Shown here one piece after another: positions 1-64,000 of a stretch of DNA of 64,000 nucleotides (the first letter of the stretch is position 1; each line of letters begins with the position of its first letter). This stretch comes from an uncultured Chlorobiaceae bacterium (GTDB lineage Bacteria > Bacteroidota > Chlorobiia > Chlorobiales > Chlorobiaceae), in the NCBI GenBank assembly GCA_903882665.1, contig CAIRXW010000047.1, positions 1-64,000 on the forward strand. Reading direction: 5' to 3'. The position numbers and the translations under genes are program-made. Under the pieces are notes generated by a model. That model searched no databases. It saw nothing but the letters and a program-made list of their open reading frames with translations, and was not told the DNA's origin.

Positions 1-3000
1 CGGCGGCGGCAGCATGGGCGCGCTGAACTTCACCGCCCTGGTCACGGTGACCGACAAAGACCATGACGGCGTCACGCTCGACAGCCTTGGCGGCGGCAGC
101 ACCCTCTTCAGTGTTGCGATCCAGAACGACGTGCCGATAGCGAATCAGGATTACAATCTTCCTCCTACAGATGAAGAAAATCAGCCGTGGTGGACGGTAG
201 TTGAGGGCGGAAATGGAGACAACAGTTCACCTGATTTTTTGAATACAAATCCTTTGTATAAAGTAACAGGGAATGTGTTGACAAACGATCTGGTTGGTAC
301 AGATGAAAACATGAGTCTGATTTCATTCGTCTATACCAATGAGAGCGGTAATCAGGAAACAGGAACAGTTGGTCAGTGGGCAAATACCCAATACGGCGCG
401 CTCAAGGTTATGAATACTGGTGATTTTCAGTATATATCTGATCCATACAGTACTCATCCGTCAAGCAATTATTTGATTGAGAATGTAACCTATACCGTTC
501 GAGATGCTGATAACGATCTTGCAACCGCAGATTTTAAAATAAAGGTTACCGATACCGAATCATCCATCGAAACACCGCTTTCAGTTTCTCTTGATGAGAA
601 ATATCTTCCAGAAGGGAGTGCGCCAGATTCAGCAGAAACATCAAAATCCAAGCCAATAGTAATTACTCAGGGAAAAGATCCCAAAGAGCTCTTTTTCAAT
701 TACAAGGTTATCGGGGAGGTACTAAGCATTGCTGGTAAACAAATCACAACAAATTCTGAAGAGCTGAATTCTCCTCTCTTTAGTGCGTTAACGTCCAAAA
801 ACAGGAAACTGACCTATACGTTAAGTGGTGACAAGAGAACTCTGACGGCTTTCACAACCGTTGGAAACGAAACAGTGTTTACCGTTGAGATTGTAGGAAA
901 TCAAGACTTTGGCGGCACTCCGTCATACAAGTTCACGCTTTATCAGCCTCTTGATCATATTCCTGATCTGCCAGGCTACCCGGGTACAGAGATACGTCCA
1001 AACCAGATCGATCTTATGTTTGATCTGGCAATCTGGGACAAAAATGAGCAGCTTGATTTGAAGCCCGTTCAGATTACGATAACCATTATTGATGATGATC
1101 CGTTGTCTACATCAAAGGTTATGACTGTTGTGGAGGATAGTTTAACTGCGGCCAATACCATTACCACGAGCGCTGACGCAACACCGTCCAACACAACGGT
1201 TCCTGCAAAAGGAGCGCAAGATGGGCCGCAACATGGTTCGGCAGTCGTAAACCCGAATGGTACTATTACCTATACTCCTGATGGAAATTACAGTGGGCAG
1301 GATTCATTTATCTATACAAATGTCGATGAGAGTGGGACTCGTGTTTCAGTGACGGTGAATGTCACGATTAATCCGATATCCGACCTGCCAACCGTACAGT
1401 CGAACTATACCATTGTTACACCGGAAGATCAGCCGGTTTCGCTTGGCCTTTTGTATGACCCGACAGGATCGCATCCAGGATTATTGCATGTAACCGACAA
1501 TACGGATCAGACAGCTCCTGCTGTTGATACTTTTGATAATCCTGAGCGGCTTGGCGCAATAACCCTGAGCGACATTCCTGCTGGCGCGAAGATTTTAATG
1601 GCTGATGGCACGCCTCTTTTTGGTGATACACCTGCATCATTTACCATTCTGCTGGTTCAGGCTGATGGCGTTACACCGATAATTGGCACTGATGGCAAGC
1701 CGCTCTTTGTCAACGGTACGACTGCTGATAAACAGTTGACCATTTCGGATTATGAAGGGCTGCAGATTCTCCCGCCGCCGGATAATGCGGCCAACTTCAC
1801 CGTGAAGATGAGCGTTACCGAGTATGAGGTCAATAATGCTGGAGCAGTAATCAATGCTCCGGACACCTTGGGCAAAACTTCGCATACCGCAGTAACGGTT
1901 GATGTCAGCGCCGTAACTGACCGCGTTGATCTGCAATGGAACACGGTGCCGGAATTCCCCGATCATTTCGGAGCAATACCTTATCCCCTGAATGAGATAA
2001 AGGATACCGTGCAGGACGGAACGCTCTATAAGTGGATCAATGAGGATGAAACCTTCCGTCTCGACACCATCCTCGGCTATAATGCCAATGATCCTGCCGA
2101 CTTTGGTGGCCTGAACGGAAATGATGCCGACGGCAGCGAGCATCGCTGGATTGTCATCGGAGACCCCGCTGGAACACTGTTGCCCGCAGGCTCCACCGTG
2201 TGGGTTGACGGTGTCGTAAAAAGCCCGGAAGCGGATCGTACCTATAAAATAGATATGGTATCGAGTTTCAATAATCTGCCGAAGATTGAAATTAAACCAC
2301 CGGCGGATTTCAGCGGCAATATTGAAAATATCCCCATAACGCTGCTGGCAAAGGATACCGATACCGACACAGTGGTAACAACCCTTACCAAAACCGACAG
2401 TGTTACACTCTCGTTGTATGTGAATCCGGTAGCAAACGATATTGTGGCTCCGGACGTTTCAACACCGGAAGACACTGCGGTGAAGTTTATGGAAAAGATG
2501 GCCGTTTCCGACGCCCTGAATGGCGGCCTTACCAGCGGTGGTGTTGAGCTCATTACAGCAATAACAATTCTTGCCCTGACCCCTGGGTGCGTAATACGGG
2601 ATAGTTTAAATACTATTGTCTTTACCGGTGATGGTACGACTTCCTATACCATACCGTCAGGCGATGTCTCGGGCGGGGCATTTACAAACTATACGGTTCA
2701 GCCTCCGGCGCAAAGCAGTCTTGATATGACAGTGACAGTTCGGGTAACAACAACAGATACCGCAACGGTAAATGGTGTTGACGTTACCGATACCAAAACC
2801 GCAGAACACGACATCATGGTTACCGTTACACCGGTCGCAGAGGTGATCGGCATGGACAACGACATGAATGGAGTTTCGGACAATCTGTTTCCTGTAAATC
2901 ATCTGCTCTATGAAACGATCTACCCCGACTCTGACGGAAACAGTGTTGCCGATCTGCAGATGAACGGGAGTTTTATATTTTCTACGCCGGTCAATGAAGA

Positions 3001-6000
3001 TACACCTATCACCTTCAACGAAAGCTCTGGCCTCTATGTGGATCAAAATGGAGCTCCTGTTACAGGCTCACCCCAGATCTTTGATTTTCAAACGGCATGG
3101 TATAATGCCGATGGTTTTTCAATATTACCTGAAGGTTCTGAAAAAACCTGGGCGGTGCTCACACCGAAGAGTTCAACTAATCAACTGCTACTCGGTTCAA
3201 CCTTTACCTATAACGACGGATCACTGAAAACCATTCTCTACAATGGAACAGCGGAGATCGAGTCAAAATATCTTTCTACCGTCACCTTCCAGCCCCCACC
3301 ATACTTTGCTGAATCGAAAATAAAAGTGGTTGTCCAGGCAAAAACGGTCGATTATGACCAGGATAATCCTGCCATAACCGACACAAAAATTACCGGTGAG
3401 GTGGTGCTGACCTTTGACTATAATCCAGTGGCAAATCAGGCGACCCTTGCCGTAACCTCTCCTGCCTCAGTCAATGAGGATAGCGTTAAACAACTCTTTA
3501 TTCGCCCGACTTCTCCCGATACGGATGGATCGGAGAGATTTACTGTAACAATTACGGGTATTCCTGCCGGTTCGGAAATGATATACGATGGAAGCACCAT
3601 CTATGCAAAAACCGATGTCAGCGGCACAGTAATTATCCCGCTGTTTGATACCTCAAAAGTGCTGACCATACAGCCGCCTCTGAACAGCAATGTGGATTTT
3701 AATCTGCATGTTACTGCCCATACAGTTGAACAGCTCAATTTAGAACAGGGGCCGGTAAGCCAGACTCTCGATATCGCGCTCAATATCAAGGGATTTGCCG
3801 ATCCCGTTACGCTGGGAACCACAACTCCGGGATTTGCCGAGAGTCGTCTCGACAGCAATGTTGACACGATAGCCATGAGCAGCGTTATTACATCAGCGAC
3901 GCTCTTTGACAATGACGGTTCTGAAATACTCTCCGTCTATTTTACAGGCCTCCCTGATGGTTTTGCGATAGACGGACCACATGTTGCTTTTCTTGGTGGT
4001 ACCGGCACTGCCCGCCGTTGGCTCCTTACCCCTGGTGACTTTGCCAACACAACCATGAGCGTTCCGAAAAATTTCAGCGGCACCATCAACTTTCAGGGTG
4101 TTCCCGTAACAACGGAAAATGATGGTAACTCCCTGACCGGTTCAACCTTGCCCCTGAGCATCACGGTTTCGCCTTCACCCGAAGCCACCATTGTGAGCTC
4201 GACCACGTTGAGTGAGGATCAACTGGCAAGGGTTAACTTTGATCTTCAGCAACACAACGGTGACAGCAATGAAAGCCTTCAATCGCTCTGGATAAAGGCG
4301 GCCGATGTTGATGGCAAGGATTTTACCCTCTATTATGACAGTGACGGTATCGGAGGCAGCGCACCAAAAACCTTTGCTGCGGCAGGGTTCGTGGCCGATG
4401 GAGGGTATTACAAACTCACTGCGACCGAGTCTCAGCACATCTACGTCCAGAATCTGCACGATAAAAGTGGCACCTATTCCTTTGAAGTACAGTATGAAAT
4501 TACCGATCCAACCAGTGATGGAACAACGGTACCGATTATTGCTCCTGGTGGAGCTCTCACAGGCTTCAGTGCAAATAGTGCAACACAGCAAACAACTCAA
4601 AGCTATACCCTGCAGGTCAATGCCGTAACCGATCCGATCAGCGGCTTAATTGAAATCGTTACCGCTTTTGACCGAACAGCTCCACCTGATACCGATATAA
4701 AAAACGGAAACGAGATCACCATCTATGGCGGGACAACCCTTACCATACCGGTCAGGGTTACCCAGGTTGATGATCCTGCTGAAAACCCCGGCGGCCAGGA
4801 TCTCGATGGCAGTGAACTCCTGAAACGCTTTTTTCTTGACGGGGTGCCGGACGGGATCACTGTTGTGGGAGGAACCTATATCGGCGACTCCATTACGACT
4901 CCCAATACCGCTCGCTGGCTCTTTGATATTCCTGACACTCCGTTTACAACAAGTGATGGCGGCTCACTCATGCAGAATATCACCCTGAATATTGATGGAA
5001 CTGTGGCGCAGCTTGCGGCTCTCGGCACACAAACCATTACCATTACAGCAGAAAGCCAGGATACCGGATCGGCAATAGTCAGAAGTGCGGCTGTTTCGGT
5101 GATTCTGACATTTGATACTCTCTTTAATGAAAGCGGAGCGCAGCTTGGTACCCCGGCTCATATTGACGCATGGGCGCTCAATCCCTCGTTTGCAGCCGAA
5201 GAGGATCATGCGTCAAAGCTTGCTGAGCTGACGTCGGCAACAATCAGTGGAAGTGGAAACTTCAGTATTACCCTGAAAAACGTTCCTGACGGAACCGTCG
5301 TTACCGGTATGACATACATGGAGTTACCTGGCGGCGAAAAACTCTATACGTCATCAAGTACGGGCAATAATGCGGAACTCCAGAACCTGCTCGACAGCAT
5401 TACGCTGCAACCACCGGCCAACTGGAACGAGAATAATCATAACAACCTGTTTGCATTCGATCTTACCCTCACCACCTACGCATCCGGCGGTCAGCAGGAG
5501 GCTTCGTCGTTTGTCGCACAGCCTGAAGTACTGCCGGTAACCGACCCGACCACCATCAACATTATCGCTCCACCAGTCGACGAGGATCACAGCGAAACCT
5601 TTACCATTTCATTCAGCAACCCGGCAGACGACATTTATGCCAACCTGGTTGATGGAACGCTCTACCTCAAGGTTGATGAAAGCACCATGGTACCGACTTC
5701 GGGAGGCATATTGAGCTACAACGGTTCACCGATAACAGCGGAAACGGTTTCAGGGGTTTCCGGTGTTCCTGATGGCTCCTATTATCGCATCACCGGAGTT
5801 GACAACAGCTCAACCCTGACCTTTCTCTATACCCCTAAAAGCAATGCCTCCGGCAGTGTCGGGGTGATGGCCTACATCAGAAACCACGAGAGCAATGCCG
5901 ATAGTGCGGACATAGTAACCAGCAGCAAGTCAGCAACCGTCACCATTAATCCGGTCATTGACGGCTACCAGGTTACCTCCACCATTACAGCCATTGGAGA

Positions 6001-7123
6001 TGAAGATACCAAAATTCCTCTTGTACTCTCCGGTGCAGGCCTGATTGACAGTGATGGATCGGAATCGGTTAAAAGCATACTGCTGGAAGACGTACACAAT
6101 GATTATCTGGTCTATGCCGGTGCCGATGCAGCCTCAGCCGTGCTGGCACTGAATGCCGGACGGGATATCCTGACAGGGCACAATACCTGGACGCTCGGCT
6201 CTTCGGTTCCGGCCTACATTGCCATTCTGGCGCCTAAAAATGTCAGCGCTACGATAACCGATATTGCGCTTACCGTTTTTACCGCTGAAAATGGTCTGAC
6301 AACCCTTCGCAAGGACTCATTCCTTTTTGATCTTGTGGTAAAACCGGTTGCCGATGGCATCACCATCAACCCGACACACTCCTTCGGCACAGAGGGGCAG
6401 AAGGTACCAATCAATCTGAATGCCTCAATGGCTGATTTTGACGGATCGGAAACCGCTACCTTTACCTTGCAGGGACTTGGCCAGTATGCCTCCTTCTATG
6501 GCGCATCAGGCTCCCTGTTACCTGCGGTGAGCTATAACAGCGGCAACGATACCTACACCCTTTCAAGCCTGACGGTTGATGACACCAATAACCTTTCGGT
6601 AATACAGTCGGCAAGGAACATTGCCGGGGTAACGGTAACGGCCTATACGCTCGATAACGGCTCTGCTGTGCCATCCGCAACGGTTTCAGGTTCGTTTTCA
6701 CTGAATATTGCAGCAATCACTCCAACGTCCGGTAATGACATCCTGCTCTACGACCGGGAAGCTGATCTTGCCGGTACCCGCAGTTATAACGCTCTCGCAG
6801 GTGAAGATACTCTGGTGCTTCGGCTGGGTGAGAGTATTGATTTTGCTGCGGATCGATCCAGTCAGTCAATTTCCAATATCGAAACCATTGATCTGACCGT
6901 AAGTGGTAATCACTCCCTCCAGAACATCACTTATCAGGATGTGCTTGCCCTGACCGATTTGCGCCATGAGCTCTACATTCTCGGAGACAGTGGTGATACA
7001 CTCCATCTTGACGACTTAAACGGCTGGAACGCTCCCGTTGTCAGCGGAAGCTACAACCTCTACACCAATACTACTGATCCAACGGTTAAACTCTATGTTG
7101 ACCCGACAATCACCCAGAGTTAA
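1..7123 (+). CDS. Giant repeat-rich surface/adhesin protein, 3' part (5' end outside window)
   Basis: The frame is open from the first bases, and the Gly-Gly-Gly-Ser stretch before the first Met resembles one a few residues later, so the N-terminus lies upstream. More than 2,370 residues are visible, almost entirely immunoglobulin/cadherin-like beta repeats of roughly 100-200 residues. One unit at about residues 357-460 looks like a tandem-95 repeat. Many later units end in a strand with the signature QPP or APP followed by Phe/Ile (for example near residues 594, 760, 895, 1095 and 1215). The last 130 residues contain SGNDIL and an Asp/Gly-rich segment like the C-terminal targets of type I secreted RTX/BapA-type adhesins. 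Surface location and adhesion are inferred. No secretion genes are visible here. A hairpin terminator follows. Confidence 0.85.
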   Translation, partial: GGGSMGALNFTALVTVTDKDHDGVTLDSLGGGSTLFSVAIQNDVPIANQDYNLPPTDEENQPWWTVVEGGNGDNSSPDFLNTNPLYKVTGNVLTNDLVGTDENMSLISFVYTNESGNQETGTVGQWANTQYGALKVMNTGDFQYISDPYSTHPSSNYLIENVTYTVRDADNDLATADFKIKVTDTESSIETPLSVSLDEKYLPEGSAPDSAETSKSKPIVITQGKDPKELFFNYKVIGEVLSIAGKQITTNSEELNSPLFSALTSKNRKLTYTLSGDKRTLTAFTTVGNETVFTVEIVGNQDFGGTPSYKFTLYQPLDHIPDLPGYPGTEIRPNQIDLMFDLAIWDKNEQLDLKPVQITITIIDDDPLSTSKVMTVVEDSLTAANTITTSADATPSNTTVPAKGAQDGPQHGSAVVNPNGTITYTPDGNYSGQDSFIYTNVDESGTRVSVTVNVTINPISDLPTVQSNYTIVTPEDQPVSLGLLYDPTGSHPGLLHVTDNTDQTAPAVDTFDNPERLGAITLSDIPAGAKILMADGTPLFGDTPASFTILLVQADGVTPIIGTDGKPLFVNGTTADKQLTISDYEGLQILPPPDNAANFTVKMSVTEYEVNNAGAVINAPDTLGKTSHTAVTVDVSAVTDRVDLQWNTVPEFPDHFGAIPYPLNEIKDTVQDGTLYKWINEDETFRLDTILGYNANDPADFGGLNGNDADGSEHRWIVIGDPAGTLLPAGSTVWVDGVVKSPEADRTYKIDMVSSFNNLPKIEIKPPADFSGNIENIPITLLAKDTDTDTVVTTLTKTDSVTLSLYVNPVANDIVAPDVSTPEDTAVKFMEKMAVSDALNGGLTSGGVELITAITILALTPGCVIRDSLNTIVFTGDGTTSYTIPSGDVSGGAFTNYTVQPPAQSSLDMTVTVRVTTTDTATVNGVDVTDTKTAEHDIMVTVTPVAEVIGMDNDMNGVSDNLFPVNHLLYETIYPDSDGNSVADLQMNGSFIFSTPVNEDTPITFNESSGLYVDQNGAPVTGSPQIFDFQTAWYNADGFSILPEGSEKTWAVLTPKSSTNQLLLGSTFTYNDGSLKTILYNGTAEIESKYLSTVTFQPPPYFAESKIKVVVQAKTVDYDQDNPAITDTKITGEVVLTFDYNPVANQATLAVTSPASVNEDSVKQLFIRPTSPDTDGSERFTVTITGIPAGSEMIYDGSTIYAKTDVSGTVIIPLFDTSKVLTIQPPLNSNVDFNLHVTAHTVEQLNLEQGPVSQTLDIALNIKGFADPVTLGTTTPGFAESRLDSNVDTIAMSSVITSATLFDNDGSEILSVYFTGLPDGFAIDGPHVAFLGGTGTARRWLLTPGDFANTTMSVPKNFSGTINFQGVPVTTENDGNSLTGSTLPLSITVSPSPEATIVSSTTLSEDQLARVNFDLQQHNGDSNESLQSLWIKAADVDGKDFTLYYDSDGIGGSAPKTFAAAGFVADGGYYKLTATESQHIYVQNLHDKSGTYSFEVQYEITDPTSDGTTVPIIAPGGALTGFSANSATQQTTQSYTLQVNAVTDPISGLIEIVTAFDRTAPPDTDIKNGNEITIYGGTTLTIPVRVTQVDDPAENPGGQDLDGSELLKRFFLDGVPDGITVVGGTYIGDSITTPNTARWLFDIPDTPFTTSDGGSLMQNITLNIDGTVAQLAALGTQTITITAESQDTGSAIVRSAAVSVILTFDTLFNESGAQLGTPAHIDAWALNPSFAAEEDHASKLAELTSATISGSGNFSITLKNVPDGTVVTGMTYMELPGGEKLYTSSSTGNNAELQNLLDSITLQPPANWNENNHNNLFAFDLTLTTYASGGQQEASSFVAQPEVLPVTDPTTINIIAPPVDEDHSETFTISFSNPADDIYANLVDGTLYLKVDESTMVPTSGGILSYNGSPITAETVSGVSGVPDGSYYRITGVDNSSTLTFLYTPKSNASGSVGVMAYIRNHESNADSADIVTSSKSATVTINPVIDGYQVTSTITAIGDEDTKIPLVLSGAGLIDSDGSESVKSILLEDVHNDYLVYAGADAASAVLALNAGRDILTGHNTWTLGSSVPAYIAILAPKNVSATITDIALTVFTAENGLTTLRKDSFLFDLVVKPVADGITINPTHSFGTEGQKVPINLNASMADFDGSETATFTLQGLGQYASFYGASGSLLPAVSYNSGNDTYTLSSLTVDDTNNLSVIQSARNIAGVTVTAYTLDNGSAVPSATVSGSFSLNIAAITPTSGNDILLYDREADLAGTRSYNALAGEDTLVLRLGESIDFAADRSSQSISNIETIDLTVSGNHSLQNITYQDVLALTDLRHELYILGDSGDTLHLDDLNGWNAPVVSGSYNLYTNTTDPTVKLYVDPTITQS

Positions 7124-7156
7124 CACCGGGATAAATTCAGGGAAGGCATTTCGGCA

Positions 7157-7193
7157 CACCCTCTCTCCAATCGCAAAACATGGAGAGAGGGTG
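7157..7193 (+). terminator. Intrinsic terminator after the giant adhesin
   Basis: A perfect 13-bp stem (arms 7157-7169 and 7181-7193, CACCCTCTCTCCA and its complement) with an 11-nt loop is followed at 7200-7208 by a T-rich run. It lies 34 bp after the stop codon of the giant protein and separates it from modE. Confidence 0.8.
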
Positions 7194-7356
7194 GAACGAG
7201 TTTTGTTTTATCATTTGCCTGTGAAGACGTATCTTGCTGTCATAAAATCAATACCTTGAACATATCAAGCAGAAGAATCATGCCTACTTCCCTGAAAGGC
7301 TACGCTAATCAAATCGGCAACAGGAGCAGAGCGGCCATTGCAGGAGGAGAGGCTGG

Positions 7357-8166
7357 ATGAAAAGCAAAAAAGAGGCGATTGGCCTTGAGGGCTCCATCTG
7401 GTTTCAAAAAGCGGAAAACAGGTTTCTTGGCGCTGACCGTATTGCCTTGCTCGAAAAAATCGATGAGCTCGGCTCCATCAGCAGTGCAGCCAAAGCTGAA
7501 GGTATCAGCTATAAAACAGCATGGCATCTGGTCAACATGATGAACAACCTCTCCGAAAAACCTCTGGTAGAGCGCATGACAGGAGGAAAAGGGGGCGGTG
7601 GCACTCTCCTGACCAGAGAGGGAAAAAAAATTATTGAGCAGTTCCGGGTTGTTCAGGAGGAGCACCGGAAGTTTCTCCAGAATCTTGAGGGGCGTCTTGG
7701 GGATGCCCGTCACCTTTATCAATTTCTTAAAAGAATATCCATGAAAATCAGTGCACGTAACGTTTTTTCAGGTACGGTAGAAAAAGTGACCAGAGGAGCC
7801 GTCAACGCAGAGGTTATCCTTCTGCTCAAAGGCGAAACCCGCATTACCTCGATCATCACCATTGGGGCCGTTGATAACCTCGGCCTGAAAGAGGGGATGA
7901 ATGCCTATGCCATCATTAAATCAAGCTCCATCATTATCGCCCAGGAGTTGCACGATGCAAAACTGAGTGCACGCAACATCCTGCCGGGCAAGATCAGCAA
8001 GCTTATCGAGGGGCCGGTCAGCACGGAAGTTGATCTGGAAATTGGTGAAGGTAACGTTATTTCAGCCATCATCACTCACGGTAGTTCTGAAAAGCTGTCA
8101 CTGAAAGAGGGTGACACTGCCTGTGCGGTGTTTAAGGCATCAAGCGTTATCATCGGGGTAAGCTGA
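7357..8166 (+). CDS. modE: ModE-family molybdate-responsive transcriptional regulator
   Basis: The 269-residue protein has the E. coli ModE layout. An N-terminal winged helix-turn-helix (about residues 20-115, with SISSAAKAEGISYKTAW) is followed by two Mop domains, each opening with the molybdate-binding pattern SARN-x-x-x-G (residues 131-196 and 203-268). Family members bind molybdate or tungstate and control molybdate uptake and cofactor genes. A purine-rich ribosome site (GGAGGAGAGG) precedes the ATG. No modABC transporter lies beside it. The molybdenum cofactor genes of this window are 32 kb away and may be among its targets, which is inference. Confidence 0.93.
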   Translation: MKSKKEAIGLEGSIWFQKAENRFLGADRIALLEKIDELGSISSAAKAEGISYKTAWHLVNMMNNLSEKPLVERMTGGKGGGGTLLTREGKKIIEQFRVVQEEHRKFLQNLEGRLGDARHLYQFLKRISMKISARNVFSGTVEKVTRGAVNAEVILLLKGETRITSIITIGAVDNLGLKEGMNAYAIIKSSSIIIAQELHDAKLSARNILPGKISKLIEGPVSTEVDLEIGEGNVISAIITHGSSEKLSLKEGDTACAVFKASSVIIGVS

Positions 8167-8249
8167 ATTAAAAAAATCGACTTTTTTTTTGGAAAATTCC
8201 TGAAAAATGGTTAACAATCGTTAATAAATAAATTAACAAGTGGTGACCT

Positions 8250-8348
8250 ATGAAATCAATGACTTCGATAACCCTTATGATGTGCTGCTGCTGCTGTTGC
8301 CATAAGCTGCACTATTCTGGCAAAAGGATATCGGAAAAGAGATTGTAA
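8250..8348 (+). CDS. Polycysteine leader peptide (32 aa), candidate cysteine attenuator
   Basis: A 33-codon frame begins ATG at 8250. GGTGA lies 3 nt upstream; a second in-frame ATG at 8259 gives longer spacing. Codons 10-17 read Met-Met followed by six consecutive Cys codons (five TGC, one TGT; 8283-8300). The frame stops at 8348, 36 nt before a strong intrinsic terminator. The next genes are a DUF4395 protein, O-acetylhomoserine sulfhydrylase and, further on, cysK and cysE. A short frame with clustered codons for the pathway's end product, placed before a terminator and the biosynthetic genes, is the classic layout of ribosome-mediated attenuation. Polycysteine leaders with this job are known in mycobacteria. 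The function here is inferred. Confidence 0.72.
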   Translation: MKSMTSITLMMCCCCCCHKLHYSGKRISEKRL

Positions 8349-8391
8349 CTCACTCATGGTTTCATGAAGTACATATAGTCTTTCAAGCCGG
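8299..8391 (+). promoter_or_regulatory. Candidate antiterminator pairing in the polycysteine leader
   Basis: CTGGC (8317-8321) can pair with GCCGG (8387-8391) with one G-U pair, and AAAG (8323-8326) can pair with CTTT (8380-8383). This would tie up the left arm of the terminator at 8385-8413. GCCA at 8299-8302, overlapping the last Cys codon, can instead pair with TGGC at 8318-8321. A ribosome stalled on the Cys codons would leave 8317-8326 free to form the antiterminator. A ribosome reaching the stop codon at 8346 would cover or displace it. A further small hairpin sits between (TCATG 8354-8358 with CATGA 8363-8367). The pairings were found by eye and no energies were calculated. Confidence 0.45.
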
Positions 8392-8413
8392 TTCTGAATG
8401 TCAGAACCGGCTT
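8385..8413 (+). terminator. Intrinsic terminator between the polycysteine leader and the sulfur genes
   Basis: A perfect 13-bp stem (AAGCCGGTTCTGA at 8385-8397 and its complement at 8401-8413) with a 3-nt loop is followed by seven or more T residues. It lies 36 nt after the leader stop codon and 50 nt before the DUF4395 gene. It would therefore end transcription before the structural genes unless it is overridden. Confidence 0.88.
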
Positions 8414-8463
8414 TTTTTATTTTTACCCTATCATCAACTATAACAAAAAGATAACGCGCCATC

Positions 8464-8928
8464 ATGTCATCGACAGAAACATCTTCATCATCACCCACAT
8501 GCCTTGGCATACCCTTGCCGATTGTCTCACTGAACCGCGTGGTACTGCTCACGGGCATCACCGCAGCCATTGTGTTCCAGCAACCGCTGCTCACCACTGT
8601 GCTGTTTTTTATCATTCTTTCAGCGGTTGTCTTCGGGCCAAAAGGAAGTCTCATTTTCTTTGTCGGGTCACGCTTGTTTGCCCGCCAAAACCTGAATGCC
8701 AAAACTGAAGACCCGAAACTCATGCGGTTCAATAACTCCATTGCTGCCATTCTGCTTGGCGGCGCACAGATCGCGTTCCTGCTGGGAGCACCTCTGGCAG
8801 GCTGGATTTTTTCGGGCTTTGTGGCCATTGCCGCCGCAATAGCGCTTGCAGGGTTCTGCTTCGGCTGCTTCCTCTTTTACCAATTCAATTTGCAGCGGTT
8901 CAAGTTTTTCGGCCAGCAACAAAATTAA
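8464..8928 (+). CDS. DUF4395 family integral membrane protein
   Basis: The 154-residue protein carries the family's N-terminal CLGIPLP...LNR motif (residues 13-27). It has four hydrophobic stretches, two around residues 29-62 and two around 93-140, with a charged loop between the pairs. DUF4395 proteins are often encoded beside sulfurtransferase or thioredoxin-like genes, but their function is not established. Here the gene is the first one behind the polycysteine leader and its terminator and precedes O-acetylhomoserine sulfhydrylase. A role in sulfur-compound handling or transport is a reasonable inference only. The ribosome site is weak. Confidence 0.75.
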   Translation: MSSTETSSSSPTCLGIPLPIVSLNRVVLLTGITAAIVFQQPLLTTVLFFIILSAVVFGPKGSLIFFVGSRLFARQNLNAKTEDPKLMRFNNSIAAILLGGAQIAFLLGAPLAGWIFSGFVAIAAAIALAGFCFGCFLFYQFNLQRFKFFGQQQN

Positions 8929-8945
8929 CGTATCGTACGGAGTGC

Positions 8946-8965
8946 GGGCACGGCATGCCGTGCCC
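8946..8965. repeat. 20-bp perfect palindrome (REP-like)
   Basis: GGGCACGGCATGCCGTGCCC is a perfect 20-bp palindrome between the DUF4395 and O-acetylhomoserine sulfhydrylase genes. A related, less perfect element occurs at 14485-14514 with the same GGGG-Y-ACG-CATG-CGT-CCC plan. It looks like a dispersed intergenic palindrome, possibly an mRNA-stabilising or processing hairpin. It has no T-tract, so it is not a typical terminator. Confidence 0.6.
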
Positions 8966-9013
8966 CAACAGTGTACCAACCAATCAACCAACCAAACAGA
9001 GGAGAGAATCCCG

Positions 9014-10345
9014 ATGAGTTCAGAACACTACCGCTTTGAAACACTTGCCCTTCATGCAGGTCAGCCTGTCGATGCAACACAGTCGCGTGGAGTACCGGTC
9101 TACCGTACCAGCTCCTACCTCTTCAAGAGCACGGAACATGCCGCAAACCTTTTTGCCCTGAAGGAGCTTGGCAATATCTACACAAGGCTGATGAACCCGA
9201 CTACCGACGTTCTCGAACAGCGGATCACACAACTTGAGGGTGGAGCGGCATCCGTTGCCGTTGCATCAGGCACTGCGGCAATTTTCAATACCATCATCAC
9301 GCTGGCCGAAGCGGGAGATAACATCGTTGCGGCAAACAATCTCTATGGAGGCACCTACACCCAGTTCGATGCCATCCTCCCGAAACTCGGCATTACCGTT
9401 ACCTTCGTCGATCCGAAAGATCCAGCCAATTTTGAGCATGCGATCACCCCGAAAACAAGGGCGCTCTTCATTGAAACTATCGGCAACCCGGTGCTTGACT
9501 ATACCGATGTCAAGGCCATTGCAGAGGTAGCTCACCGCAACGGACTGCCGCTCATTGTCGATGCAACGTTCACCACTCCCTACCTGCTCAAAACCATTGA
9601 TCTCGGGGCAGATATCGTGATCAATTCGCTCACCAAGTGGCTTGGCGGTCATGGTGCGGGCATCGGCGGCATCATTACCGATGCGGGCCGTTTTAACTGG
9701 AAAGGCGGGCGCCATCCGCTCTTTACCGAACCCGACAGCAACTATCATGGACTGCGCTGGGCCATCGACCTCCCGGAACCCCTTGCACCAATCGCCTTCG
9801 CTCTTCGCGTACGCACCGTGCCGCTCAGAAACCTCGGAGCATGCATTTCGCCCGACAACTCGTGGATATTCATTCAGGGACTCGAAACTCTGCCTGTACG
9901 GATGGCCCGTCATTCGGAAAATGCCCTCATAATTGCCCAGCATCTTGCACAACATCCGGAAGTGACATGGGTGCGTTATCCCGGCCTGAAAAATGACCCA
10001 TCATATCCCGCTGCCTCAAGAGATTTGAAAAACGGATTTGGCGGTATGGTCGTTTTCGGCGTGAAAGGCGGCTATGATGCGGCCGTGAAAATCATCGACA
10101 CCATCAAGCTCTTCTCGCACCTTGCCAATGTCGGCGATGCGAAAAGCCTTATCCTCCATCCGGCAAGCACCTCGCACAGCCAGTTGACCGAAGAGCAGAA
10201 ACTCCAGAGCGGCCTCTCACCCGATCTGATCCGCCTCTCCATCGGCCTTGAACATCCCGATGACCTGATTGAGGCTCTCGATGAGGCGCTTCAGACGGAA
10301 GAGACGCACAAAACCGGCTGGCTTTCGAAGCTCATTAAGAAGTAA
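9014..10345 (+). CDS. O-acetylhomoserine sulfhydrylase (PLP-dependent)
   Basis: The 443-residue enzyme of the Cys/Met-metabolism PLP family would form homocysteine from O-acetylhomoserine and sulfide. The pyridoxal lysine is at about residue 208 in NSLTKWLGGHGAGIGG. The length and the long C-terminal part with SLILHPASTSHSQL match O-acetylhomoserine (thiol)-lyases rather than the shorter cystathionine enzymes. The frame is open further upstream to 8846, but the ATG at 9014 has GGAGAG 8 nt before it and gives the normal N-terminus, MSSEHYRFETLALHAGQ. It is the second gene behind the polycysteine leader. Confidence 0.9.
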   Translation: MSSEHYRFETLALHAGQPVDATQSRGVPVYRTSSYLFKSTEHAANLFALKELGNIYTRLMNPTTDVLEQRITQLEGGAASVAVASGTAAIFNTIITLAEAGDNIVAANNLYGGTYTQFDAILPKLGITVTFVDPKDPANFEHAITPKTRALFIETIGNPVLDYTDVKAIAEVAHRNGLPLIVDATFTTPYLLKTIDLGADIVINSLTKWLGGHGAGIGGIITDAGRFNWKGGRHPLFTEPDSNYHGLRWAIDLPEPLAPIAFALRVRTVPLRNLGACISPDNSWIFIQGLETLPVRMARHSENALIIAQHLAQHPEVTWVRYPGLKNDPSYPAASRDLKNGFGGMVVFGVKGGYDAAVKIIDTIKLFSHLANVGDAKSLILHPASTSHSQLTEEQKLQSGLSPDLIRLSIGLEHPDDLIEALDEALQTEETHKTGWLSKLIKK

Positions 10346-10374
10346 TACCCTTTCTATTTTTTAACAATAAAACC

Positions 10375-10641
10375 ATGGTGAACAAGCATCTCACAGTAAA
10401 GATTACAGAAGGCCTGAATTTCAGAGCTCTTGTAAAAATCCTGAGAATTTCCAGGGAACAGCAATGCTCCATGATTTTTCAGAAGAGCAACGGAGAAAAA
10501 GCCAATGCTAAATCTCTGCTTGAGATGCTCTCACTTTGCTCCATTGTCGGCACAACACTTCAGGTGACGATCGATGGCCATAACGCGCACAATACACTGA
10601 TGATGATTGAAGAAGTTTTTGAAAACGGAGCAGGTATTTAA
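10375..10641 (+). CDS. HPr-like protein lacking the phosphorylatable histidine
   Basis: The 88 residues align over their whole length with the PTS phosphocarrier HPr. There is a GL-x-x-R motif at 13-17, NAKSLLEML at 44-52 matching the Ser46 region, and a C-terminal EEVFENG. The catalytic His15 is Asn15, and the following Thr/Ala-Arg-Pro is Phe-Arg-Ala. Arg17 and the Ser46-equivalent (Ser47) remain. It cannot act as a normal PEP-dependent phosphocarrier; a regulatory or scaffold role is conceivable. Its stop codon directly abuts the ATG of the response regulator, which suggests co-translation. No PTS EI or EII gene is nearby. Confidence 0.7.
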   Translation: MVNKHLTVKITEGLNFRALVKILRISREQQCSMIFQKSNGEKANAKSLLEMLSLCSIVGTTLQVTIDGHNAHNTLMMIEEVFENGAGI

Positions 10642-11295
10642 ATGACCGATAGCAAACGAAATATCTCTGTTGTACTTGCTGATACACAGTTTTTGACCAA
10701 CGAGGCGCTGCATGCAATGTTGACACCGCTCTGCCGGTCGTTCTCTATGGTATCGACCAAGGCTGGCTTGCAGCAGCATCTGCAGAAAGAGGGTATTTCA
10801 CTCATCATCACCGATCATACCCTGTTCGATTTCGATTCAATCAGTGAACTCGGTGATTTGAGAAAAAATCATCCCGAGACAGGGATCGTGGTCTTGACAA
10901 ATTCAATAACGCACTTAAAAATAAAGGAGTTAAATGATATCGGCATCAAAAATATTGTTCTGAAAACCGATGACCGCGAAGATATTTTTCAGGCCATTGA
11001 GGCTGCGTTGAAAGGGAAAAAATATTATTCAGGCGATGTGCTTGATATTCTCCTGAAAAAGGAAGGGCCTCTTGAAGATGCGACTATCCTGACCACTTCA
11101 GAAATCGATATAGTCCGTCTGATTTCCAGTGGCCTTTCAACAAAAGAAATTGCGGTAAAAAAGCATATCAGTTTTCACACCGTCATGACACACCGGAAAA
11201 ATATTTTCCGTAAACTTGGAGTTTCGAGCAGCCCTGAACTGGTCATGTATGCTATAAAAGCCGGATTGATCGACAATATCGAATACCATATCTGA
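10642..11295 (+). CDS. NarL/LuxR-family response regulator
   Basis: The 217-residue protein has an N-terminal receiver domain with Asp14, probable phospho-acceptor Asp58 (in LIITDHTLFD), Thr86 and Lys108. A LuxR-type helix-turn-helix follows at about 149-210 (TTSEIDIVRLISSGLSTKEI). The receiver residues look intact, but no histidine kinase is adjacent. It starts immediately after the HPr-like gene and lies between O-acetylhomoserine sulfhydrylase and cysK. Control of sulfur or amino-acid genes is possible but not shown by the sequence. Confidence 0.85.
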   Translation: MTDSKRNISVVLADTQFLTNEALHAMLTPLCRSFSMVSTKAGLQQHLQKEGISLIITDHTLFDFDSISELGDLRKNHPETGIVVLTNSITHLKIKELNDIGIKNIVLKTDDREDIFQAIEAALKGKKYYSGDVLDILLKKEGPLEDATILTTSEIDIVRLISSGLSTKEIAVKKHISFHTVMTHRKNIFRKLGVSSSPELVMYAIKAGLIDNIEYHI

Positions 11296-11401
11296 CATAC
11301 CTTGTTTATGGTAGAGAAGATCCCCCTTTAACGGGATTTCCATTGAACGGCTTATTTATAATATTAAAGTTATTTTTAAACACTAAAAACAGGTAACAGC
11401 C

Positions 11402-12355
11402 ATGGGACGCATCGCAAAAAAACTGACCGATCTTATCGGTAACACCCCTCTTCTTGAGCTTGGAAATTTTGGTCGTGAGCATAATGCGCTTGGAACGATT
11501 ATTGCCAAACTCGAATATTTCAACCCTGGCGGCAGTGTGAAGGACCGCATCGGTTTTTCGATGATTGAGGATGCTGAAAAACAGGGATTGCTCAATAAGA
11601 ACAGCATCATTATCGAACCGACAAGCGGCAACACCGGTATTGCGCTGGCCTTTATTGCCGCTGCCAAAGGATACCGGCTGATACTGACCATGCCTGAAAC
11701 CATGAGTATCGAGCGCCGAAACCTGCTCAAGGCGCTTGGTGCGGAACTGGTACTGACCCCCGGACCCGAAGGAATGAGTGGGGCAATCCGAAAGGCTGAG
11801 GCACTCAACGCTGAATATCCGAATTCATTTGTGCCGCAGCAGTTCAAAAATCCGGCAAATCCAGAAATCCACCGCCATACAACGGCCGAGGAGATATGGA
11901 ACGATACCGATGGAAATGTTGATATTTTTGTCAGTGGTGTAGGAACCGGAGGAACGATTACCGGTGTTGGAGAGGTACTCAAAGGGCGGAACCCTGGAGT
12001 ACAAATTGTCGCTGTTGAGCCCTTTGATTCGCAGGTTATTGCTGGCGGCAAACCAGGGCCACATAAAATACAGGGAATCGGCGCAGGCTTTATTCCTGAT
12101 ATTCTCAACACCGGTGTTATCGATGAAATTATTCCGGTAACGAACGAAGATGCCCTGCGTACTGGTCGCAAACTTGCCAAAACTGAAGGACTCATTGTCG
12201 GCATCTCTTCAGGTGCAGCCGTGTTCGCAGCTCTGCAGCTTGCACTGCGTGAGGAGAACAGTGGGAAACGCATCGTCGTCATCCTGCCCGATACCGGAGA
12301 GCGCTACCTTTCAACACTGCTCTACCAGTTTGAAGAAGAGCCGGTCAAGATCTGA
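11402..12355 (+). CDS. cysK: Cysteine synthase A (O-acetylserine sulfhydrylase)
   Basis: The 317-residue PLP enzyme makes cysteine from O-acetylserine and sulfide. The PLP lysine is Lys47 in NPGGSVKDR. The substrate loop TSGNTG is near residue 78, and the phosphate-binding GTGGT is near 184. The length and the C-terminal [10 protein letters not shown] are typical of CysK. The serine acetyltransferase that supplies its substrate follows 58 bp downstream. A 106-bp spacer separates it from the response regulator, so it may have its own promoter. Confidence 0.95.
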
Positions 12356-12413
12356 ACCGGCAGAACTATTTTTATAAATACAGAGACTATTTGCAAGAGG
12401 GAGATTTTTTATC

Positions 12414-13325
12414 ATGGAAACAAAAAGTGACCTCATCATTGAAGAGGCTATCAGGCTTTTATCCGGCCACGGTGATGCGGAATGTGACACTTTGGGCCAT
12501 CACGAGCAGTTGCTCCCCTCGATTGAAAAGCTCGAAGAGGTGGTTGAACTTATCCGTTCGATCATCTTTCCGGGTTATTTCGGCGGGCCCGTTCTGCGCC
12601 AGCAGTCGCGCCACCACTTTCTTGGCGTACGCATAGAAAAACTCTATGGATTACTTGCAGGGCAGATTCTCAGTGTTCAGCATTTCGACACTGAGAATAA
12701 CGGTTCCGCAAACGCTGCAGAAAAAGCCTCCGAGTGCACCAGCCAGTTCATAGGGCTGTTACCCGACATCAGACGAAAATTATGCACTGATGTCAAAGCC
12801 ATATATGACGGCGATCCGGCTGCAAAAAACTATGGGGAGATCATTTTCTGCTACCCATCCATCAGGGCCATGATCAATTACCGGGCGGCACATGCCCTGC
12901 TGTCGCTTGGTGTGCCCCTTATCCCGAGAATCATTGCTGAAATGGCCCATTCGGAAACAGGTATTGACATTCATCCCGGAGCCCATATCGGCGACCATTT
13001 CTGCATTGATCATGGCACCGGTGTGGTCATTGGCGAAACCTGTATTATCGGCAACCACGTGCGGCTCTACCAGGGCGTAACGCTTGGCGCAAAAAAGTTT
13101 GCCCTCGACGACGATGGCAACCCGGTCAAAAACCTGCCGCGCCATCCCATTATTGAAGACAACGTCGTTATTTACTCGAACGCCAATATTCTCGGAAGAA
13201 TAACCATCGGCAAAAACTCGGTGATCGGAGGCAACGTCTGGCAAACCGTGAGCGTGCCACCAAACTCGAGGGTACTCCAGCAGAAAGCTGTTGAAAGCAG
13301 TTTTACCGACGGACTCGGTATATGA
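12414..13325 (+). CDS. cysE: Serine O-acetyltransferase
   Basis: The 303-residue protein makes O-acetylserine, the first committed step of cysteine synthesis. An N-terminal helical region (about 1-170) precedes left-handed beta-helix hexapeptide repeats (about 180-290). The active-site block contains GIDIHPGAHIGDHFCIDHGTG and GETCIIGNHVRLYQGVTLG. It is longer than E. coli CysE and resembles the plant/EpsC-like long form. A good ribosome site (GAGGGAGA) precedes the ATG. Its stop codon overlaps an ATGA at 13322. It forms an obvious unit with cysK. Confidence 0.93.
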   Translation: METKSDLIIEEAIRLLSGHGDAECDTLGHHEQLLPSIEKLEEVVELIRSIIFPGYFGGPVLRQQSRHHFLGVRIEKLYGLLAGQILSVQHFDTENNGSANAAEKASECTSQFIGLLPDIRRKLCTDVKAIYDGDPAAKNYGEIIFCYPSIRAMINYRAAHALLSLGVPLIPRIIAEMAHSETGIDIHPGAHIGDHFCIDHGTGVVIGETCIIGNHVRLYQGVTLGAKKFALDDDGNPVKNLPRHPIIEDNVVIYSNANILGRITIGKNSVIGGNVWQTVSVPPNSRVLQQKAVESSFTDGLGI

Positions 13326-13348
13326 TAATTCGGGAAGTAAAAAAAAAC

Positions 13349-14482
13349 ATGCAGTTCGAAACACTTGCCATCCACGACGGACAGGCGCCTGACCCCCATA
13401 CGGGATCGGTAACCTTTCCCGTTTACCAGACCTCCACCTTCGAGCGTGAAGACTTGCAGCATCACGGCGAATTTTTCTACTCAAGAATCGGCAATCCTAC
13501 ACGAAAAGCGCTCGAATCAACCCTTGCCCTGCTCGAAAACGGGCGCTACGGCCTCGCCTTCGCCTCCGGTGTAGCCGCCACACTCGCGGCACTTCAGGTG
13601 GTGAAACCCGGAGAGCATATTGTTGCAAGCAGCGATATCTACGGGGGGAGTTACCGCATTTTTGAGCAACTGCTCCGTCCGTTGGGGATCACAACAACCT
13701 ACGCGGAAAATGAAGCTACCGCAAGTTATAAAGCAGCTATCACCCCAAAAACCAGATTGATCTGGATTGAAACGCCAAGCAATCCGCTTCTCCAGATATC
13801 CGACATCAGCTCTCTTGCCTCGCTGGCAAAAGAGCGCGGCTGCCTGCTCGCTGTCGACAACACCTTTTTAAGCCCCTACTTCCAGCGTCCGCTTGAACTC
13901 GGTGCCGATATTGTCGTCCACAGCACCACCAAATATCTTGGCGGCCACAGCGACGTCATCGGCGGTGCCGTCGTCACCTCGGACGCCGCGCTGCACACCA
14001 TCATCAAAAACTACCAGGCGGCAGCGGGTGCCATACCTGCACCCTGGGACTGCTGGCTCATTCTTCGCGGTCTGAAAACGCTCAAAATCCGCATGAAGGA
14101 GCATGAAGCGAGCGCCCTGCACCTCGCCACAATCCTTGAACAGCACCCGGCGGTGGAGCGGGTACTCTATCCTGGCCTCACCTCTCACCCGCAGCATGAA
14201 CTGGCCAAAGAGCAGATGAGCGGCTTCGGGGGAATGATCACCTTTGCCCTGAAAGGGGGGCTTCCGGCTGTCGAACAACTGGTAGCAAAAATCAAACTCT
14301 TTGTCCTTGCCGACAGCCTCGGCGGTGTCGAGTCGCTCATCGCTTCACCGGCCAAAATGACGCTCGGAGCACTCTCCAGAGAGGAACGTGCGCGGAGAAA
14401 ATGCACCGATAACCTTGTGCGCCTCTCCGTAGGCCTCGAAAATGCAGAGGATCTTGAGGCGGATTTGTTGAACGCCCTTTGA
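13349..14482 (+). CDS. Trans-sulfuration PLP enzyme (cystathionine gamma-synthase/gamma-lyase type)
   Basis: The 377-residue member of the Cys/Met-metabolism PLP family has its PLP lysine near residue 195 in STTKYLGGHSDVIGG. Synthase and lyase members cannot be separated reliably by eye. The cysK-cysE context suits either conversion between cysteine and homocysteine. An earlier in-frame ATG at 13322 overlaps the cysE stop codon. The ATG at 13349 is preferred because GGGAAG lies 11 nt upstream and it gives the conserved N-terminus MQFETLAIHDGQ. Confidence 0.85.
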   Translation: MQFETLAIHDGQAPDPHTGSVTFPVYQTSTFEREDLQHHGEFFYSRIGNPTRKALESTLALLENGRYGLAFASGVAATLAALQVVKPGEHIVASSDIYGGSYRIFEQLLRPLGITTTYAENEATASYKAAITPKTRLIWIETPSNPLLQISDISSLASLAKERGCLLAVDNTFLSPYFQRPLELGADIVVHSTTKYLGGHSDVIGGAVVTSDAALHTIIKNYQAAAGAIPAPWDCWLILRGLKTLKIRMKEHEASALHLATILEQHPAVERVLYPGLTSHPQHELAKEQMSGFGGMITFALKGGLPAVEQLVAKIKLFVLADSLGGVESLIASPAKMTLGALSREERARRKCTDNLVRLSVGLENAEDLEADLLNAL

Positions 14483-14484
14483 AT

Positions 14485-14514
14485 TGTAGGGGTACGCCAT
14501 GGCGTGTCCCTACA
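14485..14514. repeat. Imperfect palindrome related to the 8946 element
   Basis: TGTAGGGGTACGCCA and its near-complement after the central CCATGG form a hairpin with two G-T mismatches, just after the trans-sulfuration gene. Flanking GAATT/GAATTC extends the symmetry to 14481-14520. It shares its plan with the palindrome at 8946-8965. Confidence 0.55.
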
Positions 14515-14588
14515 GAATTCGTGATATGGCCCAATATGATATCATGGCATAATTTGATGGTAAAAGAAATAATGAAGAAAGGTCACAA

Positions 14589-14792
14589 ATGATTACTATT
14601 GAGCTGAACGGACAACAACAGCCTCTCCCGGCCGATTCCGCCGTAAGCGATCTGCTTGCGATTATCGGATCCGATGGAAAAAGCGTTGCCGTAGTAGTAA
14701 ACGAACAGATCATCCGCCCCGACAACCGCTCAGCCCACCTTCTGCACGAGGGCGACAAGGTTGAGCTCCTTATTTTCGCAGGCGGTGGTTAA
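14589..14792 (+). CDS. thiS: Sulfur carrier protein ThiS
   Basis: This 67-residue ubiquitin-like protein ends in Gly-Gly-Gly after VELLIFA. The C-terminal glycine is adenylated by ThiF and then thiocarboxylated to supply sulfur for the thiazole of thiamine. AAGAAAGG precedes the ATG. It is the first gene of a compact thiSGHF set. No thiamine-pyrophosphate riboswitch motif was seen upstream. Confidence 0.93.
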   Translation: MITIELNGQQQPLPADSAVSDLLAIIGSDGKSVAVVVNEQIIRPDNRSAHLLHEGDKVELLIFAGGG

Positions 14793-14807
14793 CCGATTAT
14801 ATTTATT

Positions 14808-15584
14808 ATGGATTCTTTACAACTCGGCTCCTATACCTTCTCTTCCCGCCTGATTCTCGGAACAGGAAAATTCAGCAGTGCCGCGGTGATGCTTGAAGCC
14901 GTCAGGGCATCCGGCGCACAACTCATTACCGTGGCGCTGCGCCGCTTCAACCGAGAACAGGCTGAGGACGACCTCTTCGGCCCCCTTTCAGCAATGAAGG
15001 GGATTACCCTCATGCCCAATACCTCAGGAGCATCAACTGCCGCTGAAGCTGTCCGGGCAGCTCACATCGCCCGAGAACTCTCCGGAAGCGCCTTCATCAA
15101 AGTGGAAATTCACCCGAACCCGCAGCATCTGATGCCCGATCCCATTGAGACATTTGAGGCCGCCCGGATTCTGGCAAAAGAGGGTTTTCTGGTCATGCCC
15201 TACATCACCGCAGACCCGGTGCTGGCCAAACGACTCGAAGAGGTCGGCTGCGCCTCCGTCATGCCTCTCGGATCGGCTATCGGGAGCGGCCAGGGAGTCG
15301 CAACCGCCGCAATGATTGAGATCATCATCCGTGAAAGTGGTATTCCGGTCATTGTCGATGCGGGACTGCGCTCCCCTTCCGAAGCCGCCCATGCCATGGA
15401 GATGGGTTGCGGAGCGGTGCTGGTCAACAGTGCCGTGGCCGTTGCAGGTAATCCGCCGGAGATGGCTGAAGCCTTTGCGGAAGCGGTTTCGGCAGGAAGA
15501 AAAGCGTTCCGGGCCGGGCTTATGCAGAAAAGTGGATCAGCTATAGCCACCAGCCCCCTCACCACCTTTCTGGGAACCTATTGA
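14808..15584 (+). CDS. thiG: Thiazole synthase ThiG
   Basis: The 258-residue TIM-barrel enzyme condenses deoxyxylulose 5-phosphate, dehydroglycine and ThiS-thiocarboxylate into the thiazole phosphate. The Schiff-base lysine is in [10 protein letters not shown] near residue 98. The phosphate-binding C-terminal loops ([30 protein letters not shown]) are intact. It lies 15 bp after thiS, and its stop codon overlaps the thiH ATG (TGATG). Confidence 0.96.
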
Positions 15585-16681
15585 TGAGGCCGCTACCGGA
15601 TTGGCTTACTGACGACCGTGAGACGGCTGCACTTGCCGCCATGCTTGCACCCGATTCATCAAGCTCCCTCGAAGCGCTTGCCGCCGAATCAAGAGCGATC
15701 ACCCTGCGCCGTTTCGGTCGCACCATGACGCTCTACGCCCCGCTCTACCTCTCCAACTACTGCTCCAGCGGCTGCGTCTACTGCGGCTTTGCCTCCGACC
15801 GGAAAACAGTGCGACACCGTCTTGAACCCGATGAGACCGACAGGGAACTGGCGGCCATGAAAAAGCTCGGCATCAGCGACGTCCTTCTGCTTACCGGTGA
15901 ACGCACCGCCGCTGCTGACTTCGACTATCTCAGGCAAAGTGTCGAAATCGCCGCCAAAACGATGCAGCGCGTCTCGGTTGAGGCTTTTCCCATGAGTGTC
16001 GCCGAATACCGGGCTCTTGCCGACTGCGGCTGTACCGGCATCACCATCTACCAGGAGACTTACAATCGCGAGCGTTACGAGGCACTGCACCGCTGGGGCC
16101 CGAAAAAAGACTTTATTGACCGGCTTGAAACCCCGGCAAGGGCACTGGAGGGAGGCATAAAAAGCGTCGGGCTCGGCGTCCTGCTCGGTCTCTCCGACCC
16201 GGTTGAAGATGCGCTGAGCCTCTACCGCCATTTGCGTCATCTCGGACGAACGTACTGGCGGGCAGGCATGTCGCTCTCCTTCCCGCGCATGAGGCCCCAG
16301 ACCGGGGGCTATGAGCCTCCTTTCGCGGTTGACGATCACACCCTCGCCCGTATGATCTTTGCTTTCCGCATAGCGCTTCCGGATACGGAGCTGGTACTCT
16401 CTACAAGGGAGAGCGCAGCCTACCGCGACGGCATGAGCGGCCTTGGCATCACCAGAATGAGCATTGAAAGCCGCACCACCGTTGGAGGCTACCATGAAAC
16501 GGAGAACAAGGAAAAGGGGCAGTTTGAAATTTTTGACGATCGCACAGCCAAAGAGTTCTGCACTGCCCTGCGCAAAAAAAACATCGAACCGGTCTTTAAA
16601 AACTGGGAGCCAGCCTATAACGGTCCCTCTGATGGAAACACTGCAATAATTCACACTGGAGAACCACAGCCATGCCATTGA
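15584..16681 (+). CDS. thiH: 2-iminoacetate synthase ThiH (radical SAM tyrosine lyase)
   Basis: The enzyme cleaves tyrosine to dehydroglycine and p-cresol for ThiG. The radical SAM signature Cys-x3-Cys-x2-Cys lies in SNYCSSGCVYCGF near residues 60-70. The length of 365 residues is normal for the anaerobic thiazole branch. A TTG three bases upstream is also in frame. The ATG at 15584, overlapping the thiG stop, is the natural start. Its 3' end overlaps thiF by 10 bp. Use of ThiH rather than the oxygen-dependent ThiO fits an anaerobe. Confidence 0.95.
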   Translation: MRPLPDWLTDDRETAALAAMLAPDSSSSLEALAAESRAITLRRFGRTMTLYAPLYLSNYCSSGCVYCGFASDRKTVRHRLEPDETDRELAAMKKLGISDVLLLTGERTAAADFDYLRQSVEIAAKTMQRVSVEAFPMSVAEYRALADCGCTGITIYQETYNRERYEALHRWGPKKDFIDRLETPARALEGGIKSVGLGVLLGLSDPVEDALSLYRHLRHLGRTYWRAGMSLSFPRMRPQTGGYEPPFAVDDHTLARMIFAFRIALPDTELVLSTRESAAYRDGMSGLGITRMSIESRTTVGGYHETENKEKGQFEIFDDRTAKEFCTALRKKNIEPVFKNWEPAYNGPSDGNTAIIHTGEPQPCH

Positions 16682-17424
16682 CCGACAAACAGCGGGAGCG
16701 ATATGCCCGCCACCTCGCACTGACGGAAATCGGCGAAAAGGGACAGGAAAAACTGCTCGACGCAAAAGTACTGGTGATCGGTGCCGGAGGGCTCGGCTCC
16801 CCTGTCGCCTTCTATCTTGCGGCTGCGGGGATCGGCACCATAGGACTTATGGATGGCGACAAGGTCGATCTCAGCAACCTACAGCGACAAATCCTCCATA
16901 CCACCGGCTCAATCGGGCAGGAAAAGGTCAACTCCGCGGAGGAGAGGCTTCACGAACTCGATCCCGATATCAAGCTCATACTCTACCCGTTCCGGCTCAT
17001 GGCCGAAAACGCTCCGGAGATCCTCGCCGCTTACGACTTCGTGATCGACGCCACCGACAATTTCGATTCGAAGTTCCTGATTGCACGAGCCTGCCACAAC
17101 GCGGCAAAACCTTACTCCCATGCTGGCATCCGGGAGTTCCACGGCCAGACCATGACCGTCCATCCGGGCAAAACCGCCTGCTACCAATGTCTCTTTCACG
17201 AAGAGGGAGTGCCGGCAGCATCCCTGCCAAAAGGTCCACTTGGAGCGCTCCCCGGCCTCATCGGCATCATACAGGCGACCGAAGCGATAAAACATATTCT
17301 CTCCATCGGAACCCTCCTCGTCAATACACTCCTGACCTGCGACGTCCTCTCAATGACCATCCGCAAAGTGATCGTCCGGCGAGACCCCTCCTGCCCGATC
17401 TGCGGAGCCTCGAAACCTGAATAA
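16672..17424 (+). CDS. thiF: ThiF/MoeB-type sulfur-carrier adenylyltransferase
   Basis: The 250-residue E1-like enzyme has nucleotide motif VIGAGGLGSPVAFYLAAAG (residues 33-51), the DGDKVDLSNLQRQ region and four zinc-binding cysteines in CYQC and CPIC. It activates the C-terminus of ThiS with ATP. Because ThiF and MoeB are nearly indistinguishable and no separate moeB is seen here, it could also serve the molybdopterin carrier MoaD. Position at the end of thiSGH supports ThiF. Confidence 0.92.
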   Translation: MPLTDKQRERYARHLALTEIGEKGQEKLLDAKVLVIGAGGLGSPVAFYLAAAGIGTIGLMDGDKVDLSNLQRQILHTTGSIGQEKVNSAEERLHELDPDIKLILYPFRLMAENAPEILAAYDFVIDATDNFDSKFLIARACHNAAKPYSHAGIREFHGQTMTVHPGKTACYQCLFHEEGVPAASLPKGPLGALPGLIGIIQATEAIKHILSIGTLLVNTLLTCDVLSMTIRKVIVRRDPSCPICGASKPE

Positions 17425-17519
17425 AGGCCATTCCGGGCCCCTCCCAAACGTTGCAGGAGTGCCGTAACGGATGTACATTATTGCAATGACTGGCACATCA
17501 CAACAAAACCCTTTGATGC

Positions 17520-18227
17520 ATGACCGTAACCAGTAACCTCCATGCCGTCCTGACTGGCGACCTTGTCGGCTCTTCACGGTTGTCAAGCAGCCAGAGCCAG
17601 AGGGCCATGGAGCTGCTCAGAACATCAGCCTCCATCTTTGAGCGTTGCTTCCCTGGAACAATATGCGGAGCGATGGATACCTTTCGTCACGACAGTTGGC
17701 AACTGCTCCTGAACAAGCCGGAACAGGCCTTCAGGGCGGCGCTCTTTCTGCGATCGGCTCTGAAAATGGAATCAGACGCCACCACAAAGTATGACACACG
17801 GATCTCCATCGGTATCGGCACCGTCGAGCACATTGCCATAGAGCGCATATCCGATTCACGCGGGCCATCATTTACCCTTTCAGGCAAAGGCATTGACACC
17901 ATGAAAGGTACCTTTCTCGCTCTCAGCGTCACCATGGAGCTGGCTGAACCGTGGAGCGACATGAGAAGCGCCGTCATACCGCTTCTCGACTGCATTGCCT
18001 CAGACTGGACGCCAACGGAATCGCGGGCAATCAACGCGGCATTGATGGGCCTTACACAGGAGGAGAGCGCTTCCCGCTGGGTATCAAAAAAGAACAGCAC
18101 TCCCACCCGGCAAGCCATCGGCGACTCCCTGATACGCGCACACTGGAAAAGCGTCAACGCAGTGCTGTTCCATGCTGAAAAGAAGGTACTGAAAGAGAAG
18201 AACAACACCGAAAAGCAAGCTCTTTAA
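17520..18227 (+). CDS. SatD family protein
   Basis: The 235 residues match the SatD family pattern. They open with LTGDLVGSSRL (residues 11-21), have a DTFRHDSWQ motif near 58, a middle strand RISIGIGTVE, the SFTLSGKGIDTMK motif, and end in a predicted helix-turn-helix (about 160-215, GLTQEESASRW). The core is reminiscent of nucleotide-cyclase/GGDEF-like folds, which is an impression only. Function is not established beyond acid-tolerance association in streptococci. It is followed by a DUF3307 membrane protein, a pairing I recall from other genomes. Confidence 0.7.
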   Translation: MTVTSNLHAVLTGDLVGSSRLSSSQSQRAMELLRTSASIFERCFPGTICGAMDTFRHDSWQLLLNKPEQAFRAALFLRSALKMESDATTKYDTRISIGIGTVEHIAIERISDSRGPSFTLSGKGIDTMKGTFLALSVTMELAEPWSDMRSAVIPLLDCIASDWTPTESRAINAALMGLTQEESASRWVSKKNSTPTRQAIGDSLIRAHWKSVNAVLFHAEKKVLKEKNNTEKQAL

Positions 18228-18334
18228 TTTGCTTTCATCAAAATAAACCGTACAGGCTTGCAATGCATCAACACCTCTCTACAGAACGACCTTCAGCATC
18301 TGAACGATTTGCCAATCCATAACAAACGGTAGCA

Positions 18335-19021
18335 ATGGAAAAGATTGCCACAATACTCATTGCTGCCCACTGCCTGGCTGATTTTTTTCTCCAGCCAAAA
18401 AAAATGGCGCGCAACAAGCGGCATCCGATCATGCTCATCCTGCATGGCGTAATACACGCCGCAGCCACCTGGCTGCTGCTCCAGAGCTGGAGCTGCCGGG
18501 AGGCTCCACTCTCTGTTTTCGCCCTTCATACCATCATCGATTTCATCAAGCAGCGTTACGGCGAGGAGAGTGTTACCACCTTTATTGCCGACCAGACAGC
18601 GCACCTTTTCAGTCTGATCCTTCTTGCCAGTTTTCTCTCCCACGGTGCACAGGGAATAGTATTCTCCGGTACCGGATACCAGCTCTTTACAGGGTTTGCC
18701 GGCTTTATAGCAACCGTCAGGGGATCCGGCTTTCTCATCGCACTCATCACAAGAGAGCTGACCAGCAAAAACAATCTCAAACTTGACGGACTGCAAAACG
18801 GAGGAGTGCTCATCGGTCAACTGGAACGAGGGCTGATCTTCCTCCTCTTCCTGACCGGACAGCCTGAAAGTATCGGGTTCCTTATTGCCGCCAAATCAAT
18901 TCTGCGCTTCGAAGAGTCAAAAAAACTCAAACAGGCCGAATACATCCTTGTCGGCACCCTGCTCAGCTTCGCGGCAGCCATAGCCATCTCCTCCGCCACA
19001 CTGTGGGCCATGCGGCTCTGA
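18335..19021 (+). CDS. DUF3307 family membrane protein
   Basis: The 228-residue hydrophobic protein begins with the DUF3307 pattern AAHCLADFFLQPKKMARNK (residues 10-28) and has a conserved HGVIHAA. About six membrane spans are apparent. It lies 107 bp after the SatD-family gene on the same strand, so the two may work together, the soluble partner controlling or responding to the membrane one. No biochemical function is known to me. Confidence 0.75.
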   Translation: MEKIATILIAAHCLADFFLQPKKMARNKRHPIMLILHGVIHAAATWLLLQSWSCREAPLSVFALHTIIDFIKQRYGEESVTTFIADQTAHLFSLILLASFLSHGAQGIVFSGTGYQLFTGFAGFIATVRGSGFLIALITRELTSKNNLKLDGLQNGGVLIGQLERGLIFLLFLTGQPESIGFLIAAKSILRFEESKKLKQAEYILVGTLLSFAAAIAISSATLWAMRL

Positions 19022-19117
19022 AGAGCACTTATTTTAACAAATTCCTTCGCAATAAGCCCCGAGATGTCTTATACTTCACTCTCGTTCACTGTCTGAGTAA
19101 ACAGTCCTGAAAAAAGG

Positions 19118-19264
19118 ATGGATAAGCCAGTACGTACCTTTTCCCCTGCCTCAAACGGGAAAAGCTCTTTACCTCTCCCCGGTTCCGAACACGGAAAATT
19201 TCGTCACGGCCATTTCAGCAACAATCCTTTCGAACCTTTCGAAGACAAGCCCGTCAAACCATGA
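19118..19264 (+). CDS. Possible small protein (48 aa) coupled to sucA
   Basis: A 49-codon frame from the ATG at 19118 ends with a TGA that shares ATGA with the sucA start at 19261, the arrangement of translationally coupled genes. The product is Pro/Phe/Lys-rich with the repeated motif FEPFE near its end and no hydrophobic segment. AGG sits immediately before the ATG, so the ribosome site is poor. No family is recognised. It could be a leader frame for sucA, a small protein, or chance. Confidence 0.35.
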   Translation: MDKPVRTFSPASNGKSSLPLPGSEHGKFRHGHFSNNPFEPFEDKPVKP

Positions 19265-22089
19265 TACAGCAGTATAGCAGCAGCTCCTACCTTTTTGGAG
19301 GCAACGCCCCTTATATCGAAGACCTGTACGAAGCCTATCTCGACAATCCCGGTTCTGTTTCTGAAAGCTGGCGGGCCTACTTTGACGCCATGCAGAATGT
19401 GCCGGGAGCCAACGGCGACGGTCCGGATATTGCGCACTCCCCTGTCCAGGCATCGTTTGCCGAACGGGCCCGCCTCGGCCCTATCTGCCGGGTGCTCGCC
19501 AGCCCGGATGCGGAACTGGGGCGCAAGCGGGTTTCGGTGCAGCAGCTTATTGCCGCCTACCGCAACATCGGTTCCCGCTGGGCCAACCTTGATCCGCTGA
19601 AGCGCCAGGAGCGGCCTGCACTGCCCGATCTTGAGCCATCGTTTTACGGTTTTTCCGATACCGACATGGATATTGTCTTCAACACGAGCAATACCTATTT
19701 CGGCAACGAAACCATGTCATTGCGCGAATTGCTGCAAAATCTGCGCGAGACCTACTGCGGCACCCTTGGCATTGAGTTCATGTACATTACCGACCAGACG
19801 GAAAAGCGTTGGTGGCAGGCAAAACTGGAGACCATCCGCTCAAAACCGGATTTCAGTGCTGAGAAAAAAAAACATATTCTTGAACGACTTACGGCGGCTG
19901 AAGGCTTCGAACGCTATCTCCATACACGCTTTATCGGCCAGAAGCGCTTCTCCCTTGAGGGTGGCGACAGCTTTATTGCCTCGATGGATGAGCTGATTCA
20001 GCGTGCCGGAAAGGCAGGAGTGCAGGAGATTGTCATCGGCATGGCGCACCGTGGAAGGCTCAATGTGCTGGTCAACATCATGGGAAAAAATCCGCTCGAC
20101 CTCTTTGCGGAGTTTGAAGGCAAACATGCCGACGATCTCCCTTCAGGCGACGTCAAATATCACCAGGGCTTTACCAGTGACCTTGCCACTCCGGGCGGCC
20201 CCATCAATCTTTCGCTCGCCTTCAACCCCTCGCACCTTGAAATTGTCAATCCGGTTGTTGAAGGGGCGGTAAAGGCGCGGCAGGTGCGCCGTGGCGACCG
20301 CGATGGTTCACAGGTGCTGCCGATACTGGTGCATGGCGATGCCGCATTCTCGGGGCAGGGTGTCATCATGGAGACCCTCAACCTTGCGCTTACCCGTGGG
20401 TACGGCACGGGAGGCACCGTCCATATTGTCATCAACAACCAGATCGGCTTTACCACCTCCGACCCGCGCGACAGCCGTTCAACCACCTACTGCACGGATG
20501 TTGTCAAGATGATTGAAGCTCCGGTGCTGCACGTCAATGGTGACGACCCCGAATCGGTTGTGCTTGCAACACAGATGGCGCTCGACTACCGTCAGACCTT
20601 CAAGCGTGATGTGGTGATCGACATCATCTGCTTCCGCAAGCTTGGCCACAATGAGCAGGATACACCGGCCATGACCCAGCCGCTGATGTACAAAAAAATA
20701 GCGCTGCATCCCGGCACCCGCAAGCTCTATGCGGAGAGACTGGAGTCGCAGGGTGTCATCAGCAAGGAGTATGCCACCGCTCTCAGCAAGCAGTTCCGCA
20801 AGGATCTTGATGAGGGAAAGTACAGCACCAATCCGGTACTGGTCAACAAAACCATCTTTACCGCCGATCCGGCTGCCGGACGCAATGAAGCCTCCGAAAC
20901 CGGCGTTCCTCTGGCGGAACTGAGACGACTATCGGAGATGATTACCAGGATTCCTGACGGCTTCAAGCTTCATCCCCTCGTTGAAAAAGTGGTAAACGAC
21001 CGTGCCCGGATGGGTCGCGGAGAACAGCCTCTCGACTGGGGTATGGGTGAACATCTGGCCTTCGCCTCACTGGTTGCCGGAGGCTACCCGATCCGCATTA
21101 CCGGCCAGGACTGCGGCAGGGGAACATTTTCGCACCGTCACTCGGTATTCCACGACCAGAAGCGTGAAAAATGGGACTCAGGCACCTACATACCGCTGCA
21201 GAATGTTGCGGACAACCAGGCCGCCTTCACCGTCATCGATTCGGTGCTCTCCGAAGAGGCGGTGCTCGGTTTTGAGTATGGCTACTCCATCTCGGCACCC
21301 GATACACTGGTAATCTGGGAGGCGCAGTTTGGCGACTTTGCCAACGGAGCGCAGGTGCTGATTGACCAGTTCATTACCTCCGGCGAGGTGAAGTGGGGGT
21401 TGGCCTCGGGCCTCACCCTCATGCTGCCTCACGGCTACGAAGGGCAGGGGCCGGAACACTCTTCCGCCCGGCCTGAGCGCTTTTTGCAACTCTGCGCCGA
21501 AAACAACATCGAGGTGTGCCAGCCGACCAACCCGGCCCAGATTTTTCATCTGCTCCGCCGCCAGATAACGACGATGAAGCGCAAACCGCTGGTGATTCTG
21601 ACACCAAAATCGCTGCTCCGCAACAAAGAGGCGGTCTCCCCGCTTGCCGATCTCTCTCAGGGAAATTTCCGGAACATTATCAGCGATGATACGGCCTCTC
21701 CTGATCGTGTACGCCGTCTCCTCGCCTGCTCAGGCAAAGTCTACTACGACCTCATCAACCGGCGCAAGGAGAACATGCAGGAAAATGTGGCCATTATCCG
21801 TATCGAGCAGCTCTACCCGTTCCCCTCCGAGGAGTTCCAGAGAGAGCTTGCCCGCTATGAGCAACTGAAAGAAATTGTCTGGTGCCAGGACGAACCAAAA
21901 AATCAGGGATACTGGCGTTTTCTCCAGCACTATATCATGAATGTGATGAGCCCGGGCCAGCAGTTCGGCTATGCAGGCAGGCTTGCATCGGCCTCTACCG
22001 CATGTGGCTACGGCGCAACCCATGCCATACAGCAGAAAGCTTTGCTCGATCAGGCTTTCGGTGAGTTCAGCCTTTTTTTCAATAAATAA
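19261..22089 (+). CDS. sucA: 2-oxoglutarate dehydrogenase E1 component
   Basis: The 942-residue thiamine-diphosphate enzyme decarboxylates 2-oxoglutarate and passes the succinyl group to the E2 lipoyl arm. It has the typical N-terminus SSYLFGGNAPYIEDLYEAYL, the ThDP block GDAAFSGQGV...NNQIGFTT (about 358-400) and a full transketolase-like C-terminal half. Its length matches E. coli SucA. It is followed by sucB and lpdA, making a complete complex. In a green sulfur bacterium, which normally fixes CO2 by the reverse TCA cycle with a ferredoxin-linked enzyme, an NAD-linked oxidative complex deserves notice. Confidence 0.96.
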   Translation: MIQQYSSSSYLFGGNAPYIEDLYEAYLDNPGSVSESWRAYFDAMQNVPGANGDGPDIAHSPVQASFAERARLGPICRVLASPDAELGRKRVSVQQLIAAYRNIGSRWANLDPLKRQERPALPDLEPSFYGFSDTDMDIVFNTSNTYFGNETMSLRELLQNLRETYCGTLGIEFMYITDQTEKRWWQAKLETIRSKPDFSAEKKKHILERLTAAEGFERYLHTRFIGQKRFSLEGGDSFIASMDELIQRAGKAGVQEIVIGMAHRGRLNVLVNIMGKNPLDLFAEFEGKHADDLPSGDVKYHQGFTSDLATPGGPINLSLAFNPSHLEIVNPVVEGAVKARQVRRGDRDGSQVLPILVHGDAAFSGQGVIMETLNLALTRGYGTGGTVHIVINNQIGFTTSDPRDSRSTTYCTDVVKMIEAPVLHVNGDDPESVVLATQMALDYRQTFKRDVVIDIICFRKLGHNEQDTPAMTQPLMYKKIALHPGTRKLYAERLESQGVISKEYATALSKQFRKDLDEGKYSTNPVLVNKTIFTADPAAGRNEASETGVPLAELRRLSEMITRIPDGFKLHPLVEKVVNDRARMGRGEQPLDWGMGEHLAFASLVAGGYPIRITGQDCGRGTFSHRHSVFHDQKREKWDSGTYIPLQNVADNQAAFTVIDSVLSEEAVLGFEYGYSISAPDTLVIWEAQFGDFANGAQVLIDQFITSGEVKWGLASGLTLMLPHGYEGQGPEHSSARPERFLQLCAENNIEVCQPTNPAQIFHLLRRQITTMKRKPLVILTPKSLLRNKEAVSPLADLSQGNFRNIISDDTASPDRVRRLLACSGKVYYDLINRRKENMQENVAIIRIEQLYPFPSEEFQRELARYEQLKEIVWCQDEPKNQGYWRFLQHYIMNVMSPGQQFGYAGRLASASTACGYGATHAIQQKALLDQAFGEFSLFFNK

Positions 22090-22098
22090 AATCCACGA

Positions 22099-23358
22099 AT
22101 GGCAATCATTGACGTCACCATATCCCAGTTGTCGGAATCCGTTGCCGAAGCAACGCTGCTGAACTGGAAAAAAAAGCCCGGAGACGGCGTTGTTGAAGAT
22201 GAAATACTGTTTGAAATTGAGACCGACAAGGTGGTCTTCGATGTTCCCTCACCCTCATCCGGTGTGATCATTGAAATTCTTGTCGGCGACGGGGGAACGG
22301 TCGTGCCCAATCAGGTTCTGGCACGCATCGACAGCGAAGCGAAGCCCACTGCTACCGCCCAGGAGGCCGCTATCGCCAGCGTGAGTGCACCTCAACTGGC
22401 AGCCGCGCAACCTGAAGAGAGCATCGTCATGCCCGCAGCAGCAAAGCTGATGGCTGAAAGCGGAATAAAGCTCTCACAGGTTGAGGGCACAGGACGAGAC
22501 GGAAGAGTGACCAAGGGCGACGTGCTGCAAGCCATTGCGGCGGATGCTGAACCCTCTTCGCCGCAGCCACCTCCTCCGCCCACGCCCACACCTGCGCCGA
22601 CGCCTGCGCAGAAGCCCAAACCGGTAGAGGCACACCGTGAAGCGCCGCTGATGACCGATCGACCGGAACAGCGTGTACCAATGACCCGTCTCAGGGCACG
22701 CATTGCCGAGCGCTTGCTTCAGTCGCAGGCCACCAACGCCATTCTGACGACCTTCAATGAGGTCAACATGCAGGGAATCATCGAATTGCGCAACCGCTAC
22801 AAGGCCACCTTTGAAAAAGAGCATGGCGTCAAACTCGGCTTTGTCTCCTTTTTTGTCAAGGCGACGGTACACGCACTGCGCAAATATCCTGTCCTGAACG
22901 CCTCCGTAGAAGGCAAGGATATCATCTATCACGGCTATTTCGACATTGGCATTGCCGTCAGCTCGCCAAGAGGGCTTGTTGTACCCATCCTGCGCAATGC
23001 CGACCAGATGACCATTGCCGATATCGAACGTAAAATTGCTGACTACTCCACCAAGGCAAAGCTCGGCAACCTCTCGCTTGAGGAGCTGACCGGCGGTACC
23101 TTCACCATTTCCAATGGAGGCGTTTTCGGCTCCATGCTCTCAACACCGATTATCAATCCGCCTCAGTCGGCCATTCTCGGCATTCACGCCACCAAGGAGA
23201 GGCCGGTTGTAGAAAACGGGCAGATTGTCATACGGCCTATGAACTATCTGGCCATGTCGTACGATCACCGTATCATCGACGGCCGAGAAGCGGTGCTTGG
23301 TCTCAATGCAATCAAGGATGCGCTGGAAGATCCGGCACGTCTCTTACTTGATCTTTAA
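22099..23358 (+). CDS. sucB: Dihydrolipoamide succinyltransferase (E2 of 2-oxoglutarate dehydrogenase)
   Basis: The 419-residue protein has one lipoyl domain (residues 3-77) with the lipoylated lysine at 44 in ETDKV. A peripheral-subunit-binding domain follows at about 112-150 ([20 protein letters not shown]), then a Pro/Ala-rich flexible linker (about 153-175). The catalytic domain carries the active-site His390 and Asp394 in SYDHRIIDG. It lies 9 bp after sucA, and lpdA is 15 bp further on. Confidence 0.95.
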
Positions 23359-23373
23359 GGAGAGAACCATATC

Positions 23374-24810
23374 ATGAACAAACAATTTGACGTTCTTGTC
23401 ATAGGAGCCGGACCGGGCGGCTATATCGCAGCGATCCGTGCTGCCCAGCTCGGTTTTTCAGTAGCCTGCTGCGAGTTCAGCGCCTACGACGATCCTGCGG
23501 GAGAGCCCCGGCTTGGCGGCACCTGCCTCAACGCAGGATGCATTCCCCTGAAAGCGCTTGTCGCCTCTTCGGAACTCTTTGAAAAGGCCTCTCATCACCT
23601 CGAAGAGCATGGCATTACCTTCGGCGGGGTAAGCATTGATGTTGCAACGATGCAGAAACGCAAAGAGGCCATTGTCACCAAAATGACCGCCGGGGTAAAA
23701 TTCCTCTTCCGCAAGAACAAAATCACCCTGCTCAAGGGACGGGGCTCTTTTGCCGGAAAAACCGATGCCGGATACAGGATCATTGTCAGCGGAAAAGAGG
23801 GTGACGAGGAGCTGCTTGCACAAAAGGTCATTATCGCCACCGGCTCCAAAGCGCGGCAAATTCCAAACATTGTCGTTGACAATGTATCGATCTGTGATAA
23901 TGAAGGTGCACTGAAATTCAGTGAAGCACCGAAAAAACTTGGCGTGATTGGTGCGGGGGTTATCGGGCTTGAAGTTGGCTCGGTCTGGCGAAGACTCGGA
24001 GCGGAGGTTACCGTCCTTGAGGTGATGACCTCGTTTCTTGGCGCAGCCGATGAGAGCATTTCACGGGAAGCCTCCAAGCTCTTTTTAAAACAGGGACTGC
24101 ACATCAAACTCGGCGTCAAAATCGGCCAGGCCAAACTGACAGAAAGAGGTGTCAGCATAGCCTATACCGATGATCAGGGTTCCGAACATACACTCGAATG
24201 CGACAAGCTGATTGTCTCCGTTGGGCGTACACCGAACACCGAAAAACTCAACCTTCAGGCCATCGGGCTGCAAACCGATGAACGGGGCTTTATTCCCGTC
24301 AACGACCATTGCGCCACCACCGCACCGGGAGTCTACGCCATCGGTGACGTAGTGCGCGGACCCATGCTGGCCCACAAGGCAGAGGATGAGGGTGTCATGG
24401 TGGCGGAACTGATTGCCGGACAGAAACCGCATCTCGACTATAACAGCATGCCCTGGGTCATCTACACCACCCCGGAAATTGCCTGGGTTGGAAAAACCGA
24501 GCAGCAGCTCCGTTCTGAAGGGCACGACTACAAAACCGGACAGTTTCCCTTTGCAGCCAACGGTCGCGCACTTGGCCTTGGCGACGCTGAAGGATTTATC
24601 AAAATGCTCGCCGACGCACAAACCGACGAAATCCTCGGCGTCCACATAATCGGAGCCAACGCCTCCGACCTGATTGCCGAAGCCGCGCTTGCCATGGAGT
24701 TCCGCGCCTCATCGGAAGACGTAGCCCGCACCTGCCACCCGCACCCAAGCCTCTCGGAGGTCATGCGCGAAGCAGCCCTCGCCATCGAAAAACGGTCGTT
24801 GAATATGTGA
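23374..24810 (+). CDS. lpdA: Dihydrolipoamide dehydrogenase (E3)
   Basis: The 478-residue flavoprotein reoxidises dihydrolipoamide with NAD+. It has an FAD motif IGAGPGGYIAA (residues 9-19), redox-active Cys51 and Cys56 in GGTCLNAGCIP, an NAD motif GAGVIGLEVG and a C-terminal CHPHPSLSE catalytic His-Glu pair. After GCIP this protein has Leu-Lys where Ser-Lys is usual. GGAGAG precedes the start. The gene stops 7 bp before a degraded DUF1016 fragment, marking the left edge of the accessory island. Confidence 0.95.
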   Translation: MNKQFDVLVIGAGPGGYIAAIRAAQLGFSVACCEFSAYDDPAGEPRLGGTCLNAGCIPLKALVASSELFEKASHHLEEHGITFGGVSIDVATMQKRKEAIVTKMTAGVKFLFRKNKITLLKGRGSFAGKTDAGYRIIVSGKEGDEELLAQKVIIATGSKARQIPNIVVDNVSICDNEGALKFSEAPKKLGVIGAGVIGLEVGSVWRRLGAEVTVLEVMTSFLGAADESISREASKLFLKQGLHIKLGVKIGQAKLTERGVSIAYTDDQGSEHTLECDKLIVSVGRTPNTEKLNLQAIGLQTDERGFIPVNDHCATTAPGVYAIGDVVRGPMLAHKAEDEGVMVAELIAGQKPHLDYNSMPWVIYTTPEIAWVGKTEQQLRSEGHDYKTGQFPFAANGRALGLGDAEGFIKMLADAQTDEILGVHIIGANASDLIAEAALAMEFRASSEDVARTCHPHPSLSEVMREAALAIEKRSLNM

Positions 24811-24816
24811 GACCGT

Positions 24817-25067
24817 TTCAAGCAAAGAGACCCGCCGGGAGTTGCAGCAAAGAGCTTCCCGGTCGGTCAATAGCTCCCTTGTGGGTTGGAACTGGCTTTT
24901 CGGATGGTACATTGTGGATTTTGAGCCGGGCTGCCTAGACAGAGCGGAGTATGGTACCAATTTGTTGAAAAAAATCGCAGCTCAGTTGAAGCTCAAGGGC
25001 TGTTCAGAAAGAAGCCTTGCGCTCTGCTGTAAGTTCTATCTCACCTCTTCCGGAATTTTGCAGACAC
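24817..25067 (+). repeat. Direct repeat A, copy 1 (DUF1016 N-terminal segment)
   Basis: About 245-250 bp are shared with 28011-28261 in the same orientation. A hand count finds about two dozen differences. The copies encode the same DUF1016 N-terminal region and bracket about 3 kb of accessory DNA. Confidence 0.9.
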
Positions 25068-25300
25068 CGCTATGTCAAAACCGACGATGAACTGCTGACC
25101 ATCTGCATTCAGTTGTACCATCGCAAGCATGATGCGCTGGTTGAACTGACCCTCCCCATGGATTCAAATATCTTCGCATCAAAGTATCAACTCTACCTGC
25201 CCTCAAAAGAGGAGCTGAAAAGGCAACCGGAAGAGGCCGCAGGCATTACCGGGCAGTGCGAATATCCCGATCAGGAGGGTATGAACGATGTTCGATAAAT
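24817..25300 (+). pseudogene. DUF1016 (YhcG-like) gene remnant, internally deleted and frameshifted
   Basis: The 24817-25067 stretch encodes the N-terminal DUF1016 domain (NWLFGWYIV...DRAEYGTNLLKK). It lacks the first ~12 codons, lost against the lpdA end. The 25070-25298 stretch encodes the C-terminal end of the same family (KTDDELLTICIQLYHR...YLPSKEELKRQ) in a different frame. The middle of the gene is missing. DUF1016 proteins are PD-(D/E)xK nuclease-like and are common beside restriction and BREX loci. A better-preserved N-terminal copy is at 27986-28369. Confidence 0.75.
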
Positions 25301-25320
25301 GGGTCAAGCAGGATATCGGG
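25287..25320 (+). pseudogene. First 11 codons of the PglZ-like gene, truncated
   Basis: ATGTTCGATAAATGGGTCAA and its continuation match the start of the gene at 30594 with one base different, together with about 20 bp upstream of its start. Homology stops at 25320, where repeat B begins. The start overlaps the end of the DUF1016 remnant, so the ancestral order was DUF1016 followed by the PglZ-like gene in one operon. Confidence 0.75.
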
Positions 25321-25446
25321 GGTTCTTTAACGCTGTTGTAGATGGTTAACGTTTTGAACTGTGACCTCATAGCTCTGATGTTGTTTACGCTAACCCTGGG
25401 TGATTCTTATCTTCCGTTTTTGGCTTATTCTTATTTTCCGATCACA
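25321..25446 (+). repeat. Direct repeat B, copy 1 (126 bp, possible IS21-type end)
   Basis: The 126 bp match 28360-28485 in the same orientation with about 10 differences by hand count. The last 40 bp contain two spaced copies of TTCTTATYTTCCG. Tandem short repeats near an end ending in a TGTGA-like tip (reverse strand) recall the multiple terminal repeats of IS21-family elements, a tentative identification. Confidence 0.75.
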
Positions 25447-25506
25447 CTTATGCAGCAAAAATTCTTTTGTCAATCTGTCGCTGTGTCGTTTTATTTACAA
25501 TGAACG

Positions 25507-25636
25507 CTAACGGCTGACGCTATGGCAAGTGCGGGAATAAATTGCTGCTTAACTGTCTGCCAGCACAAATGTATGTAAAGATTTTAAATGTTTCAACGAA
25601 CACGCAACCACGCATTTGCTATAGCGTTTGTTACCA
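25507..25636 (-). repeat. attC-like inverted repeat after the nuclease-like gene
   Basis: ACGCTATGGCAAGTGCG (25517-25533) and CGCATTTGCTATAGCGT (25611-25627) are inverted copies with two mismatches. They are bounded outside by TAAC (25508-25511) and GTTA (25630-25633), total about 130 bp. On the minus strand the element begins TAACAAACGC directly after the coding sequence, much like Vibrio-type attC sites. The strict integron R-box consensus is not met and no integron integrase is in the window. Confidence 0.35.
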
Positions 25637-25644
25637 ACCGAAAT

Positions 25645-26514
25645 TTATTCTTCGTCAGTTACTAATTTAAATCTAACGTCATGTATTTCTTGAATTAAGG
25701 CGAGATTTGCTTTGATAAATTCAAGGTCAACAGACAGCATGAAATCTTGGTATTTGTTATAAGTAAATGCGATTTTCTTTTTTTCAAGAATCATTTTGAT
25801 AGCTTGAGCTTTCTCTTCATCTTTCACAGTGAAGAAAAAAGCTGATGTCGGTTGCATACGTTTACAAAACCAATAAACATTCCTGTTGTCTATATTGATA
25901 CTGATGTAACTTTGAGTATATTTTAGATTAACCTTTTCGTATTTAGTTTTAAGATAAGAAAACAGTTCTTTAGCATTCTTATTTGTCCAGGCAGAATCTA
26001 AATTCCATGTTGATTCAGTAACTGCTGCAACATCGTTGTCGTCTTCTTGTTGCTCAACATAAATGTCTATTATTTTTGTGAAGTTTAGAATATATTCGCT
26101 ATTGACTTCCAATAAGTCAACTTGAATTGCAATCATAGGAATATTCAGGCTCATTAGCTGAATGATGTTAAAATATCTTCTGTCAAAAGATTCAGCAATT
26201 AATACAGAAAAGTGTTGTCGCTGTGGATATTTTCTCTTTTCTCTGTCCCAATATTCAATAGAACGAATAATATGTGATGGGTCGGTTTCTCCAAGCATTA
26301 CTTCAACCTCGTACATCGTATTCGCTTCTGGTTCTTTGAGTAGAATATCAATTCGACCGCCACTCGATTGTTTTTTTTCTTTGTTTACAATTTGAAGTTT
26401 CCCGTCCTCTAAGGGAAGAAGTCCAGGGTTGTTGTATATAATGTCTTGTAGCCAATATTCGTCTTTGCCTGCGTTTCTGATAAAGACCTTTTTCCCAAAT
26501 TTAATATCTGTCAT
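25645..26514 (-). CDS. PD-(D/E)xK nuclease-like protein of unknown role
   Basis: The 289 residues include Glu19, Asp56 (in GGRIDILL) and Glu69/Glu71 (in MYEVEVMLGE). This spacing fits a PD-(D/E)xK core, although the usual ExK is ExE here. A conserved SHIIRSIEYWDREKRKYP block follows. The C-terminal half has a DUF5655-like look, with low certainty. The gene is visibly more AT-rich than the flanking core genes. It is bounded by inverted 10-bp sequences, GTTACCAACC at 25630 and GGTTGGTAAC at 26533, and followed by an attC-like repeat. It appears to be a single-gene mobile insertion. Confidence 0.6.
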   Translation of the reverse strand: MTDIKFGKKVFIRNAGKDEYWLQDIIYNNPGLLPLEDGKLQIVNKEKKQSSGGRIDILLKEPEANTMYEVEVMLGETDPSHIIRSIEYWDREKRKYPQRQHFSVLIAESFDRRYFNIIQLMSLNIPMIAIQVDLLEVNSEYILNFTKIIDIYVEQQEDDNDVAAVTESTWNLDSAWTNKNAKELFSYLKTKYEKVNLKYTQSYISINIDNRNVYWFCKRMQPTSAFFFTVKDEEKAQAIKMILEKKKIAFTYNKYQDFMLSVDLEFIKANLALIQEIHDVRFKLVTDEE

Positions 26515-26551
26515 ATTTCGGTTTTTTATTATGGTTGGTAACTCCTTTATC

Positions 26552-26625
26552 TATGCACCATATCCCACCAAAAGGTGTATAAAGCCAGCTATTCTGGAAT
26601 GCTTTATACACCTTTGAGGTGCATA
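26552..26625. repeat. Nested 74-bp palindrome with four GGTGYATA boxes
   Basis: Outer arms TATGCACC (26552-26559) and GGTGCATA (26618-26625) enclose a perfect 14-bp stem, AAAGGTGTATAAAG (26571-26584) with CTTTATACACCTTT (26602-26615). Inside this is a small CCAG/CTGG stem (26585-26588 with 26594-26597). The result is four boxes of GGTGYATA type in alternating orientation upstream of the nuclease-like gene. It could be an operator array, a bidirectional terminator or a recombinase site. Confidence 0.75.
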
Positions 26626-26904
26626 ATATTTTTTAAAAATTGTCAAAGGGACTGGGAATTTTCAGTAAACTCTGTTCGCATACGTGGGTATAGATAGTTC
26701 TTGCATGTAACGTAAATCCGTTCCTGCTTCCAGTAAATGAGTTACATAAGAGTGCCGTAAAAAAAATAAAGCGTTACTGGTTTTTTGATTTTGGCATGAT
26801 CGAGTGCATGTTTTAATACTTTTTGCAAGCTGGTGCCAACTTTTTAAGCTGTAAAGTACAGATATATTTCAAAATATTTATCTTTAATTATTCACCATAA
26901 AAGT
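26626..26904. other. Non-coding AT-rich stretch in the island
   Basis: No reading frame, RNA or strong repeat was recognised between the nested palindrome and the transposase remnant. The base composition is AT-rich, like the neighbouring nuclease-like gene. Confidence 0.5.
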
Positions 26905-27342
26905 TGCTCTGGATTTTGATGGTGGCATCAGCAGCATGCCGACCAAGGTCGTTTGCCTGAGACCGGCCTTGATTTAGCCAGTCAACCAACGTTCAGCAGG
27001 TTGGAAAACATGATTACCCGTCGTGCTCTCTATCGGATTGCAGAGGGTTTTGTGGATCATTTTCTCGCTTCGTATGTCGAGCCTCCCGAGGTCATTGTCC
27101 TGGATTTTGACGATACGGTGGATGTCGTGCACGGCCATCAACAACTGGCTCTGTTCAGCGGTTTTCTTGCAAACCAGATTCATCGGAAAACCGGCACACC
27201 GGGGTTTACAACATGGAGATGCCCACCGAATCTACCGATGAATTCTGACGTCATGCAATGCCTCACGGGCTATTGCTCGTTTGACTATCTCAGGATTTTG
27301 TGTAATTTGGAAAAAAATAGCATGATAGCCGTGTTAACATGA
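26905..27342 (+). mobile_element. IS1380-family transposase remnant
   Basis: Codons near 26910-26930 read LDFDGG, the start motif of IS1380 transposases. After a frameshift and a deletion of roughly 70 residues, the family pattern resumes at 26953 (LPETGLDLASQPTFSRLEN, then RRALYRIAEGFVDHFLASY and VIVLDFDDTVDVVHGHQQ). The DDE domain is lost after LALFSG and the frame ends at 27342. No intact terminal inverted repeats were found. Confidence 0.75.
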
Positions 27343-27633
27343 TACACTCTTTGAAGAATCAGGCAACTGAGGATATTTTTAACGGAAATCCGACAAAAAA
27401 AAACGGCGAGAATCTGTCCTTCAGTATTATGGAAACAGGCGTACAGAAAACTTGATCAGCTTGATTCTGTTCTTACCCTTGACGAGTTGCTCATCCCCCC
27501 GGGAAACCGTTTGGAATCCTTGTCCGGTGATCGTAAAGGACAATTCAGTATTCGGTTAAATGACCAATACAGAATCTGCTTTCAATGGTCTTCCATTGGG
27601 CCGGAGGATGTTGAAATCGCTGATTACCATTAA
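27339..27633 (+). pseudogene. higB: HigB-type toxin gene with a frameshift at a nine-A run
   Basis: From the ATG at 27339 the product starts like HigB (IHSLKNQATEDIFNGNPTKK). At a run of nine A residues (27395-27403) the frame is lost and stops at 27454. Removing one A gives a complete toxin through WKQAYRKLDQLDSV, LESLSGDRKGQFSIRLNDQY and final ADYH, ending at 27633, the normal length and motifs of the HigB/RelE fold. It is a pseudogene, a homopolymer sequencing error, or a slippage-dependent gene. The antitoxin higA follows intact. Confidence 0.78.
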
Positions 27634-27652
27634 AAGCCAACAAGAAGTGACT

Positions 27653-27973
27653 ATGATACGCATACCAACGCATCGGGCACCGACTCATCCTGGAGAAATG
27701 CTGCTGGAGGAATTTTTGAACCCTATGGAAATCACTCAGCGTCAGTTAGCCGACGCTATCCATGTTCCTTATCAGCGGGTCAATGAAATCATTAATGGCC
27801 GGCGGGGTGTGACACCGGCAACAGCACTACGGTTAGCCAAATTTTTTGGCATGTCGGCTGACTACTGGATGAATCTCCAACAGCGATGGGATCTCTATCA
27901 TGCAAAAAAATCAGAGGATAAGCTGTTAAACACGATTAAGCCTGTAACACCGGCGATTACTGCCGTACATTAA
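27653..27973 (+). CDS. higA: HigA-type antitoxin (XRE helix-turn-helix)
   Basis: The 106-residue protein starts MIRIPTHRAPTHPGEMLLEEFL and has the HigA DNA-binding region ITQRQLADAIHVPYQRVNEI (residues 24-43) followed by FGMSADYWMNLQQRWDL. The frame is open upstream to 27560, but that part overlaps higB and the ATG at 27653 gives the normal start. It lies 19 bp after the end of the higB frame. A 26-bp fragment of this gene is duplicated at 30546-30571. Confidence 0.9.
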   Translation: MIRIPTHRAPTHPGEMLLEEFLNPMEITQRQLADAIHVPYQRVNEIINGRRGVTPATALRLAKFFGMSADYWMNLQQRWDLYHAKKSEDKLLNTIKPVTPAITAVH

Positions 27974-27985
27974 GAATCAGCGCTC

Positions 27986-28369
27986 ATGAACTATCAACAG
28001 TTACTTGCCCTCTTCAAAGAGACCCACCAGGAGTTGCAGCAAAGAGCCGCCCGCTCGGTCGATACCTCTCTTGTGATCCGGAACTGGCTTTTCGGGTGGT
28101 ACATTTTCGAGTTTGAGCAGGGCGGCTCAGACAGAGCGGAGTATGGCACCAATTTGTTAAAAAAAATCGCAGCTCAGTTGAAGCTCAAGGGCTGTTCAGA
28201 ACGAAGCCTTGCGCTCTGCTGTAAGTTCTATATCACCTCTTCCGGAATTTTGCAGACAGCGTCTGCAAAATCTTCAGATGCTCGAACTGCTCTGCCTGAA
28301 ATTCAACAGGCAGTGCCTGTTATATCTTTTGATGCCACTCTCAATGCCCCAATAAAAAAGGTTCTTTAA
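27986..28369 (+). pseudogene. DUF1016 N-terminal domain fragment
   Basis: The 127 codons encode MNYQQLLALFKETHQELQQ and the DUF1016 N-terminal domain (RNWLFGWYIFEFEQGG...LKGCSERSLALCCKFY). The protein then ends after IKKVL, inside repeat B. Family members run to about 330-380 residues with a C-terminal nuclease-like part, missing here. It begins 12 bp after higA. It may still be translated as a truncated protein, but it is treated as broken. Confidence 0.75.
28011..28261 (+). repeat. Direct repeat A, copy 2
   Basis: Counterpart of 24817-25067, same orientation, within the DUF1016 N-terminal fragment. This copy keeps the 5' start that copy 1 lost. Confidence 0.9.
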
Positions 28370-28485
28370 CGCTGCTGTAGATGGTGAACGTTTTGAACTG
28401 TGACCTCATAGCTCTGAGGTTGTTTACGCTAACCCTGAGTGGTTCTTATTTTCCGTTTTTGGCCCATTCTTGTTTTCCGGTCACA
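28360..28485 (+). repeat. Direct repeat B, copy 2
   Basis: Counterpart of 25321-25446. It truncates the DUF1016 fragment on its left and ends 70 bp before the RloA-like ATPase start. The spaced TTCTTATTTTCCG / TTCTTGTTTTCCG motifs near its right end recall IS21-type multiple end repeats. Confidence 0.75.
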
Positions 28486-28555
28486 TTTGATACTGATATT
28501 ATTTGCATTTTTGCTTTTTTTGTGCAAATTTCAAATAAATATTAACATACACCCC

Positions 28556-29809
28556 ATGCTTGTAGAGTTCCGCGTTTCAAATTTTCGCTCGATCAGGGAA
28601 GAGCAGCGCTTGAGCCTTGTTGCGAATAGTGACAAGAATCATTCGGAGACTCATGTTATTCGAAGCGATGCGAAGTCTGGTATTTCTCTGTTAAAATCGG
28701 CGGTCATCTATGGCGCTAATGCCAGTGGCAAGTCGAATCTTATCATGGCGATGTCATTTATGAAGAGGGTTGTCGCTGAGTCGGCCACCCATGTCAAGGA
28801 GGGGCAGAAATTTCTTTTTCAGCCATTCAAGCTTGATGGTCTTTCATCAACGAAGCCGAGTGAGTTTGAAATTACCTTCATCGAGGCTGGTATCCGTTAT
28901 CAATATGGCTTTTCATTGCTTCCTGAGAGGATTACTTCGGAGTGGTTGTTAGTGTACAAAACAGCGAAGCCGCAGGTCTGGTTTGATCGGCGGTACAATG
29001 CTGAGACTAATATTGATGAGTATACCTTCAGTCCGTTCTTGAGTGGAGAAAAAAAGCTTTGGCAGAAATCGACCCGTTCAAATTCCTTGTTTCTCTCCAA
29101 GGCTGTCGATCTGAACAGTAATGCTTTACGGCCTGTTTTTTTATGGATTGTGCAGCAGTTCATTATCATTGGCGCGGGAGAACAACCTATGGTAGAATTT
29201 TCAACCGCATTTGCTCAGTTGCCTGAGGGCAAGAAACAGTTGCTCGATTTTTTAAATGCCGCCGATTTAAGTATTTCAGAATTATCACTGGAAATTCGTC
29301 AACAGCGAGAGGTTTCGGTAAGAGTTGAGGGAGAGAAACCTCCTGTTCATCAAGTGATTGATTCAGAAGCTCTTATGCCCATTTTTTTACATACGGGAGC
29401 CGAAGGAGCTGCGAAATTTGAATTTCATGATGAGTCAACGGGAACACAGCGTCTCTTTGCTTTTGCGGGCCCTATACTTGATGTGTTACGTGAGGGAAGT
29501 GTTTTGATTGTTGATGAATTGGATGGGAGCCTGCACACAAAAATCGTTCGTTTCCTGTTGAGCATCATCAATTCATCTACCCATAACAGGAAAGGGGCGC
29601 AGCTTCTTTTTACAACTCATGATACCTCTGTCATGGATGCGAAACTCTTTCGGAGAGATCAGATTTGGTTTGTTGAAAAGGATCGCTCTCATGCAACGCA
29701 CCTTTATCCTCTGACCGATTTCAGCCCAAGGAAAAACGAAGCTCTTGAAAAAGGGTATCTTGTTGGACGATATGGAGCGATTCCTTTTATCAATGACACG
29801 ATATTTTAA
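28556..29809 (+). CDS. RloA/AbiLi-like AAA ATPase of an anti-phage pair
   Basis: The 417-residue ABC/SMC-type ATPase starts MLVEFRVSNFRSIREEQRLSL. It has Walker A YGANASGKSNL near residue 58, Walker B VLIVDELDGSLH near 316, and an H-loop TTHDTSVMD. The frame is open upstream to 28439, but only the ATG at 28556 gives the family N-terminus. RloA partners RloB, and the lactococcal AbiL abortive-infection system has the same two components (AbiLi ATPase, AbiLii RloB). It lies 8 bp before rloB. The defence role is inferred from family and context. Confidence 0.82.
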   Translation: MLVEFRVSNFRSIREEQRLSLVANSDKNHSETHVIRSDAKSGISLLKSAVIYGANASGKSNLIMAMSFMKRVVAESATHVKEGQKFLFQPFKLDGLSSTKPSEFEITFIEAGIRYQYGFSLLPERITSEWLLVYKTAKPQVWFDRRYNAETNIDEYTFSPFLSGEKKLWQKSTRSNSLFLSKAVDLNSNALRPVFLWIVQQFIIIGAGEQPMVEFSTAFAQLPEGKKQLLDFLNAADLSISELSLEIRQQREVSVRVEGEKPPVHQVIDSEALMPIFLHTGAEGAAKFEFHDESTGTQRLFAFAGPILDVLREGSVLIVDELDGSLHTKIVRFLLSIINSSTHNRKGAQLLFTTHDTSVMDAKLFRRDQIWFVEKDRSHATHLYPLTDFSPRKNEALEKGYLVGRYGAIPFINDTIF

Positions 29810-29817
29810 GGGAAGAT

Positions 29818-30486
29818 ATGGCTCGAGATAACCACCCGAAGATTCGGCAGGACAAGAAATTACAAAGGAAGAAGGCTTTGAAGAAAGGGGCTGATCGTCT
29901 CCTGATTGTTACAGAGGGGGAAAAAACAGAGCCTTATTATTTTGGCGAGATCAGGTCGCACTATCGCCTGAGTACTGCCAGAGTAGAAATAATGCAGAGT
30001 AAATACGGGACGACACCTCAACAGGTCGTTGATTTTGCTGTCGATAAATGTAACGAGACGAAAGAGTATGAAACCGTTTATTGCGTTTTTGACAGAGATG
30101 ATCATCCGAATTTTTTGAATGCTCTCTATAGCGTCAATGCGCAACACAAGAAACATAAAAATGACAACAGAGAGCTGATCAATTTTTATGCAACTCCCTC
30201 TATCCCCTGTTTTGAATTGTGGCTTTTACTGCATTTTGTTCCCGTACGTGGCTACATGCACAGGCATGAGATTCAACGGGTATTGAGTGACTATGACAAG
30301 CTCCCCGACTATGCAAAAGGGGGGCGTGGATACTTTGATATGACCAGACACCGGCTGGAGGTTGCCTATAAGCATGCTGATCTATTAACAGCAAATGATC
30401 CGATGGGAAGCGAAAAAAATACTGAGAAACCCTATACTTCTGTAGGAAAGCTGGTACAACTCCTTACCTCTATGAATACGCGTTAG
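29818..30486 (+). CDS. RloB family protein (AbiLii-like, TOPRIM-like)
   Basis: The 222-residue protein has a basic N-terminus, the RloB signature LLIVTEGEKTEPYYF near residues 28-42, and VYCVFDRDDHPNF near 85. The Glu and Asp-x-Asp motifs fit a TOPRIM-like nuclease core. The C-terminal FELWLLLHF is also typical. With the upstream ATPase it forms a two-gene system like AbiL, related in architecture to OLD/PARIS ATPase-TOPRIM pairs. Both genes look intact. Confidence 0.85.
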   Translation: MARDNHPKIRQDKKLQRKKALKKGADRLLIVTEGEKTEPYYFGEIRSHYRLSTARVEIMQSKYGTTPQQVVDFAVDKCNETKEYETVYCVFDRDDHPNFLNALYSVNAQHKKHKNDNRELINFYATPSIPCFELWLLLHFVPVRGYMHRHEIQRVLSDYDKLPDYAKGGRGYFDMTRHRLEVAYKHADLLTANDPMGSEKNTEKPYTSVGKLVQLLTSMNTR

Positions 30487-30545
30487 CAAAAGTAATGGAT
30501 CACTCCTCAACCGGCTCTCCTTTATCTTTTTACCTTGCTTGAGCG

Positions 30546-30571
30546 ATCAGCGGGTCAATGAAATCATTAAT
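30546..30571 (+). repeat. 26-bp duplicated fragment of higA at a recombination junction
   Basis: ATCAGCGGGTCAATGAAATC and the next 6 bases are identical to 27771-27796 inside higA. Immediately after, the sequence becomes a copy of the DUF1016-end/PglZ-like-start junction (about 30572-30626, matching 25267-25320). It marks an illegitimate joining event. Confidence 0.85.
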
Positions 30572-30593
30572 CCCGATCAGTAGGGTATGAACG

Positions 30594-31262
30594 ATGTTCG
30601 ATAAATGGGTCAATCAGGATATCGGGAAAGTCCTTGCCCGGCGCAACCGGGTTGTTGTGGGGGCTGAAGCATCTCTTCTGGATCTTTTGCGCAAGGTTCT
30701 GCCGAAGGAGCTGACGATTTTTGTGGTTCATGGCGCCCTTGAGGAGCTGGAGTGCAAGTACACGGTGGAGAAATTCCACAAAGATGATAAGGTGGTGATC
30801 ATAGCGACAGCACCAAAAAACGAGCTGACCTTTATTCGCGACTACGCCGAAACCTGTGGGTATGTGGATATCCGCAAGGTGGAGAGTTATGTGGTGGAGA
30901 GGGTTTTTCAGGAGCTTGGCCTGAACATTTCGCTCACACCGAAAGAGATCAGGGTTGCTGCACACAACAGCATCGGCAAAGGAAAGGAGTACTGGGAGGA
31001 GCTTTGCCGCAAGGGCGGAGAGCGGCTCTTTGATATCGGCAGTGATATCCTCCCCTTTCTCCATGATCCTGAGGGGTTCTGCGCTACCCGTGATACGGTG
31101 GTGGTCGCAGCCTTTTTTGAAAAAATCAACACCTGGCTTGGGCGCGGCAATATCAGCCAGCCCCCCGAAACCCTTGCGAAGGAGGTGGCGGAGCAGATTC
31201 TGGGGTCACTACTGACAAGCAAACCGAAGAAGAGGTACCTCGATGTGGCCTGTAAAGCCTGA
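30594..31262 (+). CDS. Truncated PglZ-like protein (BREX-associated N-terminal part)
   Basis: The 222-residue protein starts MFDKWVNQDIGKVLARRNRV and contains DILPFLHDPEGF, resembling the N-terminal part of PglZ proteins. The C-terminal alkaline-phosphatase-like domain is absent, and the frame stops after YLDVACKA. No other BREX gene (pglX, brxC, brxL) is present. The duplicated start at 25287 sits behind a DUF1016 end, consistent with derivation from a BREX or restriction locus. The PglZ identification is moderate. Confidence 0.45.
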   Translation: MFDKWVNQDIGKVLARRNRVVVGAEASLLDLLRKVLPKELTIFVVHGALEELECKYTVEKFHKDDKVVIIATAPKNELTFIRDYAETCGYVDIRKVESYVVERVFQELGLNISLTPKEIRVAAHNSIGKGKEYWEELCRKGGERLFDIGSDILPFLHDPEGFCATRDTVVVAAFFEKINTWLGRGNISQPPETLAKEVAEQILGSLLTSKPKKRYLDVACKA

Positions 31263-31368
31263 ACCAATTGCGGATGAATCGCTCAATTCGGGAAAATAGT
31301 AATTATTTTTGCAGTGACAATAACTTGTTACGCTCGTAGCCGAATTTTTGACATAAGGATAATGTAAA

Positions 31369-31557
31369 ATGAATATTGCGAAATCATATATAACTGACGA
31401 GTCAGGAAAGATAAAAAGTGTTATTCTTGATTATCAGATATATCAGAAAATTGAAGAACTTCTTCTTGATGACGGATTGCTGAAAGCTATGGAAGAAGTT
31501 CAGGATGAAGAAACTGTGGAATATGAGGAGGTAAGAGAACTGATTAAGCAATTATGA
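31369..31557 (+). CDS. Antitoxin of a RelE-type pair
   Basis: The 62-residue acidic protein starts MNIAKSYITDESGKIKSVIL and has an acidic C-terminal tail (EEVQDEETVEYEEVRELIKQL region), like small RelB/Phd-type antitoxins. AAGGATAATG gives a ribosome site. Its TGA stop overlaps the ATG of the toxin gene (ATGA at 31554). Confidence 0.7.
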   Translation: MNIAKSYITDESGKIKSVILDYQIYQKIEELLLDDGLLKAMEEVQDEETVEYEEVRELIKQL

Positions 31558-31829
31558 AAATTATCCTCAAAAAAACATTTTTAAAAGATATTCAGAAAGT
31601 CAGCGAACCGTAAAAGAGTCAGGTAAAACTTTTTCTTGAAGAACTTTATGCCAGCCCTTCGATTTCAGAAAGCTCTCATAACATTAAGAAGTTAAAAGGA
31701 GAAAAGAAAAAGGGTGACTTTTTCAGAATCCGCTTCGGAGAATACAGATTGGGATATGAAAAAAGAGAAGACGGAATAATCATATATCGTATTCTGCACA
31801 GAAAAGAAATTTATAGGTATTTTCCATAA
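31554..31829 (+). pseudogene. RelE-type toxin with an in-frame nonsense codon
   Basis: The 91-codon frame reads MKIILKKTFLKDIQKVSEP, then TAA at 31611-31613. It continues in the same frame with KSQVKLFLEELY, FFRIRFGEYRLGYEKRE and a final IYRYFP, a full RelE/ParE-like toxin. Only this one stop interrupts it. The upstream antitoxin remains intact, as expected when the toxin is inactivated first. Confidence 0.8.
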
Positions 31830-31874
31830 GGTAGTTATAAACTTAAAGCCTCTTCCGCATCCATATCGGAGCCG

Positions 31875-33101
31875 TCAACTATTTTGCCCGATAGCCGTCA
31901 GCCCCTCATTCCACTCACTGAGCATGGCCTCACCAACAGACTTAAAGTCCGCAAAATCGAGCGTATGCTGGCGCAAACCTGCAACGGTTTCAGCAACGGC
32001 ATCGGCAACCTCTTCGATAATGAGTTTTGCTTTTGCCGGCTGGAGATTACAGTGCATTTTTGCGAAGGCAATGAGTTTTTTTGCTGCGGGAAAGCGCTTG
32101 CTGCCGTCCAGAGTAAGCGCCAGAGTGTCCTTTTTGATATATGCTGTTGTTGAAACGATATCGAAAGCAGGGGCAAGGCGCACCGGTTTGTTTGATGCCG
32201 TGTAGAGTACACCGAAATTTTTGAGATGGGCATCGCCGTTCCTTACGATACAAGAGAGAGTGAGGGAACGGAAGTAAACCTCCAGGGCAGAGGCCTGAAG
32301 CTCAGGAGAGACAAACTGGCGAATCCGTTTGGCCAGCTTTTCATAGCTCCCGTCATACTTCTCTGCCGTGCCGATACCATTCAGGGAACAGAAATCTTCA
32401 AACCCAAGATACTCTCCCTCCTCTGTCCGGTCAAACCTCTTGACCACCAGGAGTTGGTTGTTTTCCGAAAGAGTAAACTCCGGCACTTCCAACCCGCTTC
32501 GGCGGGCTGCATTCATGCAGAAAAACTCGTTAGCAGCCAAATGGGGATATTCATTGCGGTTCCAACCCTTGACGATATGAGTAGCTCCTTTCACCGTAAC
32601 ACGGGACTGAGCAAAAGATTCCCCCTCTCCATGTACACCGTCCCTGATCAGTACCTTGGGTTGCACTCCAGAGACACCTGAAACCGTAGAAAAACGCTCC
32701 AGGAGATCGATCAACAACTCTTCCGACCCATCATAGGCTATCAGTTCCGAAACACTTTGCAAAGGAACCTGATCAATCACATCGGGATCGTTGGCGAAAC
32801 GCAACCTGCCAATCTGCGAACGCCCGACAACCTCCAGCAAGGAGAGTACATCAAAGCCCTTGACACGCTTTCGGAATGAGAGTTCGATCGACTCCCGCAG
32901 CCTGCCTTCAGGCAGATTCATTTGAAAGACGGGATGTAACCCGTTTTGGTACCGATAACTTTCCAGTGACCACGGCATCGTCAGAGAGACATCCTCACCG
33001 GGCTGAATTGCTGAACGATAAGCGAAGGTAGAAGCACCAGCTTCACGTGAGTGGCGATCGAGTGAGCCGACCACATGAGGAGTAACCCATACATCCAGCA
33101 T
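31875..33101 (-). CDS. hipA: HipA-family Ser/Thr kinase toxin
   Basis: The 408-residue HipA-like kinase has the autophosphorylation-loop motif SGVSGVQPK near residue 144, catalytic RNGDAHLKNFG near 290, and the metal-binding DIVST near 318. E. coli HipA phosphorylates glutamyl-tRNA synthetase, causing dormancy; the target here is unknown. The HTH antitoxin gene lies immediately upstream with one base between stop and start. The pair looks intact. Confidence 0.9.
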   Translation of the reverse strand: MLDVWVTPHVVGSLDRHSREAGASTFAYRSAIQPGEDVSLTMPWSLESYRYQNGLHPVFQMNLPEGRLRESIELSFRKRVKGFDVLSLLEVVGRSQIGRLRFANDPDVIDQVPLQSVSELIAYDGSEELLIDLLERFSTVSGVSGVQPKVLIRDGVHGEGESFAQSRVTVKGATHIVKGWNRNEYPHLAANEFFCMNAARRSGLEVPEFTLSENNQLLVVKRFDRTEEGEYLGFEDFCSLNGIGTAEKYDGSYEKLAKRIRQFVSPELQASALEVYFRSLTLSCIVRNGDAHLKNFGVLYTASNKPVRLAPAFDIVSTTAYIKKDTLALTLDGSKRFPAAKKLIAFAKMHCNLQPAKAKLIIEEVADAVAETVAGLRQHTLDFADFKSVGEAMLSEWNEGLTAIGQNS

Positions 33102-33102
33102 C

Positions 33103-33354
33103 CTAATTCTCCCGTTCGGTTATCAGCTCCTGCAAGGTTGGACGCTGTGAAGCATCTTTTACGGTGAGCTCAAGCCCAAGTGTTGCACAGATGGCCATAA
33201 CCTTTCTTATACCAATTTCCGGCAGTTTGCCATTTTCAAAACGGCTTAGCGTTACGCGGCTCATTCCATTTGCGCCAGCTACCTGCTGCTGTGACAATCC
33301 TAACGTTTTCCTTCGACGGTGAAGCAACTCGCCAATTTCCTGAATATCGTTCAT
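33103..33354 (-). CDS. hipB: HipB-like HTH antitoxin/repressor
   Basis: The 83-residue XRE-type protein has a helix-turn-helix LGLSQQQVAGANGMSRVTLSRF (residues 19-40). It would neutralise HipA and repress its own operon. The frame extends upstream to 33417, but that portion overlaps an inverted repeat that looks like the operator. The ATG at 33354 (MNDIQEIGELL) is therefore preferred. Confidence 0.82.
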   Translation of the reverse strand: MNDIQEIGELLHRRRKTLGLSQQQVAGANGMSRVTLSRFENGKLPEIGIRKVMAICATLGLELTVKDASQRPTLQELITEREN

Positions 33355-33363
33355 CACTGTATC

Positions 33364-33410
33364 GTATATACTACATTTATGCGCTTTTTCTTTTAAAATG
33401 TAGCGTATAC
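33364..33410 (-). promoter_or_regulatory. Probable hipBA operator (inverted repeat)
   Basis: GTATATACTACATTT (33364-33378) and AAATGTAGCGTATAC (33396-33410) are inverted copies matching at 13 of 15 positions, with a 17-bp spacer. They lie just upstream of the preferred hipB start. Paired operators upstream of hipB are typical of autoregulated hipBA operons. Confidence 0.6.
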
Positions 33411-33508
33411 TCTTCACTTCAGCAAATTGTTTCTACAATATGGAATGCCTTATAAGGGATAATTGAACATCTTAAAATTCAGATACTCTGTGTTACTTAT
33501 CGCCCCCT

Positions 33509-34552
33509 TCAGCAAATCCTTGGCAATTGTTCGCCGAGAGGCAGGTCAATGATGCGCTGGCTGCCGAAGGCGGTGCGCATCACCACCATGCCGGGATGAA
33601 GGTCGACCACTGATCCGATGATGACGGCATCGCGGCCATGTTCGAAGGAGCGCATAACCTCCAGAACTTTTGCGGCATCGGCGGCGGCAACGGCCACAAC
33701 AAGTTTCCCTTCGTTGGCCACATGGAGAGGGTCGATGCCAAGCAGCTCGCAAGCGCCGCGCACCTCTGCTTTTACGGGAATGGTGGTTTCATTGATGGCT
33801 ATTCCGACGCCGGAGGAGAGGGCAAGCTCGTTCAGGGTGGCGGCCACTCCTCCCCTTGTGGGGTCACGCATGGCATGAATTGCGGGCGCGACGTCAATCA
33901 TGGCGGCAATCATGCCACTGAGCGCGGCACAGTCGCTCGTGATGCGTGACTGAAAGGAGAGCCCTTCACGCGAGGTCATGATGGCCATGCCGTGATCGCC
34001 CACCGTGCCTGAAAGAATGATGCTGTCACCCGGGCGCAGATTGCGGCATGAGAGGTTGACCCCCTCCCTGATGACACCGATTCCCGAAGTATTGATAAAA
34101 AGCTTGTCGCACTGCCCTTTGCCAACCACCTTGGTGTCGCCGGTGACAATCATCACCCCCGCTTTCCGTGCGGCTTCGGCCATGCTGACCACAATGGTTT
34201 CAAGCTCAGCGAGCGAAAAGCCCTCTTCGATGATGAAGCCTGCGCTGAGATAGAGCGGCCTCGCCCCGCCAACCGTAAGGTCGTTCACCGTACCGTTGAC
34301 AGCAAGCTCACCGATGTTGCCGCCGGGGAAAAAAATCGGGCTGACCACATAGCTGTCGGTGGTGAAGGCCACCATACCGGGAGGGAGGTCAAGCTTTGCC
34401 TGATCGTCAAGCAGGTCAAGATAGGAGTTGTGGATATGCGGCATGAAGACCCGCTGCATGAGTGACTGGGAGAGGCGTCCTCCGGCACCATGGGCCATTT
34501 GGACGGTTTCGTGCTGCATGATTGGTGTCGGGCAGAGAGGGAGAACGGTCAT
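33509..34552 (-). CDS. hypE: Hydrogenase maturation protein HypE
   Basis: The 347-residue protein turns the carbamoyl group on its C-terminal cysteine into a thiocyanate, the source of the cyanide ligands of [NiFe]-hydrogenase. The required C-terminus PRIC is present. The N-terminal [12 protein letters not shown] and the ATP site [13 protein letters not shown] are conserved. Its start overlaps the end of hypD by 4 bp. It is the last gene of hypABFCDE. Confidence 0.96.
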
Positions 34553-35658
34553 AAGGCAAAATTTCGGTGATAGTTGTAATAGGCGGCACAGGCTCCTTCA
34601 GAGGAGACCATGGTGGCGCCGAGTGGGTGCTCCGGGGTGCACTCACGGGCAAAAGCCGGGCAGCCGTCGGGCTTCAGTACCCCTTGTAGCACACTGCCAC
34701 TCATGCAGAGCGGTGATTCGGAGGCGCAGATATGCGAAACATCAAACTTTTTTTCGGCGTCATAGTCGGCGAACGCCTCCCTCAGAGCAAGTCCGCTTCC
34801 GGGGATGAGGCCGATTCCACGCCACTGACGGTCGGTGACCTCAAAGACCTCGCTGATAATCTTCTGCGCCACACGGTTCCCTTCACGGCTCACCACCCTT
34901 CCGTAGCGGTTCACCACCTCTGCACGCCCCTCTTCGAGCAGCTCGACGGTTTTAAGAATTCCGGCAAGCAGGTCTACCGGCTCAAATCCGGTCGGCACTA
35001 TCGGCACACGAAACTCACGGGCTATCGGCTCATACTCCTCATAACCCATCACCGCGCAAACGTGGCCCGCCGCAAGAAAGCCCTGAACCCGGTTGGCGGG
35101 CGATGAGAGAATGGCACGCATGGCTGGCGGCACCATCACCTGACTGACCAGAACGCTGAAGTTCTGGATCCCCTCGCGAGCCGCCTGCCAGACCGCCATG
35201 GCATTGGCCGGCGCGGTAGTCTCAAAGCCGACGGCAAAAAAGACCACCTCTTTTGAGGGGTTGTCGCGGGCAATCTGGAGGGCATCGAGCGGGGAAAAGA
35301 GGATGCGGACATCTCCCCCTTCACTGCGCACCATGAAGAGATCCTTTGCACTGCCGGGCACACGCAGCATGTCGCCAAAGCTGGTGAAGATCACCTCTTT
35401 TCTTGCCGCAATAAGGAGCGCCCGCTCAATGGATTCAAGCGGCGTGACGCAGACCGGGCAACCGGGGCCATGCACCAGCTCTATGGTATCTGGCAGCAGT
35501 TGATCAATGCCGTTGCGCATAATCGAATGGGTCTGCCCTCCGCAGATCTCCATGATGGTCCAGTGACGGGTGGCTGTTCGGCGGATCTCCCCAAGCAGCT
35601 TCCGGGCAAGCTCGGGGTCGCGGTATTCGTCGATATATTTCATGCGGCTCTGATTCAC
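34549..35658 (-). CDS. hypD: Hydrogenase maturation protein HypD
   Basis: The 369-residue iron-sulfur scaffold assembles the Fe(CN)2CO unit with HypC and HypE. The conserved CGGQTH (near residue 39), [10 protein letters not shown] and the C-terminal cysteine-containing cluster region ([21 protein letters not shown]) are present. It overlaps both hypE and hypC by 4 bp, indicating tight translational coupling. Confidence 0.96.
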
Positions 35659-35936
35659 AGCGATTCGAAGGTCGGGGGCTCCCGATCAGGCTCATCAGGG
35701 TCAAATGCTCCGCTTTCGATAAGCTCCTGCCAGAGTTTCAGGCTTTCTGCTGCATCCTCTTCGTCGATGATTTTCAGGGCGAAGCCTGCATGGACAATGG
35801 TGTACTGCCCAACCTGAATGTCGGGCACATATTCGAGGCAGGCCCTTGTTTTTGAACCGTTCACATCAACAATGCCCATTTTGAGGCCGTTTTCATTGGA
35901 GAGTTCAACAAGTTTTCCGGGAATGGCAAGGCACAT
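35655..35936 (-). CDS. hypC: Hydrogenase maturation chaperone HypC
   Basis: The 93-residue chaperone starts [12 protein letters not shown]. The N-terminal Cys2 binds the iron unit and the large-subunit precursor. The acidic C-terminal tail (PDEPDREPP) is a little longer than in E. coli HypC. It is encoded between hypF and hypD, with a 56-bp gap to hypF. Confidence 0.95.
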
Positions 35937-35992
35937 TGGGCTTGGTGGTTTTTTTTGGAAGATGGTGGAATATAGGGGTTACAGGGCTTATA

Positions 35993-38359
35993 TCATTGCA
36001 CTCCGCGATAGTTGCCTTTGAGGTACTCCCGGCCAATGACGGCCTGGCCAAGGGAGATGCCTCCGTCGCCGAAGGGCACAAGGGCGTGGGTCAGCACCTT
36101 GTAGCCTGCGGCTTGCAATTCACTGACGAGGGCTTCAAAGATGATCTCATTCTGGAAGACTCCTCCGCTGAGTGCTACGGTTTTCAGGCCGGTCGCTTTA
36201 GATGCTTTTTCGACAATATGGTGAAAGCTGGTTACAAGGGTGCGGTGGAACCTCTGGCTTATTTCACTGATGGCCATCCCCGTTTGCAGCGCTGCGGCTA
36301 CATCCTGAATCAATGGCGAGAGCAGAAGAGTCCAGCGACCTTTTTGCTTATCCATCTCACAGCGAAACGACTTGTGGCCAATACTCCCCCCGGCGGCGTG
36401 CATCAGCGCAATGGCGGCCTCGCCCTCGAATGTGATCTCACCCCGCAGGTTGCAGAGAGCGGCAACGGCATCGAAAAGCCTGCCGCAGCTTGAAGTTTCA
36501 ACAACATTGACCCTCTTTTCGAGCAGTTCAAGCACCGGTGCAATCCCCCGCTCTTTCATGAAGGGCAGGTCGGGCAATTCAGCACAACTTCGATGAAGAT
36601 AGCCAAGTGCCGCCCGCCAGGGCTGAGTAACCGCCGCCTCTCCTCCCGGCAATGGCATCGGCTCAAGTGAGGCAAAGCGTTCCACACCGGCAGCGTCGCC
36701 GATGAGCAGCTCTCCGCCCCAGATTGTCCCGTCGGTTCCGTAGCCTGTACCATCGAGTATCAGGCCAATGGCCGGCCCCTCCTCCCTGTTTTCAGCCAGA
36801 CAGGCAGCAAGATGTGCGTGATGGTGCTGGACGCCAAGCAACGGAATGCTCTGCTTCAGCGACCACTGCGTGGTCATGTAGCCAGGATGCAGGTCGTGCA
36901 CCAGAAGCTCGGGCGTGGCCTGAAAAAGGTGCTGCAAATGGGCGACAACCTGCTCAAAATGTCGATATGCCTCAAAGTTTTTCATGTCACCGATATGCTG
37001 GCTCATCAGCGCATGGGTGCCTTTCAGAAGGGTAATCGTGTTTTTCAGTTCACCTCCGGTACCAAGTACGGTAGCCCCCCCTTCGCGCAGGTAAATAGGT
37101 GCAGGCACATATCCCCTGCTCCGCCTGATCTGGCGTAACGCTCCTGCAAGGTGGATGGTGACCGAATCGTCGCATTTGAGCCAGATGGGACGGTTATGCA
37201 CCAGAAAAACGTCGGCAATGCCCTTAAGACGCAAGAGTGCCTCCTTATTCTCACTCGCAATCGGCTCCTCGCTGAAGTTGGCACTCGTCATCACCATGAT
37301 ATCAAGGCTGCCATCTAAAAGCAGTGTGTGCAAAGGGGTATAGGGCAACATGACACCAAGCCGCTCATTGCCCGGTGCTATGGATGGAGCAAGGGCCATA
37401 CACTCCCTCTTTTTCAGGAGCACAATGGGCGCCTGGGCAGAACTCAATGCGACAAGCTCACCCGCACTCACCTCGCAGCAACTCCGAACAAGCTCCACAT
37501 CGCGCATCATGACGGCAAATGGTTTGGCTTCACGCCCCTTTCTCTCCCGCAGACGACGCACCGCACGCTCATTTCGACCATCTACGGCAAGGTGAAAGCC
37601 TCCGAGCCCTTTCACCGCAACAATCAGCCCCTTTTTAAGAAGCGCCACAGCGGCGACGACAGCATCACCCTGCGGGGATAACACACACTCCGGATCAAGA
37701 AGAAGAGGATCATGGAACGCCTCTCCAGACTCTGCAACAGTATCACACAACAGAGGCGCAACGCATGAAGGGTTGGCATCGAACTGTTTATGGCCTGCGA
37801 CAGCGTCAACCAAGGCAAGAGAGGGCCCACACACCGGGCAGGCAGTGGGCTCTGCATGAAAGCGCCGGTCGAGCGGATCATGGTACTCCTGCTCGCACTC
37901 ACGACAGAGGGTGAAGCGGTGCATCGAGGTCGAGGGACGGTCATAAGGGAGACGCCCCACAATAGTGTAACGCGGGCCGCAATTGGTGCAGTTGATGAAG
38001 GGATAACGGAAACGGCGGTTTGCTGGATCGAGCATCTCCCGGCGGCAATCGCTGCAGAGAGCAATATCGGGCGGAATGAGCGTCTCGACCCCGACACCGG
38101 AAGTCGAATCTCCGATCAAAAAAGCCTCTTCTGCAACGCAGGAAATGGTGCTCTCCTCAATGGACTCTATAATCGCAAGTGGAGGGCGTTCACCCGGCAG
38201 GCGCCGCAAGAACTCTTTGAGGAGAGCGGGCTCCCCCTGAACCTCAATCAGAACACCGGAGGCCGTATTGCGGATAAAACCCTTCAACCCGCAACGGACA
38301 GCGAGTCGGTAGACAAAAGGGCGGAAGCCAACGCCCTGTACAATACCGTTAACTCGCAA
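35993..38359 (-). CDS. hypF: Carbamoyltransferase HypF
   Basis: The protein of about 788 residues makes the carbamoyl-adenylate that becomes the cyanide ligands. The domains in order are acylphosphatase-like (GIVQGVGFRPFVYRLA at the N-terminus), two zinc-finger segments (CSDCRREML...CTNCGPRY and CRECEQEY...CPVCGP), a YrdC-like domain, and a Kae1-like C-terminal domain (VQHHHAHLAACLAE). No ATG is available near the start. TTG at 38359 with GGAGG 4 nt upstream is used here, though a few earlier in-frame codons could belong to it. Confidence 0.95.
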   Translation of the reverse strand: MRVNGIVQGVGFRPFVYRLAVRCGLKGFIRNTASGVLIEVQGEPALLKEFLRRLPGERPPLAIIESIEESTISCVAEEAFLIGDSTSGVGVETLIPPDIALCSDCRREMLDPANRRFRYPFINCTNCGPRYTIVGRLPYDRPSTSMHRFTLCRECEQEYHDPLDRRFHAEPTACPVCGPSLALVDAVAGHKQFDANPSCVAPLLCDTVAESGEAFHDPLLLDPECVLSPQGDAVVAAVALLKKGLIVAVKGLGGFHLAVDGRNERAVRRLRERKGREAKPFAVMMRDVELVRSCCEVSAGELVALSSAQAPIVLLKKRECMALAPSIAPGNERLGVMLPYTPLHTLLLDGSLDIMVMTSANFSEEPIASENKEALLRLKGIADVFLVHNRPIWLKCDDSVTIHLAGALRQIRRSRGYVPAPIYLREGGATVLGTGGELKNTITLLKGTHALMSQHIGDMKNFEAYRHFEQVVAHLQHLFQATPELLVHDLHPGYMTTQWSLKQSIPLLGVQHHHAHLAACLAENREEGPAIGLILDGTGYGTDGTIWGGELLIGDAAGVERFASLEPMPLPGGEAAVTQPWRAALGYLHRSCAELPDLPFMKERGIAPVLELLEKRVNVVETSSCGRLFDAVAALCNLRGEITFEGEAAIALMHAAGGSIGHKSFRCEMDKQKGRWTLLLSPLIQDVAAALQTGMAISEISQRFHRTLVTSFHHIVEKASKATGLKTVALSGGVFQNEIIFEALVSELQAAGYKVLTHALVPFGDGGISLGQAVIGREYLKGNYRGVQ

Positions 38360-38394
38360 ACGCCTCCGCTCTTCAGCGCTCTTCTCCCGGCAGC

Positions 38395-39198
38395 TCAGTG
38401 CTGTGCCATTTTACCTTCGAGCCACTCCCGCAATGCAGCAAGCCCCTCTCCGGTTTTGGCCGAGAGTTCAAACCATTCAAGATGGTGGTTAACCCGCATG
38501 GCATTCTCACGACATTTGGCCGCATCAAACTCCACATAAGGCAGAAGATCGATCTTGTTGAGAATGCAGATATCGGCCTCATGGAACATGGTCGGATACT
38601 TCAGCGGCTTGTCATCTCCCTCCGTCACACTGATAATGACCACTTTCAGCGCCTCGCCGAGGTCAAAAAGCGCCGGACAGACCAGATTTCCGACATTTTC
38701 GATACAGAGAAGCGAATTGTTTTGCATCTCAAGCTCTTTCATGGCGCGGTTGACCATCAGGGCATCAAGATGGCAGCCCGAACCGGTATTGATTTGTATC
38801 ACCGGCACACCGAGCGCCTGAATCCGATCCGCATCATTGGTGGTCTGCTGGTCTCCTTCGATAACGGCAACCGGAAAGCGCTGCTGCAGGGCCGGAATAA
38901 TTTTTTCAAGCAACGAGGTTTTCCCTGATCCTGGAGAGCTGAGAAAGTTAAGCGCAAAAATTTTTCTTGCCTCAAAATATCCCCGGTTTCGTTCGGCAAG
39001 CAGATTGTTTTTCTGAAGCACATCCTGTTCAAGCACAACCTTACGGCCTGAGCCCTCATGATGATGATCGCCATGCTCATGGCTGTGATGCTCCCCATGA
39101 GCGTTTTCGTGCTCGTTGACATGGAGATGATAGTCACTCTGGCCGGGTTTGCGGAGCACGGCCCCGCCTTCAGTTGAACAACCGCAGGTATCACACAT
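38395..39198 (-). CDS. hypB: Hydrogenase nickel-insertion GTPase HypB
   Basis: The 267-residue GTPase delivers nickel with HypA. The N-terminal CDTCGC metal site, a His-rich stretch (about residues 26-50) for nickel storage, and the P-loop SSPGSGKTSLLEK near residue 87 are present. It lies 3 bp after hypA, and its stop codon is 35 bp before the hypF start. Confidence 0.95.
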   Translation of the reverse strand: MCDTCGCSTEGGAVLRKPGQSDYHLHVNEHENAHGEHHSHEHGDHHHEGSGRKVVLEQDVLQKNNLLAERNRGYFEARKIFALNFLSSPGSGKTSLLEKIIPALQQRFPVAVIEGDQQTTNDADRIQALGVPVIQINTGSGCHLDALMVNRAMKELEMQNNSLLCIENVGNLVCPALFDLGEALKVVIISVTEGDDKPLKYPTMFHEADICILNKIDLLPYVEFDAAKCRENAMRVNHHLEWFELSAKTGEGLAALREWLEGKMAQH

Positions 39199-39201
39199 TG
39201 T

Positions 39202-39555
39202 TTATTCTTCCTCTTCTTCTATGGTCATTGATTGAATCAAAAATTCCTCACCGGAGATAATCTTCACCCGAAGCGACCGGCAAGCGGGGCACTCTGCATA
39301 GTAAAAGTTGACCGGAAAAGTCATGCCGCACTCACCGCACTCGCCCACTCCTTCCGGCTCCTCAATAGCGAGCAGCGCTCTGGCGGCAAGGGTGCCCGCA
39401 GCCGCTGCTGAAAAACAGAATTTCAGCGACTCCGGCTCAATACCTGCAAGCTTGCCAACAAGCAACTCAATTTCTGAAACCCATCCCGCCCCCTCCTGCC
39501 GCGCCCTCTCCTCCACTGCTTCAACAATGGAGAGCGCAATACTCATTTCATGCAT
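39202..39555 (-). CDS. hypA: Hydrogenase nickel-insertion protein HypA
   Basis: The 117-residue protein starts MHEMSIALSI, which contains the nickel-binding His2. Two zinc-binding Cys pairs (GECGECG and CPACRS) are present. It is the first gene of the minus-strand hypABFCDE cluster and is divergent from the molybdenum cofactor genes across a 157-bp AT-rich spacer. No hydrogenase structural gene lies in the window. Confidence 0.95.
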   Translation of the reverse strand: MHEMSIALSIVEAVEERARQEGAGWVSEIELLVGKLAGIEPESLKFCFSAAAAGTLAARALLAIEEPEGVGECGECGMTFPVNFYYAECPACRSLRVKIISGEEFLIQSMTIEEEEE

Positions 39556-39712
39556 TGACGAACCCTGATAAAGCAGATTGGCCGATTATTAATTGTCATT
39601 TATTTATACCAAGTTTTAATAGATTAACAAAAATCTTTCAAAAGAATCCCACCATTCCACAAAGAACTGGCAAGAGAGATTCATAACGCAGGTACAAACG
39701 CGGATAGACGTG

Positions 39713-40654
39713 ATGGATTTTAGCCATATTGACAACAACGGAAACATTGCCATGGTCGATGTTTCCACGAAACCCGGCACGCTCAGGAGTGCAAGAGCCT
39801 CCGGTTCCATCTTCATGCAGCCGGAAACCATTGAGCTGCTCTCCCGTGACGCTCTGCCGAAGGGCAATGTTCTGACAACAGCCAAGCTTGCCGGTATCTT
39901 GGCGGCCAAAAATACCGCCCACCTTATTCCCCTTTGCCACCAGCTCAATCTCACATGGGCGGATATTGTTTTTGACGTCCAAAAAGAGCGCATCGACATT
40001 GTTGCGACGGTGAAAACAAAGGAGGCAACCGGTGTGGAGATGGAGGCTTTGACGGCGGTATCGGTAGCCGCACTGACCATCTATGACATGTGCAAGGCGG
40101 TAGACAAAAGCATGGAGATCGGCGCAATAAAGCTTGAAAGGAAAACCGGCGGAAAATCTCATCAAACTGACGGGTACAGACCGAAAACATCAATTCTTGT
40201 CTTGTCGGACTCCATCTCTTCCGGACGTGCAGTTGACCGGTCGGGCCAACTGCTGCGTGAAGGATTTGAGGCTGCCGGCTGCCCCATAGGGGAGGTTAGG
40301 ATCATTGCCGACAATGAGGAGGAAATTGTCGCGGTTATTGATGAGTGGACGTCGGAAGGCATCGAGCTGATCGTCACGACCGGAGGAACGGGTCTCGGGC
40401 CCCGTGATGTGACCGTAGATGCTCTGCTTCCAAAATTTTCCCGTAAATTGCCGGGAATTGAGCAGGCGCTTTTTAACTGGGGACAGGGTAAAACAAGGAC
40501 GGCCATGCTTTCGAGGCTTGCGGCAGGCATGGTGGGCTCTTCGATGGTGATCTGCTTGCCTGGAAGCAGCGGGGCGGCAAGCGATGCCATTGAGTTGCTT
40601 GTGCCTGCCCTCTTTCACGCTTTTGCCATGATGAAAGGAGAGGGACACGCATGA
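39713..40654 (+). CDS. Bifunctional MoaC-MoaB/Mog fusion
   Basis: Residues 1-155 are MoaC (HIDNNGNIAMVDVSTKP, then AHLIPLCHQL and GVEMEALTAVSVAALTIYDMCK), forming cyclic pyranopterin phosphate. Residues 160-313 are a MoaB/MogA domain (TTGGTGLGPRDVT, then LPGSSGAASDA), adenylating molybdopterin. The junction passes through GGKSHQTDGYRPKTSILVLS. A GTG three bases earlier is in frame; the ATG at 39713 is chosen. The gene overlaps moeA by 4 bp. Confidence 0.92.
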   Translation: MDFSHIDNNGNIAMVDVSTKPGTLRSARASGSIFMQPETIELLSRDALPKGNVLTTAKLAGILAAKNTAHLIPLCHQLNLTWADIVFDVQKERIDIVATVKTKEATGVEMEALTAVSVAALTIYDMCKAVDKSMEIGAIKLERKTGGKSHQTDGYRPKTSILVLSDSISSGRAVDRSGQLLREGFEAAGCPIGEVRIIADNEEEIVAVIDEWTSEGIELIVTTGGTGLGPRDVTVDALLPKFSRKLPGIEQALFNWGQGKTRTAMLSRLAAGMVGSSMVICLPGSSGAASDAIELLVPALFHAFAMMKGEGHA

Positions 40655-41874
40655 TGATCACCGTCCAGGAGGCTCACCGCCTCATCAATCAATCAGTTGC
40701 AGCGTTAGGCATGGAGGAGCTGCCGCTTGACCAACTGCAGGAAAGAGTTCTTGCCCGAGAGGTGAGGGCTCCCTTTTCGCTTCCCCGTTTTACCAACTCG
40801 GCCATGGACGGCTTTGCCCTCAAGTGGAGTGATATCTCCGCCGCTTCGAGGGAGTCCCCGGTTCGCCTCCAGGTTACCGATAAGATTCCGGCAGGCACTC
40901 TCTCCACGTTGCCGGTTTCATCAGGCGGCTGTGCGGAGATTATGACGGGTGCACCGATGCCCGAAGGGGCTGATACGGTTCTGGCGTTTGAAGAGAGCAG
41001 CGGCTTTGGCATGGAATTTGTGAAAATCTACAAGGCTCCGAAAAAGGGGGCCAATGTACGGTACAGCGGTGAAGAGGTGGCTCTGGATGAAGTTGTTCTC
41101 CAAAAAGGGGTTACGCTCTCGCCCTCTGAAATTGCCGTGCTTGCCTCATTCGGCTTTGCATCAGCTCCTGTACACAAACAGCCGAGAGTTGCGATTGTCA
41201 CGGTTGGTGATGAGGTGCGCAACCCCGGTGAAGAGCTTTCCGGTGCAGAGATCTATAACTGCAACCGCTTTTTGCTTGAATCGGCCTGCCGCTCGCTCGG
41301 TATTGAGCCGGTCATGGTTCGCCATGCCCCTGATGACAGGGAGTTGTTGCGTGAAGTGCTTGCCCTTGCGCTCAACGAATGTGACCTGCTTATTACAGTT
41401 GGTGGTATCTCCTCCGGAGAGTATGACTTTGTCCAGCAGGAGCTTTCGGCACTTGGCGTGACAAAAAAGTTCTGGAAGATTGCTCAAAAACCGGGGAAAC
41501 CCCTCTATTTCGGCTCTTCAGGCGAAGGAAAAGTGGTTTTTTCACTCCCCGGCAACCCGGTTTCTGCACTGGTTTGCTTTGTTGAGTATTGCCTGTCCGC
41601 TCTTTGCGCCCTGGCAGGAAAACCGGCGCCTGTAAAATTTCATGCGGCTCTTGCCGAACCCTTTCCTTCCGACAAAAAGCGCCACCGCTTTCTTCTCGGA
41701 ACTGTCCGGGCTGAAGAGGGCCAGCTTTTGTGCAAAGCATCGCCGAAAGTTGAATCACACATGATCACTGCCGTCGTTGGCTCAAACTGCCTGATCGAAG
41801 CTGAGCCATCTGGGGAACCGTTTTTGAAGGGTTCCCGGGTACGTTGCACCATGCTCCCCTGGTCAAATCTTTAA
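40651..41874 (+). CDS. moeA: Molybdopterin molybdenumtransferase MoeA
   Basis: The 407-residue enzyme inserts molybdate into adenylated molybdopterin. The family motifs FTNSAMDGFAL (near residue 48), TGAPMPEGADTV, GDEVRNPGEELSGAEIYNCN and SLPGNPVSALVCF are intact. It starts within the end of the MoaC-MoaB gene (ATGATG overlap) and stops 4 bp before the MobB-MobA gene, forming one operon. Confidence 0.95.
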   Translation: MMITVQEAHRLINQSVAALGMEELPLDQLQERVLAREVRAPFSLPRFTNSAMDGFALKWSDISAASRESPVRLQVTDKIPAGTLSTLPVSSGGCAEIMTGAPMPEGADTVLAFEESSGFGMEFVKIYKAPKKGANVRYSGEEVALDEVVLQKGVTLSPSEIAVLASFGFASAPVHKQPRVAIVTVGDEVRNPGEELSGAEIYNCNRFLLESACRSLGIEPVMVRHAPDDRELLREVLALALNECDLLITVGGISSGEYDFVQQELSALGVTKKFWKIAQKPGKPLYFGSSGEGKVVFSLPGNPVSALVCFVEYCLSALCALAGKPAPVKFHAALAEPFPSDKKRHRFLLGTVRAEEGQLLCKASPKVESHMITAVVGSNCLIEAEPSGEPFLKGSRVRCTMLPWSNL

Positions 41875-41878
41875 CACA

Positions 41879-42970
41879 ATGCTCTTTCACCCTTTTGAAA
41901 TAGCCTTCTGCGGTTATTCCGGTTCAGGAAAAACAACCCTCATTGCCAAAGTTGTACGCCACCTCTCTGTTCGGCATTCCATTGCCTACTATAAGCATGG
42001 CTGCCACCGCTTTGACATCGACCGTGAAGGAAAGGATTCCTGGGTAGTCCGTCAGGCGGGGGCCGACACGGTCATGATTTCTGATCCTGAAAAAAAAGCC
42101 GTTATCACCGGCTCGGGCACAGGTACGCTGCTTGAGCGTCAGGCATTTGCAGAGCACGACCTGCTCATTGTTGAAGGGCTAAAGGAACTTCCACTGCAAA
42201 AACTGCTTCTGGTCGACTCCGGGCGAAAAATACTCGACCTTCTCAGCAATGGCAGCATCACCAATGTTGCCGCGCTGGTCGTGCCGGATGATCCGACTTC
42301 CTGGCCACCTTTCAGTGTTCCCCTTTTTCAGCGTGACAATATCGGCGCCATTGCCAGCTTTATTGAAAACCTCCTGCTTGACCGTGCGTTGAAAGAGCGA
42401 CCGCTGTATGGTCTTGTATTGGCCGGGGGGCGCAGTTCACGCATGGGGTGCGACAAGGCGCTCCTTGCATACCATGCGAGCAACCAGCTTGTTCACACGG
42501 CTAAGCTTTTGCAAAAGCAATGCTCTGAAGTCTTTATCTCCTGCCGGGAAGAGCAGGCAAAAGCATACCGCGACTTCGGTCTACCACTCATCGCCGACAC
42601 GTACCTCGGCATCGGGCCTCTGGGGGGGCTGCTCTCCGCCCAACGCTTCATGCCCGATGCAGCATGGATTGTTGCCGCATGTGATCTCCCCTTTCTTGAT
42701 GAGGCCATCATCCGTCAACTCTCTTCAGAGCGCGATCCCCTCCGTTTCGCAACAGCCTTCAGAAATTCTCAGTCGGGCCGCATTGAGCCGCTCTGCGCCT
42801 GTTATGAGCCAAAATCGCGCAACAGACTTCTTTTCAGGCATCTGGAAGGAGAGAACTCACTCGCCGCATTTCTCAACGAATCGCGCATCAGGGAGCTTGT
42901 GCCGCAGAAGAGCTGCGCACTGCAGAACATCAATTATCCTGGCGGATACACATTTCCACCTTCAACATAA
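41879..42970 (+). CDS. MobB-MobA fusion (molybdenum cofactor GTP handling)
   Basis: Residues 1-165 are MobB, a P-loop GTP-binding adaptor (FCGYSGSGKTTLIAKVV at 9-25). From about residue 178 the protein is MobA, molybdenum cofactor guanylyltransferase (GLVLAGGRSSRMGCDKALL, then CDLPFLD), which attaches GMP to form bis-MGD for DMSO-reductase-type enzymes. In E. coli these are separate adjacent genes. It sits between moeA and moaA with 4-bp and 2-bp gaps. Confidence 0.9.
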   Translation: MLFHPFEIAFCGYSGSGKTTLIAKVVRHLSVRHSIAYYKHGCHRFDIDREGKDSWVVRQAGADTVMISDPEKKAVITGSGTGTLLERQAFAEHDLLIVEGLKELPLQKLLLVDSGRKILDLLSNGSITNVAALVVPDDPTSWPPFSVPLFQRDNIGAIASFIENLLLDRALKERPLYGLVLAGGRSSRMGCDKALLAYHASNQLVHTAKLLQKQCSEVFISCREEQAKAYRDFGLPLIADTYLGIGPLGGLLSAQRFMPDAAWIVAACDLPFLDEAIIRQLSSERDPLRFATAFRNSQSGRIEPLCACYEPKSRNRLLFRHLEGENSLAAFLNESRIRELVPQKSCALQNINYPGGYTFPPST

Positions 42971-42972
42971 GC

Positions 42973-43968
42973 ATGAGCAATAGCTGTCAGAATCCCCTTG
43001 TCGATACCTTTCACCGGTCTGTAGATTATGTCCGCATTGCGATCACTGCACAGTGCAACCTGAGATGCTCCTACTGCATGAGTGAGACACATAAAGAGCA
43101 TTCAGACAGACTCTCACTTCTGAACAAAGAGGAGATGATCAGCATCATGGAGGTGCTGGCCAGCCTTGGCGTTACAAAGGTACGCTTTACCGGTGGAGAG
43201 CCCCTTCTGCGCCAGGATATTGCGGAGCTGGTTGGTAAGGCAAAAAAAAACAGCACCATAAAAACCGTAGCTCTCACAACGAACGGCCTTCTGCTCGACC
43301 GTTTTCTTCCCGCCCTGATTGATGCCGGCCTTGATGCCATCAATTTCAGCATCGACACGCTTGATCGTCGGCGATATCACGCCATAACACGACGCGACGA
43401 GTACCTGCGGGTACGGAAAAATCTTGACAAGCTTCTCGGTACAGGCCATATTACCGTAAAACTCAACGTGGTGCTTATGCGGGATATCAACAGTGATGAA
43501 ATAAGCCGCTTTGTTGATTTCACCAGAGATCACTCCATAACCGTGCGATTTATGGAGCTGCAACCCTTTGACGACAATCAAATCTGGCGAACCGGCAGAT
43601 TTCTCGGGGCCGATAAAATTCAGGAGTTGCTGAACGCTCACTATCCCGATCTTCAGAACGTCAATGGCTCTGCAACCGAGTATTTCAGCTACACCTTACC
43701 AGGACACAAGGGCTCAATTGCCATCATTCCTGCATTTACAAGAAATTTCTGCAGTCAATGCAACAAGATTCGCATCACTTCGGACGGAAAAATCATCACT
43801 TGCCTTTATGACAAAGAAGGAGTAAGCCTGCTTCCGCTGCTTCGCTCCGACGCAGGCGATCAAGCTCTTGCCGACCTGTTCAGAAAAGCGGTCTCACAGA
43901 AACCCGAAGACGGGAAACATTCCGCCAAAAACGCAGTCAGAACAAGCATGTCGGAGATTGGCGGGTAA
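42973..43968 (+). CDS. moaA: GTP 3',8-cyclase MoaA (radical SAM)
   Basis: The 331-residue enzyme catalyses the first step of molybdopterin synthesis with MoaC. The N-terminal radical SAM cluster motif is AQCNLRCSYCMS (near residue 28). A second C-terminal cluster motif is FCSQCNKIRITSDGKIITC (near 258). The C-terminus ends in Ser-Glu-Ile-Gly-Gly, close to the catalytic double glycine of the family. It is the last gene of the plus-strand cluster. Confidence 0.95.
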   Translation: MSNSCQNPLVDTFHRSVDYVRIAITAQCNLRCSYCMSETHKEHSDRLSLLNKEEMISIMEVLASLGVTKVRFTGGEPLLRQDIAELVGKAKKNSTIKTVALTTNGLLLDRFLPALIDAGLDAINFSIDTLDRRRYHAITRRDEYLRVRKNLDKLLGTGHITVKLNVVLMRDINSDEISRFVDFTRDHSITVRFMELQPFDDNQIWRTGRFLGADKIQELLNAHYPDLQNVNGSATEYFSYTLPGHKGSIAIIPAFTRNFCSQCNKIRITSDGKIITCLYDKEGVSLLPLLRSDAGDQALADLFRKAVSQKPEDGKHSAKNAVRTSMSEIGG

Positions 43969-43987
43969 AAGATTATCACATAGCGCG

Positions 43988-44428
43988 TTACTCTGCGTCA
44001 ATTTTGACAGCCATACCCGGCACAATCGTCCCGCCCTGCAAGACCCGGCAGAAGAGCCCCTCCTTTGGCATGATGCACTCTCCCGTTGCCACTTTTATGG
44101 CACATCCCGAATTATGGCACTCCTTGCCGATCTGGGTAATCTCAAGAAGAACAGCATCACCAACCCGCAGAGAGTCACCAACGATAAGTCCGGAAAAATC
44201 AAAACCCCTCGTCACCATATTTTCAGCGAACATGCCATGATCAAGTTCCGGCATTTTTTTGCGCATCCGGTCAATGCTTTCGCCAGCAAGAATGGAGACC
44301 TGCCGATGCCAATCCCCAGCATGAGCATCACCATCTATTCCCCACTCCCTCCTCAGGACGATCTGATGGACAACTTTTTTTACAGTTCCCTTTTCTGTAC
44401 TGATACAGACAGCTTCCACAAAACCCAT
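43988..44428 (-). CDS. MOSC domain protein
   Basis: The 146-residue single-domain MOSC protein has WGIDGDAHAGDWHRQVSIL (residues 29-47), KCHNSGCAI-type cysteines (ECHNSGCAI near 103) and GLFCRVLQGG. MOSC domains bind or handle molybdenum cofactor, as in the C-terminus of MocoSulfurase. It is convergent with moaA (20 bp apart). The pairing with Moco genes supports a role in cofactor handling; its precise substrate is unknown. Confidence 0.88.
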   Translation of the reverse strand: MGFVEAVCISTEKGTVKKVVHQIVLRREWGIDGDAHAGDWHRQVSILAGESIDRMRKKMPELDHGMFAENMVTRGFDFSGLIVGDSLRVGDAVLLEITQIGKECHNSGCAIKVATGECIMPKEGLFCRVLQGGTIVPGMAVKIDAE

Positions 44429-44631
44429 AACTCATTGAGATTTGAGTGTTCACCCTGTTATACTCATTCACGAGCAGGTGTAAATGGCAAATGCGCCCTC
44501 CCACTGCCGACCGGGGTGATTTAGCCCGAAATATACTATAGGTGCCACCAAAGCAGAAATCTCTTACGCATAACTATATGCACGGTAGTTTTTGATCATA
44601 ATTTTTTTGTACCTTTGGGGATATTTCTTTT

Positions 44632-45585
44632 TTGAAAAGCAACAATGACCTGTCGGATGTGAAGCACCTTACTGGATTATGCAATGTCCCGGCCAGTGAC
44701 ATCACCGGCATACTCGACATGGCCGCCGGATATAAAAAGAAGTTGATTACCGCCAATCCTTCTTTTGAGGCATCTCTTCACAATAAACGCATTGCGCTGG
44801 TTTTTTTTGAAAACTCAACCCGCACCCGATTTTCTTTTGAAATAGCCGCTCGCCACCTTGGCGCAGGGACACTGAACTTCAGCGCCTCATCAAGCAGTGT
44901 CAGCAAGGGGGAGAGCCTGAGCGATACCATCAAAAACCTTGAAGCGATGCAGGTGGATGCCTTTGTTTTGCGTCACCCCTCTTCGGGATCTGCTGACCTC
45001 ATCACCACAATCACCTCCAAAAACGTCATCAATGCCGGGGACGGATCACATGAGCACCCGACACAGGCACTGCTCGACATGTTCACGCTCCGCGACCATT
45101 TCGGAAAAATTGAAGGACTCAGGGTGATCATTATTGGCGACGTGCTTCACAGCAGGGTCGCCCGTTCAAATATATACGGACTCCTTGCAGCCGGTGCAGA
45201 GGTTGGCCTCTGCTGCCCGGTCACCCTGATGCCTCCCGATGCCGACCGGCTCGGCGTTACTCTCTTCACCGATCTCGACCTGGCCATTGCCTGGGCCGAC
45301 ACGGCCATCGTGCTGCGTCTGCAGCTTGAGCGGGCTACAGGAGGATACCTGCCCTCTCTTGAAGAGTACTCTGTCCATTACGGTTTGACCGATGAACGAC
45401 TTGAACGGATACAGAAACATCTGCTGGTGCTGCATCCTGGGCCGATAAACCGGGAAATCGAAATATCCAATAATGTTGCCGACCGCATACAACCACCGGG
45501 TTATTCGAGAAGCATGCTGCTTGAACAGGTGACCAACGGCGTCGCTGTCCGCATGGCGGTGCTGAACACCCTTCTTGCCGGGTAA
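44632..45585 (+). CDS. pyrB: Aspartate carbamoyltransferase catalytic chain
   Basis: The 317-residue enzyme of pyrimidine synthesis has the carbamoyl-phosphate site FFENSTRTRFSFEIAA (near residue 52), SSVSKGESL, and HEHPTQALLDM. The start is TTG at 44632; no ATG gives a full N-terminus. A GGGG lies 11 nt upstream. No pyrI regulatory-chain gene is adjacent, so it may form a simple trimer. Confidence 0.94.
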   Translation: MKSNNDLSDVKHLTGLCNVPASDITGILDMAAGYKKKLITANPSFEASLHNKRIALVFFENSTRTRFSFEIAARHLGAGTLNFSASSSSVSKGESLSDTIKNLEAMQVDAFVLRHPSSGSADLITTITSKNVINAGDGSHEHPTQALLDMFTLRDHFGKIEGLRVIIIGDVLHSRVARSNIYGLLAAGAEVGLCCPVTLMPPDADRLGVTLFTDLDLAIAWADTAIVLRLQLERATGGYLPSLEEYSVHYGLTDERLERIQKHLLVLHPGPINREIEISNNVADRIQPPGYSRSMLLEQVTNGVAVRMAVLNTLLAG

Positions 45586-45634
45586 AATAATCTCTTTCCA
45601 TGACTGCCGCTCGCTAACTCATCAACTCTTCGCC

Positions 45635-46510
45635 ATGAAAAACAGATCCCATCTCAGCAAGGCACTTTCCATTCTGACAGCCATGCTCTTGATCACCCTG
45701 AACAACGTCACGGCAGAACCATTGCTGAACCCTACCTTCAACACGCTCTTCAAGCCGTTTCTCGCCGACCCGATGGAACCAAGAATTGCCGTCTTGCCAT
45801 GGCTTGAAAAGCGACATCTGCAGCTCGACATCGGCAGTTCGGTCGATCTTTGCCAGAACAACAACCATGATTTTGCTGCAGGTATTGATTTCGCCACCTG
45901 GTCTCTTTTGAACCGTGGTGATAATTTCAAATTTCCGGTTGACGCCATCGATTATCTCTTCGGCATCAATGCAAGCTGGAAAAAACCTCTCCGCATCGGC
46001 GCACTCCCTTTTGACGAGATAAGCGGAAAAATCCGGATCAGCCACATCTCGGCCCATTTTGAAGATGGCCACTATGACGCAACAACCAACCAATGGATCC
46101 AGGCAGACTGCCCGTTCAAGATTCCTTTTACCTATAGCCGGGAGTTCATCAATTTGGTAGTGGCACTCAGCTCACCGCAGCACAGGGTCTATGCCGGATA
46201 CCAGTACCTCTACCACACCATCCCTGACGGCATCAATCCACACTCATTCCAGACAGGCGTTGAACTTTCCACACCCGGCAATACCTACCTTGCAGCAGAC
46301 TTCAAACTACTGCCAACCTGGCAACCATCGCTTGAAAAGACGAGAGGGTACCGGGGCACATGGAACCTGCAGGCTGGTATGCGTCTCAACAGCATAGGGC
46401 TTGAAAAAGTCAGGGTCATCTGCAACTATTTTTCAGGGATGAGCCGTCAAGGCATGTACTTCTACCGCCCTGAAAGCTATAAAACAGTAGGATTCATTGT
46501 AGAGCTTTGA
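45635..46510 (+). CDS. DUF1207-like outer-membrane protein
   Basis: The 291-residue protein has a signal peptide (MKNRSHLSKALSILTAMLLI, cleavage probably after NNVTA). It is followed by beta-rich sequence ending in a terminal aromatic/hydrophobic strand (KTVGFIVEL). The pattern resembles DUF1207 proteins. The frame is open upstream to 45575, but the ATG at 45635 gives the signal peptide. Function is unknown. Confidence 0.65.
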   Translation: MKNRSHLSKALSILTAMLLITLNNVTAEPLLNPTFNTLFKPFLADPMEPRIAVLPWLEKRHLQLDIGSSVDLCQNNNHDFAAGIDFATWSLLNRGDNFKFPVDAIDYLFGINASWKKPLRIGALPFDEISGKIRISHISAHFEDGHYDATTNQWIQADCPFKIPFTYSREFINLVVALSSPQHRVYAGYQYLYHTIPDGINPHSFQTGVELSTPGNTYLAADFKLLPTWQPSLEKTRGYRGTWNLQAGMRLNSIGLEKVRVICNYFSGMSRQGMYFYRPESYKTVGFIVEL

Positions 46511-46755
46511 AAATAAAATCGCCGCAGGCGCTTTTAGCGTATAATAACGATATTCGACCAGTGTAAAAACAAAAAAGGAGCCAGGGAGAGGATGGAAAAT
46601 ATCCCACTTGTTCGTTTAGTAAAATTTTTATTACATTTACCCATTGCAGCACAACATTTCAGTTTCTGATCTCGTTCCGTACTTTTGATAAGGTCAGGAA
46701 CCGTTTTTCTGGTTAATGCACACACAAAACACACACAACCTAACGGAGAAAACAG

Positions 46756-47940
46756 ATGAAAAAAATGCTTTCGCTTGCCGCAATGTTTGCGGTTCTCTCT
46801 TATGCCTCCCCGGCATCGGCTGAATTGAAAATCAGCGGAGATGCAGCGACCCGCCTGAGAGGCCAGTTCAATAATTCAAATATTGGTAGTGTTAAAACCA
46901 CAAATGAGGATGATCTGAAATTCCAGTACAGGGTACGCCTGAAAGCATCGGCAGATCTCGGCGATGGTTACTTTTTCAAATCCCTGATTGCCAATGAGGA
47001 GACCAGCAATGGAGGAACTCCCGGCTGGAGCACCGTAGGAAGTACCAACACAGAAAAATTCCAGCTGGAAGTTTCAAACTTCTACTTCGGACGTATGCTG
47101 GAGTGTAGCCACTACATGGTTGGCCGCCTTCCGCTCAACAGCTTCAACAACCCGATTTTCGACCTTACCCTCTATCCGATTCCAACATCATTCACAAACT
47201 CAGGCGTCTATGCGGTTGATGTTCCGGTATTCCAATGGAACTATGACCGTGTTTACGGCATGAACTATGGTGCAAAGGTTGGCGACGGTGACCTTAATGC
47301 CACTCTTGTCGTGCTGGACAATAATTCTGTAACCGAAAACACCTCATCACACACGGGTGACGGCCTCTTCAACGACGGCTACCTGCTCCATCTTTCCTAC
47401 AAAACCACCATTGGTGATGTCACTGTTGAACCACAGGCACTTATTGTCCTGACTGATGCGCAAGGCTCTGCCTATCAGAAGATCTCTCCAAACACCTTCG
47501 GCGCCAATGCCACCATCCCGGCAGGCAAATCGAAACTCGGCCTCAGCGGCTTCTACACGGTCTGCAAAGACAGCAAGGGGACGACAGGCACAACGTACAG
47601 TTCAACAACAACACCAAACAACACAACAATTGCAACGAGTACACCTGCAAATGTCGATTACAGCGGCTACCTCCTGAGACTCAAAGGCGAGTCCGGCCCA
47701 GTCATGGGATGGATTGACTACAACAGAACCACAGACAAGACACCAGTACATGATGTCACCTTCAACAACATCTTTGTCTGGGCACAGTACAAAGTCAATG
47801 TTCACGAGTCAGCTACTGGCACCTTCAGTGTAACTCCTACCATTCGCTACCGTGCAAGTGGAAGAGATATTGCCGGTACCACTGTTACAGATCATAACAA
47901 CCAGCTTCGCACAGAACTCTGGGCATCAGTGACCTTCTAA
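46756..47940 (+). CDS. Outer-membrane porin
   Basis: The 394-residue protein has a clear signal peptide (MKKMLSLAAMFAVLSYASPASA) followed by alternating amphipathic strands. It ends in LRTELWASVTF with the terminal Phe typical of outer-membrane barrels. The N-terminal ELKISGDAATRLRGQF is porin-like. TAACGGAG precedes the start. A 240-bp upstream spacer and a strong terminator after it suggest a single-gene, well-expressed unit. Substrate is unknown. Confidence 0.82.
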   Translation: MKKMLSLAAMFAVLSYASPASAELKISGDAATRLRGQFNNSNIGSVKTTNEDDLKFQYRVRLKASADLGDGYFFKSLIANEETSNGGTPGWSTVGSTNTEKFQLEVSNFYFGRMLECSHYMVGRLPLNSFNNPIFDLTLYPIPTSFTNSGVYAVDVPVFQWNYDRVYGMNYGAKVGDGDLNATLVVLDNNSVTENTSSHTGDGLFNDGYLLHLSYKTTIGDVTVEPQALIVLTDAQGSAYQKISPNTFGANATIPAGKSKLGLSGFYTVCKDSKGTTGTTYSSTTTPNNTTIATSTPANVDYSGYLLRLKGESGPVMGWIDYNRTTDKTPVHDVTFNNIFVWAQYKVNVHESATGTFSVTPTIRYRASGRDIAGTTVTDHNNQLRTELWASVTF

Positions 47941-47960
47941 GTCACGCCCTTGTCGACATG

Positions 47961-47986
47961 AAAAGCCGCAGGCAACTGCGGCTTTT
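47961..47986 (+). terminator. Intrinsic terminator after the porin gene
   Basis: AAAAGCCGCAG (47961-47971) pairs perfectly with CTGCGGCTTTT (47976-47986) around a GCAA tetraloop, followed by further T residues. It lies 20 bp after the porin stop codon. Confidence 0.9.
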
Positions 47987-47989
47987 TTT

Positions 47990-48302
47990 AAACTTGCATT
48001 CCTGAATAACTATTTTTGTTTCGCAGGCTCCAATCCTGCTGATAACAATTGATACATCACGATTTTTTCACGATATTAACGGTTATAAACCACCGATAAC
48101 GTGCACAAAACAGAGAGCTCCCTTTATCCCGCAGTGGTGAGCACTGTTCCTTTTTATTTGAAGTTCAGTTTTTCGTCTTGAAGACCCGACTTGCATGAGC
48201 AAGCACAATGAGTGTCTGACTGGAAGACCAGTTTTACTGTTCTTTTTGATAACAGGTCATTAACTTTAATTATTCCAATAATTTAAACGCAACAGCGGTA
48301 CT
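47990..48302. other. Intergenic region before uspA
   Basis: About 310 bp without a credible reading frame. It contains small inverted repeats (CAGTG/CACTG near 48131-48145 and ACTGG/CCAGT near 48218-48232) and presumably the promoter of the uspA-MFS operon. No RNA gene was recognised. Confidence 0.5.
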
Positions 48303-48740
48303 ATGATTACCATTAAAAAAATCATCTGCCCGGTTGATTTCTCTGGATTGTCGCGCAAGGCGCTGCAATACGCCAACGAGTTTGCAAGACTCTCCAGCGG
48401 AAAAGTCTTTCTTGTCGGCGTTATTGAGAACGACCCAACCATTACCTATTCTCGTGGTCTTGAAAAGGAGCGTGCTGAAGAAGAACAGAAACTTGTTGCA
48501 CTGATCGAAGAGGAGAAGATGGCTGGCATTGTGGCCGATTATGTCATCTATGAAGGATTTGCCGAAGAGTGCATTCTCGACTATGCAAAACGGCAGGAGG
48601 CTGACCTCATTATCATGGGCTCACACGGGCGTCGCGGCCTGAAGCGCATGATCCTCGGCAGCGTTGCTGAGCATGTAATCCGGCGCGCCCCATGCCCGGT
48701 GCTTGTCGTCAAGGAGAGCGAGCATGAGTTTATCAATTAA
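48303..48740 (+). CDS. Universal stress protein (UspA family)
   Basis: The 145-residue single UspA domain starts MITIKKIICPVDFSGLSRKAL. It has the ATP-binding pattern GSHGRRGLKRMILGSVAEHVIRRAPCPVLVV near residues 108-138. It lies 64 bp before an MFS symporter gene, and the two may be co-expressed with the small membrane protein that follows. Confidence 0.93.
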   Translation: MITIKKIICPVDFSGLSRKALQYANEFARLSSGKVFLVGVIENDPTITYSRGLEKERAEEEQKLVALIEEEKMAGIVADYVIYEGFAEECILDYAKRQEADLIIMGSHGRRGLKRMILGSVAEHVIRRAPCPVLVVKESEHEFIN

Positions 48741-48804
48741 AGATCGCGCAACACGAATGAGTTAATGCATTACATTTTTTTCTAAACAATCAAAGAAAAC
48801 TTTT

Positions 48805-50382
48805 ATGGCACAAAATGTCACAAACGTTTCCCAAACCGAAGAGGTCTCCAGCACCCGGCGGGTTATTGCTGCTTCTTCGGTCGGGACGCTCATTGAGTGG
48901 TATGACTTTTATATTTTCGGTACGCTTGCGAAAATCATTTCCGAACAGTTTTTTCCAAAAGATAACCCGACGGCGGCACTGCTTGCCACACTGGCGACCT
49001 TTGCAGCAGGTTTTGTCATCAGGCCTTTCGGCGCACTCTTCTTCGGCCGGCTTGGTGATCTTATCGGACGGAAATACACCTTTCTTGTGACCCTGGTGAT
49101 CATGGGCGGCTCCACCTTTGCTATCGGTCTTGTTCCCGGCTATAAAACGATCGGCTTTTTTGCTCCTGCGATTGTTTTCATTTTACGACTGCTGCAGGGT
49201 CTTGCTCTTGGAGGTGAGTATGGCGGTGCGGCCACCTATGTCGCAGAACACTCTCCTGCCGGGCAGCGAGGCTTCTGGACAAGCTTTATCCAGACAACAG
49301 CAACCCTCGGTCTCTTTCTGGCGCTCGGCGTTATTCTTGTTGTCCGCCAGTCACTCGGTGTTGAAACCTTCTCTGACTGGGGATGGCGCATTCCCTTCAT
49401 CCTTTCTGCGCTTCTTGTCGGAGTTTCGATCTTTATCCGCATGAGGATGTCTGAATCGCCGATGTTTGTGAAAATGAAAAAAGAGGGCAAAACCTCAGCA
49501 AATCCTCTTGCCGAGAGCTTCAAGAAAAAGGACAACCTGAAAATGGTGCTGATCGCCCTTCTTGGCGCAACCGCCGGTCAGGGTGTTGTATGGTACACCG
49601 GTCAGTTCTATGCACTCTCCTTTTTGCAGAATGCCTGTAACGTAGAATTTGTGCAGAGCAACCTGATCATTTCGATCGCCCTGCTTATCGGCACTCCTTT
49701 CTTTATTGTCTTCGGTGCACTTTCCGACAAAATTGGACGCAAGTACATCATGATGTCGGGTATGCTTATTGCCGTGCTTGCCTACCAGCCTATTTACCGG
49801 GCAATGTACAACGAGGCCGCACTCAAAACGAAAACCGAGATTGTCGAGAAAACAACCATCGAAACCAAAGAGGCTGTAAAAGGTACGGACACCATCACCA
49901 CAAAGATTACGAAAAAATCTTATGAAGATGGCACAACCTACAAGGAGACCGTCAAGACAACCATACCGCTTGATCCTGTAAAAAAAGCCGAGCTTGCGGC
50001 TAAAGACAAACTGAAACCTGAAACCAAAAAGGAAGTAACCCTTCCCAAGACTTCTTACTACAAGATGATCGGCTTTGTCTTGATTCAGGTTATTTTCGTC
50101 ACCATGGTCTACGGTCCGATTGCTGCGTTCCTGGTTGAAATTTTCCCGACCCGCATCCGCTACACCTCGATGTCTTTGCCCTACCATATCGGCAATGGTG
50201 TCTTCGGCGGTCTGGTCCCGCTTATTTCAACCCGTCTTGTTGAAGCAACCCGCCCGGCACCAGGCCTTCCGCCTGCCGATCCGCTTGCCGGTCTTATGTA
50301 CCCGATACTGATTGCAAGCGTAAGCTTTGTGATTGGAATGCTGTACATCTCCAACAAAACCAACAACATGGACGTTGAATAA
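48805..50382 (+). CDS. MFS metabolite:H+ symporter with a charged periplasmic insertion
   Basis: The 525-residue transporter is of the MHS (ProP/KgtP/ShiA-like) family. It has SSVGTLIEWYDFYIFG at its start, RPFGALFFGRLGDLIGRK and GEYGGAATYVAEH motifs, and 12 predicted spans. Between predicted spans 9 and 10 (about residues 335-415) is an 80-residue Thr/Lys/Glu-rich segment absent from typical members, predicted periplasmic by topology. Substrate is probably an organic acid or osmolyte (inference). Confidence 0.85.
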   Translation: MAQNVTNVSQTEEVSSTRRVIAASSVGTLIEWYDFYIFGTLAKIISEQFFPKDNPTAALLATLATFAAGFVIRPFGALFFGRLGDLIGRKYTFLVTLVIMGGSTFAIGLVPGYKTIGFFAPAIVFILRLLQGLALGGEYGGAATYVAEHSPAGQRGFWTSFIQTTATLGLFLALGVILVVRQSLGVETFSDWGWRIPFILSALLVGVSIFIRMRMSESPMFVKMKKEGKTSANPLAESFKKKDNLKMVLIALLGATAGQGVVWYTGQFYALSFLQNACNVEFVQSNLIISIALLIGTPFFIVFGALSDKIGRKYIMMSGMLIAVLAYQPIYRAMYNEAALKTKTEIVEKTTIETKEAVKGTDTITTKITKKSYEDGTTYKETVKTTIPLDPVKKAELAAKDKLKPETKKEVTLPKTSYYKMIGFVLIQVIFVTMVYGPIAAFLVEIFPTRIRYTSMSLPYHIGNGVFGGLVPLISTRLVEATRPAPGLPPADPLAGLMYPILIASVSFVIGMLYISNKTNNMDVE

Positions 50383-50408
50383 CCAAGAACCTTTTAATTT
50401 CATCCATT

Positions 50409-50633
50409 ATGTCTTTAATAAAAAAGTTGTTCGGAATTGTCTGGTCACTCATGGGGATAGGAATCATCCCGCTGGTGATCATGCAAGCCATGAAAGAGAT
50501 CGCAGCAAAGCCCAGTGAAGAGAACTGGATTTTCTGGTCGATTGTTATTGTCGTCCTTATGCCTATTATCGCGTTCAGCCTGATTACCTTCGGTGTGTTT
50601 GCGCTGAAAGGTGAGTATGACGTCCTTGATTAG
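50409..50633 (+). CDS. Small two-span membrane protein
   Basis: The 74-residue protein has two hydrophobic helices (about 8-26 and 42-66) and a short acidic C-terminus. It follows the MFS symporter by 26 bp and precedes a strong terminator, so it belongs to the uspA-MFS unit. Similar small proteins occur beside MHS-type transporters, and it may be an accessory subunit. No function is known. Confidence 0.6.
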   Translation: MSLIKKLFGIVWSLMGIGIIPLVIMQAMKEIAAKPSEENWIFWSIVIVVLMPIIAFSLITFGVFALKGEYDVLD

Positions 50634-50663
50634 GCATTAAAACCAGCACCTGCTCTTTTTTCT

Positions 50664-50700
50664 CAAGGAAAAGCCGCATCTTTCATGCGGCTTTTCCTTG
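50664..50700 (+). terminator. Strong intrinsic terminator of the uspA-MFS operon
   Basis: A 16-bp perfect stem (50664-50679 with 50685-50700) and a 5-nt loop are followed by TTTT. The T-rich run also precedes it on the other strand, so it could work in both directions. Confidence 0.9.
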
Positions 50701-50736
50701 TTTTGGGGAAGAGAAAAACCAACCCCCCTTTGATTG

Positions 50737-52620
50737 ATGGATATCCAGGATGAATTCGCGGCCGGCACCGATATAAAAAAAGCTCTTGCTGAAAAACTTG
50801 CCACACTGCCAACCTCACCAGGCGTCTACCAGTTCAGAAATACAAGTGGCCGGGTGATCTATGTCGGCAAGGCAAAAAATCTCCGTAACCGGGTTCGCTC
50901 CTATTTCAGAAACCGGCAGCAGCTCTTCGGCAAAACGCTGGTGCTTGTCACCCATATTGCGGATTTCGAACTCATTATCACCTCTTCAGAGGTCGAAGCG
51001 CTGATTCTTGAGAACAACATGATCAAGGAGCTGAAGCCGCGCTACAATGTAAATCTCAAGGACGACAAAAGCTACCCTTACCTGGTCATTACCAATGAGC
51101 CTTTCCCCCGCCTCCTCATCAGTCGCCAGCGAAGAAAGGACGGCTCCATCTGGTTCGGCCCCTATACTGAATCCCGTCAGCTCCACTCCATTCTTGACCT
51201 TATTGGCTCTATTTTTCCGCTGCGAAGCTGCAAACACCGCCTGAGCGAGGAGAATATTGCTGCAAAAAAATACAAGGTCTGTCTCGACTACCACATCCAC
51301 AAGTGCAAGGGGCCATGTGAAGGGCGGCAGCCAGAAGAGGAGTATCTCCTCATGATCGAAGAGATTACCCGTCTGCTGAAGGGAAAGACCTCCTCTATGA
51401 TACGCTCGCTCACCGAAACCATGCAGCTTTTTGCCCGGGAACTGAAGTTTGAGCAGGCGGCGGAGATAAAAGCGCAGCTTGAGAGCCTGAAGCGCTATGC
51501 AGAACGGCAGAAGGTGGTTGCGGGTGATGGTCTCGACAGGGATGTCTTTGCGGTTGCCACCGGAGAGGAGGATGGCTGCGGTGTCGTCTTCAAAATTCGG
51601 GAGGGAAAACTGCTCGGCTCGCAGCGCATCTACATGAACAACACCGAAGGAGAGAGCGACGCCGGACTGCAGGCAAGGGTAATGGAAAAATATTATCTCG
51701 AAACCCTTGAGCTTGTGCCTGATGAAATTCTGCTCCAGGAGCCTCTTGCCATCGACGAAGAGGAGACCCTGAGAGCCTTCATCGTGGAAAAACAGAGGGA
51801 GGAGGGGACGGAGAAAAAAACTATTCGCTTTGTAGTGCCCCAAATTGGCGAAAAGGCACACCTGGTTGAGATGTGCCGACAGAATGCCCGCCATCATCTG
51901 GAGGAGTACCTGATACAGAAACAGAAGCGGGGCGAAGCTGTCCGCGAGCACTACGGCCTTACCGCCCTCCGCGAGCTGCTGCACCTGCCGAAACTCCCGG
52001 AACGGATCGAATGTTTCGACAACTCCCATCTTCAAGGCACTGATTATGTAAGCTCAATGGTCTGTTTTGAGAAAGGAAAACCGAAAAAATCGGATTACCG
52101 GAAATTTAAAATGAACAGTTTCGAAGGGTCAGACGACTATGCCGCCATGGCTGAGGTGATCCGGCGTCGTTACGGTGGCTCACTTTCAACAGTGCTCCCC
52201 TTGCCAGACCTTATTGTGGTCGATGGCGGCAAAGGGCAGGTCAATACTGCTTTCCAAACCCTGAACGCCCTGGGACTCTCCATCCCGGTTATCGGTCTGG
52301 CGAAGCGCATTGAGGAGATCTTTACGCCACAGGCCCGTGACCCCTTTAATCTGCCAAAAACCTCTCCGGCACTCAAACTGCTCCAGCAACTGCGTGATGA
52401 GGCACACCGCTTTGCCATCACCTATCACCGCCAACTGAGATCGGAAAGAACCCTGCAAACAGAACTTACCACGATCAAGGGAATTGGTGAGAAAACCGCA
52501 TTCAGGCTGCTTGAGCGCTTCGGCTCCATTGACGGTGTTGCGCAGGCAACCCTCGATGAGCTGACGGCGGCGGCGGGAAGAAAAACAGCGGAGGCTCTCT
52601 ACCGTTTTTACCGGCCATAA
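50737..52620 (+). CDS. uvrC: Excinuclease ABC subunit C
   Basis: The 627-residue protein makes both incisions in nucleotide-excision repair. It has a GIY-YIG domain (PTSPGVYQFRNTSGRVIYVGKAKN near residues 26-50), a UVR motif (about 205-240), an RNase H-like middle (ERIECFDNSHLQG, DLIVVDGGKGQV) and C-terminal helix-hairpin-helix motifs (TIKGIGEKTAFRLLERFGS). A TTG three bases earlier is in frame; the ATG at 50737 is chosen. Confidence 0.96.
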   Translation: MDIQDEFAAGTDIKKALAEKLATLPTSPGVYQFRNTSGRVIYVGKAKNLRNRVRSYFRNRQQLFGKTLVLVTHIADFELIITSSEVEALILENNMIKELKPRYNVNLKDDKSYPYLVITNEPFPRLLISRQRRKDGSIWFGPYTESRQLHSILDLIGSIFPLRSCKHRLSEENIAAKKYKVCLDYHIHKCKGPCEGRQPEEEYLLMIEEITRLLKGKTSSMIRSLTETMQLFARELKFEQAAEIKAQLESLKRYAERQKVVAGDGLDRDVFAVATGEEDGCGVVFKIREGKLLGSQRIYMNNTEGESDAGLQARVMEKYYLETLELVPDEILLQEPLAIDEEETLRAFIVEKQREEGTEKKTIRFVVPQIGEKAHLVEMCRQNARHHLEEYLIQKQKRGEAVREHYGLTALRELLHLPKLPERIECFDNSHLQGTDYVSSMVCFEKGKPKKSDYRKFKMNSFEGSDDYAAMAEVIRRRYGGSLSTVLPLPDLIVVDGGKGQVNTAFQTLNALGLSIPVIGLAKRIEEIFTPQARDPFNLPKTSPALKLLQQLRDEAHRFAITYHRQLRSERTLQTELTTIKGIGEKTAFRLLERFGSIDGVAQATLDELTAAAGRKTAEALYRFYRP

Positions 52621-52735
52621 ATGTTCTTCTTCCCACCCCTGCTGGCTCCCAGGAATATTTTTCTTAATAAAATTCTGTTATATTTGTTTGTGTGCAGTAT
52701 GACTCTGTGAATAGAGAAACTCTTTACGATTGCTT

Positions 52736-54133
52736 ATGAATGTGCCTGATTTTTTCGATGATAATCGCCATTACCAAACGGGTGCATCAGGAAAAGAACA
52801 ACCCGACCTTGATGGTCTTGATTCCATGTTTGATTCGGAAGATCTGATTGACCGGGTCATCCAATATAATGAAGAGGGATTCCAGCTTGAAGCGCTTGCT
52901 GTTGCCCGTCGTCTTGGTGTTATAGCGCCCTTTAACACGGAGACGTGGTTCCACCTCGGCAACTGCCTGACCCTCAACGGCTCTTTTGATGAGGCTCTCG
53001 AAGCGTTTCAGAAGGCTGCTGTATTCAGTCCGATGGACAGCGAAATGCGTCTGAATCTGGCGCTTGCCTGGTTCAACACCGGCGACCACGATGAGTCGCT
53101 TAGAGAGCTTGATGATATGATTGTCGACTCCTCGATTGAAAAGGAGTACCACTACTACCGGGGCATCATCCTGCAGCGGCTTGAGCATATTGTAGAGGCA
53201 GAATCAAACTTCGAGTACGCTCTTGAGCTTGATGCAGAGTTTGCCGATGCATGGTATGAGCTTGCCTACTGCAAGGATGTTCTTGGCAAGCTTGAGGAGA
53301 GTACCTCATGCTACCGCAAAACGCACGATCACGACCCTTATAATATCAATGCATGGTACAATAATGGCCTTGTTTTGAGCAAAATGAAGCGCTACGACGA
53401 GGCGCTCGACTGTTACGACATGGCCATCGCCATTTCCGATGATTTCAGCTCGGCCTGGTATAACCGTGCAAACGTTCTGGCCATCACCGGACGTATTGAG
53501 GAGGCGGCTGAAAGCTATCTGAAAACACTGGAGTATGACCCTGACGATATCAACGCCCTCTACAATCTCGGCATAGCCTACGAAGAGCTTGAAGAGTACA
53601 CTGAAGGAATTATCTGCTACCGCCGCTGCATCGAACTAAGCAGTGATTTTAGTGACGCATGGTTTGCCCTTGCCTGTTGCCACGAAGCACTTGATGAGTA
53701 CGAGGAGGCTTTTACGGCTACCAGGGAGGCTTTGAAGTTAGCACCTGAGAGCATCGAGTTCCTCCTGCTCAAGGCGGAGATTGAGTACAATCTCAATGAT
53801 CTTGCAAACTCCATTGCGACCTATCAGCAGATCATGACACTTGATCCTGAAAATCCGCAGATATGGGTCGATTTTGCCATCGTGCTCAGGGAGGCTGGCC
53901 AAATCAATGCCTCCATTGACGCGCTGCAACAATCACTGAAGCTTCAGCCGCTTTCGGCCGATGCCCATTTTGAAATTGCCGCCGCCTATTTTGCCATGGG
54001 CGACAAGCTCAGTACACTGAAGGCGCTGAGCAAGGCATTCAAGATTGACCCGGAGAAGAAAGAGCTGTTTCAAAGCACCTTTCCAGAGCTCTATCAGCAG
54101 GATTCTGTCCGTCGGATGCTCGGTATTGCATGA
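52736..54133 (+). CDS. TPR-repeat protein
   Basis: The 465-residue acidic protein consists almost wholly of about eleven 34-residue tetratricopeptide repeats from residue 65 on (for example [20 protein letters not shown] and [19 protein letters not shown]). It has no signal peptide, so it is likely cytoplasmic and a scaffold for protein contacts. A TTG six bases earlier is in frame. The stop codon overlaps aroE by 4 bp, suggesting coupled translation. Confidence 0.88.
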
Positions 54134-54975
54134 AGAAAGCAACAAAAATCCTCGGCCTTATCGGTCGTGCCGTTGATTATTCATACTCTCCGCTCATCCA
54201 TAACAGGGCGTGCGAGCTGCTTGGGCTTGGGTACCATTATACCATTTTCAATATTGCGGATCCCTGCATGATCGGTGATGCCCTTCGCGGAGCAAAAGCA
54301 CTCGGCCTTGCAGGCTTTAACGTCACCATCCCCTACAAAAAAACCGTCGTCCCCTTTCTCGACGATCTTTCCGGGGAGGCTGCCTCCATTCGAGCGGTCA
54401 ACACGATCGTCAACGATGAGGGGAAACTGATCGGCCACAACACCGATATTGCCGGATTTGCTGCTCCCCTTCTGCCCTACCGGGAGAGCATAAGAGGCCA
54501 AACCCTCTCTATTTTCGGTGGCGGCGGAGCGGCACTGGCGGCCATCGAAGCCCTCAACCGGTTTTTTGCACCAAAAGAGATTCTGCTCTTTGTGCGTAAC
54601 CCTGAGAAAACCCGCACGCTGCTTGTGGAGAGCGGCCATGACCATCTCACGATACTCCACTCCGGCAATCCAGCAAAAGTGAGCGAGTGTCGCGTTGTTG
54701 TCAATGCCACGCCAATCGGTACCAGAGGCAGTAACGGCTCTCCTCTCCCCCTTGAGCGGGAGCTACTCCATTCCGGCCAGATTGTCTACGACATGGTCTA
54801 CAACCCTCTTGACACTCCCCTCCTGCAGGCAGCAAAACAGGCTGGTGCCATAACCATATCGGGCATTGAGATGCTGATCGGCCAGGCTGAACGCTCATTC
54901 GCCCTCTGGACTGGTATGCAGATGCCAACCGCCGCCGTAAAAGAGGCCCTTATGCAAGAGATTCAACAACAATAA
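54130..54975 (+). CDS. aroE: Shikimate dehydrogenase
   Basis: The 281-residue enzyme reduces 3-dehydroshikimate with NADPH in aromatic amino-acid synthesis. It has [11 protein letters not shown] (shikimate site), the catalytic Lys in [11 protein letters not shown], the HNTDIAGF motif and nucleotide loop [14 protein letters not shown]. It starts inside the TPR gene's stop codon. Confidence 0.94.
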
Positions 54976-55003
54976 ACCTCTCGCCCCAGGGGCATCCCTA
55001 CTC

Positions 55004-55513
55004 ATGAAACTTTTTTTCTCCCTAATCCTTCTTGTCATCACCCTTGACCAGTGGACAAAAAAACTTGCCATCACCTTTCTCCGCGATGGAGTGCAAAACA
55101 TCACCATTATCCCGGATTTCTTCTCCCTCACCTACGCAGAAAACAAAGGAGTGGCTTTCGGGCTAGAATTTGCTCCACCGGCAGTGCTCCTGCTCCTGAC
55201 CGGACTCATTACGGCTATCGTACTCTTCTATGTCATCCGCTCAAAAAACCGGACAACTCTTTTTTTGCTCCCTTTTGCCTTCATCATCGGCGGAGGAATT
55301 GGCAACATGATTGACCGTATTGTGCAGGGTCGGGTTGTTGACTTCATCTATTTCGATCTTTACCACGGCCACGTTTTCGGTACCTGGCTCTCTTTGTGGC
55401 CTATATTCAATATCGCCGATTCAGCCATCACCATCGGTGCCTGCATGTTGATCCTCTTTCATAACAAGCTCTTTGCAGTCGAGAGCCCGGAAGTGAAAAA
55501 CAATGTTCGTTGA
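55004..55513 (+). CDS. lspA: Signal peptidase II (lipoprotein)
   Basis: The 169-residue inner-membrane aspartyl protease removes signal peptides from prolipoproteins. Four membrane spans are visible. The catalytic aspartates are in [10 protein letters not shown] and [11 protein letters not shown], and ENKGVAFG is conserved. It overlaps tatD by 11 bp. Confidence 0.95.
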
Positions 55514-56276
55514 TATCCACTGCCACCTCTCCTTTCCGGAGTTCGACAAGGATCGAAAAGAGGTCATCAAGCGCCTGACCGAAGAGGGAGTCGGACTGCT
55601 CATTGATCCAGGCGTTGACGTTGCCTCAAGCAAAAAATCGATTGAACTTGCCCACGATGTCGACTTTATCTACGCCAACGTCGGCCTTCACCCCCATGAA
55701 GCCGCCCTCCCTGTCGAAGAGAGTGTATTTGAGGAGCTGCTCTCTCTTGCCCACTCGCCGAAAGTGGTTGCCATAGGAGAGATCGGCCTCGACTATCACT
55801 ACCCGGAGCATAATCGCCCTGCCCAGCATGAGGCATTCCGTGAAATGCTGAAGATGGCCTGCTCGCTCGACATGCCGGTCGTTATCCATTGCCGCGATGC
55901 TTGGGAAGATATGCTGCGCATTCTTTCAGAAGAGAGCCATTCTGCCATGCGTGGCGTGATGCACTGCTTTTCGGGCGACATCCTTATCGCAAAAAAGTGT
56001 ATCCGCAAAGGGTTCAAGCTCTCCATTCCAGGCACGGTGACCTACAAGCACTCCCTGCTGCCGGATGTTATAAGAGAGGTTTCACTTGATGATCTCCTCA
56101 CCGAGACCGACGCACCTTACCTTGCACCCGTGCCATACCGGGGCAAACGGAATGAACCTGCATGGGTCAGCGCTGTCACGACGGCCATTGCCCGCATAAG
56201 GGAGATATCCCTCAAAGAGGCGGCGGATGGCATTGCAAAGAATAGCGTTGAATTGTTTAGATTATCGATTTTATAG
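55503..56276 (+). CDS. tatD: TatD-family metal-dependent DNase/hydrolase
   Basis: The 257-residue TIM-barrel hydrolase has metal ligands in [30 protein letters not shown] and [10 protein letters not shown]. TatD/YcfH-type proteins are 3'-5' exonucleases or related deaminase-fold hydrolases. It begins within the end of lspA. Confidence 0.92.
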
Positions 56277-56390
56277 GCACTTCGGAGCATCCAGGTTTTT
56301 CTGGCAGCGACTCTCTCTCTTATTTTGAAAATCACGCAAACTTGCTTAGGTTGAGGGCCGACACCGATGCAGCAACCATAACAATGAGCC

Positions 56391-57083
56391 ATGAACAACA
56401 TTCGTACCGCCACTCCCGTCCAGCAGGGCATGAAACCATCAACAGAAGACAATCTGCTCTACATTGCCATCAAGTATAAATCGGCAATTATTGGTGCACT
56501 CATCTTTCTCGTCTGCTTCGGAGCTGGCACCTTCTTCTGGATTCGTCAGCAGCAGACAAGTGAGCTTGAATCGTCACTGCAACTCTCAAGGATTACGCCA
56601 TTTCTTGACCGTGGAGAATATAAAATCGCTATCAACGGTGACGGAAAGATTGCCGGACTGAAAAAAATTGCTGATGAATACGCCGGAAAATATGCGGGTA
56701 CCCCGAGTGGCAATATGGCCAATCTGCTGCTTGCCAATGCATACTACTCCAGCAATGAGTTTGATTCTGCCCTGAAGGTTTTTAAAACCGTGTCGATCAA
56801 GAACGACGATCTTGCCGCCGCAGCCCTTGCTGGAGCCGGCGACTGTTACATCGGTAAAAATCAGTTTGCACCGGCAGCCGAAAGCTATCAGGATGCGTCA
56901 AAGCAGGCTGAAAACCGCGTACTGAAAGCTCAGTACCTCGCTCATGCGGCAAACTGCTTCCGTCAGATTAACCAGCTTAAAAAGGCGGCGGAGCTTTATA
57001 CAAAAATCGTTGCGGACTATCCTGGCACAACAGGAGCCGCTGCCGCACAGCGCTCACTCTGGCAGATTTCCGGAAACCTTTAA
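56391..57083 (+). CDS. Membrane-anchored TPR protein (YfgM-like)
   Basis: The 230-residue protein has one N-terminal membrane span (about 32-51, SAIIGALIFLVCFGAGTFFW) and a periplasmic part made of TPR repeats (ANLLLANAYYSSNEFDSAL and following). The layout matches YfgM-type proteins, which assist periplasmic chaperones. A 114-bp spacer precedes it and a cyclophilin gene follows by 33 bp, consistent with an envelope-folding role. Confidence 0.75.
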   Translation: MNNIRTATPVQQGMKPSTEDNLLYIAIKYKSAIIGALIFLVCFGAGTFFWIRQQQTSELESSLQLSRITPFLDRGEYKIAINGDGKIAGLKKIADEYAGKYAGTPSGNMANLLLANAYYSSNEFDSALKVFKTVSIKNDDLAAAALAGAGDCYIGKNQFAPAAESYQDASKQAENRVLKAQYLAHAANCFRQINQLKKAAELYTKIVADYPGTTGAAAAQRSLWQISGNL

Positions 57084-57116
57084 TAACCAGCAACCGTTAC
57101 CTAAACACATTTCCTT

Positions 57117-57608
57117 ATGCCCGAACAGTTTATTATCAAGACAAACCTTGGCGACATTACCATCAGCCTCTACGACGACACACCGCTGCACCGCGATAAC
57201 TTCGCAAAACTCGTCGGCGAAAGCTACTACGACGGCATCCGTTTTCATCGGGTCATCGAAGGATTCATGATCCAGACAGGCGACCCCCTCTCACGCCATG
57301 AAGAGAAGCGCTCCCTCCATGGTACCGGTGGACCATCGACCCGTATCCCGGCAGAAATCAAACATCCAAACAAAAAAGGAACACTTGCGGCGGCAAGGGA
57401 CAACAATCCACAGAAAGCCTCCTCCGGCAGCCAGTTCTATATCAACCACTCAGACAATGGATTTCTTGACGGTCAGTACACCGTTTTCGGTGTCGTTGAC
57501 GCTGGCATGGATGTGGTGGAAAAAATAGCTGCTGTCAAAACCGATCCAAACGACAACCCTCTTGTTCCTGTAGTCATAGAGTCTATCGTTCCAGTCGCAA
57601 AGTCTTGA
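57117..57608 (+). CDS. Peptidyl-prolyl cis-trans isomerase (cyclophilin)
   Basis: The 163-residue single cyclophilin domain has IRFHRVIEGFMIQTGDP, the catalytic Arg in FHRV, SGSQFYINHSDNGFLDGQYTVFG and no signal peptide, so it is cytoplasmic. It catalyses proline isomerisation in folding proteins. It lies between the membrane TPR gene and yggS with short gaps. Confidence 0.93.
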   Translation: MPEQFIIKTNLGDITISLYDDTPLHRDNFAKLVGESYYDGIRFHRVIEGFMIQTGDPLSRHEEKRSLHGTGGPSTRIPAEIKHPNKKGTLAAARDNNPQKASSGSQFYINHSDNGFLDGQYTVFGVVDAGMDVVEKIAAVKTDPNDNPLVPVVIESIVPVAKS

Positions 57609-57623
57609 CCGGCTGAAAAAGAG

Positions 57624-58313
57624 ATGGAGAGTATTGCGACCAACATAGAGGAGATCAGGGAGCAGATCACCGCAGCCTGCATTGAAGTTGGCCGCGATCC
57701 GGCCGAAGTACGTCTGATCGCCGTCTCGAAAACCCACCCGGCCTCACTTGTCAGGGAGGCATTCGCTGCTGGCCAGATCGAGTTCGGGGAGAGTTATGTG
57801 CAGGAGTTTCTCGAAAAATACGACGATTCCCTGCTTGAAAATAAAGGAATCGAATGGCACTTTATCGGCCACCTGCAATCGAACAAGATTCGCTCGATTA
57901 TCGGCAAGGTAAGCCTCATTCACGGCATAGACAAGCTTTCAACGGCTGAAGAGCTCTCAAAACGGGCCCTCCAGCACAACCTGCGGGTCGACTATCTTCT
58001 TGAAGTCAACACTTCCGGCGAAGCATCCAAGTACGGGATGGCACCGGAGGAAGTTCTTTCAATTGCAGAAGCGCTCTTTACACTCCCCAACATCTTCCTC
58101 CGCGGCTTGATGACCATCGCCTCACCGGAGAGGGTCAAGGCACAGGAGGAGTTCCGCCAACTGCGCACCCTGCTTGAAGCGCTGAAAGCGGTTTCACCAG
58201 ATTCATCAAAACTTACTGAGCTCTCCATGGGCATGAGTGGCGACTTCAGGGAGGCAATTCATGAGGGAGCAACCATGATCCGTGTCGGCACAGCAATCTT
58301 CGGCTGGCGGTGA
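57624..58313 (+). CDS. YggS-family PLP-binding protein
   Basis: The 229-residue alanine-racemase-fold protein has PLP lysine in LIAVSKTHP (near residue 36), the FGESYVQEF and HFIGHLQSNKI motifs, and SMGMSGDF(R)EAI near the C-terminus. Family members keep free PLP and amino-acid pools balanced rather than acting as a known enzyme. Confidence 0.93.
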   Translation: MESIATNIEEIREQITAACIEVGRDPAEVRLIAVSKTHPASLVREAFAAGQIEFGESYVQEFLEKYDDSLLENKGIEWHFIGHLQSNKIRSIIGKVSLIHGIDKLSTAEELSKRALQHNLRVDYLLEVNTSGEASKYGMAPEEVLSIAEALFTLPNIFLRGLMTIASPERVKAQEEFRQLRTLLEALKAVSPDSSKLTELSMGMSGDFREAIHEGATMIRVGTAIFGWR

Positions 58314-58385
58314 GAGCGATGGCTTCCTGACCAGCTTAAACACTCTTTTTACACCTTGTCAATTAACCTGTAAAACAACCCCATC

Positions 58386-59207
58386 ATGATCTCACAGAAG
58401 GCAAAAATTCAGGAAGCAGTCGCCTTTATCAGAAACAAAACATCCCTCGACTACCCCGTCGGAATTGTTCTGGGCACAGGCCTCGGTGCCCTTGTCAAGG
58501 AGATTGATATCGATTTTTCCCTCGACTACAGTGATATTCCCAACTTTCCGGTCTCCACGGTTGAAACCCACCACGGCAAGCTGATTTTCGGAACCCTTTC
58601 GGGCAAAAATGTTGTGGCCATGCAGGGGCGCTTCCACTACTACGAAGGGTACTCCATGCACCAGATTGTCTTTCCGGTCAGAGTCATGAAGCATCTCGGC
58701 GTCAAAACCCTCGGTATCACCAATGCCTGCGGCGGCCTGAATCCTGCCTACAAAAAAGGCGAAATTATGCTGATCGACGACCACATCAACCTGCTTGGCA
58801 CCAATCCGCTGATCGGGCCCAACGACCCTGAAATCGGCTCACGCTTTACTGACCTCTGCGCACCCTACTCTCCCCGCATTCTTGCCCTTGCCGAGCAGGT
58901 GGCCCTCGACCATAGAATCAAGGTTCAGCGTGGCGTCTATGTCGCACTCTCCGGCCCCTGCCTTGAAACCCGCGCAGAATACCGCATGTTACGCATCCTT
59001 GGCGCCGATGTAGTCGGCATGTCAACCGTACCGGAGGTGATCGCCGCCGTCCACCAGGGCACAGAGGTTTTCGGCATGTCCATCATTACCGATGAGTGCT
59101 TCCCCGACTGCCTCAAATCGGTCAGCATCGAAGAGATCATCGAGGTCTCCAACCATGCCGAACCAAAAATGACCTCCATCTTCAAGTCTATTGTAGCAAA
59201 CCTTTAA
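58386..59207 (+). CDS. Purine nucleoside phosphorylase (possibly acting on methylthioadenosine)
   Basis: The 273-residue trimeric-type phosphorylase has the phosphate site GTGLGALV (residues 25-32), GRFHYYEGY, and the purine-site Glu in GPCLETRAEYRML. Near the C-terminus SIITDECFPD has Asp where guanine/hypoxanthine-specific enzymes have Asn. Adenine-type methylthioadenosine phosphorylases have Asp in that region. The next gene, 15 bp away, is mtnA, whose substrate is the product of methylthioadenosine phosphorolysis. The classic annotation would be punA, but MTA use is plausible. Confidence 0.88.
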   Translation: MISQKAKIQEAVAFIRNKTSLDYPVGIVLGTGLGALVKEIDIDFSLDYSDIPNFPVSTVETHHGKLIFGTLSGKNVVAMQGRFHYYEGYSMHQIVFPVRVMKHLGVKTLGITNACGGLNPAYKKGEIMLIDDHINLLGTNPLIGPNDPEIGSRFTDLCAPYSPRILALAEQVALDHRIKVQRGVYVALSGPCLETRAEYRMLRILGADVVGMSTVPEVIAAVHQGTEVFGMSIITDECFPDCLKSVSIEEIIEVSNHAEPKMTSIFKSIVANL

Positions 59208-59222
59208 TTCAAAAAAACAAGT

Positions 59223-60287
59223 ATGATAGACGCCATCTCATTTAATGACAGCACCCTTCGCTACCTCGACCAGCGTTATCTGCCGCTTAGGGAAAATCAT
59301 GTTGCAACAAAAGATTACAGGGAGGCTATAGAGGCAATCAAAACGCTTGCCGTGCGCGGCGCACCACTGATTGGCGTTGCAGCAGCCTACACCATCATCC
59401 TCGGCATCAACAGCTTCAAGGGCACCAAAGAGGAGTTTCCCCCTTTTTTCAAGGCGCTTGTGGGAGAAGTTGAAGCGTCCCGCCCGACCGCCGTCAACCT
59501 CTTTTTTGCGGCTGCACGACTGAAAAAGGTCTATAATGAAAATTTTGAGGCCGACACCATTGAGGCGCTCTTTGCAAAAATGAACGCTGCCGCCGGCAAA
59601 ATACATACCGATGAGATTGCGAACTGCGATGCCATGTCGCGCCACGGTGTTGAGCAGATCAAGGTTGACCTTGCCCACATCCTCAAAACCCGCAAGCTCA
59701 ACGTCCTGACCCACTGCAACACCGGCACCCTTGCCTGCTGTGGCACCGGTTCAGCACTTGGCGTCATCAGGCTTGCCTGGCAGGAGGGGCTGATTGAACG
59801 CGTCATCACCTCCGAAAGCCGCCCACTTCTGCAGGGGCTCCGTCTTACTGCCTGGGAACTTGAGCAGGATGGCATACCCTTTGTCTCCATCTCCGACTCT
59901 TCATCGGCATTTCTGATGCAAAGAGGGATGATTGATTTCGGTATTGTCGGAGCCGACCGGATTGCCGCCAACGGCGATACGGCCAACAAGATCGGCACCT
60001 GTGCCCACGCCATCAGCGCCTGGCACCACAACCTGCCCTTTTACATCGCTGCGCCGGTATCAACCATTGATATCACGATTCCTGACGGCACGCATATCCC
60101 GATTGAAGAGCGCAACGCCGATGAGCTAAGAACCATTTTCGGCACACAGGTGGCATCACCAACCACACCGGTGCTCAACTACGCCTTTGACGTCACCCCC
60201 GGCAAATTATTGAGGGGAATCATTACCGATAAAAAAGCGGTTGTTGGCGACTATGTTGCAGGACTTACTGCATTGATGGTGGAATAA
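59223..60287 (+). CDS. mtnA: S-methyl-5-thioribose-1-phosphate isomerase
   Basis: The 354-residue isomerase converts methylthioribose 1-phosphate to methylthioribulose 1-phosphate in methionine salvage. It carries the catalytic Cys in HCNTGTLACCGTGSALG (near 162) and Asp in GIVGADRIAANGDTANKIGT (near 243). It directly follows the nucleoside phosphorylase. No mtnBCD genes are nearby, so the later steps of salvage are not in this region. Confidence 0.94.
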   Translation: MIDAISFNDSTLRYLDQRYLPLRENHVATKDYREAIEAIKTLAVRGAPLIGVAAAYTIILGINSFKGTKEEFPPFFKALVGEVEASRPTAVNLFFAAARLKKVYNENFEADTIEALFAKMNAAAGKIHTDEIANCDAMSRHGVEQIKVDLAHILKTRKLNVLTHCNTGTLACCGTGSALGVIRLAWQEGLIERVITSESRPLLQGLRLTAWELEQDGIPFVSISDSSSAFLMQRGMIDFGIVGADRIAANGDTANKIGTCAHAISAWHHNLPFYIAAPVSTIDITIPDGTHIPIEERNADELRTIFGTQVASPTTPVLNYAFDVTPGKLLRGIITDKKAVVGDYVAGLTALMVE

Positions 60288-60304
60288 ACAGGAGACACCG
60301 AAAT

Positions 60305-60340
60305 GCTCACCGTGAACGCAATAGCTCCGGTGAGCGTTTT
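60305..60340 (+). terminator. Probable terminator after mtnA
   Basis: GCTCACCG (60305-60312) pairs with CGGTGAGC (60328-60335) across a 15-nt loop and is followed by GTTTT. It lies 17 bp past the mtnA stop. Confidence 0.6.
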
Positions 60341-60380
60341 GTGTAGCAGCAGTCGTCCTTACGAAGCTTGCTGAAAAAAA

Positions 60381-60419
60381 ATATGGTAACAGCTTTTCGA
60401 GTGCCGCTGTTACCCATAT
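60381..60419 (+). promoter_or_regulatory. Inverted repeat just upstream of cydA
   Basis: ATATGGTAACAGC (60381-60393) and GCTGTTACCCATAT (60406-60419) are inverted copies with a single extra C, across a 12-bp spacer. They end 7 bp before the first possible cydA start. It may be an operator for a redox regulator or an mRNA hairpin; no known Rex, FNR or ArcA consensus is evident. Confidence 0.5.
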
Positions 60420-60449
60420 TTTGAAATGAATTTATTGCAATCATCTCAC

Positions 60450-61805
60450 ATGGATACACTTTTACTGGCCCGTGCCCAATTTGCCTTCACCTCGATTTTT
60501 CACTTCTTCTTTATCCCGCTGACGCTTGGGCTCTCGATCTTTACGGCAATTCTTGAAACGGCTTATGTTAAAACCGGCAATGAGAAGTACAAGCATTTGA
60601 CAAAATTCTGGGGCACTCTTTTTCTTATCAACTTTGCTGTCGGGGTTGTCACTGGCATTGTTATGGAATTTCAGTTTGGGATGAACTGGTCGGCATACTC
60701 ACGATTTGTCGGAGATATTGTCGGAGTGCCACTGGCAATCGAGACACTGCTTGCTTTCTTTATTGAATCGACCTTCATTGGTGTATGGGTCTTCGGATGG
60801 AACAAGCTTCCAAAAGCACTCCATGCCGCATCCATCTGGATTGTGGCTCTCGGCTCAACCCTCTCTGCGTTCTGGATTCTGGTCGCAAACTCCTTTATGC
60901 AATCTCCTGTTGGATATAAAATGGCTGCGAACGGTTCACAGGTTGAAATGATCGATTTTTTTGCCCTGCTCTTCAATCCAAGCCTTTGGAAACAGTTTCC
61001 GCATGTGCTGGCTGGAGGAGTTGTCACCGCAGGATTTCTTGTTATCGCAGTCAGTGCCTGGCATCTCGGAAGAGAAACAAAAGAGCGAAACGCTTTTGAA
61101 ACATCCCTGAAATTTGGCGCCATCTACGCCTTTATCGGAACCATGCTCGTTGTTCTTGCCGGTCATGCCCAGATGCAGAACCTGCTGACAACCCAGCCCA
61201 TGAAAGTCGCCGCGGCTGAAGCGCTCTGGGAGAGCGAAAACCCGGCCAGCTTTTCGCTCTTTACCATCGGTGATGAAGAGGGGCTCAAAGACGTTTTTTC
61301 CATACGAGTTCCTGGTATGCTCTCATTTCTTGCCTATAACACCTTTAAGGGTGAAGTGAGGGGAATCAAGAACCTGCAAAAAGAGTATGCAGTGCAATAC
61401 GGCCCCGGCAATTACATTCCCTCCATTGTCACCGCCTACTGGAGCTTCCGCTTCATGGTAGGAGCGGGCACACTGATGCTCTTCGTCTCACTGCTCGCCC
61501 TGTACAAGGTGATCAAGGAGAACTACACCTTCTCTCCGCTGGTCGGCGCCCTGCTCTTCTGGTCACTGCTGCTGCCCTGGATGGCCAACACATCAGGGTG
61601 GATCCTTGCTGAGATGGGCCGTCAACCCTGGATTGTCTTTGGCCTGCTGAAAACTGAAAAAGGAGTTACACCTGCATCGGTCGTCAGCAGCAGCGAACTG
61701 ATCTTCTCACTTGCGGTGTTTGTTGTAATCTACGCAGCACTTGCCGGGACTGATTTTTTCCTGTTGAAAAAATATGCCTCCGCAGGGATCGACACGGAGG
61801 AATAA
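60450..61805 (+). CDS. cydA: Cytochrome bd quinol oxidase subunit I
   Basis: The 451-residue membrane subunit carries haems b558, b595 and d and reduces O2 with quinol. MDTLLLARAQFAFTSIFHFFF contains the N-terminal haem His. A methionine haem ligand lies in GWILAEMGRQPW. The short quinol loop is of the CydA/CIO type. An ATG at 60426 is also in frame, but the one at 60450 gives the conserved N-terminus. In an anaerobic phototroph it is probably for oxygen removal. Confidence 0.94.
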   Translation: MDTLLLARAQFAFTSIFHFFFIPLTLGLSIFTAILETAYVKTGNEKYKHLTKFWGTLFLINFAVGVVTGIVMEFQFGMNWSAYSRFVGDIVGVPLAIETLLAFFIESTFIGVWVFGWNKLPKALHAASIWIVALGSTLSAFWILVANSFMQSPVGYKMAANGSQVEMIDFFALLFNPSLWKQFPHVLAGGVVTAGFLVIAVSAWHLGRETKERNAFETSLKFGAIYAFIGTMLVVLAGHAQMQNLLTTQPMKVAAAEALWESENPASFSLFTIGDEEGLKDVFSIRVPGMLSFLAYNTFKGEVRGIKNLQKEYAVQYGPGNYIPSIVTAYWSFRFMVGAGTLMLFVSLLALYKVIKENYTFSPLVGALLFWSLLLPWMANTSGWILAEMGRQPWIVFGLLKTEKGVTPASVVSSSELIFSLAVFVVIYAALAGTDFFLLKKYASAGIDTEE

Positions 61806-61901
61806 ATTCATGAAAAGAGGAACGATGGATGTGCTTGTGTTAAAAACCTCTTTGTCTGGCAGGCATCAACGCTGCCAAAGAACCTGTAATCGTCACAAAT
61901 A

Positions 61902-62915
61902 ATGGATTTGCAAACACTCTGGTTCGTCATCATAGCATTCCTCTTTATCAGCTTTTTTGTGCTCGAAGGGTTTGATTTCGGTGTCGGCATCCTGCTTCCT
62001 TTCATGAGCAGAGATGATCGTGAACGCCGCGCCGTCATCAACACCATTGGCCCCTTCTGGGATGGCAACGAAATGTGGCTCATAAGCGCAGGCGGTGCCA
62101 TGTTTGCCGTCTTCCCGAAATGGTACGCCACGCTCTTCAGCGGTTTTTATCTTATGCTTATTCTCATGCTTGTGGCACTGATCTTCCGTGGTGTCGCCTT
62201 CGAGTTCCGCAGCAAGCACGAGAGCCCGGCATGGCGCAACTTCTGGGACTGGAGCATTTTCGGAGGAAGCGCCATACCCGCACTGCTTTGGGGAATTGCC
62301 ATCGCTAATTTCATGAGAGGCGTTCCCATTGACAGCTCCATGAACGCAACCGGAGGATTGCTCAATCTGCTGAATCCCTACGCACTGCTCTGCGGAGTAA
62401 CCTCATTGTTGATCTTCAGCCTTCACGGAGCCATCTTTCTTGCACTGAAAACCACTGCCGCACTCAAGGAAAAAGCAATGAGTTTGGCCAGAAAGCTCTG
62501 GGCTCCCGCAACACTCCTCTGCATCATTTTCATGGCATGCACCGTCACCGAAACCGATCTTTACCTCCGCCTCGGCATCAATCCGGGGACAGTGCCGGTT
62601 TTCAGTGTTCTGGCCCTCGTCTCGGTAATCTTCATGCTGCAAAAAAATGCTGCCGGATGGGCTTTTGCCATGACCACTGTCGCCATAGCTTTTTCGACCA
62701 TCACCATCTTCATGGGTCTCTACCCGAGAGTGCTTGTTTCAAGCCTCAACCCGGCATGGAGCCTCACCATCTATAATTCCTCATCATCCCTCTACTCCCT
62801 CGGCATCATGTCCATCGTCGCCATGATTTTTATTCCGATAATCATGATTTACCAGGGATGGAGCTACTGGGTTTTCCGCCAGAGAGTGACGGTTGATTCA
62901 GAACTTGAATACTGA
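61902..62915 (+). CDS. cydB: Cytochrome bd quinol oxidase subunit II
   Basis: The 337-residue membrane subunit has eight to nine spans and the CydB motif FVLEGFDFGVGILLPF (residues 20-35), then GPFWDGNEMWL. It pairs with CydA, from which it is separated by 96 bp. No cydDC or cydX gene was recognised nearby. Confidence 0.94.
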   Translation: MDLQTLWFVIIAFLFISFFVLEGFDFGVGILLPFMSRDDRERRAVINTIGPFWDGNEMWLISAGGAMFAVFPKWYATLFSGFYLMLILMLVALIFRGVAFEFRSKHESPAWRNFWDWSIFGGSAIPALLWGIAIANFMRGVPIDSSMNATGGLLNLLNPYALLCGVTSLLIFSLHGAIFLALKTTAALKEKAMSLARKLWAPATLLCIIFMACTVTETDLYLRLGINPGTVPVFSVLALVSVIFMLQKNAAGWAFAMTTVAIAFSTITIFMGLYPRVLVSSLNPAWSLTIYNSSSSLYSLGIMSIVAMIFIPIIMIYQGWSYWVFRQRVTVDSELEY

Positions 62916-63117
62916 TAAACAATGAAAAATGGGGACGTAACAATTGACAATCAAAATCAGCAAATAATCTACTGTCAGAGATTTTATTCGAGACAAGATT
63001 ACATGCTTTTCACTATATTTATGTCATAGCAGTCCAAGGCGGCTTATTTGTTCATGATCCCAACTGCCGTCTGGCATTCTCTGTTTTTTTTCCTTAAAAA
63101 ATGATCTGGAGGAAGGC

Positions 63118-64000
63118 ATGAGCGAAGCAGGGTACAATTACAAAATAGTCCGCGGTTTTGCCTTTTCAGCACTCTTCTGGCTTGTCATTGGTCTGGTGGT
63201 TGGGCTTTGGATGGCTGTTGAAATGTTCTATCCGGCACTGAATCTTGCCCCATGGCTCAGCTTCGGACGTCTTCGTGTCGTGCATACCAACGGGCTGGGG
63301 CTCGGGTTTTCACTCGCAGCCATTTTTTCGACATCATACTATATCCTGCAACGGCTTAACAGGGTAGCGCTCCCCTTTCCCCGCCTTGCCCAAGCTCATC
63401 TTTACCTTTTCAATACGGCAATAGCCCTGGCGGCTCTGAGCCTCTTTGCAGGAATGAATACCACAAAGGAGTATGCCGAACTTGAATGGCCTCTCGATAT
63501 CGGTGTCGTGATCATGTGGGTCATGTTTGCCATCAATGTCTTTGGTACACTGATCAAACGCCAGGAAAAACAGATGTACATCTCGCTCTGGTACATCATA
63601 GCCATGACCGTGGCCATTGCCATACTCTATATCGTCAACAACCTTGAGATTCCCGTCAATCTCTTCAAGTCCTACTCCATCTATGCTGGAGCAAACGATG
63701 CCAATGTCGAGTGGTGGTACGGTCACAACATCGTAGGCTTCATCTTTACGGTACCGATACTGGCTATGTTCTACTATTTCCTTCCAAAAGCAACAGGACT
63801 TCCCATCTACAGCCACCGTCTCTCCATCGTCTCTTTCTGGGCACTGAACTTTGCCTACCTCTGGACAGGAGCACACCACCTCATGCTGACCCCCCTGCCG
63901 GAATGGATTCAGACGGTTGCCATGGGTTTCAGCATCTTTCTGATTGCCCCATCATGGGGTTCGGTGATTAACGGTTATTACACGCTTCAGGGAAACTGGG
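63118..64000 (+). CDS. ccoN: cbb3-type cytochrome c oxidase subunit I, 5' part (runs off window)
   Basis: The frame from ATG 63118 (AGGAGG-like GGAGGAAGG 5 nt before) is open to the window end, giving 294 residues. It has a haem His in RVVHTNGLG, the CuB His in WWYGHNIVGF, the His pair in LWTGAHHLM and PSWGSVINGYYTL, all typical of CcoN. The cbb3 oxidase reduces oxygen with high affinity. It follows cydB by about 200 bp, so two unrelated O2-reducing oxidases are adjacent. Confidence 0.92.
   Translation, partial: MSEAGYNYKIVRGFAFSALFWLVIGLVVGLWMAVEMFYPALNLAPWLSFGRLRVVHTNGLGLGFSLAAIFSTSYYILQRLNRVALPFPRLAQAHLYLFNTAIALAALSLFAGMNTTKEYAELEWPLDIGVVIMWVMFAINVFGTLIKRQEKQMYISLWYIIAMTVAIAILYIVNNLEIPVNLFKSYSIYAGANDANVEWWYGHNIVGFIFTVPILAMFYYFLPKATGLPIYSHRLSIVSFWALNFAYLWTGAHHLMLTPLPEWIQTVAMGFSIFLIAPSWGSVINGYYTLQGNW

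Follow-up and report, generated by a model that had tools for sequence, protein, structure and literature searches.

A probable cysteine-responsive transcription attenuator with a polycysteine leader ahead of DUF4395-metY in the Chlorobiaceae

Introduction

In the trp, his and leu leader attenuators, three pairings of the leader RNA (1:2, 2:3 and 3:4) compete with one another, and the leader peptide carries a run of regulatory codons. Comparable runs of Cys codons have been described in short ORFs ahead of cys operons in Mycobacterium and Propionibacterium acnes and ahead of cbs in Bifidobacterium (PMC1262725, 2005). The polycysteine ORFs of mycobacteria are cysteine-responsive attenuators (Canestrari et al., 2020, doi 10.1111/mmi.14498, as cited in PMC9031893 and PMC13236596); according to the two citing papers, these ORFs are leaderless, the speed of the ribosome on them depends on cysteine, and the control is described as translational. 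In the Rhodobacterales, the uORFC-8-2 motif ahead of cysS is a predicted ribosome-mediated transcription attenuator (PMC8632094, 2021). For green sulfur bacteria, a search of the open-licence literature yielded no paper on attenuation by leader peptides.

Here we analyze a window of 64,000 nt from an uncultured Chlorobiaceae bacterium (contig CAIRXW010000047.1, positions 1 to 64,000 of the forward strand), for which an earlier reading of the sequence, the original prediction, had proposed a cysteine-sensing attenuator ahead of sulfur genes. The conserved Cys run, the terminator and the folding switch described below support this proposal, and we consider it highly likely that the element is a ribosome-mediated transcription attenuator of the trp/his type, located ahead of DUF4395-metY and responding to cysteine via Cys-tRNA. 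It shares the three-pairing logic of the trp, his and leu attenuators and differs from them in amino acid, phylum and sequence. As in the mycobacterial ORFs described in the citing papers, contiguous Cys codons lie in a short ORF before cysteine genes and several operons per genome are concerned, whereas the conserved intrinsic terminator and antiterminator found here point to control of transcription. The original prediction had drawn the same parallel, in agreement with Canestrari et al. (2020) as cited in PMC9031893, and its remark that no such attenuator was known from green sulfur bacteria fits the literature searched. The leaders of PMC1262725 likewise have Cys-codon runs in short ORFs before cysteine genes, but they are without a terminator hairpin and have their Cys codons near the stop, while here the run lies in the middle of the ORF and an intrinsic terminator follows. 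The uORFC-8-2 motif combines tandem Cys codons (its positions 14-15) with an intrinsic terminator (PMC8632094); it differs in belonging to the Alphaproteobacteria, in having two Cys codons and in preceding an aminoacyl-tRNA synthetase gene, compared with three to seven Cys codons and sulfur assimilation or uptake operons here. The present leader precedes DUF4395-metY rather than cysS. The principle is thus known from other amino acids and bacteria; the phylum and the target genes are new.

A Cys-Run Leader and a Terminator Precede DUF4395-metY

The leader ORF (8250-8348, + strand; ATG at 8250, TAA at 8346-8348) has 32 codons and the peptide sequence MKSMTSITLMMCCCCCCHKLHYSGKRISEKRL, and its six consecutive Cys codons (TGC TGC TGC TGC TGT TGC, 8283-8300) are the proposed site of ribosome stalling. 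Thirty-six nucleotides separate the stop codon from the stem of an intrinsic terminator on the same strand (8385-8418), a perfect 13-bp hairpin with left arm 8385-8397 (segment 3), the 3-nt loop ATG at 8398-8400 and right arm 8401-8413 (segment 4), followed by T's up to 8418. The position of this terminator between the leader and the first gene is that of an attenuator. The features named in the original prediction can be read directly from the sequence. Downstream on the same strand follow DUF4395 (8464-8928; PF14340, E=6e-23), the O-acetylhomoserine sulfhydrylase gene metY (9014-10345; TIGR01326, above cut-off), an HPr-like phosphocarrier and a LuxR-type response regulator (10375-11295), and then cysK (11402), a cysE-like acetyltransferase (12414) and a cystathionine gamma-synthase-like gene (13322). 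No strong terminator-like site was found on the + strand of the metY-cysK interval, so co-transcription beyond metY is possible.

The Cys run itself had been judged unlikely to occur by chance. A whole-genome search found at least five tandem TGY codons at only four places in the 2.8-Mb genome, the other three lying inside protein genes in a different frame or on the other strand; this rarity, together with the retention of the run in frame across 44 distinct related leaders, argues against a chance origin. The Met-Met of the ORF is not conserved among relatives. Counting against an attenuator, no clear Shine-Dalgarno sequence was seen ahead of the leader ATG. The Rfam families gave no match above gathering score over 8000-8600. 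Upstream, a modE-type molybdenum regulator (7357-8166) ends 83 nt 5' of the ATG. The segment 14-7123 of the window holds a repeat-rich ORF of 2369 codons that probably encodes a large protein, either secreted or at the cell surface.

Conservation in the Chlorobiaceae

DUF4395 was found in 77 of the 86 genomes of the family, and the regions upstream of it were oriented and scanned for Cys ORFs. At 45 loci this revealed an ORF in which three or more Cys codons follow one another, giving 44 distinct aligned leaders, and metY follows DUF4395 in all 38 of the named related loci. C. ferrooxidans (L014, L111) is among the carriers of the leader. Frame, start and stop positions are kept: the Cys run varies from three to seven codons, always by whole codons, with the ATG 10-14 codons 5' of it, the stop 10-19 codons (mostly 14-15) 3' of it, and the T-run 108-132 nt from its start. 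As in known attenuators, there is thus a short ORF, conserved in frame, in which codons for the pathway product are clustered. Both Cys codons are used (TGC/TGT 123/72). In the remaining codons, the second position varies as much as the third (1.40/1.42 and 1.22/1.22 bits), so only Cys appears to be selected and not the peptide as such; the remainder of the leader peptide appears to be free of amino-acid constraint.

This pattern bears on two other explanations of the ORF. The ORF could encode a small Cys-rich protein that is functional and has a terminator to itself, with separate transcription of the operon downstream, and its conservation through most of a genus would be in keeping with that; the lack of amino-acid constraint outside Cys, the failure to find a sigma-70-like site between 8413 and 8464, and the placement of leader and terminator directly before either DUF4395-metY or a sulfate transporter make such a protein extremely unlikely. 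Alternatively, a chance ORF might sit next to the terminator of modE, whose end is just 83 nt away in this window. In some relatives modE is inverted with respect to the leader (L118, L134) or was not found beside it, yet leader and terminator remain, and with the conservation and spacing of the leader also contradicting it, the probability of this explanation is close to nil.

Alignment with other Chlorobiaceae, proposed originally as a check, showed that the Cys run is conserved together with the terminator. Of 79 DUF4395 loci, 58 have a terminator and a Cys-cluster leader, 15 have neither, five have the terminator only and one the leader only (Fisher p = 4e-11 for co-occurrence, a value that overstates the evidence given that the sequences are related). 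Among close relatives, a terminator without any leader, a case of the kind that the original prediction had named as speaking against it, was seen at two of the terminator-only loci, L004 and L074; both lie near contig ends, are unlike the others in upstream sequence and look rearranged. More distant loci have at least two clustered Cys codons with a terminator, or scattered ones such as CGRCSCC, CCHCC and CRRCIC. Two to three clustered Cys codons with the terminator kept, possibly an intermediate stage, are present at L054, L064, L069 and L071. The attenuator has been gained or lost within the family. Outside the family, no polycysteine leader precedes DUF4395 among the 23 loci scanned (L176-L198).

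Competing Pairings and the Position of the Ribosome

The leader-plus-terminator RNA (8250-8418) folds more stably than dinucleotide shuffles (z = -4.8). Its minimum free energy fold consists of a 1:2 helix, in which segment 1 (the anti-antiterminator, 8264-8276, + strand) pairs with 8324-8335, an inner stem-loop (8338-8383, + strand) and the terminator 3:4. The inner stem-loop holds the leader stop codon and links segments 2 and 3 (fold of L003). Segment 2 (AGGATATCGG, 8325-8334, + strand) is the antiterminator strand; in folds of the stalled state it pairs with the left arm of the terminator. Over the 44 sequences, 97.7% of cells of the terminator are paired, five pairs have two-sided changes, and cells with such changes number 17 compared to 2.9 in shuffles. 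For the antiterminator, 87% of cells are paired versus 18-55% when it is slid, and covariation is modest, with one pair showing two-sided changes (U-G, U-A, C-G). Support from these counts is strong for the terminator and moderate for the antiterminator.

A point against the switch is that RNAalifold, given all 44 aligned sequences, recovered essentially the terminator alone; since indels misalign the inner stem, per-sequence ensembles were folded instead, and for the stalled state only the RNA downstream of the ribosome, up to the terminator loop, was included. When the first or the last Cys codon occupies the ribosomal A site, the mean probability of the 2:3 antiterminator over the 44 leaders is 0.84-0.91, versus 0.19 without a ribosome; a comparison of folds in which a ribosome occupies the Cys codons with ribosome-free folds therefore gave the switch that had been expected. 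As the ribosome moves on, the 2:3 probability remains above 0.8 up to eight codons beyond the first Cys and falls to 0.05 or less from 12 codons on, and its value of zero with the ribosome at the stop codon arises partly by construction, the ribosome covering segment 2. Shuffling of the spacer lowers the stalled value to 0.20 +/- 0.04, and shuffling of the 5' part of the leader, which contains segment 1, raises the ribosome-free value from 0.19 to 0.45-0.52. Own 1:2 partners bind better than those of foreign species (p = 0.003); the same comparison of 2:3 duplexes gave p = 0.064, a test of low power as the left arms are nearly identical. In silico, an antiterminator that excludes the terminator is thus favored by a stall on the Cys codons, and a 1:2 helix prevents it when there is no translation; the two pairings of the left arm are mutually exclusive.

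The three competing segments of the original prediction hold in their logic and not in their positions. CTGGC is present at 8317-8321 and can pair with GCCGG at 8387-8391, but it is found in only seven of the 44 leaders, most having CTGAC, and was rejected as the conserved antiterminator. GCCA over the last Cys codon was replaced as a conserved segment by segment 1 at 8264-8276, and 8325-8334 is the conserved antiterminator strand.

We suggest that transcription would begin in the region of a palindrome at 8211-8224 (see below), and that a ribosome would translate the leader while RNA polymerase transcribes the leader region. If Cys-tRNA is ample, the ribosome would pass the Cys run, reach the stop at 8346 and cover segment 2, leaving the left arm to pair with the right arm, and transcription would end near 8418. 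If Cys-tRNA is scarce, the ribosome would stall at 8283-8300 and keep segment 1 unpaired; segment 2 could then pair with 8388-8395 of the left arm, the terminator would be blocked, and DUF4395-metY would be transcribed. In the absence of translation, segments 1 and 2 would pair and the terminator would form. Thermodynamically, the antiterminator helix is weaker than the terminator, which counts against the model and requires that the switch operate kinetically. A different possibility is that the leader senses cysteine and acts on the translation of DUF4395, or through Rho and polarity, the hairpin being incidental or accessory; the mycobacterial polycysteine ORFs studied experimentally are described in PMC9031893 and PMC13236596 as regulating translation of the genes downstream. 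At the present locus this is unlikely, as a strong conserved terminator with T-run accompanies almost every leader and is absent without one, and segment 2 pairs with a terminator arm, both of which argue for attenuation of transcription.

A Second Leader Ahead of Sulfate Transport Genes

A terminator-arm pattern search of the genome listed many sites, at least two of which were recognized as leader-terminator units. The second unit is a Cys-cluster leader with terminator upstream of a sulfate ABC transporter operon (G000:C36:1884-2090; L223, L148), where the leader starts at 1884 and encodes MHTLTVNNPASSGTSCCRICNLADMRMGECSR, the palindrome is a one-base variant, and the gene downstream encodes a sulfate ABC transporter substrate-binding protein (NCBIfam match). 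A Cys-containing leader with a GCCGGTTCC-type terminator was found at 28 sulfate-binding-protein loci (own genome and 27 relatives), with the Cys codons clustered in all except L171. Both the presence of a second Cys leader and terminator before the sulfate-transport operon of one genome and that of a rare palindrome before these and other sulfur operons are new.

This second unit has the same layout as the first. Against an attenuator of this kind, the sulfate-transport leaders show little or no switch on folding: the stalled probability is 0.74 overall compared to 0.63 with a shuffled spacer, the antiterminator appears in both states in a subset, and in the own genome's copy it does not appear (stalled probability 0.24). 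Apart from the Cys cluster, the peptides of the DUF4395 and sulfate-transport leaders are unlike, which argues for the Cys codons as the signal. It also bears on the idea that the nascent Cys-rich chain itself stalls the ribosome by way of a metal, sulfide or oxidants and not through a lack of Cys-tRNA. CxxC-like spacing in some divergent leaders would suit such a sensor; the contiguous three to seven Cys without conserved flanking residues are better explained by sensing of codons, and with a different peptide bearing the same cluster before sulfate transport genes we regard a nascent-chain sensor as very unlikely. A wider use of attenuation in this genome is not supported: no Trp-Trp leader for trpE was found in the genome, and its own cysS has no Cys leader.

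A Shared Palindrome and Layered Sulfur Control

The palindrome TTAACAATCGTTAA (8211-8224, + strand), a candidate operator or promoter element, precedes the Cys run by 64-83 nt in almost every leader. Sites of TTAACRATYGTTAA are rare, with 0-5 per genome in the genus and none in eight genomes of sister families. Other sites stand before sulfite reductase-cysH-cysD-cysN, where there is no leader, and before a sulfate-binding protein and a metB-like gene; at the latter a SAM riboswitch (RF00162) lies directly 3' of the palindrome (L104, 1535-1660; L105, 1348-1483). TTAACRATYGTTAA is a candidate operator of a sulfur regulator.

Green sulfur bacteria very probably use the Cys-codon leader and terminator to switch on sulfur-assimilation genes when charged Cys-tRNA is low, which would extend cysteine-sensing attenuation to organisms that live on sulfide. 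Beyond this, we lean towards a layered sulfur control in the Chlorobiaceae, with a sulfur regulator at TTAACRATYGTTAA, transcription attenuators that sense Cys-tRNA at the operons for sulfate uptake and DUF4395-metY, and SAM riboswitches ahead of the metB-like gene, all 3' of one palindrome that stays while the attenuator is gained or lost in the family. If true, the phylum would have a ribosome-directed cysteine regulon, of which the literature searched gives no description there. The uncharacterized DUF4395 protein would be tied to the need for cysteine, as its operon shares its control layout with sulfate uptake. The loci also provide a natural series, from runs of three to seven Cys through scattered Cys to the palindrome only, for testing the origin and decay of an attenuator.

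Besides 8211-8224, the palindrome is present at L088, L099, L101 and L104-L106. At L048, L059-L062, L067, L068 and L070, mostly from the second genus of the family, it lies about 90 nt 5' of DUF4395 with neither leader nor terminator. At L097 and L103 it precedes a MOSC-like gene, which in L103 is divergent from DUF4395.
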